Source of the DNA: Aurantibacillus circumpalustris
GTDB lineage: Bacteria; Bacteroidota; Bacteroidia; B-17B0; Aurantibacillaceae
DNA: 64,000 nucleotides
Direction: 5' to 3'
Assembly: GCF_029625215.1 (NCBI RefSeq)
Contig: NZ_CP121197.1
Location: 3,782,001-3,846,000 of the forward strand
The stretch's first letter is position 1; each line of letters starts with the position of its first letter. Shown here piece after piece: positions 1-64,000 of this stretch. A model generated the notes under the pieces. It was not told the DNA's origin. It saw only the letters and a list, made by a program, of their open reading frames with translations, and did no database searches. The translations under genes were made by a program, and so were the position numbers.

Positions 1-1
1 A

Positions 2-706
2 AGGGAAGAAAAAGAGGAACTTTATAAAGCTTCGGAGCAAAAACTAAAAACACAGGCAGTTGTTATTGAACATGCAGGGTTAAAGAGTTACCGTTTCAAT
101 ATCTGTGAAGGTAGTCCCGGCGAAACTATTGTAGAGGCTGCGAAAGAGAATCAAGCAGATATGATAATAATGGGTACAAAAGGCGCTGACAGCGTTGGGG
201 ATTCTTTTTTCGGAACTACTGCTACCTATGTGATGGAACATGCGGATTGTCCGGTAATGGCCATTCCTGAAGGTTATCGTTTCGATACACCAGTAAAAAC
301 AATTACCTATGCCACAAATTATCATGAGAGTGATTTGGAAGATCTTATGAAACTGGTGGATTTCGCTGGTTTGTTCAAGGCACAGGTAAATGTTTTACAT
401 ATTAGCACCAGCAAATTGAAACCATCTGAAGAACATGACCTGATGGATAATTTTAAAGACAGGGTGAATAAAAAAATTACTTATCCTTTTCTTTCTTTTC
501 AATTGATGCATGGTGATGATGTTGAAGAAAAACTTGAAACATTTATTGCAGAGGGTGGTACAAATATTTTGGTGATGTCAACACACAAACGTAATTTTTT
601 TGAACGGCTGTTTGGAATAGGTACTACCCACGAAATGGGGCTTGAAATACAAGTGCCCATTATTGCCTTCCATTATAATAAAAAATTAATTTCAAAACCT
701 TCCTGA
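2..706 (+). CDS. Universal stress protein, 5' end outside window
   Basis: The frame is open from the first bases, so the start lies upstream; about 234 residues are visible. The end of the first UspA domain carries the ATP-binding motif G-2x-G-9x-G-T (starting GTKGADSV), followed by a second, more degenerate UspA domain ending in IQVPIIAFHY. Tandem-domain UspA proteins are cytoplasmic nucleotide-binding proteins induced by starvation, low oxygen or redox stress. Three more tandem-domain paralogues follow within 9 kb. An internal ATG at 161 is not the true start, because clear UspA sequence (SPGETIVEAAKENQAD) is encoded before it. Confidence 0.9.
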   Translation, partial: REEKEELYKASEQKLKTQAVVIEHAGLKSYRFNICEGSPGETIVEAAKENQADMIIMGTKGADSVGDSFFGTTATYVMEHADCPVMAIPEGYRFDTPVKTITYATNYHESDLEDLMKLVDFAGLFKAQVNVLHISTSKLKPSEEHDLMDNFKDRVNKKITYPFLSFQLMHGDDVEEKLETFIAEGGTNILVMSTHKRNFFERLFGIGTTHEMGLEIQVPIIAFHYNKKLISKPS

Positions 707-755
707 TACAATTTCATTAAGAATCCTGAAATATAAGATAGTAATACCGACCTTA

Positions 756-1148
756 TCACTTTTTTTGAAACTTCCTTAACCATTGCAGAGCCTTCTTTTC
801 GCAGGTAAACATTTTCATTGGCGTTGATGGTTTGTTGAATCTGATAAAAAAATTAACGAGTAAGGTAGTAGCAAGTTTATCAGTAAGAACAGCTGTTGCA
901 ATTCGTGTTGGATCTGTAATTCCTGATTTTACATAATCTCTAGCCTCCTGGTCGATGGTAAAAAAAGCACGCGAATCATACAAAGCAAGCGCTTTTTGGT
1001 TATTGGTAAGTGTCATATTAACCGCAGCATCTTCTTTCAGGGCAGGGAGATCGATGTGTACACCATCAATTACTTTTATCCTGAGAAAACCTTCCTTGTC
1101 TACATATTTTTTATTGATTTTAGTCTTAACAATTTTGATGTTTTGCAT
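756..1148 (-). CDS. Hypothetical protein, STAS/SpoIIAA-like fold (DUF7793 type)
   Basis: This encodes 130 residues with no signal peptide or membrane segment. The pattern (an N-terminal strand set, then a stretch around DQEARDYV, and a C-terminal FIRFNKPSTPMKMF followed by an alpha helix with ALQWL) resembles small SpoIIAA/STAS-like proteins common in Bacteroidota, in which the NKP-TP and 'EKALQWL' elements recur. The family assignment is from memory of the motif, not from a search. It is a stand-alone gene convergent with the upstream stress protein. Its role is unknown; it may be a protein-interaction module. Confidence 0.7.
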   Translation of the reverse strand: MQNIKIVKTKINKKYVDKEGFLRIKVIDGVHIDLPALKEDAAVNMTLTNNQKALALYDSRAFFTIDQEARDYVKSGITDPTRIATAVLTDKLATTLLVNFFIRFNKPSTPMKMFTCEKKALQWLRKFQKK

Positions 1149-1335
1149 AGACGGTAAATATAACTTTTTCCAAAAGTTTGTTTACCATTACCGCCAAATT
1201 TAATTCTAATTTAACTCAAAGGGTAAATTGTATTTGGGCAGGCAAACAATGTGTAGGCATTTGGTAAATACCGATCTTGAAAACGAACAGTTAGGTAAAC
1301 TTTAAAGAAATTGAACTACATTGCTTTTGGAATTG

Positions 1336-2205
1336 TTATAAGTTATTTTTTAACGGAATAGTTTTGTTCGATAGCATTTCGCAAAGTTTACTACCTTCTG
1401 CCGTAACCTGAGATATCCTTTGTAGCGTAATACCTGCCTGAGATAATAATAATTCGTTTTTATAAATTTCGTTTACGAGAACATAGTTTCTAGACATAAG
1501 CCATTGCTTTTCTTGTTTAGTGAGGCTTGTTAAACAAGTTAATGGATATAAGCCCATATTATCAATAATATCTTTAAGTCCATTTTGAATGGGATAGTCC
1601 CAACTCAACAAATTCATATTTTGGCACCTTCCATAAGCAATGGCGTCCGTAGTAAATTTAGCATTGGTAGCAACCCATCCGTTTACTTTTTCGAATTGTT
1701 TTTTAAAATCTGAATTTGCCAGCACATCTTCGAAACGCGCATGAATATAAAGTGGTGTTTTTATATCCACAGCAATGCCGGCGGTATTTCTATATTTACA
1801 TTCTACTAACACTACTTCTTTTTGTTTGCGGGCAACCACATCAATTTCGTGACTTACACATTTTCCCTGAAGGATTTGATCTGTAAATGTTGTGTAATTT
1901 TGATGTTCAAAAATCTTAGCTACAAATTTTTCAAAAGGAAAACCCGAAGGTCCTAGTTCCATAATCCCCTTTTTTAAATGATAACGAGCTGCGCTTGGCC
2001 GTGAACTTTTTCGCAACAAACGAAATGCAAGTCTATGAATCTGCTTGGTGCTGATCCCTTGGTACAATTGGGGCGTCACAAAAGCCAGGATTCGTTTTAT
2101 TTCTTCCGGATCGGCCTTCGCTCGTTCAAGAGAATGCCTAAGTTTTTCAATTGAAAAGGGCTCTTTCTTTCCGGTTGATTTGGTAACAAAAATACTCGGT
2201 TTCAA
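1336..2205 (-). CDS. ATP-cone domain fused to Mrr-like PD-(D/E)xK nuclease
   Basis: This encodes 289 residues. Residues 1-85 look like an ATP-cone, the nucleotide-sensing domain known from ribonucleotide reductase and NrdR (KKEPFSIEKLRHSL near the start). Residues 90-200 look like a restriction-endonuclease-like domain with FEKFVAKIFE, E120-I-D122 and E135-C-K137, which fits the D-ExK catalytic core. The C-terminal 90 residues are unassigned. It overlaps the upstream membrane-protein gene by 4 bases, so the two are probably cotranscribed. A nucleotide-gated DNA nuclease is an inference from the architecture. I know this pairing as a recurring Bacteroidota protein without an assigned role. Confidence 0.75.
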   Translation of the reverse strand: MKPSIFVTKSTGKKEPFSIEKLRHSLERAKADPEEIKRILAFVTPQLYQGISTKQIHRLAFRLLRKSSRPSAARYHLKKGIMELGPSGFPFEKFVAKIFEHQNYTTFTDQILQGKCVSHEIDVVARKQKEVVLVECKYRNTAGIAVDIKTPLYIHARFEDVLANSDFKKQFEKVNGWVATNAKFTTDAIAYGRCQNMNLLSWDYPIQNGLKDIIDNMGLYPLTCLTSLTKQEKQWLMSRNYVLVNEIYKNELLLSQAGITLQRISQVTAEGSKLCEMLSNKTIPLKNNL

Positions 2206-2660
2206 GATTTAGGTTTCTTAAATGAAAGAATATTTAACAGTAACAAGATCATACTTATAGCAAAGAAGATCAAATCTAATAAAAAAATCACTCCATAAAT
2301 AACAATGAGCGTAATGAATGGAAGTCCTGAAATACGATCTTGCACATAAGATGTATTAAAGGAACTGAAAACAAAAAACATCAGTAGGAATAAAATAACA
2401 AAAATAAAATGCGACATCAGCAGCCAATGACGGGTTTTCACCCCCCCCTTAGATGCTGTGTAATAGATTCCCGAAAGTATAAGTGTATATACCGAAAATG
2501 CAAACCAGCAGGTAGAACAACTTACCGAAAATTCGAAATCTCCTCCCAGATCGAAATAGGCTTCAGGATAATAATAAAAGTAATTTACAGCGACAAGCAG
2601 TGTGACAAGTGCAATCCCAAAAAAGAAGGTCTGAGGTTTTCGAAAAAATAGTTTAACCAT
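2202..2660 (-). CDS. Small integral membrane protein, unknown function
   Basis: This encodes 152 residues with four predicted membrane segments (about residues 11-28, 50-68, 82-102 and 118-145) and short loops; a Cys pair (SCSTCWF) lies near the second segment. I recognise no family. It sits in a minus-strand run with two stress-related genes upstream and the ATP-cone nuclease downstream, which it overlaps by 4 bases. Confidence 0.7.
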   Translation of the reverse strand: MVKLFFRKPQTFFFGIALVTLLVAVNYFYYYPEAYFDLGGDFEFSVSCSTCWFAFSVYTLILSGIYYTASKGGVKTRHWLLMSHFIFVILFLLMFFVFSSFNTSYVQDRISGLPFITLIVIYGVIFLLDLIFFAISMILLLLNILSFKKPKS

Positions 2661-2680
2661 TTTCGTTATTTTTATGTTGT

Positions 2681-3526
2681 TTAGTGAACGTCAATTTTAT
2701 CACGTAGTGTTAGCAATGGAATTGTAGAATGAAAAGCCATTTCCTTCGACTGCCTTCCAACGAGTACCCTTTCCATAAAACTATGCTGATGTGGGATCAT
2801 GACTATCATGTCCATATGTTTCTCAGCAATGAAATCACTTAAGCCCTGCATAATTGTATGACTGATAATTTGATGAATACTATGATCAAAGTTTTTGAAA
2901 GTATTACTTATGGTTTTATCATGAATAATATTTGATCCAGATAGTGCGGAAGATGAGGTTACGACGTTAAGAATATAAATATGCGATTTGTAAACTGAAC
3001 ATAGTTTAGACAAAGGCTGTAACGTTTGTTTGCTCAATGGGTTTCTATTTTCACTGGCAAAAACAATCTTTTTAGGTGTTTTGAATTTAATTTTTTTGTC
3101 GATTGACAAAACGGGAATTTCACTTTTTTGAATAAGGCTGGTAGTTGTGCTGCCCATTAATTTTTCTCTTAAAAAACTTTTTCCCTGCATGCCCATTACT
3201 ACAAAATCTACTTTTTGACTCAGGCTATATAGATAAATCTCATCCACGGGCACACCACAGGTAAAAGCCACTTCAATATCAAGATTTTTGTTGCCTCTTA
3301 TAGAATGCAAGTCATTTTTAAGTCGCTTTAGTCTTTTAAGGATGTAGCTTTCAGATTCAGCAGGTAGAGGAATTATCATAGGAAGTTCCGACGCTGGTAT
3401 AGGAGGAAGATACACGTGAAATAAAATAAGTTTTGCCTTCATCCGTTTTGCCATTTCAGTTGCGTAAGTAATGGCGTTTCTGGCCGCTCTTGAAAAATCT
3501 GTTGGTGCTAATATTGTTAAACTCAT
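2681..3526 (-). CDS. Universal stress protein, two UspA domains
   Basis: This encodes 281 residues. The first UspA domain starts at ILAPTDFSRAARNAI, and its ATP-binding loop GMQGKSFLREKLMGST fits G-2x-G-9x-G-S. The second domain (about residue 150 onward, starting KKIVFASENRN) has lost a clear ATP loop. It begins 4 bases after the TerB-like gene ends, so the two share a promoter upstream of 3959, where two palindromic sites are present. The expected role is a cytoplasmic stress or energy-status protein. Confidence 0.9.
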   Translation of the reverse strand: MSLTILAPTDFSRAARNAITYATEMAKRMKAKLILFHVYLPPIPASELPMIIPLPAESESYILKRLKRLKNDLHSIRGNKNLDIEVAFTCGVPVDEIYLYSLSQKVDFVVMGMQGKSFLREKLMGSTTTSLIQKSEIPVLSIDKKIKFKTPKKIVFASENRNPLSKQTLQPLSKLCSVYKSHIYILNVVTSSSALSGSNIIHDKTISNTFKNFDHSIHQIISHTIMQGLSDFIAEKHMDMIVMIPHQHSFMERVLVGRQSKEMAFHSTIPLLTLRDKIDVH

Positions 3527-3530
3527 AAGT

Positions 3531-3959
3531 TTATTTTTTAATTTTCATAATTTTCGAATAATAAAGCGGGTCACCGTGAAGGGGTTCAATGTCTTTCTTA
3601 AATCTATCAAGCAGTAGGAGTTCCTCAAGCGTAACAGGCGGATAAGCTTTAGCGATCTTTTCCATTAAAGTAATAAAGCTTGTTTTTAAAGAAGGGGTTA
3701 AATAGTGACTGTTCAGCCTGATCTGCTTCATGGCCAAATGATAGGTGTCTTCAACCGAGTTACAGTGATCTTTATCCATTACCTGAAAAATGATCGAAGC
3801 AATATCAAAATTGTAATTTTCATTTTTTAACTCGGCTTCTACTATGTTAAGCAATCTCTGGCGTTCTTCTTTCTGAACTTCACCATCAGCTCTTGCAATT
3901 GCATAAACTATCTGTCCTAATGCATAATGTAAATTTTCTATAGGTCTCAACAAATTCAT
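3531..3959 (-). CDS. TerB-like protein
   Basis: This encodes 142 residues, all-helical by composition. The N-terminal LGQIVYAIARADGEVQKEE matches the typical TerB/TerB-like entry motif (A-x-A-D-G-x-V-x-x-x-E), in which acidic residues form a metal site. TerB-like proteins occur in tellurite and envelope-stress systems; no other ter genes are visible here. It is the first gene of an operon with the UspA gene at 2681-3526. The upstream region is shared with the divergent stress gene at 4120. Confidence 0.7.
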   Translation of the reverse strand: MNLLRPIENLHYALGQIVYAIARADGEVQKEERQRLLNIVEAELKNENYNFDIASIIFQVMDKDHCNSVEDTYHLAMKQIRLNSHYLTPSLKTSFITLMEKIAKAYPPVTLEELLLLDRFKKDIEPLHGDPLYYSKIMKIKK

Positions 3960-4016
3960 AGATCAAAGATGCATTTAGTTGAACTGTAAACCATTGATTT
4001 TACTCACTAAAATTGA

Positions 4017-4052
4017 TGATATCGGTCATGAACTCAAAAATGATCAAAGTCA
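4017..4052. promoter_or_regulatory. Two Crp/Fnr-type palindromes in a divergent promoter
   Basis: Two half-symmetric sites, TGATATCGGTCA (4017-4028) and TGATCAAAGTCA (4041-4052), are each flanked by A on the left and T on the right, giving ATGA-N6-TCAT. They lie between the TerB-like/UspA operon (minus) and the UspA gene at 4120 (plus). The spacing matches Crp/Fnr family operators, and similar sites recur at 9271, 18011, 18399 and 31395. Confidence 0.5.
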
Positions 4053-4119
4053 TCACAAAAAGAAATTAAGATCATAGTTCACAGAAACAGGAAAATATAC
4101 TTTTATAAAAAAATATAAC

Positions 4120-4941
4120 ATGGAAACAATTATAGTTGGAACTGATTTTTCTTTGCCGGCACAGAACGCCGTAAATTATGCTGTAGAGCTTGCCAAATAC
4201 TTTAGCGCGAAACTAGTGCTTGTAAATTCATTTTCGTTACCTCTAGGTGGATATGATTCTGCAGTGCCTATGGATATGCTTGCCGCTTTGCAGGATGGAT
4301 CACTAAAAGGGCTTCAAGAACTTAAACAATCTATTATTAAGAAGAATTATGACTTTGGAATAGAGTGCGTCTCGCAAGTAGGCAGTCCTTACAGCGTTAT
4401 TAAAGACGCTGTTGTAAAACACTCGGGAGATCTTGTGGTGGCAGGCATGGTAGGCGAGGCTGCTTTTTTGAAACGCCACCTCATAGGGAGTTCAGCGATA
4501 AGTATGGCAAGAAATCTGCAGGTACCCACCTTTATTATTCCCGAAACTGCAAGCTATCGGAAAATTCAAAACATTTGTTTTGCCTGCGATATGGATAAAA
4601 TTGAGGAGGATACTTTAATTTATACTGCCAGAAGTTTTTCAAAAATTTTTGATGCAGAACTTGAAATTGTAACAATTGATAATAACGATCAGGAATTGGT
4701 GTTTGACAAATCTGAAACTTACACATTTGTAGAAAATCGTTTACAAGGCGTTAAACACAAGCAGGTTCATATTGAAGATAAAAATGTTTCTAAAGCGCTG
4801 GAATATTATTTTAAATTCCATAAAACAGATGTGGTTATGGTTAATCCGAAAAAACATACTCTGCTGGAAAAACTTTTTACGAAAAGCATAACCAAAACAC
4901 TCGCTTACACTCTTGAGGTTCCCATACTTGTTGTTCACTAG
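4120..4941 (+). CDS. Universal stress protein, two UspA domains
   Basis: This encodes 273 residues starting METIIVGTDFSLPAQNAV, the usual UspA strand-1 and helix entry. The first domain has an ATP loop variant GMVGEAAFLKRHLIGSS with ten rather than nine residues between the second and third glycines. The second domain ends TLAYTLEVPILVVH. It is divergent from the TerB-like operon, with the two palindromic sites 70-100 bases upstream of its ATG, and is probably coregulated with the other stress-protein genes. Confidence 0.9.
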   Translation: METIIVGTDFSLPAQNAVNYAVELAKYFSAKLVLVNSFSLPLGGYDSAVPMDMLAALQDGSLKGLQELKQSIIKKNYDFGIECVSQVGSPYSVIKDAVVKHSGDLVVAGMVGEAAFLKRHLIGSSAISMARNLQVPTFIIPETASYRKIQNICFACDMDKIEEDTLIYTARSFSKIFDAELEIVTIDNNDQELVFDKSETYTFVENRLQGVKHKQVHIEDKNVSKALEYYFKFHKTDVVMVNPKKHTLLEKLFTKSITKTLAYTLEVPILVVH

Positions 4942-4951
4942 AAATCTGGGT

Positions 4952-5788
4952 TTAAGTAAAAACGGGCTGAGCTTGTTTTAAACGACTCTTAATTAATAAA
5001 ATTAAAAGTAAACTACTAAATGTGGCAAGTGTTAACATTGTGCCGGTAATTATCGTCGCACTATTATCAGCTGCTTGCGGATTTAAACTATTCAAAACAG
5101 CAATGGTTAAATCCATCAGCACTGTAAAAACAAGAAAAGGTCCGGCAAGAAAATACCCAAAAGAAATATTTCTTAGTAATAAAATTCCAGCGATAAAAAG
5201 TCCGGGCAGAACAAAACACAAGTCAAGTACATAAACGGGATTAGTTACAAGTCCTGATTGGATCAAACTCTGGGGTATGATGTCATTCTGAATTGCAGGT
5301 AAAATGTCCTTTAGCCAGAGAAAATAAAATATGCCTGCAATTATTAAGAAATAGATTCCAATCGGCTTAGCGAATTTGTTACCATAATCCAAAACCTTTG
5401 TTGCTGTTACTCTTTTGTAAAGTGTATAAGAAAATAAATAAAAAGAAATGGCAAGGATGGCGCAATAGTTAAGGAAGAACTTATTAAAATGTACATCAAA
5501 ACAGTAAATGGTATATGTATACACCAGATACAACAGTACGCCAGGTTGTAACATAGCACCAACGACAGGTTTTTTCTTAGAAAGTAGTGACGTAATCAAT
5601 AAAACAGGCATTACCAGAACAAGGTTAACCAAATCCTGTGCATAACATTGCCAACGCCATTCATCGGTTTCGTTGTAATAAAAATAAGGATCAGATAATC
5701 CGACAGCGGCTGAAACGATTATAAGAATGCAGACAAAGCATGAGAGTATAAAAAAAATGGTTGATGGTTTTATATTCATGAAAAACAC
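4952..5788 (-). CDS. Polytopic membrane protein, unknown function
   Basis: This encodes 278 residues with about eight hydrophobic segments and almost no soluble domain. A second in-frame ATG three codons in (MNIKPST) could be the start. No family is recognised. It lies directly downstream of the Mla-type operon on the same strand (26 bases from mlaD) and may be its last gene. It is convergent with the stress gene at 4120-4941. Confidence 0.65.
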   Translation of the reverse strand: MFFMNIKPSTIFFILSCFVCILIIVSAAVGLSDPYFYYNETDEWRWQCYAQDLVNLVLVMPVLLITSLLSKKKPVVGAMLQPGVLLYLVYTYTIYCFDVHFNKFFLNYCAILAISFYLFSYTLYKRVTATKVLDYGNKFAKPIGIYFLIIAGIFYFLWLKDILPAIQNDIIPQSLIQSGLVTNPVYVLDLCFVLPGLFIAGILLLRNISFGYFLAGPFLVFTVLMDLTIAVLNSLNPQAADNSATIITGTMLTLATFSSLLLILLIKSRLKQAQPVFT

Positions 5789-5814
5789 CTATTTGATACT
5801 TTGTTATTTTAATT

Positions 5815-6783
5815 TCATTTTTTTTGTTTCCCTTGTTTTTTAAAATATTTTTTAAACGGCCAGGAACTGTGCAAAGCTGTCATGTTTTCATCGAAACTTT
5901 CTGCACCTTTTTTTACGGAGAGTACCCCCTGATTAAGGTTGTAAACAAGTGTTGTATCTGTTAGTAATTTACCTGCCGATCCTTCCCCACTTTTTAGTTT
6001 ACGAACAACATGCGAAAGATCCTGCGACATTTGCTGCACGGTATCGCCAACAGTTTTTAATGCTTTAACAGCACTTTTGAATTCAGAGGCTATCAGTGTA
6101 TCGGTAACCAATGCGCCAAGACTTCCTTCTCCACGTTTTACTTTCCCCGTAACATTTTCCAAATCGCCAATTATGCGAATACCTCCTGAACTCATTGCTT
6201 GTATGTTTACAAAAGAGGATTTGACATTGCCGGCAATAACCGTGTCCATGAGGATGCTCCACAAACTGTTCTCACTGTTTATTTTATTAGTAATATGTTT
6301 GAGATTAGACGTGATCACTTCCAGATTCTGGTTAGTTTCATCAAGGGTCCTTACCATCACATCCATTTCAACCGGTTTTAGAGTTTGAAGCATTTGTCCT
6401 TCTTCTATTATCGGCGCAGCGCTTGAACCGGCATTAATATTCACAAGCTTGTTCCCCATCAACCCATCTGTTCCAACAGAGGCAAGTGCATTGGTTCTGA
6501 TAAAAGGATTCATGTCGTTTTGAATAACCATAACAACATACACAGAGGAATCATTCACTACCTTTACGCTTTCCACAGTTCCAATATCAATTCCTGCAAA
6601 ACGGACATTATTTCCTTTGGTAAGGCCGTTTACATTACTGAATCTTGCGGCGATTCTGAAAGTACTTCCAAAAAGATTTTGTTTGTTGCCTATAAAGTAC
6701 AGTGCAGCAATTAAGGTCAAAAGTGCTGTCAATACAAATACGCCTACGAGGATATTTCGTTGTGATGGTTTCATATTATTCAA
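5815..6783 (-). CDS. mlaD: MlaD/MCE-domain lipid-binding protein
   Basis: This encodes 322 residues. One N-terminal membrane anchor (about residues 9-31) is followed by an MCE domain (RIAARFSNVNGLTKGNNVRF, then GIDIGTVESV) and a long helical tail rich in regularly spaced hydrophobics and GEGS-G-L repeats. MCE proteins form hexameric rings in the periplasm that carry phospholipids between membranes and work with the MlaE/MlaF ABC complex. The gene overlaps mlaF by 8 bases. The lipid substrate and direction of transport cannot be read from the sequence. Confidence 0.88.
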   Translation of the reverse strand: MNNMKPSQRNILVGVFVLTALLTLIAALYFIGNKQNLFGSTFRIAARFSNVNGLTKGNNVRFAGIDIGTVESVKVVNDSSVYVVMVIQNDMNPFIRTNALASVGTDGLMGNKLVNINAGSSAAPIIEEGQMLQTLKPVEMDVMVRTLDETNQNLEVITSNLKHITNKINSENSLWSILMDTVIAGNVKSSFVNIQAMSSGGIRIIGDLENVTGKVKRGEGSLGALVTDTLIASEFKSAVKALKTVGDTVQQMSQDLSHVVRKLKSGEGSAGKLLTDTTLVYNLNQGVLSVKKGAESFDENMTALHSSWPFKKYFKKQGKQKK

Positions 6784-7552
6784 AAAACATTTTTATTTTA
6801 GGGTCTAACGATTCCTTTAATTCTTCATAAGAGCCTTGAGCGTAACATTTTCCGTCTATCAACATAACTATTTTGTCGGCCACTATTTTAACACAATTGA
6901 TGTCATGAGAAATTATTATAGAAGAGGTAGTGTATTTAGCAGCAAGTTCGCGCATGAGTTTACTTATTTCTTTTCCGGTAATAGGATCAAGACCTGTAGT
7001 GGGTTCGTCGTACAAAATTATTTCGGGTTTTAAAATAAGGGTTCTGGCAAGAGCAATACGTTTACGCATACCTCCTGATAATTCCGCAGGCCGCATATCA
7101 AGTGTGTGAAGTAATCCAACGTTGTTTAACGCTTCTTTAATTAAATCCTCTTCCTGCTGTCTGGTATGTTTTTCCTTATGGCGGCGTAAAGGAAACTCCA
7201 GATTCTCTCTTACCGTCATAGAATCGTAGAGGGCGTTGCTCTGAAAGAGAAAGCCTACACGGGTTCTCAGCTCGTCAAGTTGCTCATGATTTAATTCAGG
7301 AATATTTTTGCCAAGAACATTAATAATTCCAGAGTCTGTTTGTATAAGACCAATAATACATTTGATCAGTACCGATTTACCTGAACCCGATTTACCGAGC
7401 ACAACAACATTTTCGCCTTTGTCCAAACTAAATGTGAAATCAGATAAAACACGATTGTTGCCAAATGATTTAAACACGTGCTCTAACCGGATCACAGGTG
7501 AGTTAATATTCTGATTGTTGGTCTTTTTCTCTATCGTGTTTTCAGTGATCAT
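6776..7552 (-). CDS. mlaF: ABC transporter ATPase, MlaF type
   Basis: This encodes 258 residues. The Walker A motif GKSGSGKS is at residues 53-60, followed by the Q-loop (FLFQSNALYDSM), the signature LSGGMRKR, Walker B ILYDEPTTGLDP and a switch histidine in SHD. The signature and the 'FQSNALYDSMTV' Q-loop are typical of the Mla/MCE branch. It overlaps mlaE by 4 bases and mlaD by 8, indicating one translationally coupled unit. It energises MCE-dependent lipid transport at the inner membrane. Confidence 0.92.
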   Translation of the reverse strand: MITENTIEKKTNNQNINSPVIRLEHVFKSFGNNRVLSDFTFSLDKGENVVVLGKSGSGKSVLIKCIIGLIQTDSGIINVLGKNIPELNHEQLDELRTRVGFLFQSNALYDSMTVRENLEFPLRRHKEKHTRQQEEDLIKEALNNVGLLHTLDMRPAELSGGMRKRIALARTLILKPEIILYDEPTTGLDPITGKEISKLMRELAAKYTTSSIIISHDINCVKIVADKIVMLIDGKCYAQGSYEELKESLDPKIKMFFE

Positions 7553-8316
7553 GTTAATTTTAATACGTCGATAATCTGAACCGCTATCAGATCAATTATA
7601 AAAACAAGGAGGGAAGATACAACCACAGCTGAATTAGCTGAAAGACCAACCCCTTCGGTACCCTTAACCGTTTTATAACCTTTGAAACAACCAACAAGGC
7701 CAATAATAAATCCAAAGAAAAATGTTTTAATAATAGAGGGAAAAACATCGCTGAACGAAAGTGTATCAAAAACCTGATTCCAGAACAAAGCCCATTTTAC
7801 CAGACCATGAATATTGGTGCCCAGATAAGCACCATATAAGGAGATAAAATCAGCAAGAATCACCAAAACAGGGATCATAAATGTACTGGCCATAACACGT
7901 GTTACCACCAGGTATTTAAAAGGATTAGTACCCGACACTTCCATCGCGTCGATTTGCTCGGTCACCTTCATAGACCCAAGTTCGGCGCCAATACCTGATC
8001 CAATTTTGCCGGCGCAAATTAATGCCGTAATTACCGGAGCTATTTCACGAATCAAAGAAACGGATACCATTTTAGGCAGCCAGGCTTCCGCACCAAATTC
8101 CACAAGTGTTGGTCTTGATTGAATGGTAATAACCAAACCCATAATAAAAGCGGTTATCGCCACAAGAGGTAATGATTTGTAACCTATAAAATAGCATTGT
8201 CTTAAAAACTCCTGAATCTCATATCTGGGCCGGAAAGCTTCTTTAAAAAACCTCCAACCAAAACGGGAGATTTCTCCACATTCTTCAAGAAACGATTTAA
8301 ACGCTGATCCTTTCAT
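7549..8316 (-). CDS. mlaE: ABC transporter permease, MlaE type
   Basis: This encodes 255 residues with five to six membrane segments. The conserved MlaE core is present: TAFIMGLVITIQSRPTLVEFGAE, REIAPVITALICAGKIGSGIGAELGSMKVTEQIDA and GLVGCFKGYKTVKGTEGVG. It is the first gene of the mlaE-mlaF-mlaD unit. It forms the inner-membrane channel on which the MCE ring docks. Its promoter should lie in the 80 bases before 8396. Confidence 0.93.
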   Translation of the reverse strand: MKGSAFKSFLEECGEISRFGWRFFKEAFRPRYEIQEFLRQCYFIGYKSLPLVAITAFIMGLVITIQSRPTLVEFGAEAWLPKMVSVSLIREIAPVITALICAGKIGSGIGAELGSMKVTEQIDAMEVSGTNPFKYLVVTRVMASTFMIPVLVILADFISLYGAYLGTNIHGLVKWALFWNQVFDTLSFSDVFPSIIKTFFFGFIIGLVGCFKGYKTVKGTEGVGLSANSAVVVSSLLVFIIDLIAVQIIDVLKLT

Positions 8317-8395
8317 TATATTTTGAAGTGTAAATGCTCCATGAGTTTTTGCGATTTATTAGCAGAATAAATTACGTGACCTTTTTTCATAAATC

Positions 8396-9202
8396 TTATT
8401 CGTGAATTGCTAAAACAGGAATATGCGCGGCAAAGGACACACGTTTTGTTGTTGACTCATTAAATAAATTATAAAGCACAGAATGTTTTTTACTTATAAT
8501 TGCAACAAGATCTGCCTCCCTCTCGCGGCAAAAGTTTTTTATGCCGTTTTCGATCGTTTTAGATTTCATAACCTCTACTTTTATCTGTGACTTATTGATT
8601 TTCACAAAGCTGCTTTCCCTTGGATTCAGAACTTCATCAGGAGTTCGCACATGCAATAATTTCACCTGCGATTGAGTATTCTTAGCAAATGTTTCGAGTA
8701 TTTTTAAAGGAGAATTACTTAGTTTTTCTGCATTATCAACGGCCAACAACAGGGTTTCCAGACGGTGATCTTTATAGCTTTCAGGAACAATAATTACCGG
8801 AGCCTCAATTTTTCCCGCCAGTTTAACACCATGACTTCCATAAATAAATTTAGAGATTCTGTTTTTTGTTTGCAGACCCATTACCACGGCTTGTACCTGA
8901 TGACGGGCGATAAAAACTTCCAGTTCCTCCTCGAAGGCTCCTGAGGTAGTAAATGCATTTATTTTAAGTGATGGAAAATTTTTAACAAGTTTAGAGACAA
9001 ATTCTTCCATTTGTTTTTCGCTGGTCTTTTTTACAGACAGATACGAAATGCCGTACAAACCAGAATTGGAGTGCAATACCGGCGCCTGAAATAGGTTAAA
9101 TACAGTAAGTTTACAATTCAGTTTTAATGCCAATAAGGCTGCGTATCTGCACGCATTTTGCGATGAGGAACTGAAATCTGTTCCCGCGATTATTGTTTTC
9201 AT
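8396..9202 (-). CDS. Universal stress protein, two UspA domains
   Basis: This encodes 268 residues starting MKTIIAGTDFSSSSQNACRY. The ATP loop is degenerate: GLQTKNRISKFIYGS has T where the second conserved glycine should be. A second UspA domain runs from about residue 145 and ends RVSFAAHIPVLAIHE. It lies 79 bases upstream of mlaE on the same strand. A TGA-N6-TCA palindrome is centred about 74 bases before its start codon. Confidence 0.88.
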   Translation of the reverse strand: MKTIIAGTDFSSSSQNACRYAALLALKLNCKLTVFNLFQAPVLHSNSGLYGISYLSVKKTSEKQMEEFVSKLVKNFPSLKINAFTTSGAFEEELEVFIARHQVQAVVMGLQTKNRISKFIYGSHGVKLAGKIEAPVIIVPESYKDHRLETLLLAVDNAEKLSNSPLKILETFAKNTQSQVKLLHVRTPDEVLNPRESSFVKINKSQIKVEVMKSKTIENGIKNFCREREADLVAIISKKHSVLYNLFNESTTKRVSFAAHIPVLAIHE

Positions 9203-9270
9203 CTCTTCTTTTTATTTCAAAATTACACCTGTGAGGAAGAGAGTGTTGTGACGAATCTCTTTTAAATACA

Positions 9271-9282
9271 TGACTTATATCA
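9271..9282. promoter_or_regulatory. Crp/Fnr-type palindrome upstream of a stress-protein gene
   Basis: TGACTTATATCA is identical over 12 bases to the core of the site in the promoter of the Crp-family gene (31397-31408), and the match continues CA on the right. It sits about 70 bases upstream of the UspA gene that starts at 9202. The remainder of the 9203-9445 gap shows nothing further that I can name. Confidence 0.5.
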
Positions 9283-9445
9283 CAATAAGAGCAAACAACA
9301 CCGGCAGTTTATTGTTTTAGCAATAGATAATAGATTAAAACAAGTGCCGAATCGAAAAGGTTATAGAATAAATTAGTTTGGTATACTTTGTTTGTCAACG
9401 TTTGCAAATATTATTTAAACTTCATTCTTTGCAAATCAGATTGAT

Positions 9446-11173
9446 TTAAGTTAATGTGTTTAATGTTACGGTGAAGGTACTTCCGGCACCAAATTCACTG
9501 TCTACTTTTATTTGTCCGTTTTGAGCTTCGATAAACTCTTTGCTAATAGCAAGGCCGAGCCCCGTACCTTCTTTTTTTGTGCCAGGTACCCGAAAGTAAC
9601 GGTCGAAAACCTTGCTTTTATATTGAGGGGCAATACCTTGTCCTGTATCCCGAACTGAAATATGAACTTTATTGTTCTGTTCTTTAATTGTCAGATAGAC
9701 GGTTGAATTATCATAGGAATAGCGGATGGCATTGGAAATTAAATTCGTCAATACCCATGCTGTTTTTTCATTGTCTGCTTGTATTTGTGAAATGTGCTCA
9801 GGGCAATCAACTTCAAACTTAATTTGTTTCTGGTCTGCTTGCGTTTGTGTGGCACTAATTGCATAGTGTAAAATTTCTTTTGGATCTGAGGGTACTATTG
9901 CGAGTTGTATATTTCCACTTTCTACTTGCGTAATGTTTAGCAATTCACTTGTAATTTTCAGAAGTCTGGTTGTATCATCACTAATACTGTCAAGTAAATT
10001 TCGCTGCTCTTCGTTCAATTTACCTATTTGCTCGTTTCCTAACAATTGCAAACTCATTTTTATGGATGAAATCGGGGTTTTAAACTCGTGTGAAACAGTA
10101 GCTATAAAATTGGTTTTGGCTAAATCTAATTCTTTGTATTCTGTCACGTTTCTGAGTATGATTACATGGCCGATTAATTGTTTTGCTTGCTCACCGGTAG
10201 GTGTAATAGAAATGTGGAGTGTCTCTTTTTCAAAATATCCCTCCTTTTTATCCGCATAAATTTTAATCGGTTTTGCTTTGCTTATGTTTTCAGGTTCTTT
10301 ATTCACCAAATCCTGAATAAGTGTTCTAAGAAGATCATTTTTAACAGCTAATTCTTGTGCGTAATGACCAATAATATCAGTCAGTTCAATACCAATTATT
10401 TTCTGGGCTTCTTCATTCGCAAAGATTACTTTTAAATTTTCATCTAATCCAATAACTGGATCGTGCATATTATTGATGAGTGTTTCAATGCGTGTTTTTT
10501 CCATCATCAACTTCGCCAGATTACTGCTGTTATATTCTTCCAGTTTTTTTGCCATCGTATTAAAGGATTCAGCTAATTGACCAAATTCGCTATGACTTTC
10601 AAAATGCACTCTTTGTGAGTATTTTTTGGCGGCTATTTGTTTTATGCTTTCTGTAAGCTCTTTAATCGGATTTGCAATATTTGAAGGTAAATTAACCAAT
10701 AGAATAAATGCAATTAAAAAACACATGGTACCTGTAATGGCAATCCAAAAAACGGCATCGTCGGCCGTTGCTTTTGCGACCTCACTTTTGCGTTGAATGG
10801 CTTGCATATTCAAATCCATTAATTTGAATATTCCTTTACGTATTTCACCGGAAACCAGACTATCGGATTTATTTAATTTATAGATTTCAAAACTGTTTCT
10901 CACTTCTGCTGTAGCATCTTTTTCGCCTATTTCTGTAATATTTTTTTCCTGACTCTGAAGGTTGGTTTCAAACTTCATCAGTGCATCCTTAGAATGATCT
11001 TCTAATGAAAGCAGCATGTTTCTGCTATATTCCAATGTATTGTAGTTAGCAACCAAAATATTTTCGGTGTCACTCTTTAACGCATTCATATATCTTGCAC
11101 CCACAATGCTTAACAGAATAATGAGTATCAATAAAAGACCGACACCAAGCGTTAGTTTTGTTTTTATTTTCAT
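9446..11173 (-). CDS. Sensor histidine kinase (HAMP-PAS-HisKA-HATPase) paired with KdpD sensor half
   Basis: This encodes 575 residues: membrane segment about 7-27, a periplasmic helical domain, a second membrane segment about 145-168, HAMP (PSNIANPIKELTESIKQIAAKK), PAS (INNMHDPVIGLDENLKVIFAN), HisKA with the phosphoacceptor in TVSHEFKTPIS, and HATPase_c with NLISNAIRYSYD, DTGQGIAP and GTGLGLAIS. Its ATG directly abuts the stop of the KdpD N-terminal gene (TAAATG). It is therefore probably the output kinase for that sensor, at the end of the kdp operon. No response regulator follows; KdpE lies in the neighbouring operon. Confidence 0.9.
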   Translation of the reverse strand: MKIKTKLTLGVGLLLILIILLSIVGARYMNALKSDTENILVANYNTLEYSRNMLLSLEDHSKDALMKFETNLQSQEKNITEIGEKDATAEVRNSFEIYKLNKSDSLVSGEIRKGIFKLMDLNMQAIQRKSEVAKATADDAVFWIAITGTMCFLIAFILLVNLPSNIANPIKELTESIKQIAAKKYSQRVHFESHSEFGQLAESFNTMAKKLEEYNSSNLAKLMMEKTRIETLINNMHDPVIGLDENLKVIFANEEAQKIIGIELTDIIGHYAQELAVKNDLLRTLIQDLVNKEPENISKAKPIKIYADKKEGYFEKETLHISITPTGEQAKQLIGHVIILRNVTEYKELDLAKTNFIATVSHEFKTPISSIKMSLQLLGNEQIGKLNEEQRNLLDSISDDTTRLLKITSELLNITQVESGNIQLAIVPSDPKEILHYAISATQTQADQKQIKFEVDCPEHISQIQADNEKTAWVLTNLISNAIRYSYDNSTVYLTIKEQNNKVHISVRDTGQGIAPQYKSKVFDRYFRVPGTKKEGTGLGLAISKEFIEAQNGQIKVDSEFGAGSTFTVTLNTLT

Positions 11174-12298
11174 TTACGATAAAATTACAAGGTCAATATT
11201 ATTTGCAGATAGCTTTTTCAAAAGTTCGTTGAAAATATTAGTCGATAGAATTATCTTTAGCAAATTTAAGTGAGGTTTACCAACACAAATGGTCGTTATC
11301 TTTCTATCACTTGCTTGGTCAATGATGGCTTTTGATACAGAAGAACTTTCAATCTTTATAATTTCAGCACCCAATTCAGTTGCCAATTTAAAATTATTAA
11401 TGAGATGTCTTTGTTTGTCTAATGCAATTTTATCGGCGCTTTCTTTTGGAGTTTGAACATACAGCACGTACCATTTGCTATGGTAGTAATTCGCTAAACG
11501 TGCCGTTTTACGGATGACCGTTTTAGCTGTTTTTTCGTTGCTGCTAATGCAAGCCAAAAATCGTTCGTGTTTTATCGAATTTGGTGTGGTTACTTCCGTT
11601 TCTACTTTGCGTTCGACCTGCGAAGCAACTTCTTTTAAAGCAAGCTCGCGCAATTGTAAAATATGTTCTGCTTTGAAGAAGTTCTTTAGAGCCGCCTCTA
11701 TTTTTTCCTCCTGATAAATTTTTCCTTCTTTCAGTCGGGCTATTAATTCGTCGGCAGTTAAATCAATATTTACAACTTCATCTGCCAAAGCGATCACTTT
11801 ATCAGGTACTCGCTCTTTAACTTCTATGCTGGTTATTTTTTTTACCTCTTCGTTTAAGCTCTCGATATGCTGTATGTTCAAAGCACTTATAACATTAATG
11901 CCAGCTTCCAGAATTTCCATTACATCTTGCCAACGCTTTTCGTTTTTGCTTCCTTCAATATTGGTATGAGCAAGTTCGTCAACAATAACAACTTCAGGCC
12001 GTAAGTTAATTACAGCCTGAACATCCATTTCTTCTAACTCTTTCCCTTTATAAAACAATTTTCTTCGCGGAATAACTGGCAAGCCTTCCAGCAAAGCGTG
12101 TGTTTCCTTCCTGTTATGTGTTTCAATGTAGCCGATTTTTACATCAATCCCATTTTTCAACAAAGCACGCGCTTCCTGTAACATGCGAAAGGTCTTACCA
12201 ACGCCCGCACTCATGCCGATGTAAATTTTGAATTTACCACGTCTTGACTTCTTAATGAGGTCAAGAAACTCCTGCGCTGATTTTCGCGTTTCTTCCAT
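11174..12298 (-). CDS. kdpD: KdpD N-terminal sensor half (KdpD and USP domains only)
   Basis: This encodes 374 residues, against about 890 for a full KdpD. It contains the KdpD domain (GMSAGVGKT at residues 28-36, then the DELAHTN motif) and a UspA-like domain (from about residue 245, ending NIDLVILS), and stops before the four membrane segments and kinase. In full-length KdpD this cytoplasmic part binds ATP, reads K+/turgor and now c-di-AMP. The kinase part is in the adjacent gene 9446-11173, and a second membrane-plus-kinase half is at 23032-24114. It is 61 bases downstream of the porin gene. Confidence 0.93.
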   Translation of the reverse strand: MEETRKSAQEFLDLIKKSRRGKFKIYIGMSAGVGKTFRMLQEARALLKNGIDVKIGYIETHNRKETHALLEGLPVIPRRKLFYKGKELEEMDVQAVINLRPEVVIVDELAHTNIEGSKNEKRWQDVMEILEAGINVISALNIQHIESLNEEVKKITSIEVKERVPDKVIALADEVVNIDLTADELIARLKEGKIYQEEKIEAALKNFFKAEHILQLRELALKEVASQVERKVETEVTTPNSIKHERFLACISSNEKTAKTVIRKTARLANYYHSKWYVLYVQTPKESADKIALDKQRHLINNFKLATELGAEIIKIESSSVSKAIIDQASDRKITTICVGKPHLNLLKIILSTNIFNELLKKLSANNIDLVILS

Positions 12299-12359
12299 TC
12301 GCTACTAATTTAAGCCATTAGGGATCTAAATTATATTTTTTAATTCTAAAAAGATGTTC

Positions 12360-13436
12360 CTAAAATGAAATCGCCAGGGATGTTGTTACAAAATAATTCA
12401 TATTACTTGCTTTATTGTCCATGACGAAAATCTTGTCTTTACTATTTAAAGCTCTTCCTTCAATTCTGAACATCACATTCTCCATTGGCAAATAATCAAA
12501 GTTAAGAGAGTAGCCTATTGTTTGGAAACCATGAGTTGTACCTGTTGCTATGATGACTCCATTTTCGTCGGAATAATATTCACCTCTGGCAGCGATACGG
12601 AACTTGTTTGTTGGTTTAAACTGTACAATTAAAACGGGCGAATACCAGGTATTATAGGCGCTTGTGTCTTTTTTCATTTGTTGCATGCCAATATCAAAAC
12701 CTGCAATAACTCCAAACTTTTCAGTGAGTTGAAACTGTCCGTAAAAGTTATTAAAGTATCTCCAGGCTTTTAAGCTATCCTGTAATTCGTTTCCTCCAAA
12801 AGTACTCCAGTTGAACGTTACTTTTGAACTGGGTTTGTACGTTAATTGTGTCCCAAACGCAGGTGTTTGATTACCGGGAATCCGTTGGATGCGTTGCCAT
12901 CCGTTCAAATACATGGCTGCTAAATAGAGTTTTTCATTTTTGGAAGTGTAACCTAATTTTACACCAGACTCATAATAAGGTGAGTTGTCAGCAAGAATAC
13001 TTCTTGTTAAGTTCCAACAGTCTTTCCCAATGGCGCTTTCAAAACCAATGTGCGAGGGCATGATGCCGGCATCTATCCAAACATTATGTTTGTTTGAAAT
13101 TTTTACACCGGCATTGGCCTCAAAAATATTTTTCAACAAGCCTTGTTCTCCGGCTAAATTGTATTGTGGGTAGGTTCCGGCCATGAGCGCGAAATTTCCT
13201 CTTACTTTACCTGTTGTATAATTTGCTTTCAGAAAGCCCATGTTCAGATTTGCTTCGTTATGCCTGTTAAAGGAATAAAAGAAGGAAGGTCTTTCATGAT
13301 TTGTGGGGTTGCCCAGGTCGTAACTATAATAGGCTTCTACATAACCTGATAAGGTAAATGGATTGGTTTTTGTGGAGTCTTGTGCATTCACATTTAATAA
13401 ACTTAATGCAAATGCGCTTACTAGTAATTTTTTCAT
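12360..13436 (-). CDS. Outer-membrane beta-barrel porin (BBP2/OmpL-like)
   Basis: This encodes 358 residues with a signal peptide (MKKLLVSAFALSLLNVNAQ). It has alternating beta-barrel strands throughout and ends in a terminal aromatic residue (TTSLAISF), as expected for BAM substrates. The start NPFTLSGYVEAYYSYDLG and SFFYSFNRHNEANLNMG are typical of putative barrel porin 2. Its place inside the kdp operon, between kdpC and the KdpD half, suggests it supplies potassium or other cations across the outer membrane; this is inference. Confidence 0.85.
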   Translation of the reverse strand: MKKLLVSAFALSLLNVNAQDSTKTNPFTLSGYVEAYYSYDLGNPTNHERPSFFYSFNRHNEANLNMGFLKANYTTGKVRGNFALMAGTYPQYNLAGEQGLLKNIFEANAGVKISNKHNVWIDAGIMPSHIGFESAIGKDCWNLTRSILADNSPYYESGVKLGYTSKNEKLYLAAMYLNGWQRIQRIPGNQTPAFGTQLTYKPSSKVTFNWSTFGGNELQDSLKAWRYFNNFYGQFQLTEKFGVIAGFDIGMQQMKKDTSAYNTWYSPVLIVQFKPTNKFRIAARGEYYSDENGVIIATGTTHGFQTIGYSLNFDYLPMENVMFRIEGRALNSKDKIFVMDNKASNMNYFVTTSLAISF

Positions 13437-13458
13437 TTTGTATATTTTCTAATTTGAA

Positions 13459-14019
13459 TTATTTTAAATTATCCAATGCCAGGTTCAGTTTCAAGACATT
13501 TATTTTCTCTGTACCAAATAACCCAAACAATGGCTGTTCGGTGTGTTGTTCAATCAGTTGTGTAACGGACTCTTCTTTCATGTTTCGGGTTTTTGCAATT
13601 CGTTTTACCTGCACCATAGCGGCTTGTGCAGAAATGTTGGGATCCAGTCCGCTGCCACTTGCTGTAACCAGATCGGAAGGGATTTCCGATTTATTTACCT
13701 CCGGGTTGTGAACTAAAAAAGTATCAATCCTAGCTTGCACTTCAGCTAAGTAATCGGGATTGCTTGGCCCTTTGTTACTGCCACCGGAACCTGCGGCATT
13801 GTAACCAACAGCAGAAGGACGTGAATTGAAGTATTTGTCAACTGTAAATGATTGTCCAATATTGGTATAATACGTCTTACTATTTTGGCTAATTATTTCA
13901 CCTTTTCCACTATTTGGTGCAAATTGAGCTATGCCCAGAATAGCAAGGGTATAAATTCCCATAAAGAATATAAGACAAACGATGGTCAGCTTGATTGCCG
14001 GAAATAAATTTGTTTTCAT
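13459..14019 (-). CDS. kdpC: Potassium-transporting ATPase subunit C
   Basis: This encodes 186 residues. One N-terminal membrane anchor (about 9-31) is followed by the KdpC periplasmic domain with SRPSAVGYNAAGSGGSNKGPS, SDLVTASGSGLDPNISAQAA and the C-terminal E-KINVLKLNLAL. KdpC stabilises the KdpFABC complex and raises ATP affinity. It lies 12 bases after kdpB. Length and motifs are normal. Confidence 0.97.
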   Translation of the reverse strand: MKTNLFPAIKLTIVCLIFFMGIYTLAILGIAQFAPNSGKGEIISQNSKTYYTNIGQSFTVDKYFNSRPSAVGYNAAGSGGSNKGPSNPDYLAEVQARIDTFLVHNPEVNKSEIPSDLVTASGSGLDPNISAQAAMVQVKRIAKTRNMKEESVTQLIEQHTEQPLFGLFGTEKINVLKLNLALDNLK

Positions 14020-14031
14020 GTTGTTATGTTT

Positions 14032-16059
14032 TTAGATGAATACTGAAACTAAAAGATCAATTAATTTGATACCAATAAATGGAACTATTACACCGCCTAA
14101 ACCATAAATTAATAGGTTTCTACGAAGTAATTTACTTGCTCCAATTGGTTTATATGCCACTCCTTTTAATGCCAAAGGAATGAGAATGGGAATGATGATT
14201 GCATTAAAAATTACCGCAGAAAGTATGGCACTTTCAGGACTATGTAAGTTCATAATGTTTAAGCTTTTCAAAGCAGGAATAGCCACAATGAAAAGAGCAG
14301 GAATAATGGCAAAGTATTTTGCAACATCATTTGCAATACTAAATGTAGTAAGCGTTCCTCGTGTCATTAATAATTGTTTTCCAATTTCAACTATCTCAAT
14401 TAATTTAGTTGGATCATTGTCCAAATCAACCATATTACCGGCTTCTTTTGCTGCTTGTGTTCCGCTATTCATGGCTACACCAACATCCGCCTGGGCGAGT
14501 GCCGGAGCATCGTTTGTTCCATCGCCCATCATGGCTACCAATCTCCCTTCTGCTTGTTCTTTTTTGATGTAATTCATTTTATCTTCAGGTTTAGCTTCTG
14601 CAATAAAATCATCCACGCCCGCTTTTTCCGCAATGAATTTTGCCGTTAAAGGATTATCACCTGTAACCATTACTGTTTTGATACCCATTTTACGAAGACG
14701 CTCAAAACGTTCTTGTATACCGGGTTTAATTATGTCTTGTAATTCTATTATACCCACAATCTTCTCGTTCTCAGAAACGACTAAAGGTGTTCCGCCATTT
14801 GCTGCAATACCATTTACTATTTTATCAATGCCTGACGAATATACATGTCCTGCTTTCTCTGCATTTTTTCGAATGGTATCCGCTGCACCTTTTCTGATTC
14901 GAGTTCCATTTTTTAAATCAATACCGCTTGAACGTGTTTCTGCTGTGAATTTGACAAACTTCGCTTCATTTAGTAATGTATCAGTAGTTTTTGTTTTTGC
15001 GCCCTTTTCCTTTGCTAAATCAATAATTGATTTACCCTCTGGTGTTTCATCTGCAAAGGAAGCTAATACACAACTCTCAATAAATGATTCTTCTGTTATT
15101 CCATCAGCGTGATAAAAATGTGTTGCCTTACGATTTCCAATAGTTATTGTTCCGGTTTTGTCTAATAATAAAACGTCAATGTCGCCAGCTGTTTCTACCG
15201 CCTTACCTGATTTTGTAATTACATTTGCTCTTAATGCCCTATCCATACCCGCAATACCAATGGCGGACAGTAAACCGCCGATTGTTGTGGGTATCAAACA
15301 CACAAACAACGAAATAAATGCAGCAATTGTAATTGGTGTATTCGCAAAATCGGCAAATGGTTTTAAGGTTACAGTAACGATGATGAACACTAAAGTAAAA
15401 CCGGCCAGCAATATTGTTAAAGCAATTTCATTGGGCGTTTTTTGACGACTCGCACCTTCCACCAAAGCAATCATTTTATCCAAAAAACTCTCACCAGGTT
15501 CGGTGGTAACCACTACTTTAATTTTATCTGACAAAACTTTTGTCCCTCCTGTAACAGAACTTTTATCACCACCCGCTTCACGAATTACTGGAGCGCTTTC
15601 GCCTGTAATGGCGCTCTCATCGATGGTTGCTAATCCTTCAATAATTTCACCATCGGTGGCAATAATATCGCCGGCTTCACACATAAACACATCTCCTTTT
15701 TTAAGTTGCGCTGATGAAATTGTTTGACCATTAACCAGTCTGGCCGGCGTTTCTTCTCTTGTTTTCCTTAAACTGTCCGCTTGAGCTTTACCTCTTGCCT
15801 CGGCTATTGCTTCTGCAAAATTGGCAAAAAGTAAGGTGAGTAATAAAACAATAAATACAGTTAAATTATAGGCAAAACTGCCTTGCGACGTTTGACCTGT
15901 TAGTGTCCAAAGGCAAACAGCAAACATAACCGCTGTTCCTATTTCTACCGTAAACATGACAGGATTACGAAACATTATTTTTGGGTTGAGTTTCACAAAA
16001 GATTGTTTAAACGCTTCTTGCATTAAATCTTTTTGAAACAAAGATGTATTTTTAGTCAT
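14032..16059 (-). CDS. kdpB: Potassium-transporting P-type ATPase subunit B
   Basis: This encodes 675 residues, the usual KdpB length. It has the phosphorylation site [10 protein letters not shown], the TGES actuator motif (ITGESAPVI), the hinge [16 protein letters not shown] and [18 protein letters not shown]. It hydrolyses ATP to drive K+ taken up by KdpA. It lies 20 bases downstream of kdpA. Confidence 0.98.
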
Positions 16060-16079
16060 TTTCTTTAATTTTTAAATCA

Positions 16080-17774
16080 TTAATACAGTGAAAAATATTC
16101 GGCTATCGGGCCTAAGGTAAGCGCAGGGAAGAATGCAAGTGCAGCCACAATAACAATTACAGCAAATACCATTAAGCCAAAGGTAGACGTATCTGTTTTT
16201 AAAGTACCGTTACTTTCAGGGATATATTTTTTACTTGCTAGAATTCCTGCAATGGCAACAGGACCAATGATAGGAAGATACCTTGCGAATAGCATTACCA
16301 ATCCACAAGCGATATTCCAAAACGGAGTATTGTCTCCTAGTCCTTCAAAACCACTGCCGTTGTTGGCACTTGATGAACTAAATTCATACAGCATTTCACT
16401 AAAGCCATGATGGCCCGGATTGGCTAACCAGCCCGCATATTCTGTTGGATTGCCAGCGTATAAGAAACTTGAAACAGCTGTACCCGCAAGAATTAAAAAT
16501 GGATGCAAGAGCGCTATCACCATCGCAATTTTCATTTCTTTGGCTTCTATTTTTTTACCGAGAAATTCAGGGGTTCTTCCCACCATTAATCCGCTCACAA
16601 ATACAGCCAGTATAATAAAGATGTAAAAGTTCAAGAAACCAACGCCACCATAAAAAGAGTTTATCATCATGCCGAGCATCGTAAACATGCCGGTAAGTGG
16701 CGTCATACTATCGTGCATAGCGTTTACCGATCCGTTACTAGTAACGGTTGTGTTAATTGCCCAATAGGCTGAAGCTGCTGAACCAAAGCGAATTTCTTTA
16801 CCTTCCATACTTCCAAACGATTGTGCAATGCCCATTTTTTCGATGGCCGGATTTCCATTCATTTCATTCATTATAGAAGGAATTACTAATAATAGAAAAC
16901 CGATTGTCATTACTCCAAAAATTGTCCATGCCAATTTTCTTCTTCTCAAAACATAACCCATTGCAAAGACCATAGCAATAGGAATTAAAAAAATAGAAAT
17001 CGTTTCAACCATGTTTGTTAGATAATTGGGATTTTCTAAAGGATGTGTTGAATTAGGGCCATAAAAACCACCACCATTGGTTCCAATTTGTTTTGGTGCA
17101 ACAAAAGCTGCAACCGGTCCACGACTTACCTGAACCGTATCACCTTGCATTGTAATCATAGTGTCCTTTCCTTCAAATGTCATGGGGGTGCCATTAAACG
17201 CTAAAATTATAGCAACTATAAAAGCGATTGGCAATAAAATTCTGGTACAACTGCGAACAAACAAACTGTAAAAATTACCAAGTGTGCTTGCTGTTCTTTC
17301 TTTCATCGCTATAAAAACTACTGCACAAATTGCAATACCTGTTCCGGCACTAATAAATTGCCAAAGCATTAAAATAAGCTGACCTAAATAAGAAAGCCCA
17401 CTTTCGCCCGAGTAATGCTGTAAGTTGGTGTTGGTAACAAAACTTACAGATGTATTAAAGGCCAAATCGGCACTCATAGAGGGATTGGCATCAGGGTTTA
17501 AAGGCAACCAACTCATATTTGTAAGCACAAACATGGATATAATAAACCAAACACCATTGATAGTAAGCAAGGCTACTAAATGTTGTTTCCAGTTCATTTC
17601 CTTGGTTGGGTCAATACCACTTAGTTTAAAAAACAATTTATCTAGCGGATTGAGTATTTTATCGAGCCAGGTATTTTCGTAGTTGAAAATTTTGCCGATG
17701 TATCGACCGAGTGGAATAGCCATTGTTACAACCAACACGTACATAAGGATCACTCCAAGTATTTCTGTATTCAT
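16080..17774 (-). CDS. kdpA: Potassium-transporting ATPase subunit A
   Basis: This encodes 564 residues from the ATG at 17774. A longer open frame to 17831 runs into kdpF, and the KdpA family start (EILGVILMYVLVVTMAIPLGRYIGKI) supports the shorter one. It has about ten membrane segments and the four selectivity-filter regions of the SKT superfamily, including TNGGGFYGPNSTHPLENP and NLQHYSGESGLS. It is the K+ channel-like subunit of KdpFABC. It begins 4 bases after the kdpF stop. Confidence 0.97.
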   Translation of the reverse strand: MNTEILGVILMYVLVVTMAIPLGRYIGKIFNYENTWLDKILNPLDKLFFKLSGIDPTKEMNWKQHLVALLTINGVWFIISMFVLTNMSWLPLNPDANPSMSADLAFNTSVSFVTNTNLQHYSGESGLSYLGQLILMLWQFISAGTGIAICAVVFIAMKERTASTLGNFYSLFVRSCTRILLPIAFIVAIILAFNGTPMTFEGKDTMITMQGDTVQVSRGPVAAFVAPKQIGTNGGGFYGPNSTHPLENPNYLTNMVETISIFLIPIAMVFAMGYVLRRRKLAWTIFGVMTIGFLLLVIPSIMNEMNGNPAIEKMGIAQSFGSMEGKEIRFGSAASAYWAINTTVTSNGSVNAMHDSMTPLTGMFTMLGMMINSFYGGVGFLNFYIFIILAVFVSGLMVGRTPEFLGKKIEAKEMKIAMVIALLHPFLILAGTAVSSFLYAGNPTEYAGWLANPGHHGFSEMLYEFSSSSANNGSGFEGLGDNTPFWNIACGLVMLFARYLPIIGPVAIAGILASKKYIPESNGTLKTDTSTFGLMVFAVIVIVAALAFFPALTLGPIAEYFSLY

Positions 17775-17778
17775 AGTA

Positions 17779-17856
17779 TTAAAATTTTTCAGGTTTAAGC
17801 AGTACATAGCACATATAGCCGAAAACTGCAATTGCGATAATAAATAATGCGGTCAT
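17779..17856 (-). CDS. kdpF: KdpF small subunit (25 residues)
   Basis: This short frame reads MTALFIIAIAVFGYMCYVLL followed by KPEKF and a stop. It has one membrane helix with a C-terminal K-P-E-K-F, the KdpF signature. KdpF is a lipid-like stabilising peptide of the KdpABC complex. It begins 4 bases after the stop of another tiny membrane frame and ends 4 bases before kdpA. The tight spacing and motif make the call firm despite the length. Confidence 0.9.
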   Translation of the reverse strand: MTALFIIAIAVFGYMCYVLLKPEKF

Positions 17857-17860
17857 TTTT

Positions 17861-17944
17861 TTAAATGTTTTCAAAAAAGTTAATTGCTTTGTAAAAGAGG
17901 GCAAAGCAAAACAGCCCCGTAATTAATAGTGTAATTGTTATCAT
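17861..17944 (-). CDS. 27-residue membrane peptide at the head of the kdp operon
   Basis: This reads MITITLLITGLFCFALFYKA followed by INFFENI. It is a single hydrophobic helix with a short polar tail, resembling KdpF in size. It ends 4 bases before kdpF, the same spacing that separates kdpF from kdpA, and would be the first gene of the operon. I know of no named product. It could be a second small Kdp subunit or a leader peptide. Confidence 0.55.
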   Translation of the reverse strand: MITITLLITGLFCFALFYKAINFFENI

Positions 17945-18010
17945 TGTGTTTTTTTTTTAAAGGTTAGTATATCATTAAGTAATTTCTGTGAGCTACATCA
18001 TTATTGGTTA

Positions 18011-18022
18011 TGATCATTATCA
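18011..18022. promoter_or_regulatory. Crp/Fnr-type palindrome upstream of the kdp operon
   Basis: TGATCATTATCA (TGA-N6-TCA) is followed by CTA. It lies 67 bases upstream of the first small frame of the kdp operon and just downstream of the 84-residue gene. Spacing and half-sites agree with the sites at 4017, 4041, 9271, 18399 and 31395. Confidence 0.45.
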
Positions 18023-18040
18023 CTACTTCAATAATGCATA

Positions 18041-18295
18041 TCAAAAATGATTCTTAAAATCTTTATTTTCCATAACAGGCCTCCAACCATTAATATAGCT
18101 ATCATCCATGCTGTTACGATTAAGAACATTTCTTTTGTATCTGACCATTTTCTCATTGTTTTTCGCATTATTATTACGAATTATTCTGTTCATTTGTTTT
18201 GTTTTTATCTTCGAACTGATTTTTATTACCAGGGCTATAACTACCAGCAAGGCGTATGCAGAAAAGAGTAGTAGAATTTTTGTTGTTTCGTTCAT
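18041..18295 (-). CDS. Small membrane-anchored protein, unknown
   Basis: This encodes 84 residues with an N-terminal helix (KILLLFSAYALLVVIALVIKI) and then a basic, Asn-rich tail with MDDSYINGWRPVM. No family is recognised. The opposite strand also has an open frame (18108-18371), but the minus-strand reading has a sensible membrane-anchor-plus-tail layout and follows the strand of all its neighbours. A TGA-N6-TCA palindrome lies about 105 bases before its start. Confidence 0.5.
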   Translation of the reverse strand: MNETTKILLLFSAYALLVVIALVIKISSKIKTKQMNRIIRNNNAKNNEKMVRYKRNVLNRNSMDDSYINGWRPVMENKDFKNHF

Positions 18296-18398
18296 GACGA
18301 TTCTTTTTTTATTAATTGTTTTTTTTCTTTATCCAATCTGCATATCAAAGCTACTCTCAGGGAAATATTAATAAAATGATTTGCAATACAATCGATTA

Positions 18399-18410
18399 TG
18401 ATGTATATCA
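18399..18410. promoter_or_regulatory. Crp/Fnr-type palindrome
   Basis: ATGATGTATATCAT (18398-18411) is a 14-base site with outer A-T symmetry and core TGA-N6-TCA. It sits between the end of the gene at 18423 and the start of the 84-residue gene at 18295, so it most likely serves the latter. Confidence 0.45.
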
Positions 18411-18422
18411 TTAGGTGAATAG

Positions 18423-18839
18423 TTATATACCACTAGCGTAAGCCTGCCTATTATATTCGTTCAATAGCCCTTTGTTCATAATCCCTTTGATTTTATAACT
18501 CATCGGGCTGGTAAAACCGAGAACAGAGGACATTGAAAAAATATAAACGTTCTCAATTGCATTCTTCACGGTTTTGTTTCCTTCCAGCAACATTTTTTCT
18601 GCCACATTAAAGCAATGTTTTACCTCACTTAAGTTTCCCTTTTTTATGAGTTGTTTCGTAAATTCAGCGAAACACTTAATTGCAGAATAAATATTCTGCC
18701 GACTGGATAATTTTTCTAATTCCTGATTTATTTCGGGTAATTCATTTCCCAGAATCTCAAGAATCTCATTTTCTTTAATAAGCTTGTTTTTGAGTAAGAA
18801 ATCCGCTTTTATTTTGAGTAATTCAGCTAATGCGTTCAT
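18423..18839 (-). CDS. Helical protein of unknown function, possible sigma-54 target (DUF7674-like)
   Basis: From the ATG at 18839 this encodes 138 residues (an upstream ATG at 18863 adds eight). It is all alpha, with no membrane segment: SRQNIYSAIKCFAEFTKQLI, then HCFNVAEKMLLEGNKTVKNA. This helix pair resembles DUF7674-type proteins of Bacteroidota, a weak assignment from memory. A -24/-12 type promoter at 18871-18886 would start transcription near 18859, favouring the shorter start. The sigma-54 activator gene ends 160 bases upstream on the same strand. Confidence 0.65.
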   Translation of the reverse strand: MNALAELLKIKADFLLKNKLIKENEILEILGNELPEINQELEKLSSRQNIYSAIKCFAEFTKQLIKKGNLSEVKHCFNVAEKMLLEGNKTVKNAIENVYIFSMSSVLGFTSPMSYKIKGIMNKGLLNEYNRQAYASGI

Positions 18840-18870
18840 AGTTAATTTTTTTTGTAACGGCATGTATAAG

Positions 18871-18886
18871 TCAAAGGATGTGCCAA
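18871..18886 (-). promoter_or_regulatory. Candidate sigma-54 (-24/-12) promoter
   Basis: On the minus strand TTGGCACATCCTTTGAC contains TGGCAC, five bases, then TTG. This matches the TGGCAC-N5-TTGC consensus except for A in place of the last C. It lies 30-45 bases before the ATG at 18839 and next to a gene for an NtrC-type activator. Confidence 0.45.
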
Positions 18887-18998
18887 TATTATTTCAATAA
18901 AGGAATTACCTAAATACCAGCATTTTATAAAATGATTGAAAAAAAGGCTAGAAAAAAGCCTATCAAAATGAGAGGCTTATTATCAAAATGAAATAGGT

Positions 18999-20345
18999 TT
19001 AATGAATTTTAAACTCCTCCAGCTTGCGGTAAAGTGTTGCAATGCCAATCTCAAGTAAGCGGGCGGTTTCAGCTTTATTACCCTTTGCGTAATTATATAC
19101 TTTTTGAATATGAAGTTTTTCAATACTCGACAAAGCAAAAGCAGAGAGCGTTCCGTTTGTTGCACCGGTGCTATGTTGAATTTCAGGTGGTAAAAGATCA
19201 ACAGTTAGTGTATCTGAGTTTGCAAGGATGACGCTTCTTTCAATTATATTTCTGAGTTCCCGGATATTGCCTACCCACTTGTAATGTTCTAGTTTTTCTA
19301 TGAATTCGTTGATGATGGCTGGTGTTTTTTTATTGGTTTTTGCGGAAAATCTTGTTACAAAAAAAGTAGTAAGAAGCTTAATATCTTTAATTCTTTCACG
19401 CAGTGGCGGCAAGTGAATCTCGAACACATTTAAACGGTAATATAAATCGGAGCGAAAACGTTTTTCCTCACATTCAATATTCAAATCTTTATTGGTTGCG
19501 GCTATCAAACGGAAATTTACTTTACTTGTTTTTGTATCTCCTAATTTAATAAACTCGCTTGTTTCTAAAACACGCAATAGTTTCGCCTGAAGCTCAATTG
19601 GCATTTCTGCAATTTCATCCAAAAACAATGTTCCGCCATTTGCTTCTTCCAATAAGCCTTTCTTATCTTTTGTGGCGCCGGTAAATGCCCCTTGTTTATG
19701 TCCGAATAACTCACTCTCAATAATTTCCTTACTAAAAGCGCTGCAATTTAAAGCAACCAAAGGTTTATTTTTTCTTGGACTGGCGTAATGAATAGCCTCA
19801 GCAAATACTTCTTTACCAGTTCCTGTTTCTCCTGTCAGAAAAACAGTTGTATCGTTGGGTGCAACTTTTTTTGCAAGGTCTATTGCATCCAGAATATTTT
19901 TTGATTTGCCTAGAATGGTATCGAAAGAATACTTTTCACTCACCTTTCCTTCAAGGTCTCGCACCCGTTTCTGTAATAGAGCCTTGTCGAGAGCCCGATA
20001 CAAGAGGGGAATTATCTTGTCGTTATCATCCCCTTTTGTAATATAATCGAAAGCACCGCATTTAATAGCTTTTACTCCGTCGGGAATATTGCCATAAGCG
20101 GTTAGTAAAACAATTTCTGTATGGGGATACAGATTTTTTATTTTTGCGGTAAGCTCGAGACCGTTTGTGTCAGGAAGTTTAACATCACACAATACAACAT
20201 CAATGTCGTTTTGTTCTAATTTTTTCAGGGCGTTTTTTCCGTCACCGGCTTCAAGCACCTCAAACCCTTCCATCTGAATGATCCGTGAAAAAAGCGAACG
20301 CAGTTTATCTTCATCATCAATTACCAGAATAGTTCCTTTGTTCAT
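18999..20345 (-). CDS. Sigma-54-dependent response regulator (NtrC family)
   Basis: This encodes 448 residues. A receiver domain (about 5-115, phosphoacceptor in [11 protein letters not shown]) is followed by an AAA+ domain ([10 protein letters not shown] Walker [20 protein letters not shown] with the sigma-54 contact loop [19 protein letters not shown] Walker B) and a C-terminal Fis-type helix-turn-helix ([21 protein letters not shown]). It starts 28 bases after kup and is the last gene of the kdpD-kdpE-kup unit, so it may link potassium or turgor status to a sigma-54 regulon. No dedicated partner kinase is adjacent. Confidence 0.93.
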
Positions 20346-20373
20346 CTCCGATGAGTTTAATTTTACTATGAAA

Positions 20374-22326
20374 TTAAATAATTCTTTTTAAATGCAGCTC
20401 TTTTGGTTTTTTTATCACCATTGGAAATTTTTCAATTTTTACAGAACTACTATCAAGTCCAAATGCTTTCGCCTCACTTAAACTAAACCGTTTAATGAAG
20501 AAGTACAAATTGAGAATTATTTTTTCAAAAAAGGGCAGGTCATTTTCATAGGAAAGGAATTTTTCTAATACCACAAATTTAAAATCACCGATCACGTTAT
20601 TTTTATTCAGCGACTCATAACGGCTGGTAATGTCTACTTCTTTATTTTTCACAAGATCCTCCACCACTTTCCTAAACATAAGATTAATTCTGGGGGCAAT
20701 GCGGAATCCTATTCTGAAATCAATTCGTATAATATCATTCTCTGCAATGTGAGTTACTTTGTAATCCATACGGTATGGCTCATTTACAACATCTACGTGA
20801 ACAAACCAATATACATCTGCTTTTTTAGGACGCTTTTGCAGGATGGAATAAATGATTTTGGATTCAATTTCACCGGGGTTGCTCGCTCCGGTCATATAAA
20901 CAAGATGTGTGGCGTATTTCTGAAGCGAGTCATCGTTACTAAGATCAATGAGCATTTGTTTGTGGTCTTCAAATTTCACCATATCCACATAACGGTTACG
21001 AATTTTTTTCGCCAGGTGCCAAACAGTCATCACGGTAATCAATACAGAAGCAATCAATAAAGTAATCCAGCCACCGTGTGTAAATTTGCTGAGATTGGCC
21101 GCTAAAAATGAAAGTTCGATAATAGCGTACATGGTAATGATAGAAAAAATAAACAGCTTATTATAGCGTTTCAGGTGCAGGTAAAAGTTAAGCAAGGTAG
21201 TGGTCATTAGCATGCACAAAACAATGGCAAGACCGTATGCATGTTCCATATTTGAGGACTCTCTGAAATAAAGCACAATCCCAATACATCCTGCCAGCAA
21301 CAACCAGTTCATTGATGGGATATAAAGCTGCCCTCTTAATTCGGTTGGATATTTAACGCTCACTTTTGGCCAGAGCGTTAAGCGCATGGCTTCGTTTATT
21401 AGAGTAAAAGAACCGCTTATCAATGCCTGAGAAGCAATGATGGTAGCCGCTGTAGCAATAACGATGCCGTAAGGAATAAAACTTTCAGGCATAATGGCAT
21501 AAAATGGACTTGGGGCTTTAAACGAACTTAGCAATTGTCCCTCATGCGCTATTAAATACGCGCCCTGACCAATATAATTTAACACCAGCATCGACTTTAC
21601 AAACACCCAGGAAACCCGGATATTTTGTTTGCCGCAATGACCTAGATCAGAATACAAAGCCTCTGCACCGGTGGTACATAAAAAAACAGATCCTAAAATA
21701 AAAATTCCAGTTGGGTGCATTCTTAATAACTCATAAGCGTAATATGGATTGAGTGCTGATAGTATCGACCAATCCTGTGAGAGTTGATACGTTCCTAAAG
21801 TGCCCAGCATTAAAAACCAAACCACCATAACAGGCCCGAAAAATTTTCCGATGAACCCCGTACCGAATTGTTGTATAAAAAATAATGCGCAGAGTATGCC
21901 AATTACGATGGGTACAGTATTCAGAGTTTCATTAAAAAATTTTAATCCCTCAATCGCAGCGGAAACTGAAATTGGCGGAGTGATGATCCCGTCTGCCAGC
22001 AATGCGCTGCCACCTATGATAGCAGGAACAATCAGCCATTTAAATTTGCTGCGCCGCACAAGGGTGAACAACGAAAAAATACCGCCTTCACCATTATTAT
22101 CTGCCCTTAAAGTTAAGATCACATACTTTATGGTTGTTTGCAAAGTCAGTGTCCAAAACACTGCCGATATACCACCTTTTACAATATCGGCGTTAATAGG
22201 ATCTTTGCCCACAATGGCGGTCATTACATACAAGGGCGATGTACCAATATCTCCGAAGATAATTCCAAGAGATACAAGAACGCCGGCAAGCGTTACTTTA
22301 TTAATAGTGGTAGGATGGTTTGACAT
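20374..22326 (-). CDS. kup: Kup-type potassium uptake permease
   Basis: This encodes 650 residues with about twelve membrane segments and a C-terminal cytoplasmic domain of about 200 residues. Family motifs include GIIFGDIGTSPLYVMTAI, NNGEGGIFSLFTLVRR, LADGIITPPISVSAAIEG and FLCTTGAEALYSDLGHCG. It mediates K+/H+ symport. It sits 25 bases after kdpE in the same operon, pairing a constitutive-type uptake system with the Kdp regulators. Confidence 0.96.
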   Translation of the reverse strand: MSNHPTTINKVTLAGVLVSLGIIFGDIGTSPLYVMTAIVGKDPINADIVKGGISAVFWTLTLQTTIKYVILTLRADNNGEGGIFSLFTLVRRSKFKWLIVPAIIGGSALLADGIITPPISVSAAIEGLKFFNETLNTVPIVIGILCALFFIQQFGTGFIGKFFGPVMVVWFLMLGTLGTYQLSQDWSILSALNPYYAYELLRMHPTGIFILGSVFLCTTGAEALYSDLGHCGKQNIRVSWVFVKSMLVLNYIGQGAYLIAHEGQLLSSFKAPSPFYAIMPESFIPYGIVIATAATIIASQALISGSFTLINEAMRLTLWPKVSVKYPTELRGQLYIPSMNWLLLAGCIGIVLYFRESSNMEHAYGLAIVLCMLMTTTLLNFYLHLKRYNKLFIFSIITMYAIIELSFLAANLSKFTHGGWITLLIASVLITVMTVWHLAKKIRNRYVDMVKFEDHKQMLIDLSNDDSLQKYATHLVYMTGASNPGEIESKIIYSILQKRPKKADVYWFVHVDVVNEPYRMDYKVTHIAENDIIRIDFRIGFRIAPRINLMFRKVVEDLVKNKEVDITSRYESLNKNNVIGDFKFVVLEKFLSYENDLPFFEKIILNLYFFIKRFSLSEAKAFGLDSSSVKIEKFPMVIKKPKELHLKRII

Positions 22327-22351
22327 TATTTTTATCCGTTAGATTGATTTA

Positions 22352-23035
22352 CTACTCTATTACAAAACGGTAACCTACACCCGATTCCGTTAAAATATAT
22401 TTTGGACGATTTGGTTCGGTCTCAATTTTTTTTCTTAATTGGTTAATAAAAACACGCAGGTATTGCGACTGGTCGATGTATCCAGGTCCCCACACTTCTC
22501 TCAACAGGTATTGGTGCGTTAAAACACGGCCTTCATTCTTTACAAACGTGCTTAATAAATCGTATTCAGTCGCCGTGAGTTTTAAAAGTTCGCCATTTTT
22601 TTTAACCAATCTTAAATGCAGATCTATTTTAAGATCTGTTGATTCTTCTGGTTTACTTATGTTACCGAATATAGAACCACGTAAAGACGAACGCAACCTC
22701 GCCAATAATTCACCGGTGCGGAAAGGTTTTACAAGGTAGTCGTTCGCTCCGTTATCCAGAGCTTTTACAATGTCTTCTTCTCTGCTTTGTGCCGACAAAA
22801 TAATAATAGGTTTGGTAAACCAGGTTCTTAATTTTTTTAAGACCTCGTGTCCACTTTCATCCGGTAAACCAAGATCAAGGAGAATCAGGTCAGGATTAAT
22901 CGTTTTCGCCCCTCTTATGCCTTCTTTTGCAGTTAAAGCTCCACTCACTTTAAAATCGTTTGTCTGAAGTGTGATTTTGAGCAACTTTTGGATCTGCTCC
23001 TCATCATCTATCACTAATATTTCAGGTTTGTTCAT
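22352..23035 (-). CDS. kdpE: Response regulator KdpE (OmpR/PhoB family)
   Basis: This encodes 227 residues. The receiver has DDEEQIQKLL and phosphoacceptor LILLDLGLPDESG; the winged-helix output domain has LTATEYDLLSTFVKNEGRVL and VFINQLRKKIETEP...YILTESGVGYRF. The LGLPD motif and its pairing with a DUF4118 kinase are typical of KdpE. It overlaps the kinase gene by 4 bases. It is expected to activate kdpFABC and possibly its own operon. Confidence 0.94.
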   Translation of the reverse strand: MNKPEILVIDDEEQIQKLLKITLQTNDFKVSGALTAKEGIRGAKTINPDLILLDLGLPDESGHEVLKKLRTWFTKPIIILSAQSREEDIVKALDNGANDYLVKPFRTGELLARLRSSLRGSIFGNISKPEESTDLKIDLHLRLVKKNGELLKLTATEYDLLSTFVKNEGRVLTHQYLLREVWGPGYIDQSQYLRVFINQLRKKIETEPNRPKYILTESGVGYRFVIE

Positions 23036-24114
23036 TGTTTCGAATTACTTGTTACATAAGATAATTCAGATGGAATCTCCACTGTAAAAATTGCACCGCC
23101 ATCTGGCATGTTCTCAAGTTTAACTGTTCCTTTCATTGCTTCCACAAAACCTTTAACAATAGATAATCCAAGACCTGTGCCGCCCGTACCTGCACTTTTG
23201 AGCCGGTAGAATTTACCAAACACCTTGTCGATTTCCTCTTCAGGAAAACCATTACCGGTGTCCTCAACAATTAATACCAATTTATCTTCTTTGCATAAAG
23301 CACGAACAGATATAACGGCATATTTTGGCAAATACGTAAGTGCATTGTGTATAAGGTTATGAAGCACCTGAAAAAGTAAACCGTAATCGAGTTTAAACAA
23401 TGGGAGATTTTCTTTAATAGCTATATGAATCGGCTTGTTCTTTATATTATCTTTTAACTGGTTAATAACATCGTACACTAATTCATTTGCATCGAACCAG
23501 TCGTTTTTTGGTTTAATAAAGCCCGATTCAAGACGTGACATATTTAATAAATTATCCACTTGCCTGTTTAATTGTAACGAGGCTTTAGAGATTTCAGAAA
23601 CCAATTCGAATTTATCTAACTCAGATAATTTATCTGCCATTGTTTGCAGATTGTCTGTAGCTCCCACGATGGTTGAAATTGGGGTTCTTAATTCGTGAGA
23701 CAACGAATTTAAAACCGTATTATAAAGTTTAAGCGTGTTTTCCTTTTCTTCTTTACGGTTCGCTTCTTTTTCTATTTGTCTTATTTTAGTAGTAAGTACA
23801 GCATTTACCAACGCCACCGTAAAATACATCAGAAACATAAGAGTATCTTCTGCACTGCGAATGGAAAAAGTAAATTTTGGAGGGATAAAAAAGAAATTCC
23901 ATACGAGGGCGCTCAATACAGCTGCAACCAATACCGGCCTCATGTCAAAAAACATGGCTATAACGGATACCGTCATCAGCAAAATCAAGGCAATTACCCT
24001 ATATCCAACAAAGTTTGCTATCAGATAACACGCAACTGCCACCATCAGAACAGAAGTGAGGCTTACGAAATATTGTTTGCTTAAACTTAGTTTACGAAAA
24101 GAGAATGTTTCCAA
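23032..24114 (-). CDS. kdpD: KdpD C-terminal half: DUF4118 membrane domain and kinase
   Basis: This encodes 360 residues. Four membrane segments of the DUF4118 type (about 15-115, VLSALVWNFFFIPPKFTF) are followed by HisKA (LSHELRTPISTIVGAT) and HATPase_c (NLIHNALTYLPK, DTGNGFPEEE, GTGGTGLGLSIVKG). This is the part missing from the KdpD gene at 11174-12298. It is the first gene of the operon kdpD'-kdpE-kup-NtrC. An AT-rich direct-repeat array lies 40-90 bases upstream. Confidence 0.93.
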   Translation of the reverse strand: METFSFRKLSLSKQYFVSLTSVLMVAVACYLIANFVGYRVIALILLMTVSVIAMFFDMRPVLVAAVLSALVWNFFFIPPKFTFSIRSAEDTLMFLMYFTVALVNAVLTTKIRQIEKEANRKEEKENTLKLYNTVLNSLSHELRTPISTIVGATDNLQTMADKLSELDKFELVSEISKASLQLNRQVDNLLNMSRLESGFIKPKNDWFDANELVYDVINQLKDNIKNKPIHIAIKENLPLFKLDYGLLFQVLHNLIHNALTYLPKYAVISVRALCKEDKLVLIVEDTGNGFPEEEIDKVFGKFYRLKSAGTGGTGLGLSIVKGFVEAMKGTVKLENMPDGGAIFTVEIPSELSYVTSNSKQ

Positions 24115-24152
24115 TTTCTTTATGATTTTACACTACGAAGATAACGAGATGG

Positions 24153-24206
24153 TTATAAAGATTTTATAAAGATTTGAGGCTTGGGTATAAATATTTTATA
24201 AAGATT
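24153..24206. promoter_or_regulatory. Paired direct repeats upstream of kdpD'-kdpE, candidate KdpE operator
   Basis: TATAAAGATTT occurs twice in tandem (11-base period) from 24153, and a near copy TATAAATATTT-TATAAAGATT follows from 24186. The two blocks are 32 bases apart, close to three helical turns. OmpR-family regulators usually bind direct repeats with 10-11 base spacing, and E. coli KdpE sites are AT-rich. The rest of the 24115-24408 gap holds two palindromes: TGACAAC/GTTGTCA, and an imperfect one at 24318-24338 (AACTTTAACC, then GGTTAAGTT). Confidence 0.45.
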
Positions 24207-24408
24207 GGTATTCTATCTTTTTGTGGATGGTGCTCTGAAGGCCTGGTAGTTTGGTTATTACCAGATAACCTAACATCCGCTCAAAAGAAGTGACAACAAA
24301 GAAACATGTTGTCAAAGAACTTTAACCCTGGTTAAGTTATGTGCTTTAACAAGGTCTTGCAACACTTTATATCTCATATAAAACACTAGAGTTCGTACTT
24401 AAAACACG

Positions 24409-25167
24409 CTACTGTTTTAAAGACGCCTTCGAAAAAACAACTTCTTCTATTTTCTGATCAAATTTAATATCCAAAATTTTCATTTCTGTACCGTTTCCGT
24501 TTTTTAACATGTCTTTATAAATAACAGTTGTAGGAAACCAACGTTCACCATTTTTTTTTACATCTTTCAATTCTATCAGTTTTAATTGTTGACCGCTCTT
24601 TGCGAAAAGTTCCTGCTGCAATGGGACAAAACGTTCTGCATCTACCCATATTTTTTGGGAGTAGTAAGCTATGTCCGCTACTTTAGAGGTTAATTCAAGT
24701 ATTTTGCAGGTTCGGTCTCCAATTTTTTCTTCACCAATAATCTTAGCGGTATATACTTCATTCAGTTTGCGGTCTTCCATCATATCTTCATACGACATAT
24801 CTGACCCCATCACCGATTGCCGGAGTAAATGGCCAGAGATCTGAATAATCCTGTCTGTGGACGGAGAATAAATCCATAATTGATTCTCAAGTTTTAACAT
24901 CTTGGTACCTTTCTCGCTTGCGGGTGATAAATATTCGGTAAAGGATTTTTTTGTTCCTACGGATGAACTTTTCGAGGTGATGGTTCTGCTGCCGCGTTTG
25001 CCGTGAATGGTCATACTCGATTCGATAATACGGTTTGTTGACGACATGTTTGCATCTACTTTTTCAAGAATATTTTCTGCAGTTTGACTTTTTATAATTA
25101 GTCCCATAAAAGTGGTTAAGAAAACTACACTACCGATTCTCATTTTGTTTTTTAAATTATAATTCAT
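24409..25167 (-). CDS. Outer-membrane lipoprotein-sorting protein (LolA-like)
   Basis: This encodes 252 residues with a signal peptide (start MNYNLKNKMRIGSVVFL, ending near SQT). The beta-rich body has MLKLENQLWIYSPSTDRIIQISGHLLRQSVMGSDMSYEDMM, characteristic of LolA-type 'outer membrane lipoprotein-sorting protein' family members. It is the last gene of the TetR-led operon; with two FtsX-type permeases and a LolD-like ATPase it probably forms a periplasmic carrier step. The cargo cannot be deduced. Confidence 0.85.
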   Translation of the reverse strand: MNYNLKNKMRIGSVVFLTTFMGLIIKSQTAENILEKVDANMSSTNRIIESSMTIHGKRGSRTITSKSSSVGTKKSFTEYLSPASEKGTKMLKLENQLWIYSPSTDRIIQISGHLLRQSVMGSDMSYEDMMEDRKLNEVYTAKIIGEEKIGDRTCKILELTSKVADIAYYSQKIWVDAERFVPLQQELFAKSGQQLKLIELKDVKKNGERWFPTTVIYKDMLKNGNGTEMKILDIKFDQKIEEVVFSKASLKQ

Positions 25168-25188
25168 GATTTAAATTATTAGTTTTTA

Positions 25189-26460
25189 TTATTCGAGTTC
25201 TTTAAATAATTGCGCGGTCTTCCTCTTATAGATTCCAATTCCGGCAAGCGCATTGCCAAGTACCATTGAGAAAATTCCGGGAATGAAACCTATATAAAAA
25301 GCTGCGGGTGTTATGGAAGCTCTTACTACGGAGGGCATCATTAAACTTGAGTTTTTAAGAGAACTGCTTATGTCTACACCAACCTCCTGCAAATAAAAGG
25401 AGATTCCCAATCCAATAGCACTACCTGTCACAGATCCAATGGCACCAATCAACACAGCTTCATAAATTAAGGTCCTGTAAATGTGATTTTTTTCCTCACC
25501 CAGAGCCAATCGCACACCAAATTCGTTATACCGGCGTAAGCCACCCAGTAATCCGGTGTTCCACAAAACGATTGACATGGCTAAAACAAAAATAAAGATC
25601 ATGAGACTTCCCATTCGGGTTGAATAATCAATATACTCTGCCATTCCTCCCTGATCTCTTAACCGAAGCATAACGGGTGAAAACTCATCATTATCCGTTT
25701 TATATTTCGTGTTAAAAGTTTGAGAAACGAGGGTAGCTTTTTCATTATCGTAAGTGTTGTTATTAAAAAAACCAAGCACTTCTCCAGCTGCGTCTTCCAT
25801 CAACAAAGCTTTTTGTGCATCCGTGATGTCGATGATGAGTGATCCCCGATCCAGCACAGTAGAACCAAAACGAACAGTTCCTGCTACTGTAAAATTTCTA
25901 AACGCCATGCCACCATCCATGGTAGATCCAAACAGCGTAAAGTTATCACCTGGCTTTACTTTGAATTTTACAGCGAAGTCATTGGTGATTAAGGCTTCAC
26001 CTGGCTTTGACGGAATTTTTCCGCTTACCAGCGCATCTTTGATATTAAAACGTGATGACTCTTTTGATTGTGGAGAAAAAAGATCAATGGCCCAACCAGC
26101 CACAGGACCCTGCGCGCGGGTTTCACCGTTATCATCAGGGAAATCAATCATTCCTCCAAACCGAATTCTCTTCACCCAATCCATGTCTGGATAGGATGAA
26201 CGCAATTCACACACTAATTTATCAGCACCAATAATGGCAAGATCATTGGGTGCTTGTTCCAGATCTTCGGCATACGCTTTAGTAATTACCTTTACATGGC
26301 CGGTACTGAAATTCGCATTCATTATTAGTGATTCGCCCATAACGCCTCTTAACCAACAGCTTATTAAAACGGTTAACATAGCTCCTATGCTAACCACAAT
26401 GATCGGCAGTAAACTTCTGCTCTTATCATTCCATATTCCTTTTAGCAAAAACTTTATCAT
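25189..26460 (-). CDS. ABC transporter permease, FtsX/LolC-MacB type
   Basis: This encodes 423 residues. An N-terminal membrane helix (SLLPIIVVSIGAMLTVLISCW) is followed by a periplasmic MacB_PCD-type domain (about 45-280) and three C-terminal FtsX helices (YNEFGVRLALGEEKNHIYR between them). It overlaps the preceding permease gene by 4 bases, suggesting a heterodimer. This is the four-helix mechanotransmission class of ABC systems, which move lipoproteins or other substrates within the periplasm. Confidence 0.9.
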   Translation of the reverse strand: MIKFLLKGIWNDKSRSLLPIIVVSIGAMLTVLISCWLRGVMGESLIMNANFSTGHVKVITKAYAEDLEQAPNDLAIIGADKLVCELRSSYPDMDWVKRIRFGGMIDFPDDNGETRAQGPVAGWAIDLFSPQSKESSRFNIKDALVSGKIPSKPGEALITNDFAVKFKVKPGDNFTLFGSTMDGGMAFRNFTVAGTVRFGSTVLDRGSLIIDITDAQKALLMEDAAGEVLGFFNNNTYDNEKATLVSQTFNTKYKTDNDEFSPVMLRLRDQGGMAEYIDYSTRMGSLMIFIFVLAMSIVLWNTGLLGGLRRYNEFGVRLALGEEKNHIYRTLIYEAVLIGAIGSVTGSAIGLGISFYLQEVGVDISSSLKNSSLMMPSVVRASITPAAFYIGFIPGIFSMVLGNALAGIGIYKRKTAQLFKELE

Positions 26461-27626
26461 TGTATTTTTCCTTTTAAAGCGTCAGTTGGTTTCATTTTTG
26501 AAATTCTTCGTGCGGGGAAGTAGCTCACCACCGTTGCTGAAAGAACTACCAGAAGAATAGTTGAGAGAATCATTGCAAGACTGTAAACGGGCATAATGCT
26601 TTCAGCAATTGCAATTCCTGAATCCGCTGCTGACTTCGGCATTGGAATTCCGTTTTTCTGAAGGTAGAGCAGAAACGGTATTCCATAAACAGCACCTAAA
26701 ATCAACGCGAGTATACTATGCGCGCTTCCTTCAATAGTAAAGATTCGTACTACCTGTGAACGGGTCATTCCGAGTGCGATGTAAGTGCCAATTTCTTTTT
26801 GACGGCGAAATACCGACAACACTTGTGTGTCGAAAATGGCGAGCAATGCTATGGCTAGTAATAAACCGTAAATAACTTTGCTGCTTCCTTTTTTACTTTG
26901 CATGATCTCATTAAACTCCTTAAGTAAATAGTCGGTGTCCCTTGGTACCCAGTTATCAACGGTCTTCACCTCCATGGTTTTGTTCGCTACTAAAAGCGTT
27001 GCTTCATTAATTAGTCCTGTCATTTCCTGAAGTTTTTTTAAAGGAATCCAAAACTGCCCCTGATCAACCGTTGGCACATTTGCATCAAATATACCGGCAA
27101 TGGTGATCTCCTGCGCATCGAAGGCTCCATGTTTGTCTCGCCAGCGCACTAATAACTTATCTCCTTTTTTGAGCTTTGCCGATGCTGCCATGCGCTTGCC
27201 AATGATGGCCTTAATTCCCGTTGTATCTGGTACCAGTAAATGCGAAGGCAATTTTAGAAAAGACTGTTCCGGGTCGATCCCTTTTAATACACAATTTATC
27301 ATTCTACCTGAAGGATAAGCAGAAGCCTGTGTAATCAGTATAGGGGTCAGTTGATTATTATTTACCATCCCGAGTACTTCCTTCGAAAGCGGAGAGTGTG
27401 CATCCTGAAGTGTAAATGGATCGTAACGATCGTATTCCGCATGCCAAAGCTGTCCATTACCTACTTCCCATTCTTTGGTATCTTTCAGAGCCTGCATGTT
27501 CCACCCATCCAACATACCATTGTAAAAAACAATCACTACAAAAGCGAACGAAAGCACCGTTACATTAAGCCAGGTTCTTAAACCCGCGCCTAATAAATTT
27601 TTAAATGCTAATTTAAATGCTAACAT
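26457..27626 (-). CDS. ABC transporter permease, FtsX/LolE-MacB type
   Basis: This encodes 389 residues with the same layout as its neighbour: N-terminal helix (about 15-35), periplasmic domain, and FtsX helices with RRQKEIGTYIALGMTRSQVVRIF. It is 10 bases downstream of the ATPase gene and overlaps the next permease. The two permeases have diverged enough to suggest a fixed heterodimer rather than a recent duplication. Confidence 0.9.
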   Translation of the reverse strand: MLAFKLAFKNLLGAGLRTWLNVTVLSFAFVVIVFYNGMLDGWNMQALKDTKEWEVGNGQLWHAEYDRYDPFTLQDAHSPLSKEVLGMVNNNQLTPILITQASAYPSGRMINCVLKGIDPEQSFLKLPSHLLVPDTTGIKAIIGKRMAASAKLKKGDKLLVRWRDKHGAFDAQEITIAGIFDANVPTVDQGQFWIPLKKLQEMTGLINEATLLVANKTMEVKTVDNWVPRDTDYLLKEFNEIMQSKKGSSKVIYGLLLAIALLAIFDTQVLSVFRRQKEIGTYIALGMTRSQVVRIFTIEGSAHSILALILGAVYGIPFLLYLQKNGIPMPKSAADSGIAIAESIMPVYSLAMILSTILLVVLSATVVSYFPARRISKMKPTDALKGKIQ

Positions 27627-27636
27627 GGTTTAAGTA

Positions 27637-28335
27637 TTAGGAATTATGAATAAGACTTTCTTTTTCTATTGCTCCGTCTTTCATCGACACGATCCGATTC
27701 AGATACTGCATTACTTTCTCATCGTGGGTTGAAAATATAAATGTGGTGTTCAACTCTTCATTTAATTTTTTCATGGTTTGAACGATGTGATGCGAGTTTT
27801 TTGAATCTAGGTTTGCAGAGGGTTCATCGGCTAACACAATATCCGGACGTTTGACCATAGCGCGGGCTATTGACACGCGTTGCGATTCACCACCGGAAAG
27901 TTGCGCTGGCTTTGATTTCGCTTTGCTGGTGAGGCCCACCCAATCCAGAGCTTCCATCACTGATTTTTTACGTTCGGAAGCGGACAATTTTTGTAGCAGA
28001 AGCGCAAATTCAACATTTTCATAAACCGTGTAAACCGGCAAAAGGTTGTAGGATTGAAAAATGAAACCGATGTGATAGTTTCTTAGCTCTGCCGCTTTTT
28101 TATGACTTAAGCCAGAAATAGATCTTCCCATCACATTTACCTCTCCCTCAGAAGGAACGTCGAGTGAGCCAATGATATTTAAAAGCGTTGTTTTTCCTGA
28201 ACCACTGGGTCCCACAAGCCCCATAAATTCGCCTTTCCCAATGGAAAGATCTACACTTTGTAAAGCTGTAAATTCACCGGTTCCCACCGCGAAGCGTTTA
28301 GTAAGATTTTTTATTTGAATGATTTGATTTTCCAT
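27637..28335 (-). CDS. ABC transporter ATPase, LolD/MacB type
   Basis: This encodes 232 residues. Walker A GPSGSGKTTLLN, Q-loop FIFQSYNLLPVYTVYENVEF, signature LSGGESQRVSIARA and Walker B IVLADEPSANLDSKN are all present. The 'YNLLP..T..ENVE' and 'LSGGE.QRV.IARA' pattern is typical of the LolD/MacB/FtsE group that pairs with FtsX-type permeases. It is the third gene of the operon. Confidence 0.93.
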   Translation of the reverse strand: MENQIIQIKNLTKRFAVGTGEFTALQSVDLSIGKGEFMGLVGPSGSGKTTLLNIIGSLDVPSEGEVNVMGRSISGLSHKKAAELRNYHIGFIFQSYNLLPVYTVYENVEFALLLQKLSASERKKSVMEALDWVGLTSKAKSKPAQLSGGESQRVSIARAMVKRPDIVLADEPSANLDSKNSHHIVQTMKKLNEELNTTFIFSTHDEKVMQYLNRIVSMKDGAIEKESLIHNS

Positions 28336-28345
28336 GTTTATAGTA

Positions 28346-29503
28346 TTAATGATTAAAGACTAGCATAATTTGAATTCCTTTTCCTGCCAAAAGATTTGTG
28401 GAGGTATTTTGTTGTTGCGGCAAAACTGAATTTTCCGGATTCCAGTACGCCATGATATACAGATAGAAATGTTTGAATTGTCTTTTCCAGTTTAAAAAAT
28501 TGTAGGCGTTATTATTTACCCAATCGTAATAAACAATGGCTGAAACGTTGTGAAACATGCCCACGGGTAAAGAGAGCGAGAGCGCTGAGAGCGTGTTGGC
28601 GTTTGAAAAAGAAAAAGCATACTCATCATAAGACACCAGAAATTGTTCAAACGTGGTATTTAAACCACTGCCAATATCAAATGTGTAATCGGCACCAAGG
28701 GTCATAATTTCCTGATTACTGAAAACGCCAACGCTTCTATGCTTGTGAATCCAGGCCGCTTCATACCAAAGACCAATTCCGAGATCCCATTTGCCATCCA
28801 CTCCTACACGATTCTCCGGAACTTCAGTTAAAGGATATCCCATATCGCGCATGTCAGCCATTCGCGAGTGATAAGAAACGGCGACTTCGCCCTTCTTTGT
28901 CGGTGCCTGAAACCTTCCTCCAAATTCAGGATATATTTTACTGGTGCCTGAAACTTCCCACGTCTTGGGTTTATCATTTCTATATAGTCCCCACAACCAT
29001 AAATTAGCGTTGTTCTTATAGTAATATCTTACCAACACGCCATACACACCATTTGTGATCTGGAGCGGATCGCGTGGATCGATCTGATCGAACCACATTA
29101 AGGGACGCAGCATGCTTGCCGAACCAAAATTTATTTTTTGAAGACCAATTCTTATTTCGAACTGTTTACCAGAATAACGCCCCCAAAGCCGATATGGCCG
29201 GATGTTTCCTTCCACATTTACTGTATCAAAAAGATGGAAACCTGCTTGACCACTCATATTTAAAGAAGCTTCAAAATCCAACAGTTTACCGTTCGGAAAT
29301 TTGACCTTATAATTAGCTTGTGGAATATAGCGTCCACCCAACCAAACAGGCAAATTGTTGCTTGGATTAAAATTAATCCAAGTAGAAAACTGTCCTTTAA
29401 ATAATAAAGTATCATGAGTTCGTTTCAGAGTATCCTGCCCAAGGATCATAGAAGAAACAAGGAAAAAGATAACAAGAAAAAATATATACAAATTCAGTTT
29501 CAA
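28346..29503 (-). CDS. Predicted outer-membrane beta-barrel protein
   Basis: This encodes 385 residues with a signal peptide (about residues 1-22, ending SSMILGQ) and aromatic-rich amphipathic strands throughout, for example WGRYSGKQFEIRIGLQKINFG and HFYLYIMAYWNPENS. No named family is recognised. Its position between the TetR gene (1 base gap) and the ABC ATPase suggests that it is the outer-membrane part or destination of the exporter. Confidence 0.75.
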   Translation of the reverse strand: MKLNLYIFFLVIFFLVSSMILGQDTLKRTHDTLLFKGQFSTWINFNPSNNLPVWLGGRYIPQANYKVKFPNGKLLDFEASLNMSGQAGFHLFDTVNVEGNIRPYRLWGRYSGKQFEIRIGLQKINFGSASMLRPLMWFDQIDPRDPLQITNGVYGVLVRYYYKNNANLWLWGLYRNDKPKTWEVSGTSKIYPEFGGRFQAPTKKGEVAVSYHSRMADMRDMGYPLTEVPENRVGVDGKWDLGIGLWYEAAWIHKHRSVGVFSNQEIMTLGADYTFDIGSGLNTTFEQFLVSYDEYAFSFSNANTLSALSLSLPVGMFHNVSAIVYYDWVNNNAYNFLNWKRQFKHFYLYIMAYWNPENSVLPQQQNTSTNLLAGKGIQIMLVFNH

Positions 29504-29504
29504 T

Positions 29505-30086
29505 TTATTTATGGGGCGAAATACCGTATGCTACAAAATTGCTGAACTCCACCAAAAGGTCTTGTGGATTTTTATAGAGCCTGAGAAGCCTTTCGTCTGT
29601 GATCATTTCAGATCCCTTTTGAGACATGAAGAATAAAAATTCCGGCTTCATATCCTTTCGGAAAACGCCTTTTTTTTGCGCCTTTTTAAAATCCACTAGC
29701 ATTTCCTGCCAGAGTTTTTTAGTTTTCTCCTCGATGAATTCCTTTAAACCATCTCCGCTGGAAGTATAAAAATCTTTTAAAAATTCTTTGCTAATACCAG
29801 TGGTACCGTTCTGTTTCATCATGATTATTTTTTTTATTTTTTCAGAAGGAAGGCTTTTCTCCTTGAGTATATTTTTGACTTCAACCACCCCTTGTGAGGC
29901 CTCTTTGTCAAAAACCGCTTTGGCCAACTCGACTTTATTCTCAAAAAAACGGTAATATGTCATTTTGCTTATACCGGCCCGCTCGCAGATCTCTTGAATG
30001 GATACCTTTTTGAACCCGTATTTCCAGAACAATTCTCTTCCTGTAGCCAGAAGCTGCATATATTTTGGATTTGTTTCTTCTTTCAT
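29505..30086 (-). CDS. TetR/AcrR-family repressor
   Basis: This encodes 193 residues from the ATG at 30086 (an ATG at 30107 would add seven Cys-containing residues with no family match). The N-terminal helix-turn-helix is FKKVSIQEICERAGISKMTYYRFFENKVELA. It heads the operon for the beta-barrel protein, LolCDE-like exporter and LolA-like protein. A 30-base palindrome 26 bases before the start is a good autoregulatory operator. The inducer is unknown. Confidence 0.92.
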   Translation of the reverse strand: MKEETNPKYMQLLATGRELFWKYGFKKVSIQEICERAGISKMTYYRFFENKVELAKAVFDKEASQGVVEVKNILKEKSLPSEKIKKIIMMKQNGTTGISKEFLKDFYTSSGDGLKEFIEEKTKKLWQEMLVDFKKAQKKGVFRKDMKPEFLFFMSQKGSEMITDERLLRLYKNPQDLLVEFSNFVAYGISPHK

Positions 30087-30111
30087 GAAATTACAATTAA
30101 CGCACAAATAT

Positions 30112-30141
30112 ACGATTTTAGTAATATATTACAATAATCGT
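30112..30141. promoter_or_regulatory. 30-base palindrome, candidate TetR operator
   Basis: The centre GTAATATATTAC (30121-30132) is a perfect palindrome, and the outer arms ACGATT/AATCGT (30112-30117 and 30136-30141) also match. Twelve of the 14 bases in each arm are symmetric. Length and position just before the TetR gene suit a TetR-family operator. Confidence 0.6.
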
Positions 30142-30178
30142 AAGTTTTAAACGAAAAAGTATTATTTTCAGAGCGAGC

Positions 30179-30299
30179 ATACCTTACACCTGTGGCTCGG
30201 TTATGTTTGACTCCTTCGACAGCCTCAGGATAAACTCCGGAAGTACCGCAAACATTGCAAGGTTTACGGTTTTACTGTAAATCTTGGTGCCTTAATAAA
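30179..30299. repeat. Dispersed hairpin-bearing repeat, copy 1
   Basis: This shares with 44850-44946 the elements CCTGTGGCT-CGG-TATGTTTGAC, GTRCCGCAMACATTGCAAGG and the following stem (GCAAGGTTTAC...CTGTAAATCTTG, 30257-30287). It carries an extra segment absent from copy 2 with CCTTCGACAGCCTCAGG (30213-30229), which resembles a REP-like motif common in many genomes. It occupies the 508-base gap between the TetR and Crp genes; nothing else in that gap is supported as a gene. Confidence 0.6.
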
Positions 30300-30614
30300 A
30301 CATTGCTAATTGTCACGTTTTTAGCATTTTCTACTCTTTCTACTCGTAAAGGCAGTTTACCTAATAAATGTCCCTTAGCTTCCAGTGTTGAGTTTTCAAA
30401 ATCAATGACACAGAGCTTTCTTACGGTGAAGTTCTTGCTATGGATTACCAGCTTTTGATTGACAAACAGATCGCATCGGATCAAGAAAACCTCAGTCATC
30501 ACGTTACAATCATTTCCGAAAAACTTTAAGTTATTTTAGACGCTGCAAAGAGTCATTCAAACATAGTTCCATTAGTGAAGTAAAATTTAATATCCTAAAC
30601 CAAAGTAAAACAAC

Positions 30615-31319
30615 TCAAAAAAGATTTGCAATTTTAGAAAGCAACTTTGGGTTCTTTAAGATTATTTTTTTTCCATGCGTCTCAATTAATTGCTCCTCCT
30701 TAAAATCATGTAACAAACGGGTTAAAGTCTCCCTTGCCGTTCCTACCATCTTTGCAAGGTCTTCTCTTGAGAGTGTTAATTCTACTGGTTTTCCGTTTTG
30801 ATCTTCCTTTTTGTATTTATCGCGCAAAATCAACAGACTCAAAGCAAGGCGTTCCCTCACGGTTCTCTGAGCGTAAATAGCCAAGCCATTCACGAGAACT
30901 CCAAATTCATGGCTCATGCATTTGAGCAGGCGATTCGATAATACAGATGAGCTTTGAATGGCTTTAAGAAAATCATCCTTAGGAATAAAAGAAATAGTCG
31001 ATTCTTCCAATGTACTTGAACTATCGGTATAATGTTCTTCACTAATTAACGCATGATAACCCAATAGTTCGCCACTCTTACACACATAAAAAATTTGTTC
31101 CCTGCCTTCCTTGTCAGTTTTGTATTTTTTTACTTTTCCTTTTCTTATGTAATAAATTCCTGTTGGGAAACTTCCCTCTCTAAATAAGATTTCTCCTTTC
31201 TTATAGTTATGCGTAACCATGTTCTTATTAAGTAAAGAAAGTTCAACTTCCGGAAGATCATCCAAAATAGAATCGCTTTTAAACTTGTACTTATCAAAAG
31301 GAAAATCAACGCTTTGCAT
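30615..31319 (-). CDS. Crp/Fnr-family transcription regulator
   Basis: This encodes 234 residues. The cyclic-nucleotide-binding fold (KKGEILFREGSFPTGIYYIRKGKVKKYKTDKEGREQ) is followed by a long helix and an HTH_Crp domain (LSREDLAKMVGTARETLTRLLHDF). The recognition helix keeps R-E-x3-R as in E. coli Crp, and no Fnr-type cysteine cluster is seen. Its promoter carries TGTGACTTATATCACA, a full Crp-type site, 76 bases upstream, so autoregulation is likely. Related sites precede stress-protein genes and kdp. Confidence 0.92.
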   Translation of the reverse strand: MQSVDFPFDKYKFKSDSILDDLPEVELSLLNKNMVTHNYKKGEILFREGSFPTGIYYIRKGKVKKYKTDKEGREQIFYVCKSGELLGYHALISEEHYTDSSSTLEESTISFIPKDDFLKAIQSSSVLSNRLLKCMSHEFGVLVNGLAIYAQRTVRERLALSLLILRDKYKKEDQNGKPVELTLSREDLAKMVGTARETLTRLLHDFKEEQLIETHGKKIILKNPKLLSKIANLF

Positions 31320-31394
31320 GTTTGTAGACTACTAGTTCTTTAGGGTGCAAAGCTACTTCTTATGGCGTAAATACCAAATGCCAGGTAAGGTAAA

Positions 31395-31410
31395 TGTGAC
31401 TTATATCACA
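31395..31410. promoter_or_regulatory. Crp-type operator upstream of the Crp-family gene
   Basis: TGTGACTTATATCACA is a complete TGTGA-N6-TCACA palindrome 76 bases upstream of the regulator's ATG. The same 12-base core occurs at 9271. Confidence 0.6.
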
Positions 31411-31505
31411 TTTTAACCAATGGTAAAGTCACATTTTCATCCTAGTGAAAGTCATAGTTATTAATGTTGCCGACAGATACTTTTGTTGTCCATTTAATTC
31501 TCTTT

Positions 31506-31691
31506 ATGAACATTATTGAAAAGATTAATACGAAGAAAGGACCCTTTGGCGAACACGTTCACTATGCACTTGGACATTACACATTTCCAAAGTTAGAAGG
31601 AGAAATTGGTACCAAGATGATCTTTAAGGATAAGGAGAATTTGGTTTGAAGCTTTAGTAATTATTTCGACCATTTCAACCGGCATTCTTAA
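31506..31691 (+). pseudogene. Decayed N-terminus of a Kbl/BioF-like PLP aminotransferase-family enzyme
   Basis: The frame from 31506 reads MNIIEKINTKKGPFGEHVHY, then a FPKLEGEIGTKMIFKDKENLV segment, the usual beginning of alpha-oxoamine-synthase-like PLP enzymes of Bacteroidota, which normally continue W-S-x-N-N-Y-L-G. Here TGA (31647-31649) stands where the tryptophan codon should be, the next residues read SFSNYF, and a second stop follows at 31689. The remaining ~350 codons are absent. The family assignment is from memory of the N-terminal motif. Confidence 0.6.
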
Positions 31692-31730
31692 ACCCAAAAA
31701 AACCTGGGAATACAAAACACCGTTTAAAGC

Positions 31731-31976
31731 ATGAATACCTTAATAAATGAATATCAGATTAATCTTAAAAGCGGAGAGATACTTCGTTTGAAAAAAGGAA
31801 TGTCTAAACAAGAAGTAATTTCAATTCTCGGAAATCCATTTAAGGTTGAAAACTGTAAAAACCAATCGAATGAGAAGTTAATTTTTAAAATCAATAGCAG
31901 TTTAAAGCTTACCGATACCTCATATACCATATTGTTTACAAGACAAGAACTGGTTTATGTAGCAAAATTATTATAA
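31731..31976 (+). CDS. Small hypothetical protein with a BamE/SmpA-like motif
   Basis: This encodes 81 residues with no signal peptide. The segment LRLKKGMSKQEVISILGNPFKVENC matches the 'GMs..eV..ilG.P' turn found in BamE/SmpA-like folds, followed by three beta strands. It precedes gcvH by 14 bases on the same strand and is probably cotranscribed. Function unknown. Confidence 0.6.
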   Translation: MNTLINEYQINLKSGEILRLKKGMSKQEVISILGNPFKVENCKNQSNEKLIFKINSSLKLTDTSYTILFTRQELVYVAKLL

Positions 31977-31990
31977 ACAAATACCTACTT

Positions 31991-32371
31991 ATGAATTATC
32001 CCGAAAAACTATTTTACACAAAAGATCATGAATGGATAAGCTTTGAAGGTGATACAGGCCTGATAGGGATCACAGATTTTGCCCAAAAAGAGTTGGGTGA
32101 TATTGTTTATTTAGACGTTAATACACTTAAAGAAATTATTGAAGGCGAAAAGGTTTTCGGAACTATTGAAGCTGTAAAAACTGTTTCAGATCTTTTTATG
32201 CCTCTTAAAGGTGAAGTATTGGAAATAAACCAAAAGGTAATTGACGCTCCTCAATTAATTAATACAGATCCGTACGGAGAGGGTTGGCTTATAAAAATTA
32301 AAGTCATTACCCAAAGTGAAAAGGAGAATTTATTAACCGCTAACGAATACAAAAAACTAATCGGTGCTTAA
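31991..32371 (+). CDS. gcvH: Glycine cleavage system H protein
   Basis: This encodes 126 residues, the normal length. Lipoylation site K63 lies in TIEAVKTVSDLFMPLKGEV; start YPEKLFYTKDHEW and ITDFAQKELGDIVYLD are family hallmarks. It shuttles the aminomethyl group between the P, T and L proteins. gcvT is 2.1 kb downstream on the same strand, with three SAM-dependent-enzyme genes between them. The last bases overlap the next gene by 8. Confidence 0.97.
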   Translation: MNYPEKLFYTKDHEWISFEGDTGLIGITDFAQKELGDIVYLDVNTLKEIIEGEKVFGTIEAVKTVSDLFMPLKGEVLEINQKVIDAPQLINTDPYGEGWLIKIKVITQSEKENLLTANEYKKLIGA

Positions 32372-32954
32372 AACAATATTTAAAAAAAAGAGCGTAACGG
32401 AAGAAAACTTTAATCAACTCCTTCCTGAATATTTACAAGAAAAATCACGTCTCTATTTTACGCCAATTCATATAGCAAGAACTGCTGCTCTATGGTTAAC
32501 AGAAAATGGAGAAAAAAAAGTACTGGATATCGGAGCCGGTGTAGGCAAGTTTTGCATCACAGGTGCCAACTATGTCAACAGCCATTTTTACGGCATCGAA
32601 TACCGTCAAAGTCTTGTAAAATTGGCCAATGAACTCATTTCCTACTACAAAATAGAAAATGCAACGATTGTAAATGAAAATGTAATAAATGTTGATTTCA
32701 CAAACTATGATTCATTTTATTTATACAATCCGTTTTATGAGAACCTTATCGCGTCTGAACGACTTAACAATGAAGTAGAGTTGAAAGATTCATTGTACGG
32801 ATATTACTTAAAGCATACCGAACAGCAATTAGATAAGACTAAACCCGGTACAAAGCTAGTCACCTTTCATGGTAATAATTTTGAAGTTCCGGATTCATTT
32901 GAAAAAATTAAAGAAACACAAGATGCAACGCTTAAACTCTGGATAAAAAAATGA
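32364..32954 (+). CDS. Class I SAM-dependent methyltransferase-like protein
   Basis: This encodes 196 residues from a GTG start overlapping the gcvH stop by 8 bases. Motif I VLDIGAGVGKFCITGANY is followed by an acidic loop (GIEYRQSLV) and FTNYDSFYLYNPFYENL in the motif IV position. It is paralogous to the next gene, which it overlaps by 4 bases. No substrate can be named; the fold resembles Dot1/rRNA-type Rossmann methyltransferases. Confidence 0.75.
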   Translation: MLKTIFKKKSVTEENFNQLLPEYLQEKSRLYFTPIHIARTAALWLTENGEKKVLDIGAGVGKFCITGANYVNSHFYGIEYRQSLVKLANELISYYKIENATIVNENVINVDFTNYDSFYLYNPFYENLIASERLNNEVELKDSLYGYYLKHTEQQLDKTKPGTKLVTFHGNNFEVPDSFEKIKETQDATLKLWIKK

Positions 32955-33553
32955 TCGCCGACTATCTGAGATTAAACATACCACTAAAGGACGCGGAGTT
33001 TGATACAATTTATCCCACTGAAATGAGAAAAATGTCTAAACGTCATTTTACTGAAATTGATGTCGCCATTATAGCTGCTCAGTTTTTGGTGACTAAACCA
33101 AAACAAAAGATATTGGATATCGGGAGTGGATTAGGCAAATTTTGTTTTGTAGCAGGATCGTACACAGATGCTAGTTACACAGGTGTAGATTATAGAAAAC
33201 ACTTTGTTGAACTTTGTGATGAATTGACAACTAAACATAAGTTTAAAAATGTGCGTTTTATTCATAACGATGTCGTAAATGTGGATTTTACTGAATTTGA
33301 TTCTTTTTACTTTTTTAATTCCTTTTTAGAACATTGGGACCACGGAGCAGGTCTAGATGATACTGTTATTCTGAATTACCATAATTATAAAAGGTATTCA
33401 GAATTTCTAAAAAACCAATTTGAAAAACTACCCGACGGCACACGCATTGTAACTTATCACGCAGAAAGAGATCAAATTCCAGATTCATACAAGCTTTTAA
33501 ACACGTATTATAACGGCTTATTAAATTGTTGGGAAAAGATTTCGAATCTATAA
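32951..33553 (+). CDS. Class I SAM-dependent methyltransferase-like protein, paralogue
   Basis: This encodes 200 residues. It shares with its upstream neighbour the motif I ILDIGSGLGKFCFVAGSY, GVDYRKHFVELC and FTEFDSFYFFNSFLEH. The motif IV region lacks the NPPY of N-methylating DNA enzymes. Start ATGA overlaps the previous stop. Both copies are divergent, so the duplication is old. Methylation of a small molecule, RNA or protein is possible; the sequence does not decide. Confidence 0.78.
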   Translation: MIADYLRLNIPLKDAEFDTIYPTEMRKMSKRHFTEIDVAIIAAQFLVTKPKQKILDIGSGLGKFCFVAGSYTDASYTGVDYRKHFVELCDELTTKHKFKNVRFIHNDVVNVDFTEFDSFYFFNSFLEHWDHGAGLDDTVILNYHNYKRYSEFLKNQFEKLPDGTRIVTYHAERDQIPDSYKLLNTYYNGLLNCWEKISNL

Positions 33554-33654
33554 AATGTTGTTGAATCACCGTAACGGAGTTACAAAAGGATAAAAGGAAA
33601 TAATCATTAACGCTTAGCTGAACCACTAGCTTCAATGGAGAAAAAAATAAAGGC

Positions 33655-34479
33655 ATGGTAAAACACTTTTTCAGTTATTTGTATCCCGTTTTAATCGAAC
33701 TAAGATCTGGTGAATTACTCCAACATCTGGAAGTAATAAAATATCACGGCAAGTACCAACTAGACAGTCTTACTGTAAATTATTCTTATGGCGGTTTGCA
33801 TAAAGCATTTGATAAGCTCTTCAGGAAGATAAACATAAACGAACAAAATTTTAATAAAGTTCTTTTACTTGGCTTGGGCGCCGGAAGTGTAGTTTCTTTG
33901 CTAACAGAAAAGTATAAAAAGAAATGCGAGATAACCGCTTTGGAAAATGACGAAATAGTTGTTGAGCTTGCAAAAAAGTATTTTAACGTGCAAAGATTTG
34001 ACTCGCTTAATATTATTAAACAGGACGCTTTTAAATTTGTTCACGAAACCAATAATAAATATGACTTGGTTATTGTTGATCTCTTTATAGACAACGAGGT
34101 TCCAAAAATATTTACAACGCCGAAGTTCATTGAAAATCTCAAAAAAATTACCACAAACAACTGTAGTGTAATTTTTAATAAAACAACAGAAACAATTGCA
34201 CATAAAGAGGAGTTTCAAAACTTACGTCAACTTTTTGAAACCTACTTTCCGGGATTTGCAGTGATTAAATTAATTTCAAATGGAATGGAGAATAGGTTTA
34301 TAGTTTATAATACATTACCGCTTGTAATGGAGTCTTCAGCAAAGTCAAACAACCACAACCCAGCCACTAACTTCTGGAAAGATCTTAATCTGGGCTACAA
34401 TTTTAATTCTAGTAAAACGAACCTAAAGCGCAATGTTGTGATAACTGTAGACAAGCTAAAATTTAATGCGACACTTTAA
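33655..34479 (+). CDS. Spermidine-synthase-like Rossmann protein
   Basis: This encodes 274 residues. VLLLGLGAGSVVSLLTEKY, then EITALENDEIVVELAKKYF and YDLVIVDLFIDNEVPKIF follow the spermidine-synthase (SpeE) SAM-binding layout. The DxxxP region (VDLFIDNEVP) lacks the canonical catalytic aspartate pair seen in true polyamine synthases, so polyamine formation is doubtful. It lies 40 bases upstream of gcvT and in the same orientation. Confidence 0.75.
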   Translation: MVKHFFSYLYPVLIELRSGELLQHLEVIKYHGKYQLDSLTVNYSYGGLHKAFDKLFRKININEQNFNKVLLLGLGAGSVVSLLTEKYKKKCEITALENDEIVVELAKKYFNVQRFDSLNIIKQDAFKFVHETNNKYDLVIVDLFIDNEVPKIFTTPKFIENLKKITTNNCSVIFNKTTETIAHKEEFQNLRQLFETYFPGFAVIKLISNGMENRFIVYNTLPLVMESSAKSNNHNPATNFWKDLNLGYNFNSSKTNLKRNVVITVDKLKFNATL

Positions 34480-34518
34480 AAATAACATTGTGAGTATACA
34501 AAGACTTAAACAAACAAA

Positions 34519-35610
34519 ATGAAAGAAACACCTCTAACAGAAATTCACAAACAATTGGGCGCAAAAATGGCATCATTTGCTGGATACAACATGCCTATTC
34601 AATTCGAAGGTATTAATGTAGAGCATGAGGCTGTCAGAAATCGCGTAGGTGTATTTGATGTTTCACACATGGGCGAGTTCTTAATCTATGGAGATCATGC
34701 ACTTGACCTGGTGCAGAAAGTAACAACAAATGACGCAGCAAAACTGAAAGTAGGAAGTATACAATATTCCTGTATGCTAAACGATGCCACTGGGATTGTA
34801 GACGACCTATTGGTTTACAGAAAATCTCAGAATTCCTATATGCTTGTAGTGAACGCCTCTAATATTGAAAAAGATTGGAAGTGGATTAAATCTAAAAATA
34901 ATTTTAAAGCAGGCATGCTTAACCTATCAGATCAAACTGCCTTGCTTGCAATTCAGGGTCCAGATGCAGTTGAGGTTTTGCAGGAATTAACACCTGTTGA
35001 TCTTGCCACTATCCCGTATTATTCTTTCAAAACAGGAACCATTGCCGGAATTCCTGATGTGATAATTTCAAATACTGGATATACAGGAGCTGGAGGATTC
35101 GAACTCTACATTCAAAATAACGATGTGGCTTATATCTGGAAACAACTCTTTAACGTCGGCGAAAAATACGGTATAAAACCAATCGGGCTGGGAGCAAGAG
35201 ACACGCTTCGGCTTGAAATGGGTTATTGTTTATATGGGAACGATATCGATGATTCAACTAGTCCACTTGAAGCAGGATTGGGTTGGATAACTAAGTTTAC
35301 AAAAGACTTTACATCCGCGTTGAGTTTGGGCGCACAAAAAAGGCTTGGCATCTCAAAAAAATTAGTGGGATTTGAAATGATGGAAAGAGGCATCCCCCGA
35401 CATGGTTACGACATAGTAGATGGATCTGAAAACGTAATTGGCCGCGTTACAAGTGGAACACAATCTCCCACACTCAAAATAGCAATTGGCATGGGGTATG
35501 TAAAAAAAGAATTCTCGGAGCCCGGCACAGAAATATTTATCAAAATCCGGGATCATAAAGTGAAAGCATGTGTTCGAAAAATTCCATTTATCACAACAAC
35601 TTTAAAATAG
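34519..35610 (+). CDS. gcvT: Glycine cleavage system T protein (aminomethyltransferase)
   Basis: This encodes 363 residues, full length. Family motifs [64 protein letters not shown] and [12 protein letters not shown] are present. It transfers the methylene group from GcvH-bound aminomethyl to tetrahydrofolate, releasing ammonia. gcvP is not in the window. Confidence 0.97.
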
Positions 35611-35616
35611 AATTCA

Positions 35617-35721
35617 ATGTTTAAAAAACTTTATAAAAAATACGGCTCTTATTTTGTTGACGTTTGGCAGTATTTAGCCATTATTATTACGATGGTTGTT
35701 GCCGCAATTTTTATTTTATAA
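35617..35721 (+). CDS. 34-residue single-helix membrane peptide
   Basis: ATG at 35617, six bases after gcvT. It reads MFKKLYKKYGSYFVDVWQYL followed by a hydrophobic helix of about 14 residues (AIIITMVVAAIFIL). The basic start and C-terminal helix suggest an inner-membrane peptide. No family is recognised. The only support is the clean frame, the charge pattern and tight linkage to the next small frame. Confidence 0.35.
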   Translation: MFKKLYKKYGSYFVDVWQYLAIIITMVVAAIFIL

Positions 35722-35722
35722 C

Positions 35723-35845
35723 ATGTTTATTTTTTTTGATTGGATCATACAAAAAACAAACGGAAAAATTACCTACCATCTGATTACGTATTTTATGATG
35801 GTGCTGTTGATTTCGATTGTTTTTTTATTTGTTTTTGTTTTATGA
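35723..35845 (+). CDS. 40-residue single-helix membrane peptide
   Basis: It begins one base after the previous small frame. It reads MFIFFDWIIQKTNGKITYHL followed by a helix of strong hydrophobics ending FVFVL. Together with the 34-residue frame it would form a two-peptide unit behind gcvT. The 35846-36091 stretch after it shows no further feature. Confidence 0.35.
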   Translation: MFIFFDWIIQKTNGKITYHLITYFMMVLLISIVFLFVFVL

Positions 35846-36091
35846 TATGTTAAAGCCAATAAAGATTTAGTAATTGAAAAATACTTGCCCTTTAAACTAT
35901 TGTTTTACACGTAAGAATGAATGGACCAATCTAAATAGTGTCAAGTTCATATTGGGCACACTGAGAGCTAGATATATGAGTGCTGTGGACTAAACTATGA
36001 AAACATTAGAATCAAGAAGGATTGTAAAAAAGAACATCAAATTAGAACACCCATTTTATCCTATTTGTGGTTCTTAATAAATAAAACAGAC

Positions 36092-37639
36092 ATGAACTGT
36101 AAAAATATTTTAGCAGATTTTAAATCAGGGTTAGTTGTCTTTTTAGTTGCCCTACCTTTATGTTTAGGTATTGCATTAGCATGTGGCATTCCATTGTTTT
36201 CTGGTATTATTTCAGGGGTTATTGGTGGTGTATTGGTAACAGTCTTTAGCGGCTCCAAATACAGTGTTTCTGGTCCCGCAGCAGGGTTAACAACTATTGT
36301 TATTTCTGCTATTTCTCAATTAGGGAGCTTTGAAACTTTTCTAGCAGCAATTGTATTTGCAGGTGTTTTACAAATTAGTTTTGGAATATTAAAGGCTGGA
36401 GGAATTGGCAATTATATACCTAATTCAGTTATAAAAGGCATGTTAGCCGGCATCGGGCTAATATTGATTAGTAAACAATTACCTCATTTAATAGGCTATC
36501 ACACAAATACCAATAATTTTTATTTTAAATCTATCATTTCAATAGATACATTTAATGATGTGATAGACCAAATAGATGCAGGTGTAATTATTATAGGTAT
36601 AGTTTCTTTATCATCTTTAATCATAGCAGAAAAAGGGTTTTACAAAAAGAACAAAATCTTATCAAATGTGCCAGGTCCATTATTAGCTGTCTTACTTGGT
36701 ATTTTATTAACTACTGTGTTTAATTATTACCCAGGCCTTACTATTGATAATAAATATTTGGTTCATCTTCCAAAAATCGCGTCATTTTCAGATTTTAAAA
36801 GCAATCTTTCCTTTCCAAATTTCACTCAAGTTTCAAATATCGGGTTTTGGGTAATTGTATTTACACTTGCGGTAGTGGCTAGTTTAGAAACATTACTAGG
36901 CATTGAAGCTATAGATAAATTAGACCCCGATAAAAACGAATCGAACACGAATAAAGAGTTGTTAGCTCAGGGAATTGGAAATATAGTGAGTGGATTTATT
37001 GGTGGATTACCTTTAACATCCGCTACTGTGAGAAGTTCAGCAAACATTGATTCGGGAGCAAAATCTAAACTATCAGCAATATTTCACGCTCTATTCCTTT
37101 TAGGAAGCGTAGTACTTTTACCAAAAATACTAGCCTTAATTCCGAATACGAGTTTAGCGGCAATTCTAACGATGACAGGCTTTAAATTAACCAGGGTAGC
37201 GTTATATAAAAAGAAATGGAAAATAGGTTTCTCATACTTTTTTCCTTTTATTACCACAATTATTGCAATGCTAATTACTGACTTATTAAAAGGAGTTTTT
37301 GTTGGGATACTTGTGGCAGTTGTTTTTATAATAAGGGATAATATTAAATTTTATTTTGAATCATCAATCGAAATAAAAAACGGCATTCAACATTATTTTT
37401 TGAAGTTACCACAACAAGTTACTTTTTTTAATAAAGGATATCTAATCAATTATTTTAAAACGATTAATTCTGGAAGCAAGGTAATTATTGATGGTACTGT
37501 TAATAAAACCATTAATAATGATGCGAAAGATGTAATCACAGACTTTATAGTAAACAGCACCAAGAGAAATATTGAAGTAGTATTAATAAATTTTCCAGAT
37601 GAGAATACTCAGCATACAAATGGCCGTCGTAATAATTAA
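36092..37639 (+). CDS. SulP-family anion transporter
   Basis: This encodes 515 residues from the ATG at 36092 (a start at 36065 would add nine). Ten to twelve membrane segments; KSGLVVFLVALPLCLGIALACG, SKYSVSGPAAGLTTIVI and LPLTSATVRSSANIDSGAKSKLS are SulP core motifs. The C-terminal ~110 residues form a degenerate STAS-like domain. SulP proteins carry sulfate or bicarbonate; GLTTIVISAISQLG and the short C-terminus fit the bicarbonate-type members common in this phylum, but no carbonic anhydrase gene is adjacent. Confidence 0.9.
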   Translation: MNCKNILADFKSGLVVFLVALPLCLGIALACGIPLFSGIISGVIGGVLVTVFSGSKYSVSGPAAGLTTIVISAISQLGSFETFLAAIVFAGVLQISFGILKAGGIGNYIPNSVIKGMLAGIGLILISKQLPHLIGYHTNTNNFYFKSIISIDTFNDVIDQIDAGVIIIGIVSLSSLIIAEKGFYKKNKILSNVPGPLLAVLLGILLTTVFNYYPGLTIDNKYLVHLPKIASFSDFKSNLSFPNFTQVSNIGFWVIVFTLAVVASLETLLGIEAIDKLDPDKNESNTNKELLAQGIGNIVSGFIGGLPLTSATVRSSANIDSGAKSKLSAIFHALFLLGSVVLLPKILALIPNTSLAAILTMTGFKLTRVALYKKKWKIGFSYFFPFITTIIAMLITDLLKGVFVGILVAVVFIIRDNIKFYFESSIEIKNGIQHYFLKLPQQVTFFNKGYLINYFKTINSGSKVIIDGTVNKTINNDAKDVITDFIVNSTKRNIEVVLINFPDENTQHTNGRRNN

Positions 37640-37757
37640 ATAAACTAAATTATCTAGCATAGTAAAATTTGAAGGGCTCAATTGCCAATAAAAAAACTAG
37701 TGTAAAGACGAAATGTTTTACGGCTTAATTTAAGATTAAAAAAATCATTACTTAGAA

Positions 37758-38189
37758 ATGAGAATTAGAAAATATATTGATATAATAAATCCATTTAGCA
37801 AAGGGAAAGTGCTACGAAGCGTTTTTACACTAAAGTGCCCACGTTGCCAGGAAGGTGATTTATTTACTGTTAAGAATCCATTCTTGCTCAAATATATTGA
37901 TGACATGCCTCACTATTGCCCTAAATGTGGGGAAGATTTTCAAAGAGAAATTGGATTCTATTATGGAGCCATGATGGTAAGCCATGCGTCGACAACACTT
38001 ATCGCAGTTGTTGTACATATAATTGTATTTTATTTTTATGGATGGGAACTTGCTCCAAATCTCATTTCAATTACTGTAATCCTTTTAGTATTGTTCCCTT
38101 CAATCTTTAGGACTTCAAGAGCCATTTGGATTAACATGTTTAGTAAATATGATCCAAATGCAATTAAAAACAAAATTACTCATGAATAA
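37758..38189 (+). CDS. DUF983 zinc-ribbon membrane protein
   Basis: This encodes 143 residues. Two CxxC pairs (LKCPRCQEGDLF and HYCPKCGEDFQREIGFYYGAMM) form a zinc ribbon, followed by two membrane helices. This is the standard DUF983 layout; its function is unsettled, with links to cytochrome oxidase in some bacteria. It is a stand-alone gene between the transporter and thiolase. Confidence 0.9.
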   Translation: MRIRKYIDIINPFSKGKVLRSVFTLKCPRCQEGDLFTVKNPFLLKYIDDMPHYCPKCGEDFQREIGFYYGAMMVSHASTTLIAVVVHIIVFYFYGWELAPNLISITVILLVLFPSIFRTSRAIWINMFSKYDPNAIKNKITHE

Positions 38190-38260
38190 GGAATCTTATC
38201 GAAAGAGAACAAAACATAATGATAAATAGTTTATAAGACAAATAGATCAAAAATTAAGAA

Positions 38261-39442
38261 ATGAAAGAAGTGTACATCGTATCAGCAGTAAGGACGCCAA
38301 TCGGCTCATTTGGAGGCGCACTAGCCACCATATCGTCAACAAAATTAGGCGGGGTAGCAATTAAAGGAGCTTTGGATAGAATAAATATAGATGGTAAAAT
38401 AATTGAAGAAGTCTATTTGGGTTCCGTTTTACAAGCAAATTTGGGCCAAGCTCCTGCTCGACAAGCAGCTAAATATGCAGGGCTACCAGACGGCGTTATT
38501 TGCACAGCAGTTAATAAAGTATGTGCCAGTGGTATGAAATCTATTACAATTGCGGCTCAGAGTATCAAATCGGGCAATGCAGAAGTCATTGTTGCAGGAG
38601 GAATGGAGAATATGAGTCAGGTGCCCTTTTATTTGGAAAATAATAGATGGGGGGCAAAATATGGTAACGGAGTAATAATTGACGGTATAGCTAAAGACGG
38701 CTTAGTGGATGTATATGGCAATGTGCCAATGGGCAATTGCGCAGAACTATGTGCTACAGAATATAAACTTACACGGGAAGAACAGGACGCATTTGCTATT
38801 GAATCCTATAAGAGATCCGAGGCGGCATGGGGTTCTGGTAAATTTAAAGAAGAAATAGTGCCAGTTGAGATAACAACAAAAAAAGGAACCGTATTATTTA
38901 TTGAAGATGAAGAATATAAAAATGTTAAGTTTGAAAAAATACCGGAATTAAAACCTGCCTTTCAAAAAGAAGGAACTGTAACTGCAGCAAATGCGAGTAC
39001 CATGAATGATGGAGCGGCAGCCTTAGTTTTAATGACTAAAGAAAAAATGGAACTTCTTGGCTTAAAACCCTTGGCTAAAATTATTGGTTTCGCAGATGCG
39101 GCACAAGCACCAGAATGGTTTACAACTACACCTTCGATAGCGATACCAAAAGCCATTTTAAACGCAGGTTTAAAAAAGGAAAACATTGACTACTATGAAA
39201 TGAATGAAGCTTTCGCAGTTGTTGGTCTGGTAAATATTAAAATTCTTGGCATAGCCCCTTCAAAAGTAAATGTAAATGGAGGAGCAGTTTCTTTAGGTCA
39301 CCCACTGGGTTGCTCCGGAGCAAGAATAGTTGTAACTCTTATAAATGTTCTAAAACAGAATAAGGGCAAATACGGTGTAGCAAGTATTTGCAATGGTGGT
39401 GGAGGTGCAACAGCAATCGTAATAGAAAATATATTAACATAA
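38261..39442 (+). CDS. Acetyl-CoA C-acetyltransferase (thiolase)
   Basis: This encodes 393 residues. The nucleophilic Cys88 lies in NKVCASGMKSI, with NEAFAVV, the GHPLGCSGAR histidine motif and the second catalytic Cys in SICNGGGGA. Start MKEVYIVSAVRTPIGSFGG is canonical. It catalyses reversible condensation of two acetyl-CoA, or thiolysis in beta-oxidation or ketone metabolism. No dehydrogenase partner is adjacent. Confidence 0.96.
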   Translation: MKEVYIVSAVRTPIGSFGGALATISSTKLGGVAIKGALDRINIDGKIIEEVYLGSVLQANLGQAPARQAAKYAGLPDGVICTAVNKVCASGMKSITIAAQSIKSGNAEVIVAGGMENMSQVPFYLENNRWGAKYGNGVIIDGIAKDGLVDVYGNVPMGNCAELCATEYKLTREEQDAFAIESYKRSEAAWGSGKFKEEIVPVEITTKKGTVLFIEDEEYKNVKFEKIPELKPAFQKEGTVTAANASTMNDGAAALVLMTKEKMELLGLKPLAKIIGFADAAQAPEWFTTTPSIAIPKAILNAGLKKENIDYYEMNEAFAVVGLVNIKILGIAPSKVNVNGGAVSLGHPLGCSGARIVVTLINVLKQNKGKYGVASICNGGGGATAIVIENILT

Positions 39443-39454
39443 AAAGTAAATAAT

Positions 39455-39676
39455 ATGGAAGTAAAAGATAGCAATGGAAACATCTTAAATGATGGAGACT
39501 CGGTAACATTAATAAAAGATCTAAAAGTAAAAGGTTCTTCCCAAGTATTAAAACGAGGAACTGTGGTAAAAAAAATTAAGCTTACAGATGATGCCGACGA
39601 AGTAGATTGTCGTATTAATGGTAGTGGAATCGTATTGAGAACTGAGTTTTTAAAAAAAAATGTAATTGTGTTATGA
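39455..39676 (+). CDS. PhnA/YjdM-like protein, C-terminal domain only
   Basis: This encodes 73 residues. [40 protein letters not shown] and [18 protein letters not shown] match the PhnA (YjdM) SH3-like domain. The N-terminal zinc ribbon of the ~110-residue family is absent, a form common in Bacteroidota. Despite the 'alkylphosphonate' name its role is not established. It is 12 bases after the thiolase gene. Confidence 0.85.
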
Positions 39677-39769
39677 GAATTTATTTTACGCAGTAAATGT
39701 TCATATTTGAAATGAACTTAGGAGTCATTATGTAAAGAATATTATATTTAATTAATAAAAAATATGTCA

Positions 39770-40560
39770 ACCAATTTCAGGACGAGACAGTAATGGCACT
39801 TTCGAATCTTCTTCCGTTTTTGTTCTATCAATGTCAATCCAAAGCTTTTTGTCAATACCAATAAATAAATCAGATTTGGATAATTTCTTAACGTCGGAAT
39901 AAGTTAATCCGGTAAAGCAACAGAATACAAATATGTCCCTTACTGCTCAAGACGATTACTTGTAAATTCTTTACTTATCAATCTCTTTACCCCATATTCA
40001 TTGAGGGCACAGGTTTTTTCCTTTTGATCTTTGGTTTGTATTTCGCAAAAGGATTTACAGTTAACCAGTTATTATCGCGACAGATATTAATAATCTTGAC
40101 TAAATTTTTGACGTACTTAACAGAGGTTTGATCATTACAATTTTTAACCGTTTTTAAATAAAACTCGAATTGGGTCATAAATTCGTGATCCACTTTTCTG
40201 ATATCTACCCCAGAAACATTATACTTCCAAGCCATATACTTGGTCATAGGTTTTAAAGTGTGAAAGTATTTTACCAAAGTAGCCGAAGCAACTTCGTCCC
40301 TTTCAACCAGTTTTTGCATGTCATTATTGTGCTGCTTGAATATTTCGATTAGCTTATTGGGTTTCTAATTTCTCCCTATTACTTTGCTTCTTAGCATTTC
40401 TGCTGAAACGCATTCGCAAGTTTCAATCAAATCCCGATGGCAGTCTCGCACCTTAGTGACAAGTGCTTCTAGATTTTTTTTTAAGGATTTAAGCTCCTCG
40501 CTTCGACCATTTAATTTTCCCACATCCCATTTTTGAGGATCACATTTCTAACCGGTTGAA
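39770..40560 (-). pseudogene. Decayed tyrosine recombinase (Bacteroidetes phage-type integrase)
   Basis: Reading the minus strand from about 40560: an arm-binding part (KCDPQKWDVGKLNGRSEEL), an in-frame TAG after SKVIGRN near 40365, the core-binding domain (HFMTQFEFYL-like segment, DNQTSVKYVKNL equivalent at 39987-40319), then a frameshift into EYGVKRLISKEF and a second shift into VRDIFVFCCFTGLTYSDVKKL with KTEEDSKVPLL. The catalytic C-terminus with HxxR and Tyr is absent. It is a non-functional relic of the enzyme that may have inserted the island downstream. Confidence 0.75.
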
Positions 40561-40866
40561 AATTCTGAGGCTGGGCAGTTTAAAACTGTGATTCGGGCAT
40601 AAATCATAATTGACCCACTTTTGTAGCCTTTTTCCTTTTTTAGGTAAAAAAGGAAACTGTACTTGGATTCCATTCTACTGCTTTTTTAAGAGTTCGTAAA
40701 TGTAGACGTGGATACAACACCAATCAAGATGTTCAAATTTTGAACTACTTGATAATAAGTGGTTTCCGTGATTTTCAGTGAGTGCTTTTAAGGGGTGGTT
40801 TGATACTCACCGATTCATTCACAAGTTCAATGCGAACTTGCGATATTTAATGATAGGTGATAAAAC

Positions 40867-40903
40867 AAAAAAGCCCGTAAATACTGAGTTTTACGGGCTT
40901 TTG
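40867..40903 (-). terminator. Rho-independent terminator-like hairpin
   Basis: AAAAGCCCGTAAA and TTTACGGGCTTTT form a 13-base stem with the 8-base loop TACTGAGT and flanking A/T tracts. It is about 20 bases beyond the 3' end of the tRNA-like relic at 40921-40985 on the minus strand, as expected for a tRNA transcript terminator. Confidence 0.6.
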
Positions 40904-40920
40904 ATTTGTTTTGACTTTCG

Positions 40921-40985
40921 TCTGGCGGTCAGGGGGGGATTCGTAACCTCTACCCTATTACCAGTAATATCAATACTTTTAGAGG
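40921..40985 (-). other. Degenerate tRNA 3' end-like sequence, possible attachment site
   Basis: The minus strand reads GGTTACGAATCCCCCCCTGA followed by CCGCCA. This is the T-arm consensus GGTTCGAATCCC with one inserted base, an acceptor strand and a terminal CCA. No matching 5' half or anticodon stem is seen, so it is not an intact tRNA. Upstream lie the palindromes TATTACCAGTAATA and TTCGGGTACCCGAA (40995-41008). A 3' tRNA fragment near an integrase relic is typical of an att duplicate. 41009-41172 shows no other feature. Confidence 0.35.
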
Positions 40986-41172
40986 CTTGACTTTTTCGGG
41001 TACCCGAATTTACCACCTCTTATTTCAAATCAATTCAATGTAAATCGTATTAGTGTAAATTTACAACTTTTTAAAATCAAAACGTTATTACAATACTAGA
41101 TTTTGATATGGTATTTTTAAACAAAACACATTCTCGTAATGTTCAAAACCTCAACTGTAATTAAGCCTTATT

Positions 41173-41373
41173 TTAATCATTCATAAACAGCCTTACCTGT
41201 TCAGTTTTTAATCCGGTATGATCACAGAATTCTTCCACAGTTATAAACTGGTGTTCTTCCTTTTGTAACTTCTTCCGAATCTTATCCAGGTAGTTTCTAC
41301 TATACTTCTCTCCTTTCCCTGTTATTCTCATAATGTCTTTTGGGTACATAACTATTCTTTTGGTGCTGCTCAT
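41173..41373 (-). CDS. Small conserved hypothetical protein, possible HTH
   Basis: This encodes 66 residues. MYPKDIMRITGKGEKYSRNYLDKIRKKL followed by FITVEEFCDHTGLKTEQVRLFM resembles a short Bacteroidota protein family that I know only as hypothetical, with a helix-turn-helix-like pattern near the C-terminus. It may regulate the cassette beginning at 41690. There is no recognisable partner. Confidence 0.65.
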   Translation of the reverse strand: MSSTKRIVMYPKDIMRITGKGEKYSRNYLDKIRKKLQKEEHQFITVEEFCDHTGLKTEQVRLFMND

Positions 41374-41689
41374 ACTTTATCTGTGCTTTATCTATACTTA
41401 TGACTGCCTTTTGATGCTTTCAAGATATTTTATTCCTTTCAAATATAAAATAGCTAAAGGGAGCTAATACGCACTAACGGCTATGAAACAGTCCACTGCG
41501 CTTGCTTTCAGAGCGCACTTGAAATAGTTTTGTATCGTCAAGCAAATTTATTCGCGATACAATTTGTTTTGATGCGTTGCAACGCTTTTTACAATCCAAT
41601 TATTTTTTAACCAGATGTAGTGGTTCCAACTGCGCTTAACAGTGCTTCTGTGTGAGCTGCTGCGTCACAAAATGTTTCATAATAAATAT
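41374..41689. other. Gene-free spacer with small repeats
   Basis: This holds a tandem CTTTATCTRTR repeat at its left edge, a small GCGCT/AGCGC hairpin near 41510 and an 8-base inverted repeat TTGTATCG/CGATACAA (41530-41537 and 41555-41562) upstream of the cassette gene at 41690, possibly an operator. No coding region is supported. Confidence 0.35.
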
Positions 41690-42439
41690 ATGGCACAGCA
41701 AAAAGGTATAATCAAATTAAGAGGAAAGATCGGAGATATTTCTTTTTATAAAACACAAGACGGTCACTTGGCTCGCGAAAAAGGCGGGGTTGACGGTGAC
41801 CGTATTAAAAATGATCCGGCGTTTGTGCGCACACGCGAAAATGGTGCAGAGTTTGGTTCATCCGCTAATTCAGGCAAAGTGCTTAGAGATGCACTTCGAC
41901 CAATGTTAATGAGTGCAGGTGACAATCGGGTAACGGCAAGGTTAACCAAAATCATGACGCAAATTAAGAATCTTGATTCAGTTTCGGTAAGGGGTGGGAG
42001 AACTGTTGGAACGGCGATTGTTAATCCAACTGCACAAGCATTATTGAAAGGGTTTAACTTTAATATTAGAGCCATTCTTGGCGCTGTTTTATTCAAACCC
42101 TATAGTGTGGATTTGGGTACCGGTGCAATTACAATTAAGGGTCTAGTGCCAATAAATGATATTGCTTTCCCATCAGGTGCAACGCATATCACAATTAAAG
42201 GCGCATGGGTTCAAGTTGATTTCGCTACTGGAATTGCAGAAGTTCAAATGTCAAACGTTTCGAACTTACCAATTGATGCTGCATCGAGTAATCTACTTTT
42301 AACTCCTGCTGGTGCGCCAAGTGTGGGTGGAACAAATTTGTACATGTTGCAGATTGAGTTCTTCCAGGAATTGAACGGCGTGCAATACGCTCTTAAAAAC
42401 GGCGCATATAACGCTTTAGCAATTGTTGAGGTAAGCTAG
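41690..42439 (+). CDS. Cassette protein of unknown function (possible phage structural protein)
   Basis: This encodes 249 residues from MAQQKGIIKLRGKIGD (the longer frame from 41642 has a poor-looking leader). The N-terminus GKIGDISFYKTQDGHLAREKGGVDGDRI and KNDPAFVRTRENGAEFG recur in Bacteroidota proteins of this size, similar in style to DUF6266-type proteins. The C-terminal half is beta-rich. There is no signal peptide. It is followed without gap by the DUF5675 gene and three small membrane or acidic frames, so the group is one operon. No function is known to me. Confidence 0.7.
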   Translation: MAQQKGIIKLRGKIGDISFYKTQDGHLAREKGGVDGDRIKNDPAFVRTRENGAEFGSSANSGKVLRDALRPMLMSAGDNRVTARLTKIMTQIKNLDSVSVRGGRTVGTAIVNPTAQALLKGFNFNIRAILGAVLFKPYSVDLGTGAITIKGLVPINDIAFPSGATHITIKGAWVQVDFATGIAEVQMSNVSNLPIDAASSNLLLTPAGAPSVGGTNLYMLQIEFFQELNGVQYALKNGAYNALAIVEVS

Positions 42440-42835
42440 ATGGAACTAGAATTATTACGAGAATATTTTCCGCAGGGTACAAATGGAGAACTACTTCACA
42501 ATGGAGAATCAATTTGTTTTACAATTGAACTGCCATGGAAGAATAATGAGAAAAAAATATCCTGTATCCCTGAAGGAAAATATTCTGTAATAGTTCGTTG
42601 CAACAAAGAATTCGGTTGGCATTTATTAATAACAGGAGTGTTGGACAGAGATGGTATCTTGATACACCCTGCAAATGATGCCTTAAAAGAATTAAAAGGT
42701 TGCATTGCCCCAGTGACAAAGTTAACGAGTGCTGGTTGTGGATCAAGTTCTAAAAAAGCCTTGCAGAAGCTTATTGAAAAAGTGAATGAAGGTATGGAAA
42801 ATGGATCTGTTTATTTAATTATTAAAAAGAAATAA
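42440..42835 (+). CDS. DUF5675 family protein
   Basis: This encodes 131 residues. Its stop-to-start junction with the previous gene has no gap. ICFTIELPWKNNEKKISCIPEGKYSVI, GILIHPANDALKELKGCIAPV and a final strand match DUF5675, found in phages and phage-like elements of Bacteroidota. The H-P-A-N ... GC-I motif recalls L,D-transpeptidase- or YkuD-like active sites, but catalysis is unproven. Holin-like neighbours suggest an envelope or lysis role. Confidence 0.8.
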   Translation: MELELLREYFPQGTNGELLHNGESICFTIELPWKNNEKKISCIPEGKYSVIVRCNKEFGWHLLITGVLDRDGILIHPANDALKELKGCIAPVTKLTSAGCGSSSKKALQKLIEKVNEGMENGSVYLIIKKK

Positions 42836-42836
42836 A

Positions 42837-43046
42837 ATGAATTTGCTTCAAAGAGCACAATCGCCGACACCAAAATTTTTTCGCATCATGCGTGCAGTTG
42901 GATTAAGTCTCGCAGCTGTTGGTGGTACAATAATTTCTGCACCCATTTTATTACCAATTACTGTAATAACAATTGGAGGTTATATGGTTGTTGCAGGAAG
43001 TGTAGCGACAGCAGTAAGTCAATTCGCAGTTAAGAGCGACAAATAA
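42837..43046 (+). CDS. Holin-like small membrane protein
   Basis: This encodes 69 residues, one base after the DUF5675 stop. A basic N-terminus (LLQRAQSPTPKFFRIMRAV) is followed by two hydrophobic helices (about 20-38 and 42-60) separated by a Pro-rich turn. Size and topology suit a class II holin, but no sequence family is recognised. Confidence 0.6.
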   Translation: MNLLQRAQSPTPKFFRIMRAVGLSLAAVGGTIISAPILLPITVITIGGYMVVAGSVATAVSQFAVKSDK

Positions 43047-43113
43047 AAAACAGTGAACAAAACACTATAACATGTTTATTAAAACTTTATATCACTTATT
43101 AAAAATCTTTTTT

Positions 43114-43365
43114 ATGGAAGAAGAAACAAGTTCTATCACAGAGGTAGAAGTAAAAATTAAAGTACGCGATGAAGAAACCGGTGAAATGGTTGAGGCCATC
43201 ACTGCCACATCAAAGTTGACAAAAGCAGATGCAGGGAGAAGCGCTGGTGACAAAACAGAGGATACTATTTACATCAGCATTACTCCGGGATCATTACCGC
43301 ATTATGCAGACGCTGTCATTTCAGCGAATTTCAGTGGGAAACTAACTAAAGCTGACGCAGGATAA
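43114..43365 (+). CDS. Small acidic cassette protein with an internal repeat
   Basis: This encodes 83 residues from MEEETSSITEVEVKIKV (a start at 43072 would add a hydrophobic leader of 14 residues). KLTKADAG occurs twice, once mid-protein and once as the last eight residues. It is beta-rich and acidic. It lies between the two holin-like genes; function unknown. Confidence 0.55.
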   Translation: MEEETSSITEVEVKIKVRDEETGEMVEAITATSKLTKADAGRSAGDKTEDTIYISITPGSLPHYADAVISANFSGKLTKADAG

Positions 43366-43370
43366 TATTT

Positions 43371-43559
43371 ATGTCAACACAAGGTAACATAGCAAACGGA
43401 ACTATTCTGGGCACTGCTTCAGGCACGGCCTTAACCATAGTGGTGAACATAGGTTCATCAGACATCATAAAGACAGTTGTCCTTGCAGCGCTTGGCGCTG
43501 TGGTTAGTTTTAGTATGACTGTGTTATTGAAATGGCTTGGACGAAAGTTTAAAAACTGA
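43371..43559 (+). CDS. Holin-like small membrane protein
   Basis: This encodes 62 residues with two hydrophobic helices (GTALTIVVNIG region and IIKTVVLAALGAVVSFSMTVLL) and a basic tail (KWLGRKFKN). The topology resembles small phage holins. It is the last gene of the cassette, 26 bases before a strong terminator. Confidence 0.6.
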   Translation: MSTQGNIANGTILGTASGTALTIVVNIGSSDIIKTVVLAALGAVVSFSMTVLLKWLGRKFKN

Positions 43560-43584
43560 ACCTCAACTAAAATTTTGTTAAAGT

Positions 43585-43615
43585 AAAGCCGGCCCAATAG
43601 GACCGGCTTTTTTTT
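43585..43615. terminator. Rho-independent terminator, probably bidirectional
   Basis: AAAGCCGG and CCGGCTTT arms with a CC/GG extension enclose the loop AATA, followed by nine T. It ends the plus-strand cassette and overlaps the stop of the convergent gene at 43614. Confidence 0.8.
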
Positions 43616-44039
43616 ATTTGCCGTTAAGATAGCGATTGAACAAAGCTTTACGAAGTTGCATTAATGTGCTTAATTGCTTTTGCAGAGCCGCTTTAGAAAG
43701 CTCAATTTGCTGTAAAGCCTTTTGAATATCTTCAAATTTACGCTCACCTGTATTTACAGAGTTTACACACTCCTCTACCAAATCGATAAAATCATTTATT
43801 CCAATAAACTGAACCACTGAGCCTTTGAGATGCGGAAGGAATAATTGTAACTCCCATAAACCAAGAATTAGAAAATAGTAGAATTCTTTTTCTTCTTCGT
43901 TATCTGCTAAAAACACAAAACAGTTCGACCAATACTCGGGAGCAGGCTTGCCAGAGTGGAAGCCTTTATTTAAAATGAAAAAATGTGGCTGGGTATATTG
44001 CATACCCAGCTTGTGACATTTGATTTTAGTTTTTAACAT
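43614..44039 (-). CDS. Hypothetical protein (DUF6943-like)
   Basis: This encodes 141 residues. The start KIKCHKLGMQYTQPHFFILNKGFHSGKPAPEYWSNCFVF and FYYFLILGLWELQLFLPHLKGSVVQFI resemble DUF6943 proteins carried on Bacteroidota mobile elements; this is assigned from memory. The C-terminal third is a coiled coil. It overlaps the SymE-like gene by 14 bases, so the two are translated together. Confidence 0.65.
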   Translation of the reverse strand: MLKTKIKCHKLGMQYTQPHFFILNKGFHSGKPAPEYWSNCFVFLADNEEEKEFYYFLILGLWELQLFLPHLKGSVVQFIGINDFIDLVEECVNSVNTGERKFEDIQKALQQIELSKAALQKQLSTLMQLRKALFNRYLNGK

Positions 44040-44250
44040 AGGATGTGTTTTTTGGGTTAGCCACGATGAGAATTTTATTTTGCTTGTGTATAATGGTAAC
44101 GGACTGACCAGATAGAAAACCTAACTGTTTTAACCACTTACCCGAAAGGCGTATTTCAGGAACAGAAATATAGTTTAGTTGCCTTTGTTGATGCCTTGAA
44201 GACACTTTTAATTGTTTTTGTTTGTTGGGATTTTTACTTTGATTTGACAT
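44026..44250 (-). CDS. SymE-like type I toxin
   Basis: This encodes 74 residues from MSNQSKNPNKQKQLKV (the frame opens at 44316). VPEIRLSGKWLKQLGFLSGQSVTIIHKQNKILIVA matches the SymE AbrB-like core (IRLxGxWLxxxGFxxGxxV). SymE is an SOS-linked toxin held in check by an antisense RNA in E. coli. No antisense RNA promoter can be pointed out here. Its overlap with the DUF6943-like gene is conserved-looking. Confidence 0.75.
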   Translation of the reverse strand: MSNQSKNPNKQKQLKVSSRHQQRQLNYISVPEIRLSGKWLKQLGFLSGQSVTIIHKQNKILIVANPKNTSYVKN

Positions 44251-44786
44251 ATTATATTGTTTTAAAAGATTACTTGCTAACCTTTTTAACTTTTGAATGT
44301 GTTGCCTTTGATGCAAACCGAGCCTAAAACCCTAATTGAAAACAAAAGAAAAAACACAAAAAAACCGAGCTAAAAACCCGGCAAAAAAATTAAAAAAGAA
44401 AGCATTTATTGTAGGTTGACGACGGCGGTTGGTCAAGGTTTTTGCAAAAAAAATACTACCTGATTGCGGCTAAATAAAAAATAAATACCTTATACTAAGC
44501 CGCAAGCAGTGTGGAGATTTTTTTTGCAAAACAGAGCCTGACCTTGCCAATCCGCCAGGCGGCAACCTTACCTTTGCGACTCTTTTTTTTATTGTAGATG
44601 ATAAATGCTATGAAAATAATTCCACTAGAGGGAGGCTTTGCCAATGTTTTAGAAATACTCAAAAAAACCAAATGTTGTATATTTTCAACAGAATGATTGA
44701 TTTTGTGGATAATACTCAACATTTAAACTATTTGTACTTTGATTTTAATTGATACTTTTAGCGTAACCAATTGTTTAACCCTAATG

Positions 44787-44823
44787 AAAAAGGCTCAGGT
44801 AATTTAGTACCTAAGCCTTTTTT
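44787..44823. terminator. Orphan terminator-like hairpin
   Basis: AAAAAGGCTCAGGTA pairs with TACCTAAGCCTTTTT around a six-base loop, with one C-A mismatch. No obvious gene ends here on either strand. The 44251-46000 gap has no supported coding region. It also contains CCGCCAGGCGG (44552-44562) and the repeat and hairpin cluster listed separately. Confidence 0.55.
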
Positions 44824-44849
44824 ATTTTCTACTTTCAATAATAAACATT

Positions 44850-44946
44850 TATACCATACGCCTGTGGCTGCGGCTATGTTTGACCGGAGGGAGTGCCGCA
44901 CACATTGCAAGGTTTACAGCTTTGCTGTATATCTTGCAGCATTAAG
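44850..44946. repeat. Dispersed hairpin-bearing repeat, copy 2
   Basis: This is related to 30179-30299. It has the same CCTGTGGCTGCGGCTATG, CCGCACACATTGCAAGG and terminal stem, here GCAAGGTTTACAGC (44907-44920) with GCTGTATATCTTGC (44924-44937). It lacks the REP-like insert of copy 1. Confidence 0.6.
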
Positions 44947-45074
44947 CAAACAGAATAGCTGTATAAAATTTTCAATTATTTTCGATTGAAAGTTTTATAG
45001 AGCTATACTGATATAAAAAATACCGCTTCCGAGGACAAGGGCTATGACAAATGTAAGTGCACTGAATTTCGGCT

Positions 45075-45987
45075 CAGCAAAAAGGCTTAACTAAATGTTT
45101 GGATGAACAGCCTTTTTGCTGTTGTGGCGTTGGCTATTTAATATAATACCAATTATGGTAATTTTTAGGGTTAGCATGCTCCGCATACGCGATAGCAAAA
45201 AGGACTATAATTTGTATTATGTTACTTAGCTTCTGCCGAATTTATTTGGCGCGTGTTTTTGGTGTGGGTGGTTTAGCGATTTGCAAATTTTTAATCCTAA
45301 ACATTCAGTTGAAAAATCAACTGACTGCGATATAAGTGTTTGTAAGGATTTCCAAAATTCCATTTAAAATAAATCCTAACAAACACTACATCGGGATTAC
45401 CCGCATTAAGCCAAGCATTTCACCTTTTGCAAAGGCTTCTGCTGGCTAAATGCGGTTAAATTTGCAATTGGCTAATTGTGGGATTGGCAAAAACCGTGAC
45501 AAATAAATTTGACAGCAACGCCACTAGCGCAGTTTGCAAGATGAGAACGGGAACTGCGCAGCCGAATTTGCCAGATGTAAGAGCAGAGACTGAACGGAGT
45601 GCTGCGTTAAGGATCGCAGCGGCTATCCTTTTTGTGCTTCCTAAAATAAGCAAGCACAAAAAGATAATAGCGCAGAGCCTGACCCATGAAGTAGAAAGTA
45701 AAGCAGATAAATAGATAGGTACTTTCTACTTTATGGGTAACGCCCAAAAAATTAATTTGATATTCGGATAAGAACTTGAACTAAATGCATATCGGCAGAA
45801 TATAAGACCGTTTGCTACAAGTTCAAATAGTATGGATAGATTATTACCATTTGTTGGCACTAGCACAAATTGGGTTTCCAATATCGTTTTGCGCATAGAA
45901 GTTGTGCCACTGTCCGCAATGTTATAAATGTACGAATGTCCAACGAGATGTTAAAGAAAAAAGATGCGCGGCATAAGTTCTATGCGC
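45075..45987. repeat. Cluster of long imperfect inverted repeats
   Basis: Stems seen: CAGCAAAAAGGCT/AGCCTTTTTGCTG (45075-45121); CAGTTGA/TCAACTG (45306-45323); a 17-base stem with one mismatch (45335-45351 with 45371-45387); CCGCATTAAGCC/GGCTAAATGCGG around an inner CCTTT/AAAGG (45400-45445); GCTGCG/CGCAGC (45601-45620); CTTTTTGTGCTT/AAGCACAAAAAG (45628-45663); a 19-base stem with one G-T pair (45682-45700 with 45720-45738); an 18-base stem with two mismatches (45891-45908 with 45970-45987). Short open frames across the region are not convincing genes. Confidence 0.65.
45488..45597 (+). repeat. Direct repeat flanking the recombinase segment, left copy
   Basis: CAAAAACCGTGACAAATAAA and the bases after it match 50087 onward with two differences in the first 49 bases. 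The middle has diverged, and CGAATTTG-CAGATGTAA-AGCAGAGA is conserved again near the end. Its partner is 4.6 kb away in the same orientation. Confidence 0.65.
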
Positions 45988-45999
45988 TGTTGGTGGCAG

Positions 46000-46626
46000 T
46001 TATTTTATTTCGGCCACCATGTCATTTAATACTTTTGAAAAGATGGTGCTTGTCTCACTTTGAATGTCCTGCAATATTTTATTTTTTTCTTTTTCGCTTA
46101 ACTTGGTTGAGTCAGACTGCATTCTATTGGCAACATATTCATTTATTTTATTGTCAATCGGAACATAACTCAACAAATTATTTAAGCCTACCTTCACCGA
46201 GTCGGTAAAAAGTAGTTGCGATAAATGAATATTTTTGAATAATACTGAGGATTTGACATCTCCCTCCATCATTTTTTCATAAGGCAATGAATACATCTTT
46301 CGCAAGGTGTCAGCTAAAAGTATTCTTTGTTTGATAGACAACTCTACCTGTTGAATATGATCACCCTTTATTTCAGCAAAATATTTTACATATTCCATCT
46401 GCTCCAAATCCATCATTCCTCGGAATCCAGAATAATAATGGTAGGTCTCGTATGACTCTGCTAAGTCTGCTATAAGAGTTAGTTTCTTTTCTCGCAATTG
46501 AAGTTGCTTGTTCTTTTTTTCAGAAAAAACTGAATAGGCAGTTGTGATAGAGAATGTTATCACTCCAATCAATAGAGGCCAGAAAAATTTCTCCTTCAAA
46601 TCTTTATTAAACAATTGAAATTTCAT
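46000..46626 (-). CDS. Membrane-anchored protein with helical domain, unknown
   Basis: This encodes 208 residues from MKFQLFNKDLKEKFFWPLL. One N-terminal helix (about 14-34) is followed by a long helical, probably extracytoplasmic or coiled, region with EKKNKQLQLREKKLTLIADLAES. No family is recognised. The gene is bounded by inverted copies of GTTGGTGGCARTTA (45989-46002, containing the stop codon, and 46644-46657), so it looks like a cassette. Confidence 0.55.
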   Translation of the reverse strand: MKFQLFNKDLKEKFFWPLLIGVITFSITTAYSVFSEKKNKQLQLREKKLTLIADLAESYETYHYYSGFRGMMDLEQMEYVKYFAEIKGDHIQQVELSIKQRILLADTLRKMYSLPYEKMMEGDVKSSVLFKNIHLSQLLFTDSVKVGLNNLLSYVPIDNKINEYVANRMQSDSTKLSEKEKNKILQDIQSETSTIFSKVLNDMVAEIK

Positions 46627-46692
46627 TTTATGATGTCTAGTTTTAATTGCCACCAACTAGTGGCTTGGTGCGAAAAAAAACGTTTACCAAGG

Positions 46693-46726
46693 GTTAAAAG
46701 CATTTGTTGTCAGGTACATAAATATA
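46693..46726 (+). repeat. Short dispersed repeat, copy 1
   Basis: GTTAAAAGCATTTGTTGTCA followed by GGTACATAAATATA matches 62274-62306 at nearly every position. Both copies sit upstream of a minus-strand island gene. Confidence 0.5.
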
Positions 46727-46829
46727 AACAATATTTCTATGAGTGAGGGATAAATATAAACCCTTGATTATAAACGCATAAATTTCTCAAAACTTGGTAA
46801 CGAAAAGACGAATTATTCGTTATTTAGCT

Positions 46830-47069
46830 ATGGAAACAATTGAGATGAAATTATTAAGCAAGGATATTTTGCATGAGTATGGCTTCAGCGAAAATGAGAT
46901 GAAAACGGATGCTAAAAAAGAAGTATTGACGAGAGATAATTTTGATATTGTATTTAAGGATGGGAATTATTATTATTCTAACCTTGGAATTGACTATCCA
47001 TTGAAGGATCTATCAGCGCTCAGGAAATTTTATAAAGAAGTGAAAAATTGCGAGTTAACTAGCGTATAG
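46830..47069 (+). CDS. Small hypothetical protein
   Basis: This encodes 79 residues from METIEMKLLSKDILHEYGF. The sequence FSENEMKTDAKKEVLTRDNFDIVFKDGNYYYSNLGIDYPL reads as a compact alpha-beta protein of a type seen as 'hypothetical' in Bacteroidota. It is 85 bases upstream of the recombinase pair on the same strand and may belong to the same element. Confidence 0.6.
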   Translation: METIEMKLLSKDILHEYGFSENEMKTDAKKEVLTRDNFDIVFKDGNYYYSNLGIDYPLKDLSALRKFYKEVKNCELTSV

Positions 47070-47154
47070 AGAACGTGGGGTTTTGTAAAAGTTAAAAGGG
47101 TTGTTAGTTGCTCGCAATTTGATTACATTTATTTGTATCAAAAAAAACCCAGCC

Positions 47155-48606
47155 ATGGGTACAAATAATTCTTCAAAACTTAGACCTGGATCAAAAAAAT
47201 CCTGTCAAAGTAAATACAGCCCGGAAACAAGAGTTCAATTTGTTTTTCAATGTTTAAAACCTAAAGGTATTTCCGGAACATCAAAAGCCTGGGGGATTCC
47301 TGGTATGTTTTATTATAACTGGCTGCGTGAAATGATCGCAGGTGCAAAGATTCATTTTGATGCAAGTTATGCTACTTCTAACCATGCTTTGCTAAAAGCG
47401 TTTCGAAAAGATCTTGTAAAGTATCATATCATTAGAAATAAAAAACTTGCCGCGGAAAATGATAGATTAAAGTCTCATATTGCTCTCCTTAAGCCGATAA
47501 AAGGATGGCGAAGATATTCGGATTCTCAAAAAATATCGTTAATAGAAGCTATCAAAAAATTTCCATATTCTCAGGCAATAGCAGAAAGAATTCTTGACGT
47601 GTCAAAAAGTAGCTATGCACTTTGGTGTAGGGAGATTAAAGAAATCAAAAAGGTAAAGAAAGCAAAAAAGGTATATCGAAAATATGAGCAAAAAGTTTAC
47701 ATCGATGCCGTATTTAAACTTCTACATTCACCTCCGAGCAGTCACGGTATAAATAGAACTTCTTGGAACCTGATAGAGCTTAGAGATTGCTTAAAGAAAA
47801 GTGGTATTATCATTAGCGAGACCTACATCGCTAAAATATTGAAGAATGCTGGTTATAAAAGTCGGCTAGCAATGCGTGTGCTTACAAGCCGTGATTTGTT
47901 GTACGACGAAAAGCTCAAAAATATTCAAGGTATTTTAAAAAAACTTAAACCAGATGAGTTGTTTTTTTCAATTGATGAATTTGGCCCTTTTGCTGTCAAA
48001 GACATAAACGGTATGAAATTAAGTCTTAAAAGTGAAAATAGAATTGTTCAACAAATTCAGAAGAGTAAAGGTTGTGTTACCCTTATGGGGGCACTTGAAC
48101 TATCAACAAATCAAATGAGTTGTGTTTTTGGATGGAAACCCGAAACATCCTTAACCCTATCTCTAGTTAATGCTTTGAGAACCAAATACCGAAATTATAA
48201 ACAAATCTATTTAATGTGGGATCATGCCAAATATCATTCTTCAAAAGTACTACTAAAACAAATTGACACGCTAAATTGTGAACCTTCAGGACCAAGATTG
48301 GTGAGGGTAGAGTTACCTGCAGGTGCACAATTTTTGAATGTGATTGAATCTGTTTTTGGAGGCATGTATCGTGCCGTTATACAAAACAGTAATTATGCTA
48401 CACGAGAGCTTTGCATTAAAGCTATGATCCGTCATGTGGAAGAAAGAAATATTTACTACAAAAAAAATCCAAAAAAGGCTGGCAAGAAAATATGGGGTAA
48501 TGAACAAACTTTACCTGTTTTTAAGGCAACTAACAATTGCGTTGAACGAAATTTTACCGCTAGAAGCAGGCCACACTATAAACGTATTAAATCTTTGCAT
48601 GCATAG
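47155..48606 (+). CDS. IS630/Tc1-like DDE recombinase A of a tandem pair
   Basis: This encodes 483 residues from MGTNNSSKLRPGSKKS (the upstream TTG at 47101 is unlikely). N-terminal HTH (GTSKAWGIPGMFYYNWLREMIAGAK, IS3 OrfA-like), a coiled stretch, second HTH (SQAIAERILDVSKSSYALW), a winged-helix part (INRTSWNLIELRDCLKKSG), then the DDE domain: D in FFSIDEFGPFAV, D in LMWDHAKYHSSK, E in FLNVIESVFGGM. All three catalytic positions look intact. Its stop overlaps the start of recombinase B by 8 bases (ATGCATAG). A TTTGAT/ATCAAA inverted repeat (47118-47142) lies before the start. Confidence 0.85.
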   Translation: MGTNNSSKLRPGSKKSCQSKYSPETRVQFVFQCLKPKGISGTSKAWGIPGMFYYNWLREMIAGAKIHFDASYATSNHALLKAFRKDLVKYHIIRNKKLAAENDRLKSHIALLKPIKGWRRYSDSQKISLIEAIKKFPYSQAIAERILDVSKSSYALWCREIKEIKKVKKAKKVYRKYEQKVYIDAVFKLLHSPPSSHGINRTSWNLIELRDCLKKSGIIISETYIAKILKNAGYKSRLAMRVLTSRDLLYDEKLKNIQGILKKLKPDELFFSIDEFGPFAVKDINGMKLSLKSENRIVQQIQKSKGCVTLMGALELSTNQMSCVFGWKPETSLTLSLVNALRTKYRNYKQIYLMWDHAKYHSSKVLLKQIDTLNCEPSGPRLVRVELPAGAQFLNVIESVFGGMYRAVIQNSNYATRELCIKAMIRHVEERNIYYKKNPKKAGKKIWGNEQTLPVFKATNNCVERNFTARSRPHYKRIKSLHA

Positions 48607-49993
48607 CTCTACGATTAATACCGATCAAAGGATAAGAATTGTGCTAAGAGGGCTTAGGCATGGTAATCTTGATGCTCTATGTGCAAAATATAATATATCG
48701 AGACGTACTTATCATAACTGGCAGCTTGCTTTTATCGAAGGTGCAAAAATTCATCTTGGAAATGATTATCTTAATTCAAACGTTACATTTTTAAGATGGT
48801 ATCGAACTAAAGTCTTATCTGAGCAGCTAACAGTTACTCAAAAATTACAAGCAGAAAATTTATTATTGAAAAGATGCCTTGATCTTTGTCTGAAGTGGCC
48901 TAAAAAGAAATCTTATTCATCAGAAGAAAAGATTTTGTTCATTGAACGTATAGAAAGAAGTCCTTTACCTAAGCGTGTGTCAGCAAAAATCCTTGGGATT
49001 ACTTCCAATACCTATCTTACGTGGAAAAAGAAACAACTAAATGGCACACTTGTTGACTACGTTCACCCAAATTTTAAAAGCGATAATGATTTTTACAAAG
49101 ACCGTGTTTTTAAACTTTTGCATGAACCACCTAGTCGGTATAATATTAACCGAACAACTTGGCGATTGAATGACATACACACTACGCTCTTAAACAAAGG
49201 AATACAAATTGGTAAGGGTACCATTATAAAAATAATTAAAAACGCCGGATTTAGGTATAGACGTGCGAAGGTTGTTTTGACAAGTAACGACCCGGAATAC
49301 AAGCAAAAACTATCTGTGTTAAAACGAACATTGTCAAATCTAAAAAATAATGAAGCCTTCTTTTCAATAGATGAGTACGGTCCTCTAATAATAAGAAATC
49401 AAGGTGGTAGAAGCTGGACCCAAAGAAGTGCAAGGAAAACTTATAAAAAAAGACAAAAACCAAGCGGTATTATAATTATGACTGCGGCAATTGAGCTCCG
49501 CAGTAACCAAGTTACGCATTTTTACTCTAAGATTAAGAATACAGACGAGATGATCAAGCTTATCCATATTCTTAGGGAAAAGTACAGCAATATGAAAAAG
49601 TTATATTTAAGTTGGGATGCGGCATCGTGGCATTCTTCAAAAAAATTACACGCAGAAATAAGTAAAATAAATTCTAAAAACGATTTTCCTAAAATTGGAT
49701 TAGTACCTTTACCGGCTCGGGCACCCTTTCTGAATGTTATTGAATCGGTATTTAGCGGCATGTGCAAAGCAATCATTCATCACAGTGATTATCAATCACG
49801 GCAGGAATGTGTAACTGCAATAAATCGCTATTTTAAAAAAAGGAACAGCTATTACCTCGCGCATCCCAAAAAAGTTGGAAAAGAGATTTGGGGTGAAGAG
49901 AATGTTAAGATTAAATTTAACGAAGGCGCAAATTTCAGACCTCATCATTTTATGACAATTCGAGAAAGCACAGCGAAAAATAGAATCAAGTGA
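48599..49993 (+). CDS. IS630/Tc1-like DDE recombinase B of a tandem pair
   Basis: This encodes 464 residues from MHSSTINTDQRIRIVLRG; the open frame to 48434 lies inside gene A and is ignored. It is collinear with A: GAKIHLGNDY, INRTTWRLNDIHTTLLNKG, FFSIDEYGPLII, LSWDAASWHSSK, FLNVIESVFSGM. D, D and E are present. Identity to A is modest, so the duplication is old and both copies have been kept. No clear terminal inverted repeats were found beside the pair. Confidence 0.85.
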   Translation: MHSSTINTDQRIRIVLRGLRHGNLDALCAKYNISRRTYHNWQLAFIEGAKIHLGNDYLNSNVTFLRWYRTKVLSEQLTVTQKLQAENLLLKRCLDLCLKWPKKKSYSSEEKILFIERIERSPLPKRVSAKILGITSNTYLTWKKKQLNGTLVDYVHPNFKSDNDFYKDRVFKLLHEPPSRYNINRTTWRLNDIHTTLLNKGIQIGKGTIIKIIKNAGFRYRRAKVVLTSNDPEYKQKLSVLKRTLSNLKNNEAFFSIDEYGPLIIRNQGGRSWTQRSARKTYKKRQKPSGIIIMTAAIELRSNQVTHFYSKIKNTDEMIKLIHILREKYSNMKKLYLSWDAASWHSSKKLHAEISKINSKNDFPKIGLVPLPARAPFLNVIESVFSGMCKAIIHHSDYQSRQECVTAINRYFKKRNSYYLAHPKKVGKEIWGEENVKIKFNEGANFRPHHFMTIRESTAKNRIK

Positions 49994-50086
49994 AAATAGA
50001 AATTGCAAAAACAACTTAGCTAAGCGACCGAGAAGAATTGTACTTAATTTAGAGATCTGTTTTAATTTTTTGAGTCTTATGGATGA

Positions 50087-50196
50087 CAAAAACCGTGACA
50101 AATAAATTTGGCAGCAAGGCCACTAGCGCAGTTTGTATGATATAAAGAGAAGTGAGCAGGCGAATTTGGCAGATGTAATAGCAGAGACCGAACGGG
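50087..50196 (+). repeat. Direct repeat flanking the recombinase segment, right copy
   Basis: Partner of 45488-45597. The first 49 bases are nearly identical, and the tail CGAATTTGGCAGATGTAATA also matches. It begins 94 bases after recombinase B. The rest of 49994-50529 holds only the weak frame at 50370. Confidence 0.65.
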
Positions 50197-50369
50197 TTAC
50201 CGCGGGATTGAGGTAGCTATCTGCAAAACACTCTCTGACTAACCAACCATGTTGGAGCATTAGTCGCCCTGCATTGTGTTAGTTTGATTTATATCGCTAA
50301 ATTTAAATTCAAAATCTTTAGAGTATAAGGCTAAACGTTATCCTAATTTGGAAAGACTGTGTTATAAAA

Positions 50370-50471
50370 ATGTACAATGAAGTAATAGATTTAAATAACG
50401 TTCCAGAGGACTTTATTGCAGAATACTATCCTAAGATTATATTTAATAATATATATGAACAAAACAACTGA
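50370..50471 (+). CDS. 33-residue open frame upstream of hamA
   Basis: It reads MYNEVIDLNNVPEDFIAEYY followed by PKIIFNNIYEQNN. The composition is protein-like (acidic, aromatic), but it is short and unmatched to any family I know. It lies 59 bases before hamA. It could be a small partner of the Hachiman genes, a leader or the stump of a lost gene. Confidence 0.25.
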   Translation: MYNEVIDLNNVPEDFIAEYYPKIIFNNIYEQNN

Positions 50472-50529
50472 GGGTATAAGAGAAATTCTACACTTAGGTT
50501 GCTAAAAAATTATTGCTGCGTATACTACT

Positions 50530-51342
50530 ATGACCTGGTCAAAGTCTCACATATCACATCTAAAAAACATAGGGGCAGTTGTCACTGATGAAGGGATCAG
50601 TGTTGAAATATTCGAACTAGATACAGCAAAAATCCCAGCCAAAATATTCTCAGAGTGGGCAAAGCACTTTAGAAATCATTATTGTTCTGACAGCGAAATT
50701 GATCAGCTGCGAAGTGGCACTTCCTTAAGTAGGGCAGAATATTTGGAAAAATTTAAATTTCCTTCAAATGATGGGTTTGGTCCGGGAATAAGGTCTGGAG
50801 ACTTTGCCGAAATATTAGTAGCCGATTATTTGGAATTTGTTTTGGATCATTGGGTGCCAAGGATTAGATATAGCAGAAAAATTGTACAGGATGAGTCGAC
50901 GAAAGGAAGCGATGTAGTGGGTTTTAAGATTTTGGATAGTAAGGAGTCGGTTAAGGACATACTAACGATTTTCGAATCAAAAGCTCAATTTTCCGGCGCT
51001 AAAGCAAAGCCACGCCTTCAAGACGCTATTGACGACTCCATAAAAGATGAGCTTCGAAAAGCGGAGTCGCTTAATGCACTCAAGCAGAGGTTAATTGATC
51101 AGAAAGAAACCTTAGCAGCATTAAAAGTAGAACGATTTCAGGACCCAGCTACGAAACCATATACAGAGCGGTACGGCGCAGCAGCTTTGTTCTGTGAGAC
51201 CGTATACGATGCGACCGAAATCAAAAAATCCCTTGTGAGTAAACATCCTCACCGTAAAGGTTTGAGTTTACTTGTAATTAAGGGTGCCGACTTTATGTCT
51301 TTTGTCCACAAACTATATCAATACGCCGCAAATGAAGCCTAG
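50530..51342 (+). CDS. hamA: Hachiman anti-phage effector nuclease HamA (DUF1837)
   Basis: This encodes 270 residues. SGDFAEILVADYLEFVLDHWVPRIRYSRKI, TKGSDVVGFKI and LTIFESKAQFSG match DUF1837. E94, D128 and E149-S-K151 form the expected PD-(D/E)xK site. Known biology: HamA is held by the helicase HamB and released to degrade DNA when HamB meets aberrant DNA during phage infection. The gene overlaps hamB by 11 bases, as in known hamAB operons. Confidence 0.9.
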   Translation: MTWSKSHISHLKNIGAVVTDEGISVEIFELDTAKIPAKIFSEWAKHFRNHYCSDSEIDQLRSGTSLSRAEYLEKFKFPSNDGFGPGIRSGDFAEILVADYLEFVLDHWVPRIRYSRKIVQDESTKGSDVVGFKILDSKESVKDILTIFESKAQFSGAKAKPRLQDAIDDSIKDELRKAESLNALKQRLIDQKETLAALKVERFQDPATKPYTERYGAAALFCETVYDATEIKKSLVSKHPHRKGLSLLVIKGADFMSFVHKLYQYAANEA

Positions 51343-54300
51343 TGAAAGGTCAACCGAACTCTTAGGAATAACTCGTTCGAGAGCAAAAATGTACGAGTAT
51401 AATATCCCGCTAGAGCACCATATAGCAATGAGAGCTAGTCCGGAAAAGTTATTTTCCGTTACCGTAGGGATGTTAGGTGACTTTGCAAGTAGAAGAAACA
51501 CCCTGCCATCTAACAAAGACTTTAAAGACGACGAGAGCAACCTTTTGTTCTCCGCACAGTTTTTTGACTCTTTTATCGAGGCTAAACTTGGTCAAGATAT
51601 CGATCCATATCTGCTACTACTTGGCGCAGCAACCTATTACCTTTGTGATTTTCCTGGTAGTGCAAGAGTACTTGCAAAGAGAATTGGTAATACCTGTCCT
51701 AATTTTGGTTGCGATGGTCTGGAAGTCCTATTATTTTCCCTTTTGACAAATAGTGATCAATATTTAGACAAAACGTCAGAACTTAACAACCTTTCCCGCT
51801 CATTACTTCGCAACTTGCAGATATTTTATGATCGAGGCATAAATTCTAAAAGGGTGACAAAAATTACCGAGCAAATTAGAACTCTATCTTACAACGAGGG
51901 TAGTCCTCGACAGCTACTTATAGGCGATCTAGTTTCAGCAATTGTTTCGAAAAAGCTGGAAAGGTCCAGTTGGCAAAGTTTACAATCATTTACTGGTATT
52001 AAAATAAGTGCATGGCGTGACATTATCACTAAGGGAAACTTCATTCAAGAATTCTGGCCCGCCCAGATTCTGTTAGGTGAGCGTGGAGTATTTGAGGGTA
52101 AGTCTGCTGTGGTACAAATGCCAACAAGCGCGGGAAAGACTAAGTCAATCGAAATTATCATACGAAGCAGTTTTTTGTCTGGCAGGTCGGAAGTCGCAAT
52201 AGTTGTTGCCCCTTTTAGAGCTCTATGTGCAGAAATACGATTTAATTTAGTCGAAGCATTTTCAGGTGAAGATGTTGACGTCGATTCTCCATCGGACACA
52301 TTTCAAGTTGATTTCGAAGACACCTTCGATACTCAAACGAACAAATTAATCCTCGTTGTTACACCAGAAAAATTGATTTATATGCTTAGGCATTCACCAG
52401 AATTAGCCAGCTCCGTTGGATTATTGATCTACGATGAAGGCCACCAATTCGATACCGGTCATCGCGGTATTACATACGAGCTTCTATTATCGACATTAAA
52501 AAGGATTATTTCGGGAGAAGTGCAGACGATATTAATTTCTGCGGTAATAACCAATGCACAAGATATAGCAAAGTGGCTTGCAGCTGATTGCAAAGTAGTA
52601 GCTGGAGCGCATCTGCATCCGACCTATCGTACCGTGGCATTCACTACCTGGAAAGACAACCGTGGAAGGCTGGATTTCGTAAATCTTTTCGATCCTGAAC
52701 AGTTAGAGTATTACGTTCCTAGAGTATTGGAACAATTCTCATTAGAAAAACTTGGACGAGAGACAAAACCTAGAGTTTTCCCTACAAAATCAAATGGGAA
52801 AGAAATAGCGCTATATCTTGGAATAAAATTAGTGAGAAATGGTGGCGTCGCAATTTTTTGTGGGACAAAGGCAAGCGTGACAGCTATTTGTGAAATAGTC
52901 TCAAACATCTCAAATAGGAATTTCGATATAGAGTATCCAGTTACAACTAGTGATAAAGACGAAATTACGAAATTAAGTTATTTGATCGAACAGCATTTGG
53001 GCGAAGACTCGGTCGCCCGCAAATGCTCTGAATTGGGCATCTATGCTCACAGTGGTAATACCCCACAAGGTTTGCGACTTGCTATAGAGTTCGCAATGCA
53101 AAAAGGCCTAATCAAGTTTGTGATTTGTACATCAACTCTTGCGCAAGGTGTAAACTTGCCAATAAAATATTTGCTAATAACAAGCGTATACCAAGGGCTG
53201 GAGCCAATAGGTACCAGAGACTTCCATAATCTCATTGGCAGAGCGGGTCGCTCAGGTATTCACACAGAGGGTAGCATTATTTTTGCCGACCCTGAGATTT
53301 ATGACAAGAAATCACATTCTTTCCAGAACTACAAATGGCTTGGTGTAAAACGGCTCCTTAATCCAGAAAATTCTAAACCTTGCATAAGTAGTATTTTAGC
53401 GATTTTCGCACCTTTTAAAAGTGATGACACCCAATATGTGATAACAATTGCCCCGTTAGAGTACATCGAGCAATATACTAGTAGCCGGGGAAGCATCCGT
53501 GAGATTGCTATTATAATAGCACAGAGATACGTTCGGCAAGGGTTCTCGCTTGCCAGTCTTAGTCCTCAGCTTGAAAGCCGGCTACAAACTGTTGCAGTCA
53601 TCGAAAGTTATTTAATGGCAAACTCTAAGAACAATTCGGTCTTAGAAGAAAAGGAAATTGAAGACCTTGCCACTAACACATTAGCTTATCACAGTTCGAA
53701 TGAACAAGTTAAGCAACAAATTGTAAAACTGTTTAAAGAGATAGCCAAAAATGTTGATCGATCATTTCCAAGTGCCATTAAGCGTCAAAGGTATGGCAAA
53801 GCTCTTTATGGTGTGCGAGATATGCAGTACATAGAGAGGTGGGTAGTTGAAAACATTACTAGTCTTTTACTAGCCAATACTTCAACAGAAATGTTGTCAG
53901 CCTGCTGGCCTCTTTTACAATCCCAATTGTCACATTCCACTTTTCGTAAAACTGAACCTAAGGCCAATGTTCTAATTTTAGCAACTGATTGGCTAAATGG
54001 TTTTACTTATAACACTATACAAAAAAAACAGCAAGAGTTAAAAACGTATGTCGTCGCTGGATCTCAACGTCGCAAGATTAGTATTGACAAAGTGATCGAA
54101 ATTTGTGATGGAGCGTTTGGATTTGAAGCCATGTTATTGGTTGGTGCAGTGCGCGAAGTTGTTGAAGTTAATTACCCTACCGCTGATATTCAGTTGTTAG
54201 TCAGAAATCTGAATCGGTTTCAAAAACGGTTTAAGTATGGAGTTAAGTCTGAGCTTTCGAATACTTTTTTTGAACTAGGATTTGCTGACAGAGTGATCTG

Positions 54301-54451
54301 CCAGAAGATGGCGGATGTTGATAAAAACCTGAAACGAACTCGAAGGAGGATCATAGACGCATTGTACGAAAATAGCGACTATGAAGAATTGTTGATGACT
54401 TTCCCTTCCTACTACTTGCAGGTTTTTGAAGAAGTCAAGTCGCGATTTTAA
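51332..54451 (+). CDS. hamB: Hachiman helicase HamB
   Basis: This encodes 1039 residues from MKPSERSTELLG; a frame from 51284 only extends into hamA. Walker A variant MPTSAGKT (about 263-270), motif II DEGH in LLIYDEGHQFDTG (about 368-371), motif III-like LISAVITNA, and a C-terminal RecA domain with FVICTSTLAQGVNLPIK and LIGRAGRSG. This is a Ski2-like superfamily 2 DNA helicase. The long C-terminal ~400 residues are all-helical. Full length with no frame damage, so the system may be active. Confidence 0.92.
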   Translation: MKPSERSTELLGITRSRAKMYEYNIPLEHHIAMRASPEKLFSVTVGMLGDFASRRNTLPSNKDFKDDESNLLFSAQFFDSFIEAKLGQDIDPYLLLLGAATYYLCDFPGSARVLAKRIGNTCPNFGCDGLEVLLFSLLTNSDQYLDKTSELNNLSRSLLRNLQIFYDRGINSKRVTKITEQIRTLSYNEGSPRQLLIGDLVSAIVSKKLERSSWQSLQSFTGIKISAWRDIITKGNFIQEFWPAQILLGERGVFEGKSAVVQMPTSAGKTKSIEIIIRSSFLSGRSEVAIVVAPFRALCAEIRFNLVEAFSGEDVDVDSPSDTFQVDFEDTFDTQTNKLILVVTPEKLIYMLRHSPELASSVGLLIYDEGHQFDTGHRGITYELLLSTLKRIISGEVQTILISAVITNAQDIAKWLAADCKVVAGAHLHPTYRTVAFTTWKDNRGRLDFVNLFDPEQLEYYVPRVLEQFSLEKLGRETKPRVFPTKSNGKEIALYLGIKLVRNGGVAIFCGTKASVTAICEIVSNISNRNFDIEYPVTTSDKDEITKLSYLIEQHLGEDSVARKCSELGIYAHSGNTPQGLRLAIEFAMQKGLIKFVICTSTLAQGVNLPIKYLLITSVYQGLEPIGTRDFHNLIGRAGRSGIHTEGSIIFADPEIYDKKSHSFQNYKWLGVKRLLNPENSKPCISSILAIFAPFKSDDTQYVITIAPLEYIEQYTSSRGSIREIAIIIAQRYVRQGFSLASLSPQLESRLQTVAVIESYLMANSKNNSVLEEKEIEDLATNTLAYHSSNEQVKQQIVKLFKEIAKNVDRSFPSAIKRQRYGKALYGVRDMQYIERWVVENITSLLLANTSTEMLSACWPLLQSQLSHSTFRKTEPKANVLILATDWLNGFTYNTIQKKQQELKTYVVAGSQRRKISIDKVIEICDGAFGFEAMLLVGAVREVVEVNYPTADIQLLVRNLNRFQKRFKYGVKSELSNTFFELGFADRVICQKMADVDKNLKRTRRRIIDALYENSDYEELLMTFPSYYLQVFEEVKSRF

Positions 54452-54682
54452 AATAAAGTGAGTACCAAGCAGAATTGTACTAGGGTAACCACTTTTAAAC
54501 AAAAAAATCCACTTTCGAGTAGACCAATTTGGGGGAGCTTACAATAGTTCTATTGGACAAATAAAAACAAGGCACCAAATACTCTATATTTTACTCAATT
54601 AAACAACATCTGATCTAGTATTCATGTTTTCATTCTGAAAATATTCCGTAAGCATGCGAATTAATTTTTGGTTATAAATCTT

Positions 54683-55855
54683 TTAAGTAAGCTTATGGAT
54701 ATTTGTGTTGTAAAAAAATAATTGTGAAGTTGGTTTATAGAAAGGGCGTAGTTTATTTAAGTAAAGGGAAGGGTATTGCAATTCATTCAAAGGAATTAGG
54801 TATAATTCTTCGGGATTTGATGGATGGCCACCAAGTCCTAAGGCAATGTAAACGTCGATTTCATTTTGATGTGAAAAATTTTGGTAGCGCTGAAGTTGTT
54901 CGGGTTTTAGAATATCAACCATGTTATTACTCGCTGCAGATCGGAATTTACACTCAATGGCTATCCTACATGAATAATTATTGTAGGTGAATTCATAAAT
55001 TAAATCGGGATCCATATTGGAACGGGGATATACTCCATTATGAAACTTGTCGCTCTGCCAATGGAGCATAGAGAAATATTTAGCGTTGAATTTTTCTACT
55101 ATAAAATTTTCAAATTGCGAGCCTTTTGCTTCGTTTATAGTTTTCTGTTCGGAATTACTATGGATTTTTGAATTTCTATACGTAGAATTATTGGCTTTTT
55201 TGTTTGAATCTACTTGAATTTCGGTATCGGGAGCAATAGAATTTTTTTTATGCTTGAAGTAGATTACAACAGTAATTGCAATAAGGCTTATAAGAGCTAA
55301 TAAATACCATAGCCAAAATGACTGTGTTTCTTTATGAATGCTTCCCTTGGAAATGACCCTTGGGTATTCAAGGGCGTTAGCCAATATATCAGCAGTAAGA
55401 ATTTTTTTGAGGTTTGCATCTGTAATATAATCCCCTTCACTCACTATTTTTAGAGCGCCGTTTATTTTTTTCAGAACTAAATAGGAAGGATAAACCGACT
55501 TTTTTCCGTTTGCAAGCACTTTTTTTGAGAATTCGCATTTGATAAATTGGTTACCAAAATCAAAGGCTGTAATTGGTGAAATAATTTCCTGTTGGAATGA
55601 TTTCTTGTTTCTTAGCCAGTTTTTTTTCTTGATGATACACCGAAATTTTGAACAGATTTCGGTATAAAAATAAACTCTGTCTGCAAATAGATTTTTGAGG
55701 TTATCAATTTCATGATTATTGTGTGCATTATTCCATTCAGTAACAATTTTGGAGTAGTCAGGATTACTTTGCGAAGAAAATTCTGCGTGTGCCTTCTTGT
55801 TGAATGAAACAAACAACAAAAACATGAAGCTTAACTTTTTAATTTCGAGTTTCAT
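54683..55855 (-). CDS. Membrane-anchored PD-(D/E)xK nuclease with periplasmic NTF2-like domain
   Basis: This encodes 390 residues. Signal or anchor sequence 1-24 (LSFMFLLFVSFNKKAHA); NTF2/SnoaL-like domain about 30-150 (VTEWNNAHNNHEIDNLKNLFADRVYFY); membrane helix 180-200; linker; then a cytoplasmic nuclease-like domain about 244-390 with GSQFENFIVEKF, D282-P-D284, E301-C-K303 and Q320-x3-Y324. The order means an outside domain coupled to an inside nuclease. It is 5 bases from the restriction enzyme gene and on its strand, inside the defence cluster. The role is unknown; a new defence effector is an inference. Confidence 0.7.
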   Translation of the reverse strand: MKLEIKKLSFMFLLFVSFNKKAHAEFSSQSNPDYSKIVTEWNNAHNNHEIDNLKNLFADRVYFYTEICSKFRCIIKKKNWLRNKKSFQQEIISPITAFDFGNQFIKCEFSKKVLANGKKSVYPSYLVLKKINGALKIVSEGDYITDANLKKILTADILANALEYPRVISKGSIHKETQSFWLWYLLALISLIAITVVIYFKHKKNSIAPDTEIQVDSNKKANNSTYRNSKIHSNSEQKTINEAKGSQFENFIVEKFNAKYFSMLHWQSDKFHNGVYPRSNMDPDLIYEFTYNNYSCRIAIECKFRSAASNNMVDILKPEQLQRYQNFSHQNEIDVYIALGLGGHPSNPEELYLIPLNELQYPSLYLNKLRPFYKPTSQLFFYNTNIHKLT

Positions 55856-55860
55856 TTCTT

Positions 55861-58800
55861 TTATGCGATCTCAATCTTATCTATTTCTTTCATTAATGTA
55901 TCTGTTTCAGAAAGAGCGACAATTATTTTTTGGTAGTGCAGGATGTCTTCAAATTCGAGTTTGCGGTCTTTACGGTCTTTGAGCCATTTTTGTGCGGGTT
56001 GATAGCCGCCAATGTAAAACTCCCATGCGACTTGAGGTACGTTTGCAAAATATTGAGTGGCATTTATGTAAACGTTGGCATCCTGGTATTTTGGTTTGAT
56101 AACTATGTTATCACCATCTACTGGATATTTTGTGATGTACTTTTCAACCGTTGGACTTTCTAATAAATGTATTTGGCGTATTTCGCCTCCCAATTTAACG
56201 AGCTGCCAAAAGGTATCTTTGTCTTTTGGATAAGGTACTCTTGGAAAATCGATTTTTAAAAACTCTTTGTATTTCTCGCGATACGTTGGAGAATGTAAAA
56301 TGGCGTAGATGTAGTCTAAAATGTCAATAGGCGCAAAAGTATTTTTGGTTTTTTCTTTTTCGTTTGTAAAAGTTAAACTTAATTTCTCTGCGATTTGATG
56401 TACAATTTCTGAATTTAGATTTGGTGTTCTTTCCGATGTTTGGCCAATTGTTTGTTGACCTTTGGTATCTGGGTATACGTATAATGGAAATATTGGTGCA
56501 CTGCCAAATTTTTTAGCTGTGCTAGTTAAGTTACAATCTGTAGGGTGTTTTGAAATGAAAACATGCTTGAAATTATCCGACACTTGCCTTGGAACAAGTA
56601 GACCTATGTTGTGTTCTAACATATTTCGCATTGTTTCAAACGCAGGGCGTCTTTGAAGTTTGGTGTCGTAGTAGCTAGTAACCGTATCAAAAGGACGATA
56701 TGAAACAAGAGTGAGTTTGTTTTGGCTAAATTCCGCTGCTTTAAATTTATCTAAGAATTTAAAACTGACTGTATTAGTAATCTCGAACTGCTTTATCGTA
56801 GAATCCTTATTTTCAAAGGCGGTTTTCAAATTTTTTATTAGGTTTTCTTTTGAGCTATTGTAAAAGAAGGTGTCCTTTCCTGTTTCAATTCCATTGTTAT
56901 ACTTGGGAAGAATTTGGTCAATTTTAAAACCTAATTTGTATTCTGCATTACCTTTAAAATCTTTTTTTACAAAGAAATAGTTTGGCGGAGTATATTCTAA
57001 ATTATTCCAATTTATACTTGCCAAAGTATTTCCATTTAGGAAGTCATACTTATATTCACGCTTACCCTGTAAATCCATATGAAGTATATTTCCTAACTCA
57101 CTTTTAGTTTTCCGCCCAGTTTTTACAAAGATGTTTATTGAAACACCTTGCATTATGTCAAAGACATTTTGGTCTGCTGAACCATCAGGACTGACTTCTT
57201 GTTTTTTTGCGTCACCATGCAAATCCAATATATAGATCGTATCAAAGCACTCCAACAGATATTTTCTCATTTGGCGAAAAACTATACCATCAATAAAACT
57301 ATTGTTTGAGATATATGCTAAAATACCACTTCCATTTTTTTCAATAAAATGCTGTCCATATCTGATAAATTTCACATAGTCATCAGAAAGTGAATTGTAA
57401 CTTTTTTCAACCAAATCCTTTTTGTAGTCGGAGATCAACTTTTCAATCCATTCATTTTTATTTGTACTACTTACAGCATATGGAGGATTTCCAATTACAC
57501 ACATTACCGGAGTATCACGCTTGATTTGGTTGGCTTCATTTGCTTCATCGCTTAACCAATTTGCAAAGAGAGTGCCTGTATCTGGATGATGTTCTTCCAG
57601 ACTATTTGTGAGATAGACTCTGAACCTTTGTTCTTTAGTTGGCTTATATCCCGTTTCGGTCAAAAGTAAATCTAACTGAAGGTGCGCCATGGCATACGAT
57701 GCCATTAATAATTCGAAACCATTTAAACGCGGCAATAAATGCGTTTCCACGTAATTAGACCAGATCCCTTTTTGGGATTCAAACTTTTTGTGAACGTGTT
57801 TTACCACCTCAGCTAAAAAAGTACCAGTACCAGTTGCAGGGTCAAGTATTTGTACTTTGTGAACTTCCTGTTCTATAATTTCTTCCTTAGCTACCGATCT
57901 TCTGTCTGCAGTTGTTTTTGTAAATACTTTTGTTTTTATTTTCGTTTTACTATTGTCAGCAAGTCCATTCGGTAAATTAAATTCTGTTTTTAAAATATCA
58001 TCTACTGCCCGAACTATAAAATTCACAACTGGTGCAGGGGTGTACCAAACGCCTCTTGCTTTTCTTAATCTAGGATCGTATTCACTTAGAAATGTTTCGT
58101 AAAAATGGATGATAGGATCTTCCATTTTTGTTGTTTTGCCGTAGTTCTTTAAAATTTCTTCCACATTGCATGCCAAGAATATTTCTACCAAGCTATCTAC
58201 AATCCATTTGATTCGGTCGTCAATATCAGGACCAGCAATGTAACCAAAGAGTTTACGTAGAAAAGGATTTGATTTAGGAATTAACTCAGCAGCCTCTTGT
58301 CTGCTAAAGGTTGGTAAAGTAGGATCGTGTAAACGGGCAGCAAACATTCCATAGGCAATAGTCTGAGCATATACATCCGCAAAACCTTTTGGTGTAATGT
58401 CGTGAATCAGAATTTCTTTAAAAGCTTTCATCTGATCTTTAAGGGTACTGTCTTCTTGTTTTGTTTCGTCGCTAGTAAGTGCTTTCTCAATTACTTCGGA
58501 TAATAACCTTGCTTTGCCAGCCATCATTTCAGCGAGTTTTTTTGGACTCTTGATTGTTTGGCCAACATGAATGCAGAAATCTTTTAAAAGATTGGTGAAG
58601 GTTTCAAAATTATCAGGCAGTGGTTTTATCCCTTTCTCAGTGAGCTCAGCAATTGCAATTTTTGTAATGAATTGTCCGTCGCGGTATAAATGAAAATCAA
58701 GGTAATCGGTAAAGATGAGGTTGTTGAGTGAGCCTTTGTAGCGATCGAATTGTTCTTTGTTGCCTGTTTTTTTTGAGCCCTCTAGATCTTTGTCTCCAAT

Positions 58801-59013
58801 ATCTTTCGCTTCGATAAAACCAACTGGTATATCTTTTTTAGTGAGAATGTAATCCGGTGCGCCGCAAGATTGGCGTTTGGGTTCGTTTGTTGCGCGAATG
58901 TCGGGAACCAGGCTTTCTATTAATTGCTGCAAGTCGCCCCGAAAGGTGTGTTCGGTGGCATTGCCTAGTTTATAACGCTGATTGATATTATCGATGTACT
59001 GTTGGGTTGTCAT
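55861..59013 (-). CDS. Type IIG/ISP-like restriction-modification enzyme
   Basis: This encodes 1050 residues in one chain. N-terminal nuclease with P53-D54 and E68-A-K70 (GAPDYIL, GFIEAKD); a helical connector with ARGVWYTPAPVVNFIVRAVDD; N6-adenine methyltransferase core with motif I LDPATGTGTFL (391-400) and motif IV NPPY (509-512); and a C-terminal target-recognition region of the type ISP C-domain kind. The translocase helicase of true type ISP enzymes is missing, so a type IIG-like enzyme is likelier. Recognition sequence unknown. Confidence 0.88.
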   Translation of the reverse strand: MTTQQYIDNINQRYKLGNATEHTFRGDLQQLIESLVPDIRATNEPKRQSCGAPDYILTKKDIPVGFIEAKDIGDKDLEGSKKTGNKEQFDRYKGSLNNLIFTDYLDFHLYRDGQFITKIAIAELTEKGIKPLPDNFETFTNLLKDFCIHVGQTIKSPKKLAEMMAGKARLLSEVIEKALTSDETKQEDSTLKDQMKAFKEILIHDITPKGFADVYAQTIAYGMFAARLHDPTLPTFSRQEAAELIPKSNPFLRKLFGYIAGPDIDDRIKWIVDSLVEIFLACNVEEILKNYGKTTKMEDPIIHFYETFLSEYDPRLRKARGVWYTPAPVVNFIVRAVDDILKTEFNLPNGLADNSKTKIKTKVFTKTTADRRSVAKEEIIEQEVHKVQILDPATGTGTFLAEVVKHVHKKFESQKGIWSNYVETHLLPRLNGFELLMASYAMAHLQLDLLLTETGYKPTKEQRFRVYLTNSLEEHHPDTGTLFANWLSDEANEANQIKRDTPVMCVIGNPPYAVSSTNKNEWIEKLISDYKKDLVEKSYNSLSDDYVKFIRYGQHFIEKNGSGILAYISNNSFIDGIVFRQMRKYLLECFDTIYILDLHGDAKKQEVSPDGSADQNVFDIMQGVSINIFVKTGRKTKSELGNILHMDLQGKREYKYDFLNGNTLASINWNNLEYTPPNYFFVKKDFKGNAEYKLGFKIDQILPKYNNGIETGKDTFFYNSSKENLIKNLKTAFENKDSTIKQFEITNTVSFKFLDKFKAAEFSQNKLTLVSYRPFDTVTSYYDTKLQRRPAFETMRNMLEHNIGLLVPRQVSDNFKHVFISKHPTDCNLTSTAKKFGSAPIFPLYVYPDTKGQQTIGQTSERTPNLNSEIVHQIAEKLSLTFTNEKEKTKNTFAPIDILDYIYAILHSPTYREKYKEFLKIDFPRVPYPKDKDTFWQLVKLGGEIRQIHLLESPTVEKYITKYPVDGDNIVIKPKYQDANVYINATQYFANVPQVAWEFYIGGYQPAQKWLKDRKDRKLEFEDILHYQKIIVALSETDTLMKEIDKIEIA

Positions 59014-59304
59014 ATATTAATTAGAAGCCTAAATGTAATTTAATTTTGGGGTTTTTGAAAGGGGAATTAAGCTTCGAAGGGTGCAAAAGCTGATGTGATG
59101 CAATGAATGTTTAAATAAAGGAATTGAGCGCGGGCTGGTGGAAGGCTGAAAATTTAAAGTTATTGAAGCAACTTTATATAATTGAAGCAAATTTCGGCAT
59201 GCAGGCATAGGTTGTTCATAAGCATTATATCCAGAATTAGTAATTAATTTGATTACAAAAAATATGCTACTTTTATATTATCGCTACCCTTTAATTAATG
59301 AATT

Positions 59305-60330
59305 ATGTTTAAAAGATTGTTTCGCACTTTAAGCAAAAAATATCGGCTGGTACTCCTAAATGATGTAACATTTGGTGAAAAGATATCGATACGGCTTACG
59401 CTTTGGGGTGTAGTTATTTTTTCGCTTGCTATAACCATTATAATATCCACCTTATTAATTTCCTTTATTGCGTTTACGTCTCTTCGTGATTACATTCCAA
59501 GAAGTAGTGACATACAAACAGATAGTTCACAATTTCCAATTTTAGTTTATATTCTACTGTTTCTAACTCTAATGATTCTCATACTTTCTTACCTGAATAG
59601 ATCTAATAGGAGAGTTGAACATGCAACATCAGATTTTGGCCCTAGTAGTTTATATTATGAGTTGAAGAAAAAAATCGACTCTCTGACAAAAGGATCAAAT
59701 CAAATTGATGAAAGTAAAATTTTAAAATATTTTACAGAGAATTTAGAAAACCAAATTTTAGCAAAAATTGACGAGAAATATTCAAAATTAGAAATTGAAT
59801 CGAGAAAGCATTTGGAGTTATCAAAAACTATTAGGAGATCTGTTGAAAGATTAAACACTGAAATTATTTCCACTGCAAGAAGGGCGAACTTGAATTTACT
59901 AATTGGCATTGGAAGTACCTTACTAGCTATGTTGTTTTTTGCGGTAATACTTTTTAACTCTCCTGAACAATCCTTAACTTACACCTTACTTGACTATTTT
60001 TTTCCAAGAATTTGTTTGGTAATATTCGTGCAAGTATTTGCTTATTTCTTTTTGAGATTATATAAGCGAGGCATGGATGATATAAAATATTACCAAAACG
60101 AGTTAACCAATATTGATACCAAAATTGGAGCTATCGAATATTCTCTCGCAGTGACGGATAGTGTTAATATTAGTGAAATTATTATTAAAGAAATGATGCG
60201 AAGCGAAAGGAATTCCGAAGCTCCTTCAAACAGTGCAACCAACTCAACAGAGATGGAAAAAATGATTAATAGTAAAAATCTCGAAAAAGTAATTGATTTT
60301 TTAAAGAGTTTAAAGGCAGATTCAAAATAA
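59305..60330 (+). CDS. Membrane protein with M23-peptidase-like N-terminus
   Basis: This encodes 341 residues. Residues about 10-66 (KYRLVLLNDVTFGEKISIRLTLWG, a helix, AFTSLRDYIPRSSD) resemble the cytoplasmic start and anchor of Bacteroidota M23 metallopeptidases (LND-TFEEK ... AFTPL-EYIPG). Instead of a peptidase, a second helix, a coiled coil (about 115-195), two more helices (about 200-265) and a polar tail follow. It stands alone, divergent from the restriction gene. Its position suggests a defence or surface role, but nothing identifies it. The 59014-59304 gap shows no gene. Confidence 0.6.
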   Translation: MFKRLFRTLSKKYRLVLLNDVTFGEKISIRLTLWGVVIFSLAITIIISTLLISFIAFTSLRDYIPRSSDIQTDSSQFPILVYILLFLTLMILILSYLNRSNRRVEHATSDFGPSSLYYELKKKIDSLTKGSNQIDESKILKYFTENLENQILAKIDEKYSKLEIESRKHLELSKTIRRSVERLNTEIISTARRANLNLLIGIGSTLLAMLFFAVILFNSPEQSLTYTLLDYFFPRICLVIFVQVFAYFFLRLYKRGMDDIKYYQNELTNIDTKIGAIEYSLAVTDSVNISEIIIKEMMRSERNSEAPSNSATNSTEMEKMINSKNLEKVIDFLKSLKADSK

Positions 60331-60405
60331 GTTTAAACAGAAATTTTTGCCACTGAGATTTAGTTGCTTTGACAGATAGAAGTGGGTTCATAGTAGAATG
60401 TTTCT

Positions 60406-60591
60406 TTAGCTAGCAGCTATTACCTGCTGACGTTCTTTCGTTTGGCATTGTTTATAGTTCTCAATTTTTACATAATGTTCCACAAACTGTAAGATTTTAT
60501 TGGCACGAATTAATACTAACAACTTATTTAATTCTTCCAAGTCGTCACTTGAAAAATGATAAAAATTGTGGAGAATGTTAGTAGCTGGCAT
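60406..60591 (-). CDS. Small protein coupled to the HEPN gene
   Basis: This encodes 61 residues: MPATNILHNFYHFSSDDLEELNKLL, then IRANKILQFVEHYV. It is helical, with a 14-base overlap with the end of the HEPN gene, which argues for translational coupling. No family is recognised. It may be an antidote or partner, or a chance frame. Confidence 0.4.
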   Translation of the reverse strand: MPATNILHNFYHFSSDDLEELNKLLVLIRANKILQFVEHYVKIENYKQCQTKERQQVIAAS

Positions 60592-61567
60592 TTTTCCGTA
60601 AAGTAATGTTGAATTCGGTTTTTAAGCTCTCAATCTTTTCTTTCGTCGTCGTTGTCAAGCTGCCTAAATATATTAACGAATGAAGCGAGCCTTCTTTGTA
60701 CGCCGAAGAATCTGAATTACCTTTAACTTTCCTATATTTTTTCCATTCTGAAATCGTCTCATCAAAAAGTTCAGGATTAAAAGTCTGAAAATCCTCATTT
60801 TTCGAAGTTTGTTTGATGACAATTAAAAGCTCTTCAAATTCAGATTCGATCTTTTGAAATGTCTCCGACGCCTGTAAGTTCAAGTCGGTTTGTGTCACAG
60901 GTGAATTAGGATAAAGCAAATGCCAGATGAACTCATTGGTTTGATTAAGAAATAATTTTGAACTATTAAAGCACTTTAAAATTTCATCTTTTTCAACTTT
61001 AATATTTGTAGCAAATTCATGGCAGAATATATGCCTGAGCTCAAATGTCCTTTTGATATCTTTTATTACTTGGTCATAATTCCTAAAGAATATATTAGAA
61101 TCTTCATTAACACTATCAAGGACGGTTTGAGTGCTAAAATCTTTGATACTTTTCAGAAAGTCTTGTCCCGAAATAGTAGAAAGGTTGGTATTGATATCTT
61201 CAAAATTGTTACATGGTAAAATATGTGAAATAAATTCGCCTACTGTTACTGTTTTATCTTGAATTGCGTTTATTATCTCAAAATCAAATTTTACATTTTT
61301 AGCCTGATTAAATTTTATAGCATTCTCTTTATAAGGTGTTCCGAAGTCTACTAATTCCTGATAAACTGATCTGAAGAAGGCTTCAAAACATGCTATTGTT
61401 GCTATAGGGATATACTTAATTAACTCTGAATCTAAATCCCCATTATAGTTTAAATTTTTATTGAATGCATTTTCAATTTCATTCAAACGATTACTATAGT
61501 CATGTCGAGAGTAGAACTCAGAACGCGATCTAATAGCAGTAATTTCATTAATTAAATTACGTTTCAT
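60578..61567 (-). CDS. HEPN-domain protein, putative RNase
   Basis: This encodes 329 residues. Helical N-terminal part with PIATIACFEAFFRSVYQELVDFG, as in MAE_28990/RiboL-type HEPN proteins, and the catalytic R-x4-H motif R178-HIFC-H183 in FELRHIFCHEFATNIK. HEPN proteins are metal-independent RNases in toxin-antitoxin and phage-defence systems. No MNT nucleotidyltransferase neighbour is present. The ~120-residue C-terminus is unassigned. Confidence 0.7.
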   Translation of the reverse strand: MKRNLINEITAIRSRSEFYSRHDYSNRLNEIENAFNKNLNYNGDLDSELIKYIPIATIACFEAFFRSVYQELVDFGTPYKENAIKFNQAKNVKFDFEIINAIQDKTVTVGEFISHILPCNNFEDINTNLSTISGQDFLKSIKDFSTQTVLDSVNEDSNIFFRNYDQVIKDIKRTFELRHIFCHEFATNIKVEKDEILKCFNSSKLFLNQTNEFIWHLLYPNSPVTQTDLNLQASETFQKIESEFEELLIVIKQTSKNEDFQTFNPELFDETISEWKKYRKVKGNSDSSAYKEGSLHSLIYLGSLTTTTKEKIESLKTEFNITLRKNASY

Positions 61568-61664
61568 CTGCTTCTGTATGCAAGGTTGTTACATTAACGC
61601 TTTTTACCGACTTGCTGTAAAATAAATAATTATTCACTGGTAAAGTCATTTGTTATATTAATTT

Positions 61665-62084
61665 TTACTTATAATTTTCTGTCCTAAGAATATCCTGAGT
61701 ACTGAAACCAGTTTCAGCCAATAATTTCAATTGCTCTTCACTTAGTCCATTAGAAGCTGTTGCTCTTACGAGCCCATGTGAGTTTTTAGGTGGATTTGAA
61801 GAATAATTTTTCGTCATTTCTATTAATTCATCGTCATTAAGAAGCATATCTATAACAATAAAGGCACCATATAGTTTGTGAGCTTCTGAAGATGGGATAA
61901 AGTGAACGCCTAATGCATGATTTAATATTTTAGTTATTTTAAAAATAAATTCTCTTGAGAAATTTTTATTGTTCGAAATTTGCATTTGCAGTTCATTTTC
62001 AATTGTTGCACGAAATTCTATGTTACTTCGTGATACCAACCACAATGTTGATAGTCCGTCTAAGTCAAATTGCTTTAAATTCAT
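61665..62084 (-). CDS. Hypothetical protein in the defence cluster
   Basis: This encodes 139 residues, soluble and mostly helical: LKQFDLDGLSTLWLVSRSNIEFRATIENEL at the start and LSEEQLKLLAETGFSTQDIL at the end, the latter resembling a short helix-turn segment. No family is recognised. The promoter region holds the short repeat at 62274 and no other gene up to 62423. Confidence 0.55.
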   Translation of the reverse strand: MNLKQFDLDGLSTLWLVSRSNIEFRATIENELQMQISNNKNFSREFIFKITKILNHALGVHFIPSSEAHKLYGAFIVIDMLLNDDELIEMTKNYSSNPPKNSHGLVRATASNGLSEEQLKLLAETGFSTQDILRTENYK

Positions 62085-62273
62085 GATTTTATTTTTTTAG
62101 TTTTTGTCATCAAGCTTAGGTTCAAAAATCCCTATTAATTATTACAGGGGTTTCTCGTTGGTGGGGCTTTGAAACCGAAAACTGGCCGCCAGCAACAACG
62201 TTTATTAGTCAGTCTATGTTTCTATTACCACTGAGTGCACATGGTAGGTGTGAAAACAAATATTTACAAATGA

Positions 62274-62306
62274 GTTAAAACATTTGTTGGCGGGTACGTA
62301 AAGATA
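62274..62306 (+). repeat. Short dispersed repeat, copy 2
   Basis: GTTAAAACATTTGTTGGCGG followed by GTACGTAAAGATA matches 46693-46726. The rest of the 339-base gap 62085-62422 has no supported gene. Confidence 0.5.
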
Positions 62307-62422
62307 GTATTATTAGAATACAAATATGTCTGTACAAATAGACAGGTAGGAAGGATTTTTTTGCGCTGTGTTGGCGGAGGTTTTGAATAGGAGTTGGGGA
62401 GTTTAGGTTGCTGTGCGGATTG

Positions 62423-64000
62423 TTATATTTTTATGCCGATAATTGTAATATCATCAACCTGTTCGGCATTGCTCATCCAACTTGCTAATTCCTGTCGCAA
62501 TGTATGTTCCTGGTCCTTTAAATCAAAGGAAGCAATATTCAAGAGAAGATCCTTCAATCGTTTATACATGAACTTTTTCCCTTTTGGTCCGCCAAACTGG
62601 TCAGCATACCCATCGGTTAATGTATATATCATATCTCCTGCATTTAAAGCAAATTCCAGTTGAGTAAAGCTGTTTTTGTCCTTATCATGGCGACCCACCG
62701 GCATCTTATCAGGTTCCAACTCCAATAATTGGCCTTCTCTAATAATCCAGACAGGATTATGCGCACCTGTAAAACAGATTTTTCGCTTATCTGGAGTTAA
62801 AACAAGAATACTGGCATCCATTCCGTCCATTCCTCCTTCGCTACTTCCATCCTTTTTAAGTCGCTCAATAATATGCGTACGTGTATAATTAAATATTTCT
62901 TTAGGTTCAGTAAGTTTCTCTTTTATTGCATTTTCAAGACAGGTAGTATTTAGTATACTCATAATGGCACCTGGTACCCCGTGACCTGTGCTATCGGCAG
63001 TAACTATGGCAAAATTTCCGTTGTGCAGAGCGGAAGCCCAGTAAAAATCTCCACTAACCGCTTCTTTTGGCTTGAATAGTAGAAAGTAATTATGCAAGTA
63101 TTGATCTAATAAATCTTTGCTAGCGAGGAAGCTTCTTTGTATCCTCTCAGCATAATTAATGCTATCGGAAATCTCTTTGTGTTTTTCTTCAATTATTGTT
63201 TTTTGTTCTCTGATTTGAGAGGTTCTTTTATACACCAATTCTTCTAGTTCATGATTTTTCTGTTTGAGCTTTTTTTCTCGTTGCTTAACATATAATCGTA
63301 AAACCATAACGGTCAATAAAAGCAACCCTAATCTGAACCACCAGGTACTCCAAAATGGTGGTTTAATTTCAAATTTGTAGTGGACCTCATTACTGTACAA
63401 ACCCAAATTACTTATAGACCTGACACGGAAAATATATTTTCCTGCAGGTAGATTTCCGAAAGTGGTTTCAGTTTTAGAGCTAGGTAGTGACCATACCGAA
63501 CTAAACCCTTCGAGTTTAGTTTCATAGGTTACAAACCGCGGATATTTGGTAGTTGCCCCGGCATAACTAAAAGTAATAGTGTTTTTATTGTGAGGTAGAC
63601 TCAGATTAACAGGATAATCCGACCAATGTGTGAGGCTATCAAAGTGGATATCAGAAAAAGTGTTTCGTAAGGCATTATACTCAGCATCCTTACTATATAC
63701 AAAGTCTTTCCAGCTAAAGTTATTCTCATTTATTTTGATTGATAAGAGCTGCATAACGGGAGGGATGTCATCTTTTATTGCTGTGGAAGGATGATAAATT
63801 GCAAGTCTGTCATCAGTGCCAATCCATATATCGCCATTCATATCTTCATATAGTGAGCCTTCTACACAGGCTTTACCTAAAAACCCCTCAGGGGTCTGGT
63901 ACTTTGTAAAATGAATTTTTTCTTTTGGCAAAAAAGAAGTTGCGATTTTATTTAGTCCCTTTTTTGTCCCAATCCATATGTTACCTGTTCTATCCTGCAA
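62423..64000 (-). CDS. Two-component-propeller/SpoIIE phosphatase, 5' end outside window
   Basis: 525 residues are visible; the frame runs off the right edge. Order: beta-propeller repeats (RTGNIWIGTKKGLNKI, NGDIWIGTDDRL), a Y_Y_Y domain (NTITFSYAG ... LPAGKYIFRVRSISNLG), a membrane helix (about WFRLGLLLLTVMVLRLYV), a coiled coil, and a SpoIIE/PP2C domain (SGDFYWAS, VTADSTGHGVPGAIMS, GMDASILVL, YTLTDGYADQFG). The metal-binding aspartates are present. It is probably an envelope sensor that dephosphorylates an anti-sigma-factor antagonist. Confidence 0.9.
   Translation of the reverse strand: MQDRTGNIWIGTKKGLNKIATSFLPKEKIHFTKYQTPEGFLGKACVEGSLYEDMNGDIWIGTDDRLAIYHPSTAIKDDIPPVMQLLSIKINENNFSWKDFVYSKDAEYNALRNTFSDIHFDSLTHWSDYPVNLSLPHNKNTITFSYAGATTKYPRFVTYETKLEGFSSVWSLPSSKTETTFGNLPAGKYIFRVRSISNLGLYSNEVHYKFEIKPPFWSTWWFRLGLLLLTVMVLRLYVKQREKKLKQKNHELEELVYKRTSQIREQKTIIEEKHKEISDSINYAERIQRSFLASKDLLDQYLHNYFLLFKPKEAVSGDFYWASALHNGNFAIVTADSTGHGVPGAIMSILNTTCLENAIKEKLTEPKEIFNYTRTHIIERLKKDGSSEGGMDGMDASILVLTPDKRKICFTGAHNPVWIIREGQLLELEPDKMPVGRHDKDKNSFTQLEFALNAGDMIYTLTDGYADQFGGPKGKKFMYKRLKDLLLNIASFDLKDQEHTLRQELASWMSNAEQVDDITIIGIKI

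Follow-up and report, generated by a model that had tools for sequence, protein, structure and literature searches.

Two overlapping, diverged IS630-type DDE protein genes in Aurantibacillus circumpalustris and the large, rare subfamily to which they belong

Introduction

IS630 elements usually carry one transposase gene, and the general view of mariner/IS630-type DDE transposases is that they act as assemblies of identical subunits. In contrast to this usual layout, the stretch of DNA analyzed here (64,000 nucleotides of the A. circumpalustris genome, hereafter the window) harbors a unit of two complete overlapping genes, A and B, both encoding proteins of this family. The locus raises the question of how the two genes came to lie together and whether their products work together. 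An earlier note on this DNA had taken the preserved catalytic sites of both proteins as an argument for selection on a heteromeric enzyme, and had suggested that the locus may be a new transposon or programmed-rearrangement system. A diverged pair of coupled subunits, if real, would allow one to test which subunit binds, which one cuts and why the second was kept.

Results

Two intact members of one DDE subfamily

The unit consists of the following features.

47155..48606, + strand: gene A, a derived IS630-type DDE protein (P0001), 483 aa, from the ATG at 47155 to the stop codon at 48606
48599..49993, + strand: gene B, 464 aa, from the ATG at 48599 to the stop codon at 49993, encoding a canonical IS630-type DDE protein (P0002) that belongs to the subfamily of A
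48599..48606, + strand: overlap of A and B, the 8 bases ATGCATAG, which hold the start codon of B and the stop codon of A

The description of these genes as two intact, collinear IS630-type proteins of 483 and 464 residues sharing 8 bases held up in the reading frames, the domain matches and the alignment. The two proteins aligned collinearly with 165 of 457 positions identical (36%, E=9e-92), and a random-frame estimate put the probability of a 464-codon open frame arising by chance at such base composition at p ~6e-17. A longer start for B is also open (ATG at 48434, giving 519 aa), and alignment with the relative L005/L013 favored the start at 48599. Both proteins matched Pfam DDE_3 above its cut-off (A, E=8e-7; B, E=1e-10). 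With the NCBIfam IS630 model, which has a cut-off of 100 bits, B passed at 102.6 and A missed at 82. The two helix-turn-helix (HTH) regions that the earlier note had assigned to each protein were recovered in part: HTH_Tnp_1 matched A at residues 119-180 above the Pfam cut-off, while in B both HTH_Tnp_1 (102-150) and HTH_23 (8-45) fell under it, and the first HTH of A had no Pfam match and was modeled with low confidence. The genome is a single contig of 4.6 Mb, in which A and B were the sole matches to either protein at E<=1e-3; the IS630 model, searched at E<=1e-10, likewise picked out these two alone. Given their overlap, the two cistrons could be translationally coupled.

AlphaFold2 returned mean pLDDT values of 73.8 for A and 79.1 for B. 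In both models the catalytic core was mostly above 80, with its strands and helices in the order seen in RNase H-like cores, and the N-terminal part of A, up to about residue 120, was poorly modeled. Foldseek searches with the model of A placed Mos1 at the top (E=1.5e-6, with low whole-chain TM-scores of 0.28/0.37) and also returned the catalytic domains of Sleeping Beauty and Metnase (TM-scores by target of 0.53 and 0.57, respectively). A sequence search of the PDB with B at E<=1 returned no relative.

Catalytic residues and constraint

Alignment placed the catalytic residues as follows.

47974..47976, + strand: first Asp codon of A, D274, in SIDEFGP
48220..48222, + strand: second Asp codon of A, D356, in MWDHAKYH (SWDAASWH in the family)
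48346..48348, + strand: Glu codon of A, E398, in FLNVIES
49370..49372, + strand: first Asp codon of B, D258
49616..49618, + strand: second Asp codon of B, D340
49742..49744, + strand: Glu codon of B, E382

The D-D-E triads of both proteins fell in invariant columns of the 42-row alignments. Identity between A and B at the three codon positions was 0.52/0.58/0.41, and the same codon was used at 67 of 161 identical residues, a fraction of 0.42 against the 0.43 expected from codon usage alone, so that synonymous sites look saturated while the protein is conserved. Together with the 36% identity, these data bear out the claim of an old divergence with kept triads. A 50-nt stretch in which the two genes are 80% identical (47310-47359 and 48709-48758, inside the N-terminal segment found only in this pair) was considered and set aside as evidence; it uses the same codon at 8 of 11 identical residues, against 0.42-0.43 overall, and these numbers are too small.

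The divergence is asymmetric, with B canonical and A derived. We defined 83 core positions that were at least 95% invariant across 84 other members, after dropping L057 and the distant L011; these 84 were drawn mainly from the nearest relatives of B retained by the scan described below and thus appear more uniform than the family at large. B kept 79 of the 83 residues, A kept 65 (the triad included), and every other member kept at least 92.7%. In A the 18 losses are concentrated near the second Asp and on the strand and helix that precede it (HFYS..K...EM). Mariner transposases have D-N-A-R-P-H at the second Asp, and by that comparison the D-H-A-K-Y-H of A need not be dead. Since A keeps only 65 of the 83, the odds that all three triad residues would be retained by chance are about even, which makes the triad weak evidence in the argument from kept catalytic sites to selection. 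Stronger evidence that A may be in use comes from its 483-codon open frame combined with the conservation of codon positions 1 and 2 over position 3.

An N-terminal segment common to A and B

One segment of each protein bears on the origin of the pair.

47275..47508, + strand: N-terminal segment of A, aa 41-118, for which a search at E<=0.1 of the window ORFs and those of L001-L092 gave B as the one match
48674..48907, + strand: N-terminal segment of B, aa 26-103, which matched A and otherwise a short opposite-strand ORF of L029 (E=0.008)

These segments matched each other at E values of 4e-7 and 5e-7, and the N-termini of A and B were mutually best matches (8e-15 and 2e-15, with the next best at 3.5e-6). 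Trees were less decided. In a quick tree of 88 rows, A fell in a 24-row fork that did not include B (SH-aLRT 82). In a more careful tree of 42 rows, neither A nor B was firmly placed; their branches were long, at 2.62 for A and 1.73 for B where the median was 0.42, and a clade of A plus B was not rejected (p-AU 0.339). Because the N-terminal segment is common to A and B and was not found in the other members examined, the sequences favor a tandem duplication, which would have been followed by long divergence.

A large subfamily of mostly single genes

We scanned 84,980 species genomes by pattern, an approach blind to members without the two peptide patterns used. The scan gave 186 relatives, and the best 80 of the 186 loci were analyzed. 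Further members came from viral contigs (1), plasmids (4) and the genome sets sampled; phages yielded no relative of B. Across its best segment, each of the best 80 of the 186 showed 38-55% identity to B. Each locus was screened for additional members by profile at E<=1e-5, bearing in mind that many loci are short contigs on which neighbors may be missed. A second complete member was present in 1 of the 80 loci (L024) and a partial one in another (L047); L017 and L022 were single genes with a broken frame.

In the genomes examined, homologues are mainly single genes, the very finding that the earlier note had said would refute its reading. Exactly one match to B at 1e-20 was found in 73 of the 78 genomes carrying the 80 loci (47/50 and 26/28). 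The remainder carried three copies (G481) or two (G491, G494, G903 and G909), and the two copies in G494 sit in identical 13-kb stretches. By comparison, the general IS630 model, run on 28 genomes (27 of those above and the window's own), gave between 1 and 33 matches in each, many of them fragments and the subfamily member included. These large IS630-like proteins form a rare subfamily.

The search for adjacent A-B pairs that the earlier note had proposed came back empty: the pair was absent from 86 other genomes of the order (which here equals the family), from the 391 other phylum genomes and 394 other class genomes sampled, and from the loci of the best 80 of 186 relatives. The order, phylum and class samples gave lone members only (G066, G040, G133, G530 and G677, with that of G570 split across two contigs), and the A-B pair was seen in one genome. 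Nor was a conserved partner gene found among 751 neighboring ORFs, where the largest cluster occurred in 5 of 87 records; this analysis left out L001-L005, which overlap with the window or L013, and L057, which is identical to L055.

The second complete tandem pair, in a Syntrophobacterales MAG (L024:1976-5534), has an operon-like layout. Its genes are separated by a gap of 46 bases, from a stop codon ending at 3916 to a GTG at 3963 with AAGGAG ahead of it. The partners are 47% identical over 357 aa, belong to different subclades and are not orthologues of A and B, indicating that pairs can arise from different subclades; the same genome carries a third, separate member. At L047:4090-7554, a partial and a full copy lie in tandem and are 90% identical, and the duplicated stretch includes the neighboring gene, which we take to resemble yraN.

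A nearly identical tract with a single member adjoining accC was found in two species (L149:7859-9846 and L150). The family genes of G530 and G677 differ by 1 base over 518 codons, against pS values of 0.18-0.34 in five surrounding genes (accC and four others; accB was left out for its length difference), and the xre-like gene beside the family member was also low at 0.025. We discarded this comparison as a test of selection, for a tract recently exchanged between species is silent on old selection. A short gene that by eye resembles an XRE-type regulator stands beside the member in G677, G530 and G570 (L149:9964-10691, L152:1432-2180). Around the two genes the surroundings in G570 otherwise differ, and the XRE-like gene may travel with the family member.

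Element ends

Terminal repeats were sought with ungapped scans and with gapped scans assessed by shuffles, and neither kind gave a convincing result for A-B. The wide-window gapped scan detected no inverted repeats around A (p 0.89), B (p 0.72) or both (p 0.19), in a weak test by which 1 of 8 IS630 controls reached p<=0.01. Among these ordinary plasmid IS630 controls it was L165 that did so, and L164 and L167 had similar CTAGTG-type arms by eye; the low pass rate, despite such visible arms, marks the test as weak. By the same low-power scan, 0 of 75 relatives reached p<=0.01. A narrow window gave 7 of 79 relatives at p<=0.05, versus about 4 by chance. The best candidates came from ungapped scans: L025 has 27-base arms (25/27 identical), one lying 576 bases ahead of the open frame and the other 287 bases behind it, the arm itself being near-palindromic, and L062 has arms matching at 16 of 17 positions. 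L026 and L027 are 99% identical over 2.0 kb in different contexts, with sharp boundaries and no clear inverted repeat. L149 and L151 are 97% identical over 274 bp and diverge no more than 11 bases past the stop codon, from which the ends of the element may be close to the stop codons. No related genome was found with both genes as one clean insertion at an otherwise empty site, where a TA target-site duplication, a mark of IS630 elements, would show.

Genomic surroundings

Two copies of a dispersed repeat, R, bracket the A-B block in direct orientation.

45485..45606, + strand: left copy of R, running into a Flavo-1 RNA match at 45602-45688
50084..50204, + strand: right, partial copy of R, direct orientation, 113 bp at 86.7% to the left copy

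Two more copies of R occur elsewhere in the genome without A-B. Flavo-1 is a computationally inferred motif, widespread in Flavobacteriaceae and reported to offer no clues to function (PMC9723704; PMC2864571). With other copies lacking A-B and the Flavo-1 motif itself dispersed, we rejected R as the first choice for an element boundary, a role it might still have, and the left copy is probably not part of the A-B block.

The left flank (41729-45755), which includes DUF5675, DUF6943 and SymE-like genes, copies at 84-92% a region that lies at 2.04 Mb in the same genome. Partial copies of two more short repeats, at 45290-45462 and 45880-45992, are numerous in genomes belonging to the genus. Directly upstream of A is a small ORF (46811-47048) of which a 79% copy lies at 3.857 Mb and fragments occur in further species of the genus. 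Downstream of A-B lies a Hachiman pair, HamA-HamB (50530-54451), and beyond it a type IIG/ISP restriction gene (55861-59013). No family among the PADLOC models matched A or B at E<=0.001.

Discussion

Our leading, still tentative, explanation is that A and B are old tandem duplicates, B doing the cutting as the standard subunit and A serving as a specialized partner produced through coupled translation. The ancestor would have been a single-gene, low-copy element of a large DDE subfamily of IS630 type (ITm superfamily) that duplicated in tandem, the duplicate being kept as two overlapping cistrons whose translation is probably coupled. The two proteins would be made together and would bind DNA through their N-terminal HTH regions. 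B would serve as the DDE subunit that cleaves strands, and A would join the synaptic complex of B either to modulate it or to bind ends as a second subunit, and would not be an independent transposase. We infer this cooperation; the relatives examined, nearly all single genes, presumably work alone if active, which counts against it. Also against the explanation are that no tree joins A and B, that no orthologous pair turned up in the other genomes sampled and that the low-power scans above found no termini. The L024 locus cuts both ways, being a second two-gene arrangement but one with partners of different subclades.

The main rival, somewhat less likely, is a plain tandem duplication without cooperation, with B as an ordinary enzyme and A as a redundant copy that either drifts or persists only through its coupling to B. 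The solitary state of most subfamily members fits this reading, as do the tandem at L047, within a stretch that takes in a duplicated neighbor, and the loss in A of invariant residues near the second Asp. Set against it, A has suffered no stop or frameshift despite its great divergence, and its triad is complete.

An obligate heteromeric transposase, with two diverged, translationally coupled IS630-type subunits that both bear triads and act on non-classical ends, would be a DDE counterpart of the RIT elements compared below; we consider it unlikely.

It is improbable that two related single-gene elements inserted independently end to end. The L024 partners, which come from different subclades and lie 46 bases apart, would suit such an origin, as would ends close to the stop codons and the quick tree that parts A from B. 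The N-terminal segment common to A and B and unseen in the other members examined argues against it. The weak test above found no inverted repeats for A, B or both, and so no sign of the two separate insertions with individual terminal repeats that the earlier note had named as a refutation of its reading.

Equally doubtful, or slightly more so, is a domesticated pair with a host role, for example in the adjoining defense island. The pair is alone in its genome, has no visible ends, belongs to a nearly single-copy family and neighbors HamA, HamB and the type IIG enzyme. Yet neither protein matched a PADLOC model, the neighborhoods of relatives are not conserved, and the scatter of the family over phyla fits mobility. 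Finally, two overlapping frames in one direction might recall the two-frame insertion sequences, in which one transposase is split by a frameshift, but both proteins have a full DDE domain and an N-terminus of their own, and the 457-aa alignment refutes this reading.

Whatever the role of A, the subfamily stands out as unusual, being both large and rare, almost always single-copy in the genomes examined and with no ends found. It is relevant to the way in which single-copy DDE genes spread between phyla.

Comparison with known systems

Among the matches listed in searches of the open-access literature, there was no report of paired IS630-type transposases. A-B resembles IS630 (ITm superfamily) in its DDE_3 domains, its NCBIfam IS630 match (below cut-off for A), its triad motifs and the Mos1/Sleeping Beauty-like fold predicted for A. 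It differs in its extra N-terminal region, its two complete overlapping genes, the lack of further copies in the genome and, by a weak test, the lack of detectable terminal inverted repeats. The single-gene members of the subfamily (among L006-L010 and L012-L092) have the core in common with A-B; unlike A-B, they occur singly in most genomes, and none was found to have the A41-118/B26-103 segment. The L024 pair is alike in comprising two complete members in an operon-like arrangement, and unlike in having a gap instead of an overlap and partners of different subclades.

RIT elements (recombinases in trio) consist of three adjacent paralogous tyrosine recombinases with ORF overlaps of four to eight bp; each gene has a possible catalytic motif, and trios are reported from several taxa, some genomes carrying identical copies (PMC3414803). 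A-B is similar in having overlapping paralogous recombinase genes (8-base overlap, 36% identity). It differs in having two genes with DDE domains where RIT has three tyrosine recombinases, and the A-B gene set does not recur in the other genomes sampled whereas RIT trios do. The closest known systems are thus RIT elements in layout and IS630 in chemistry.
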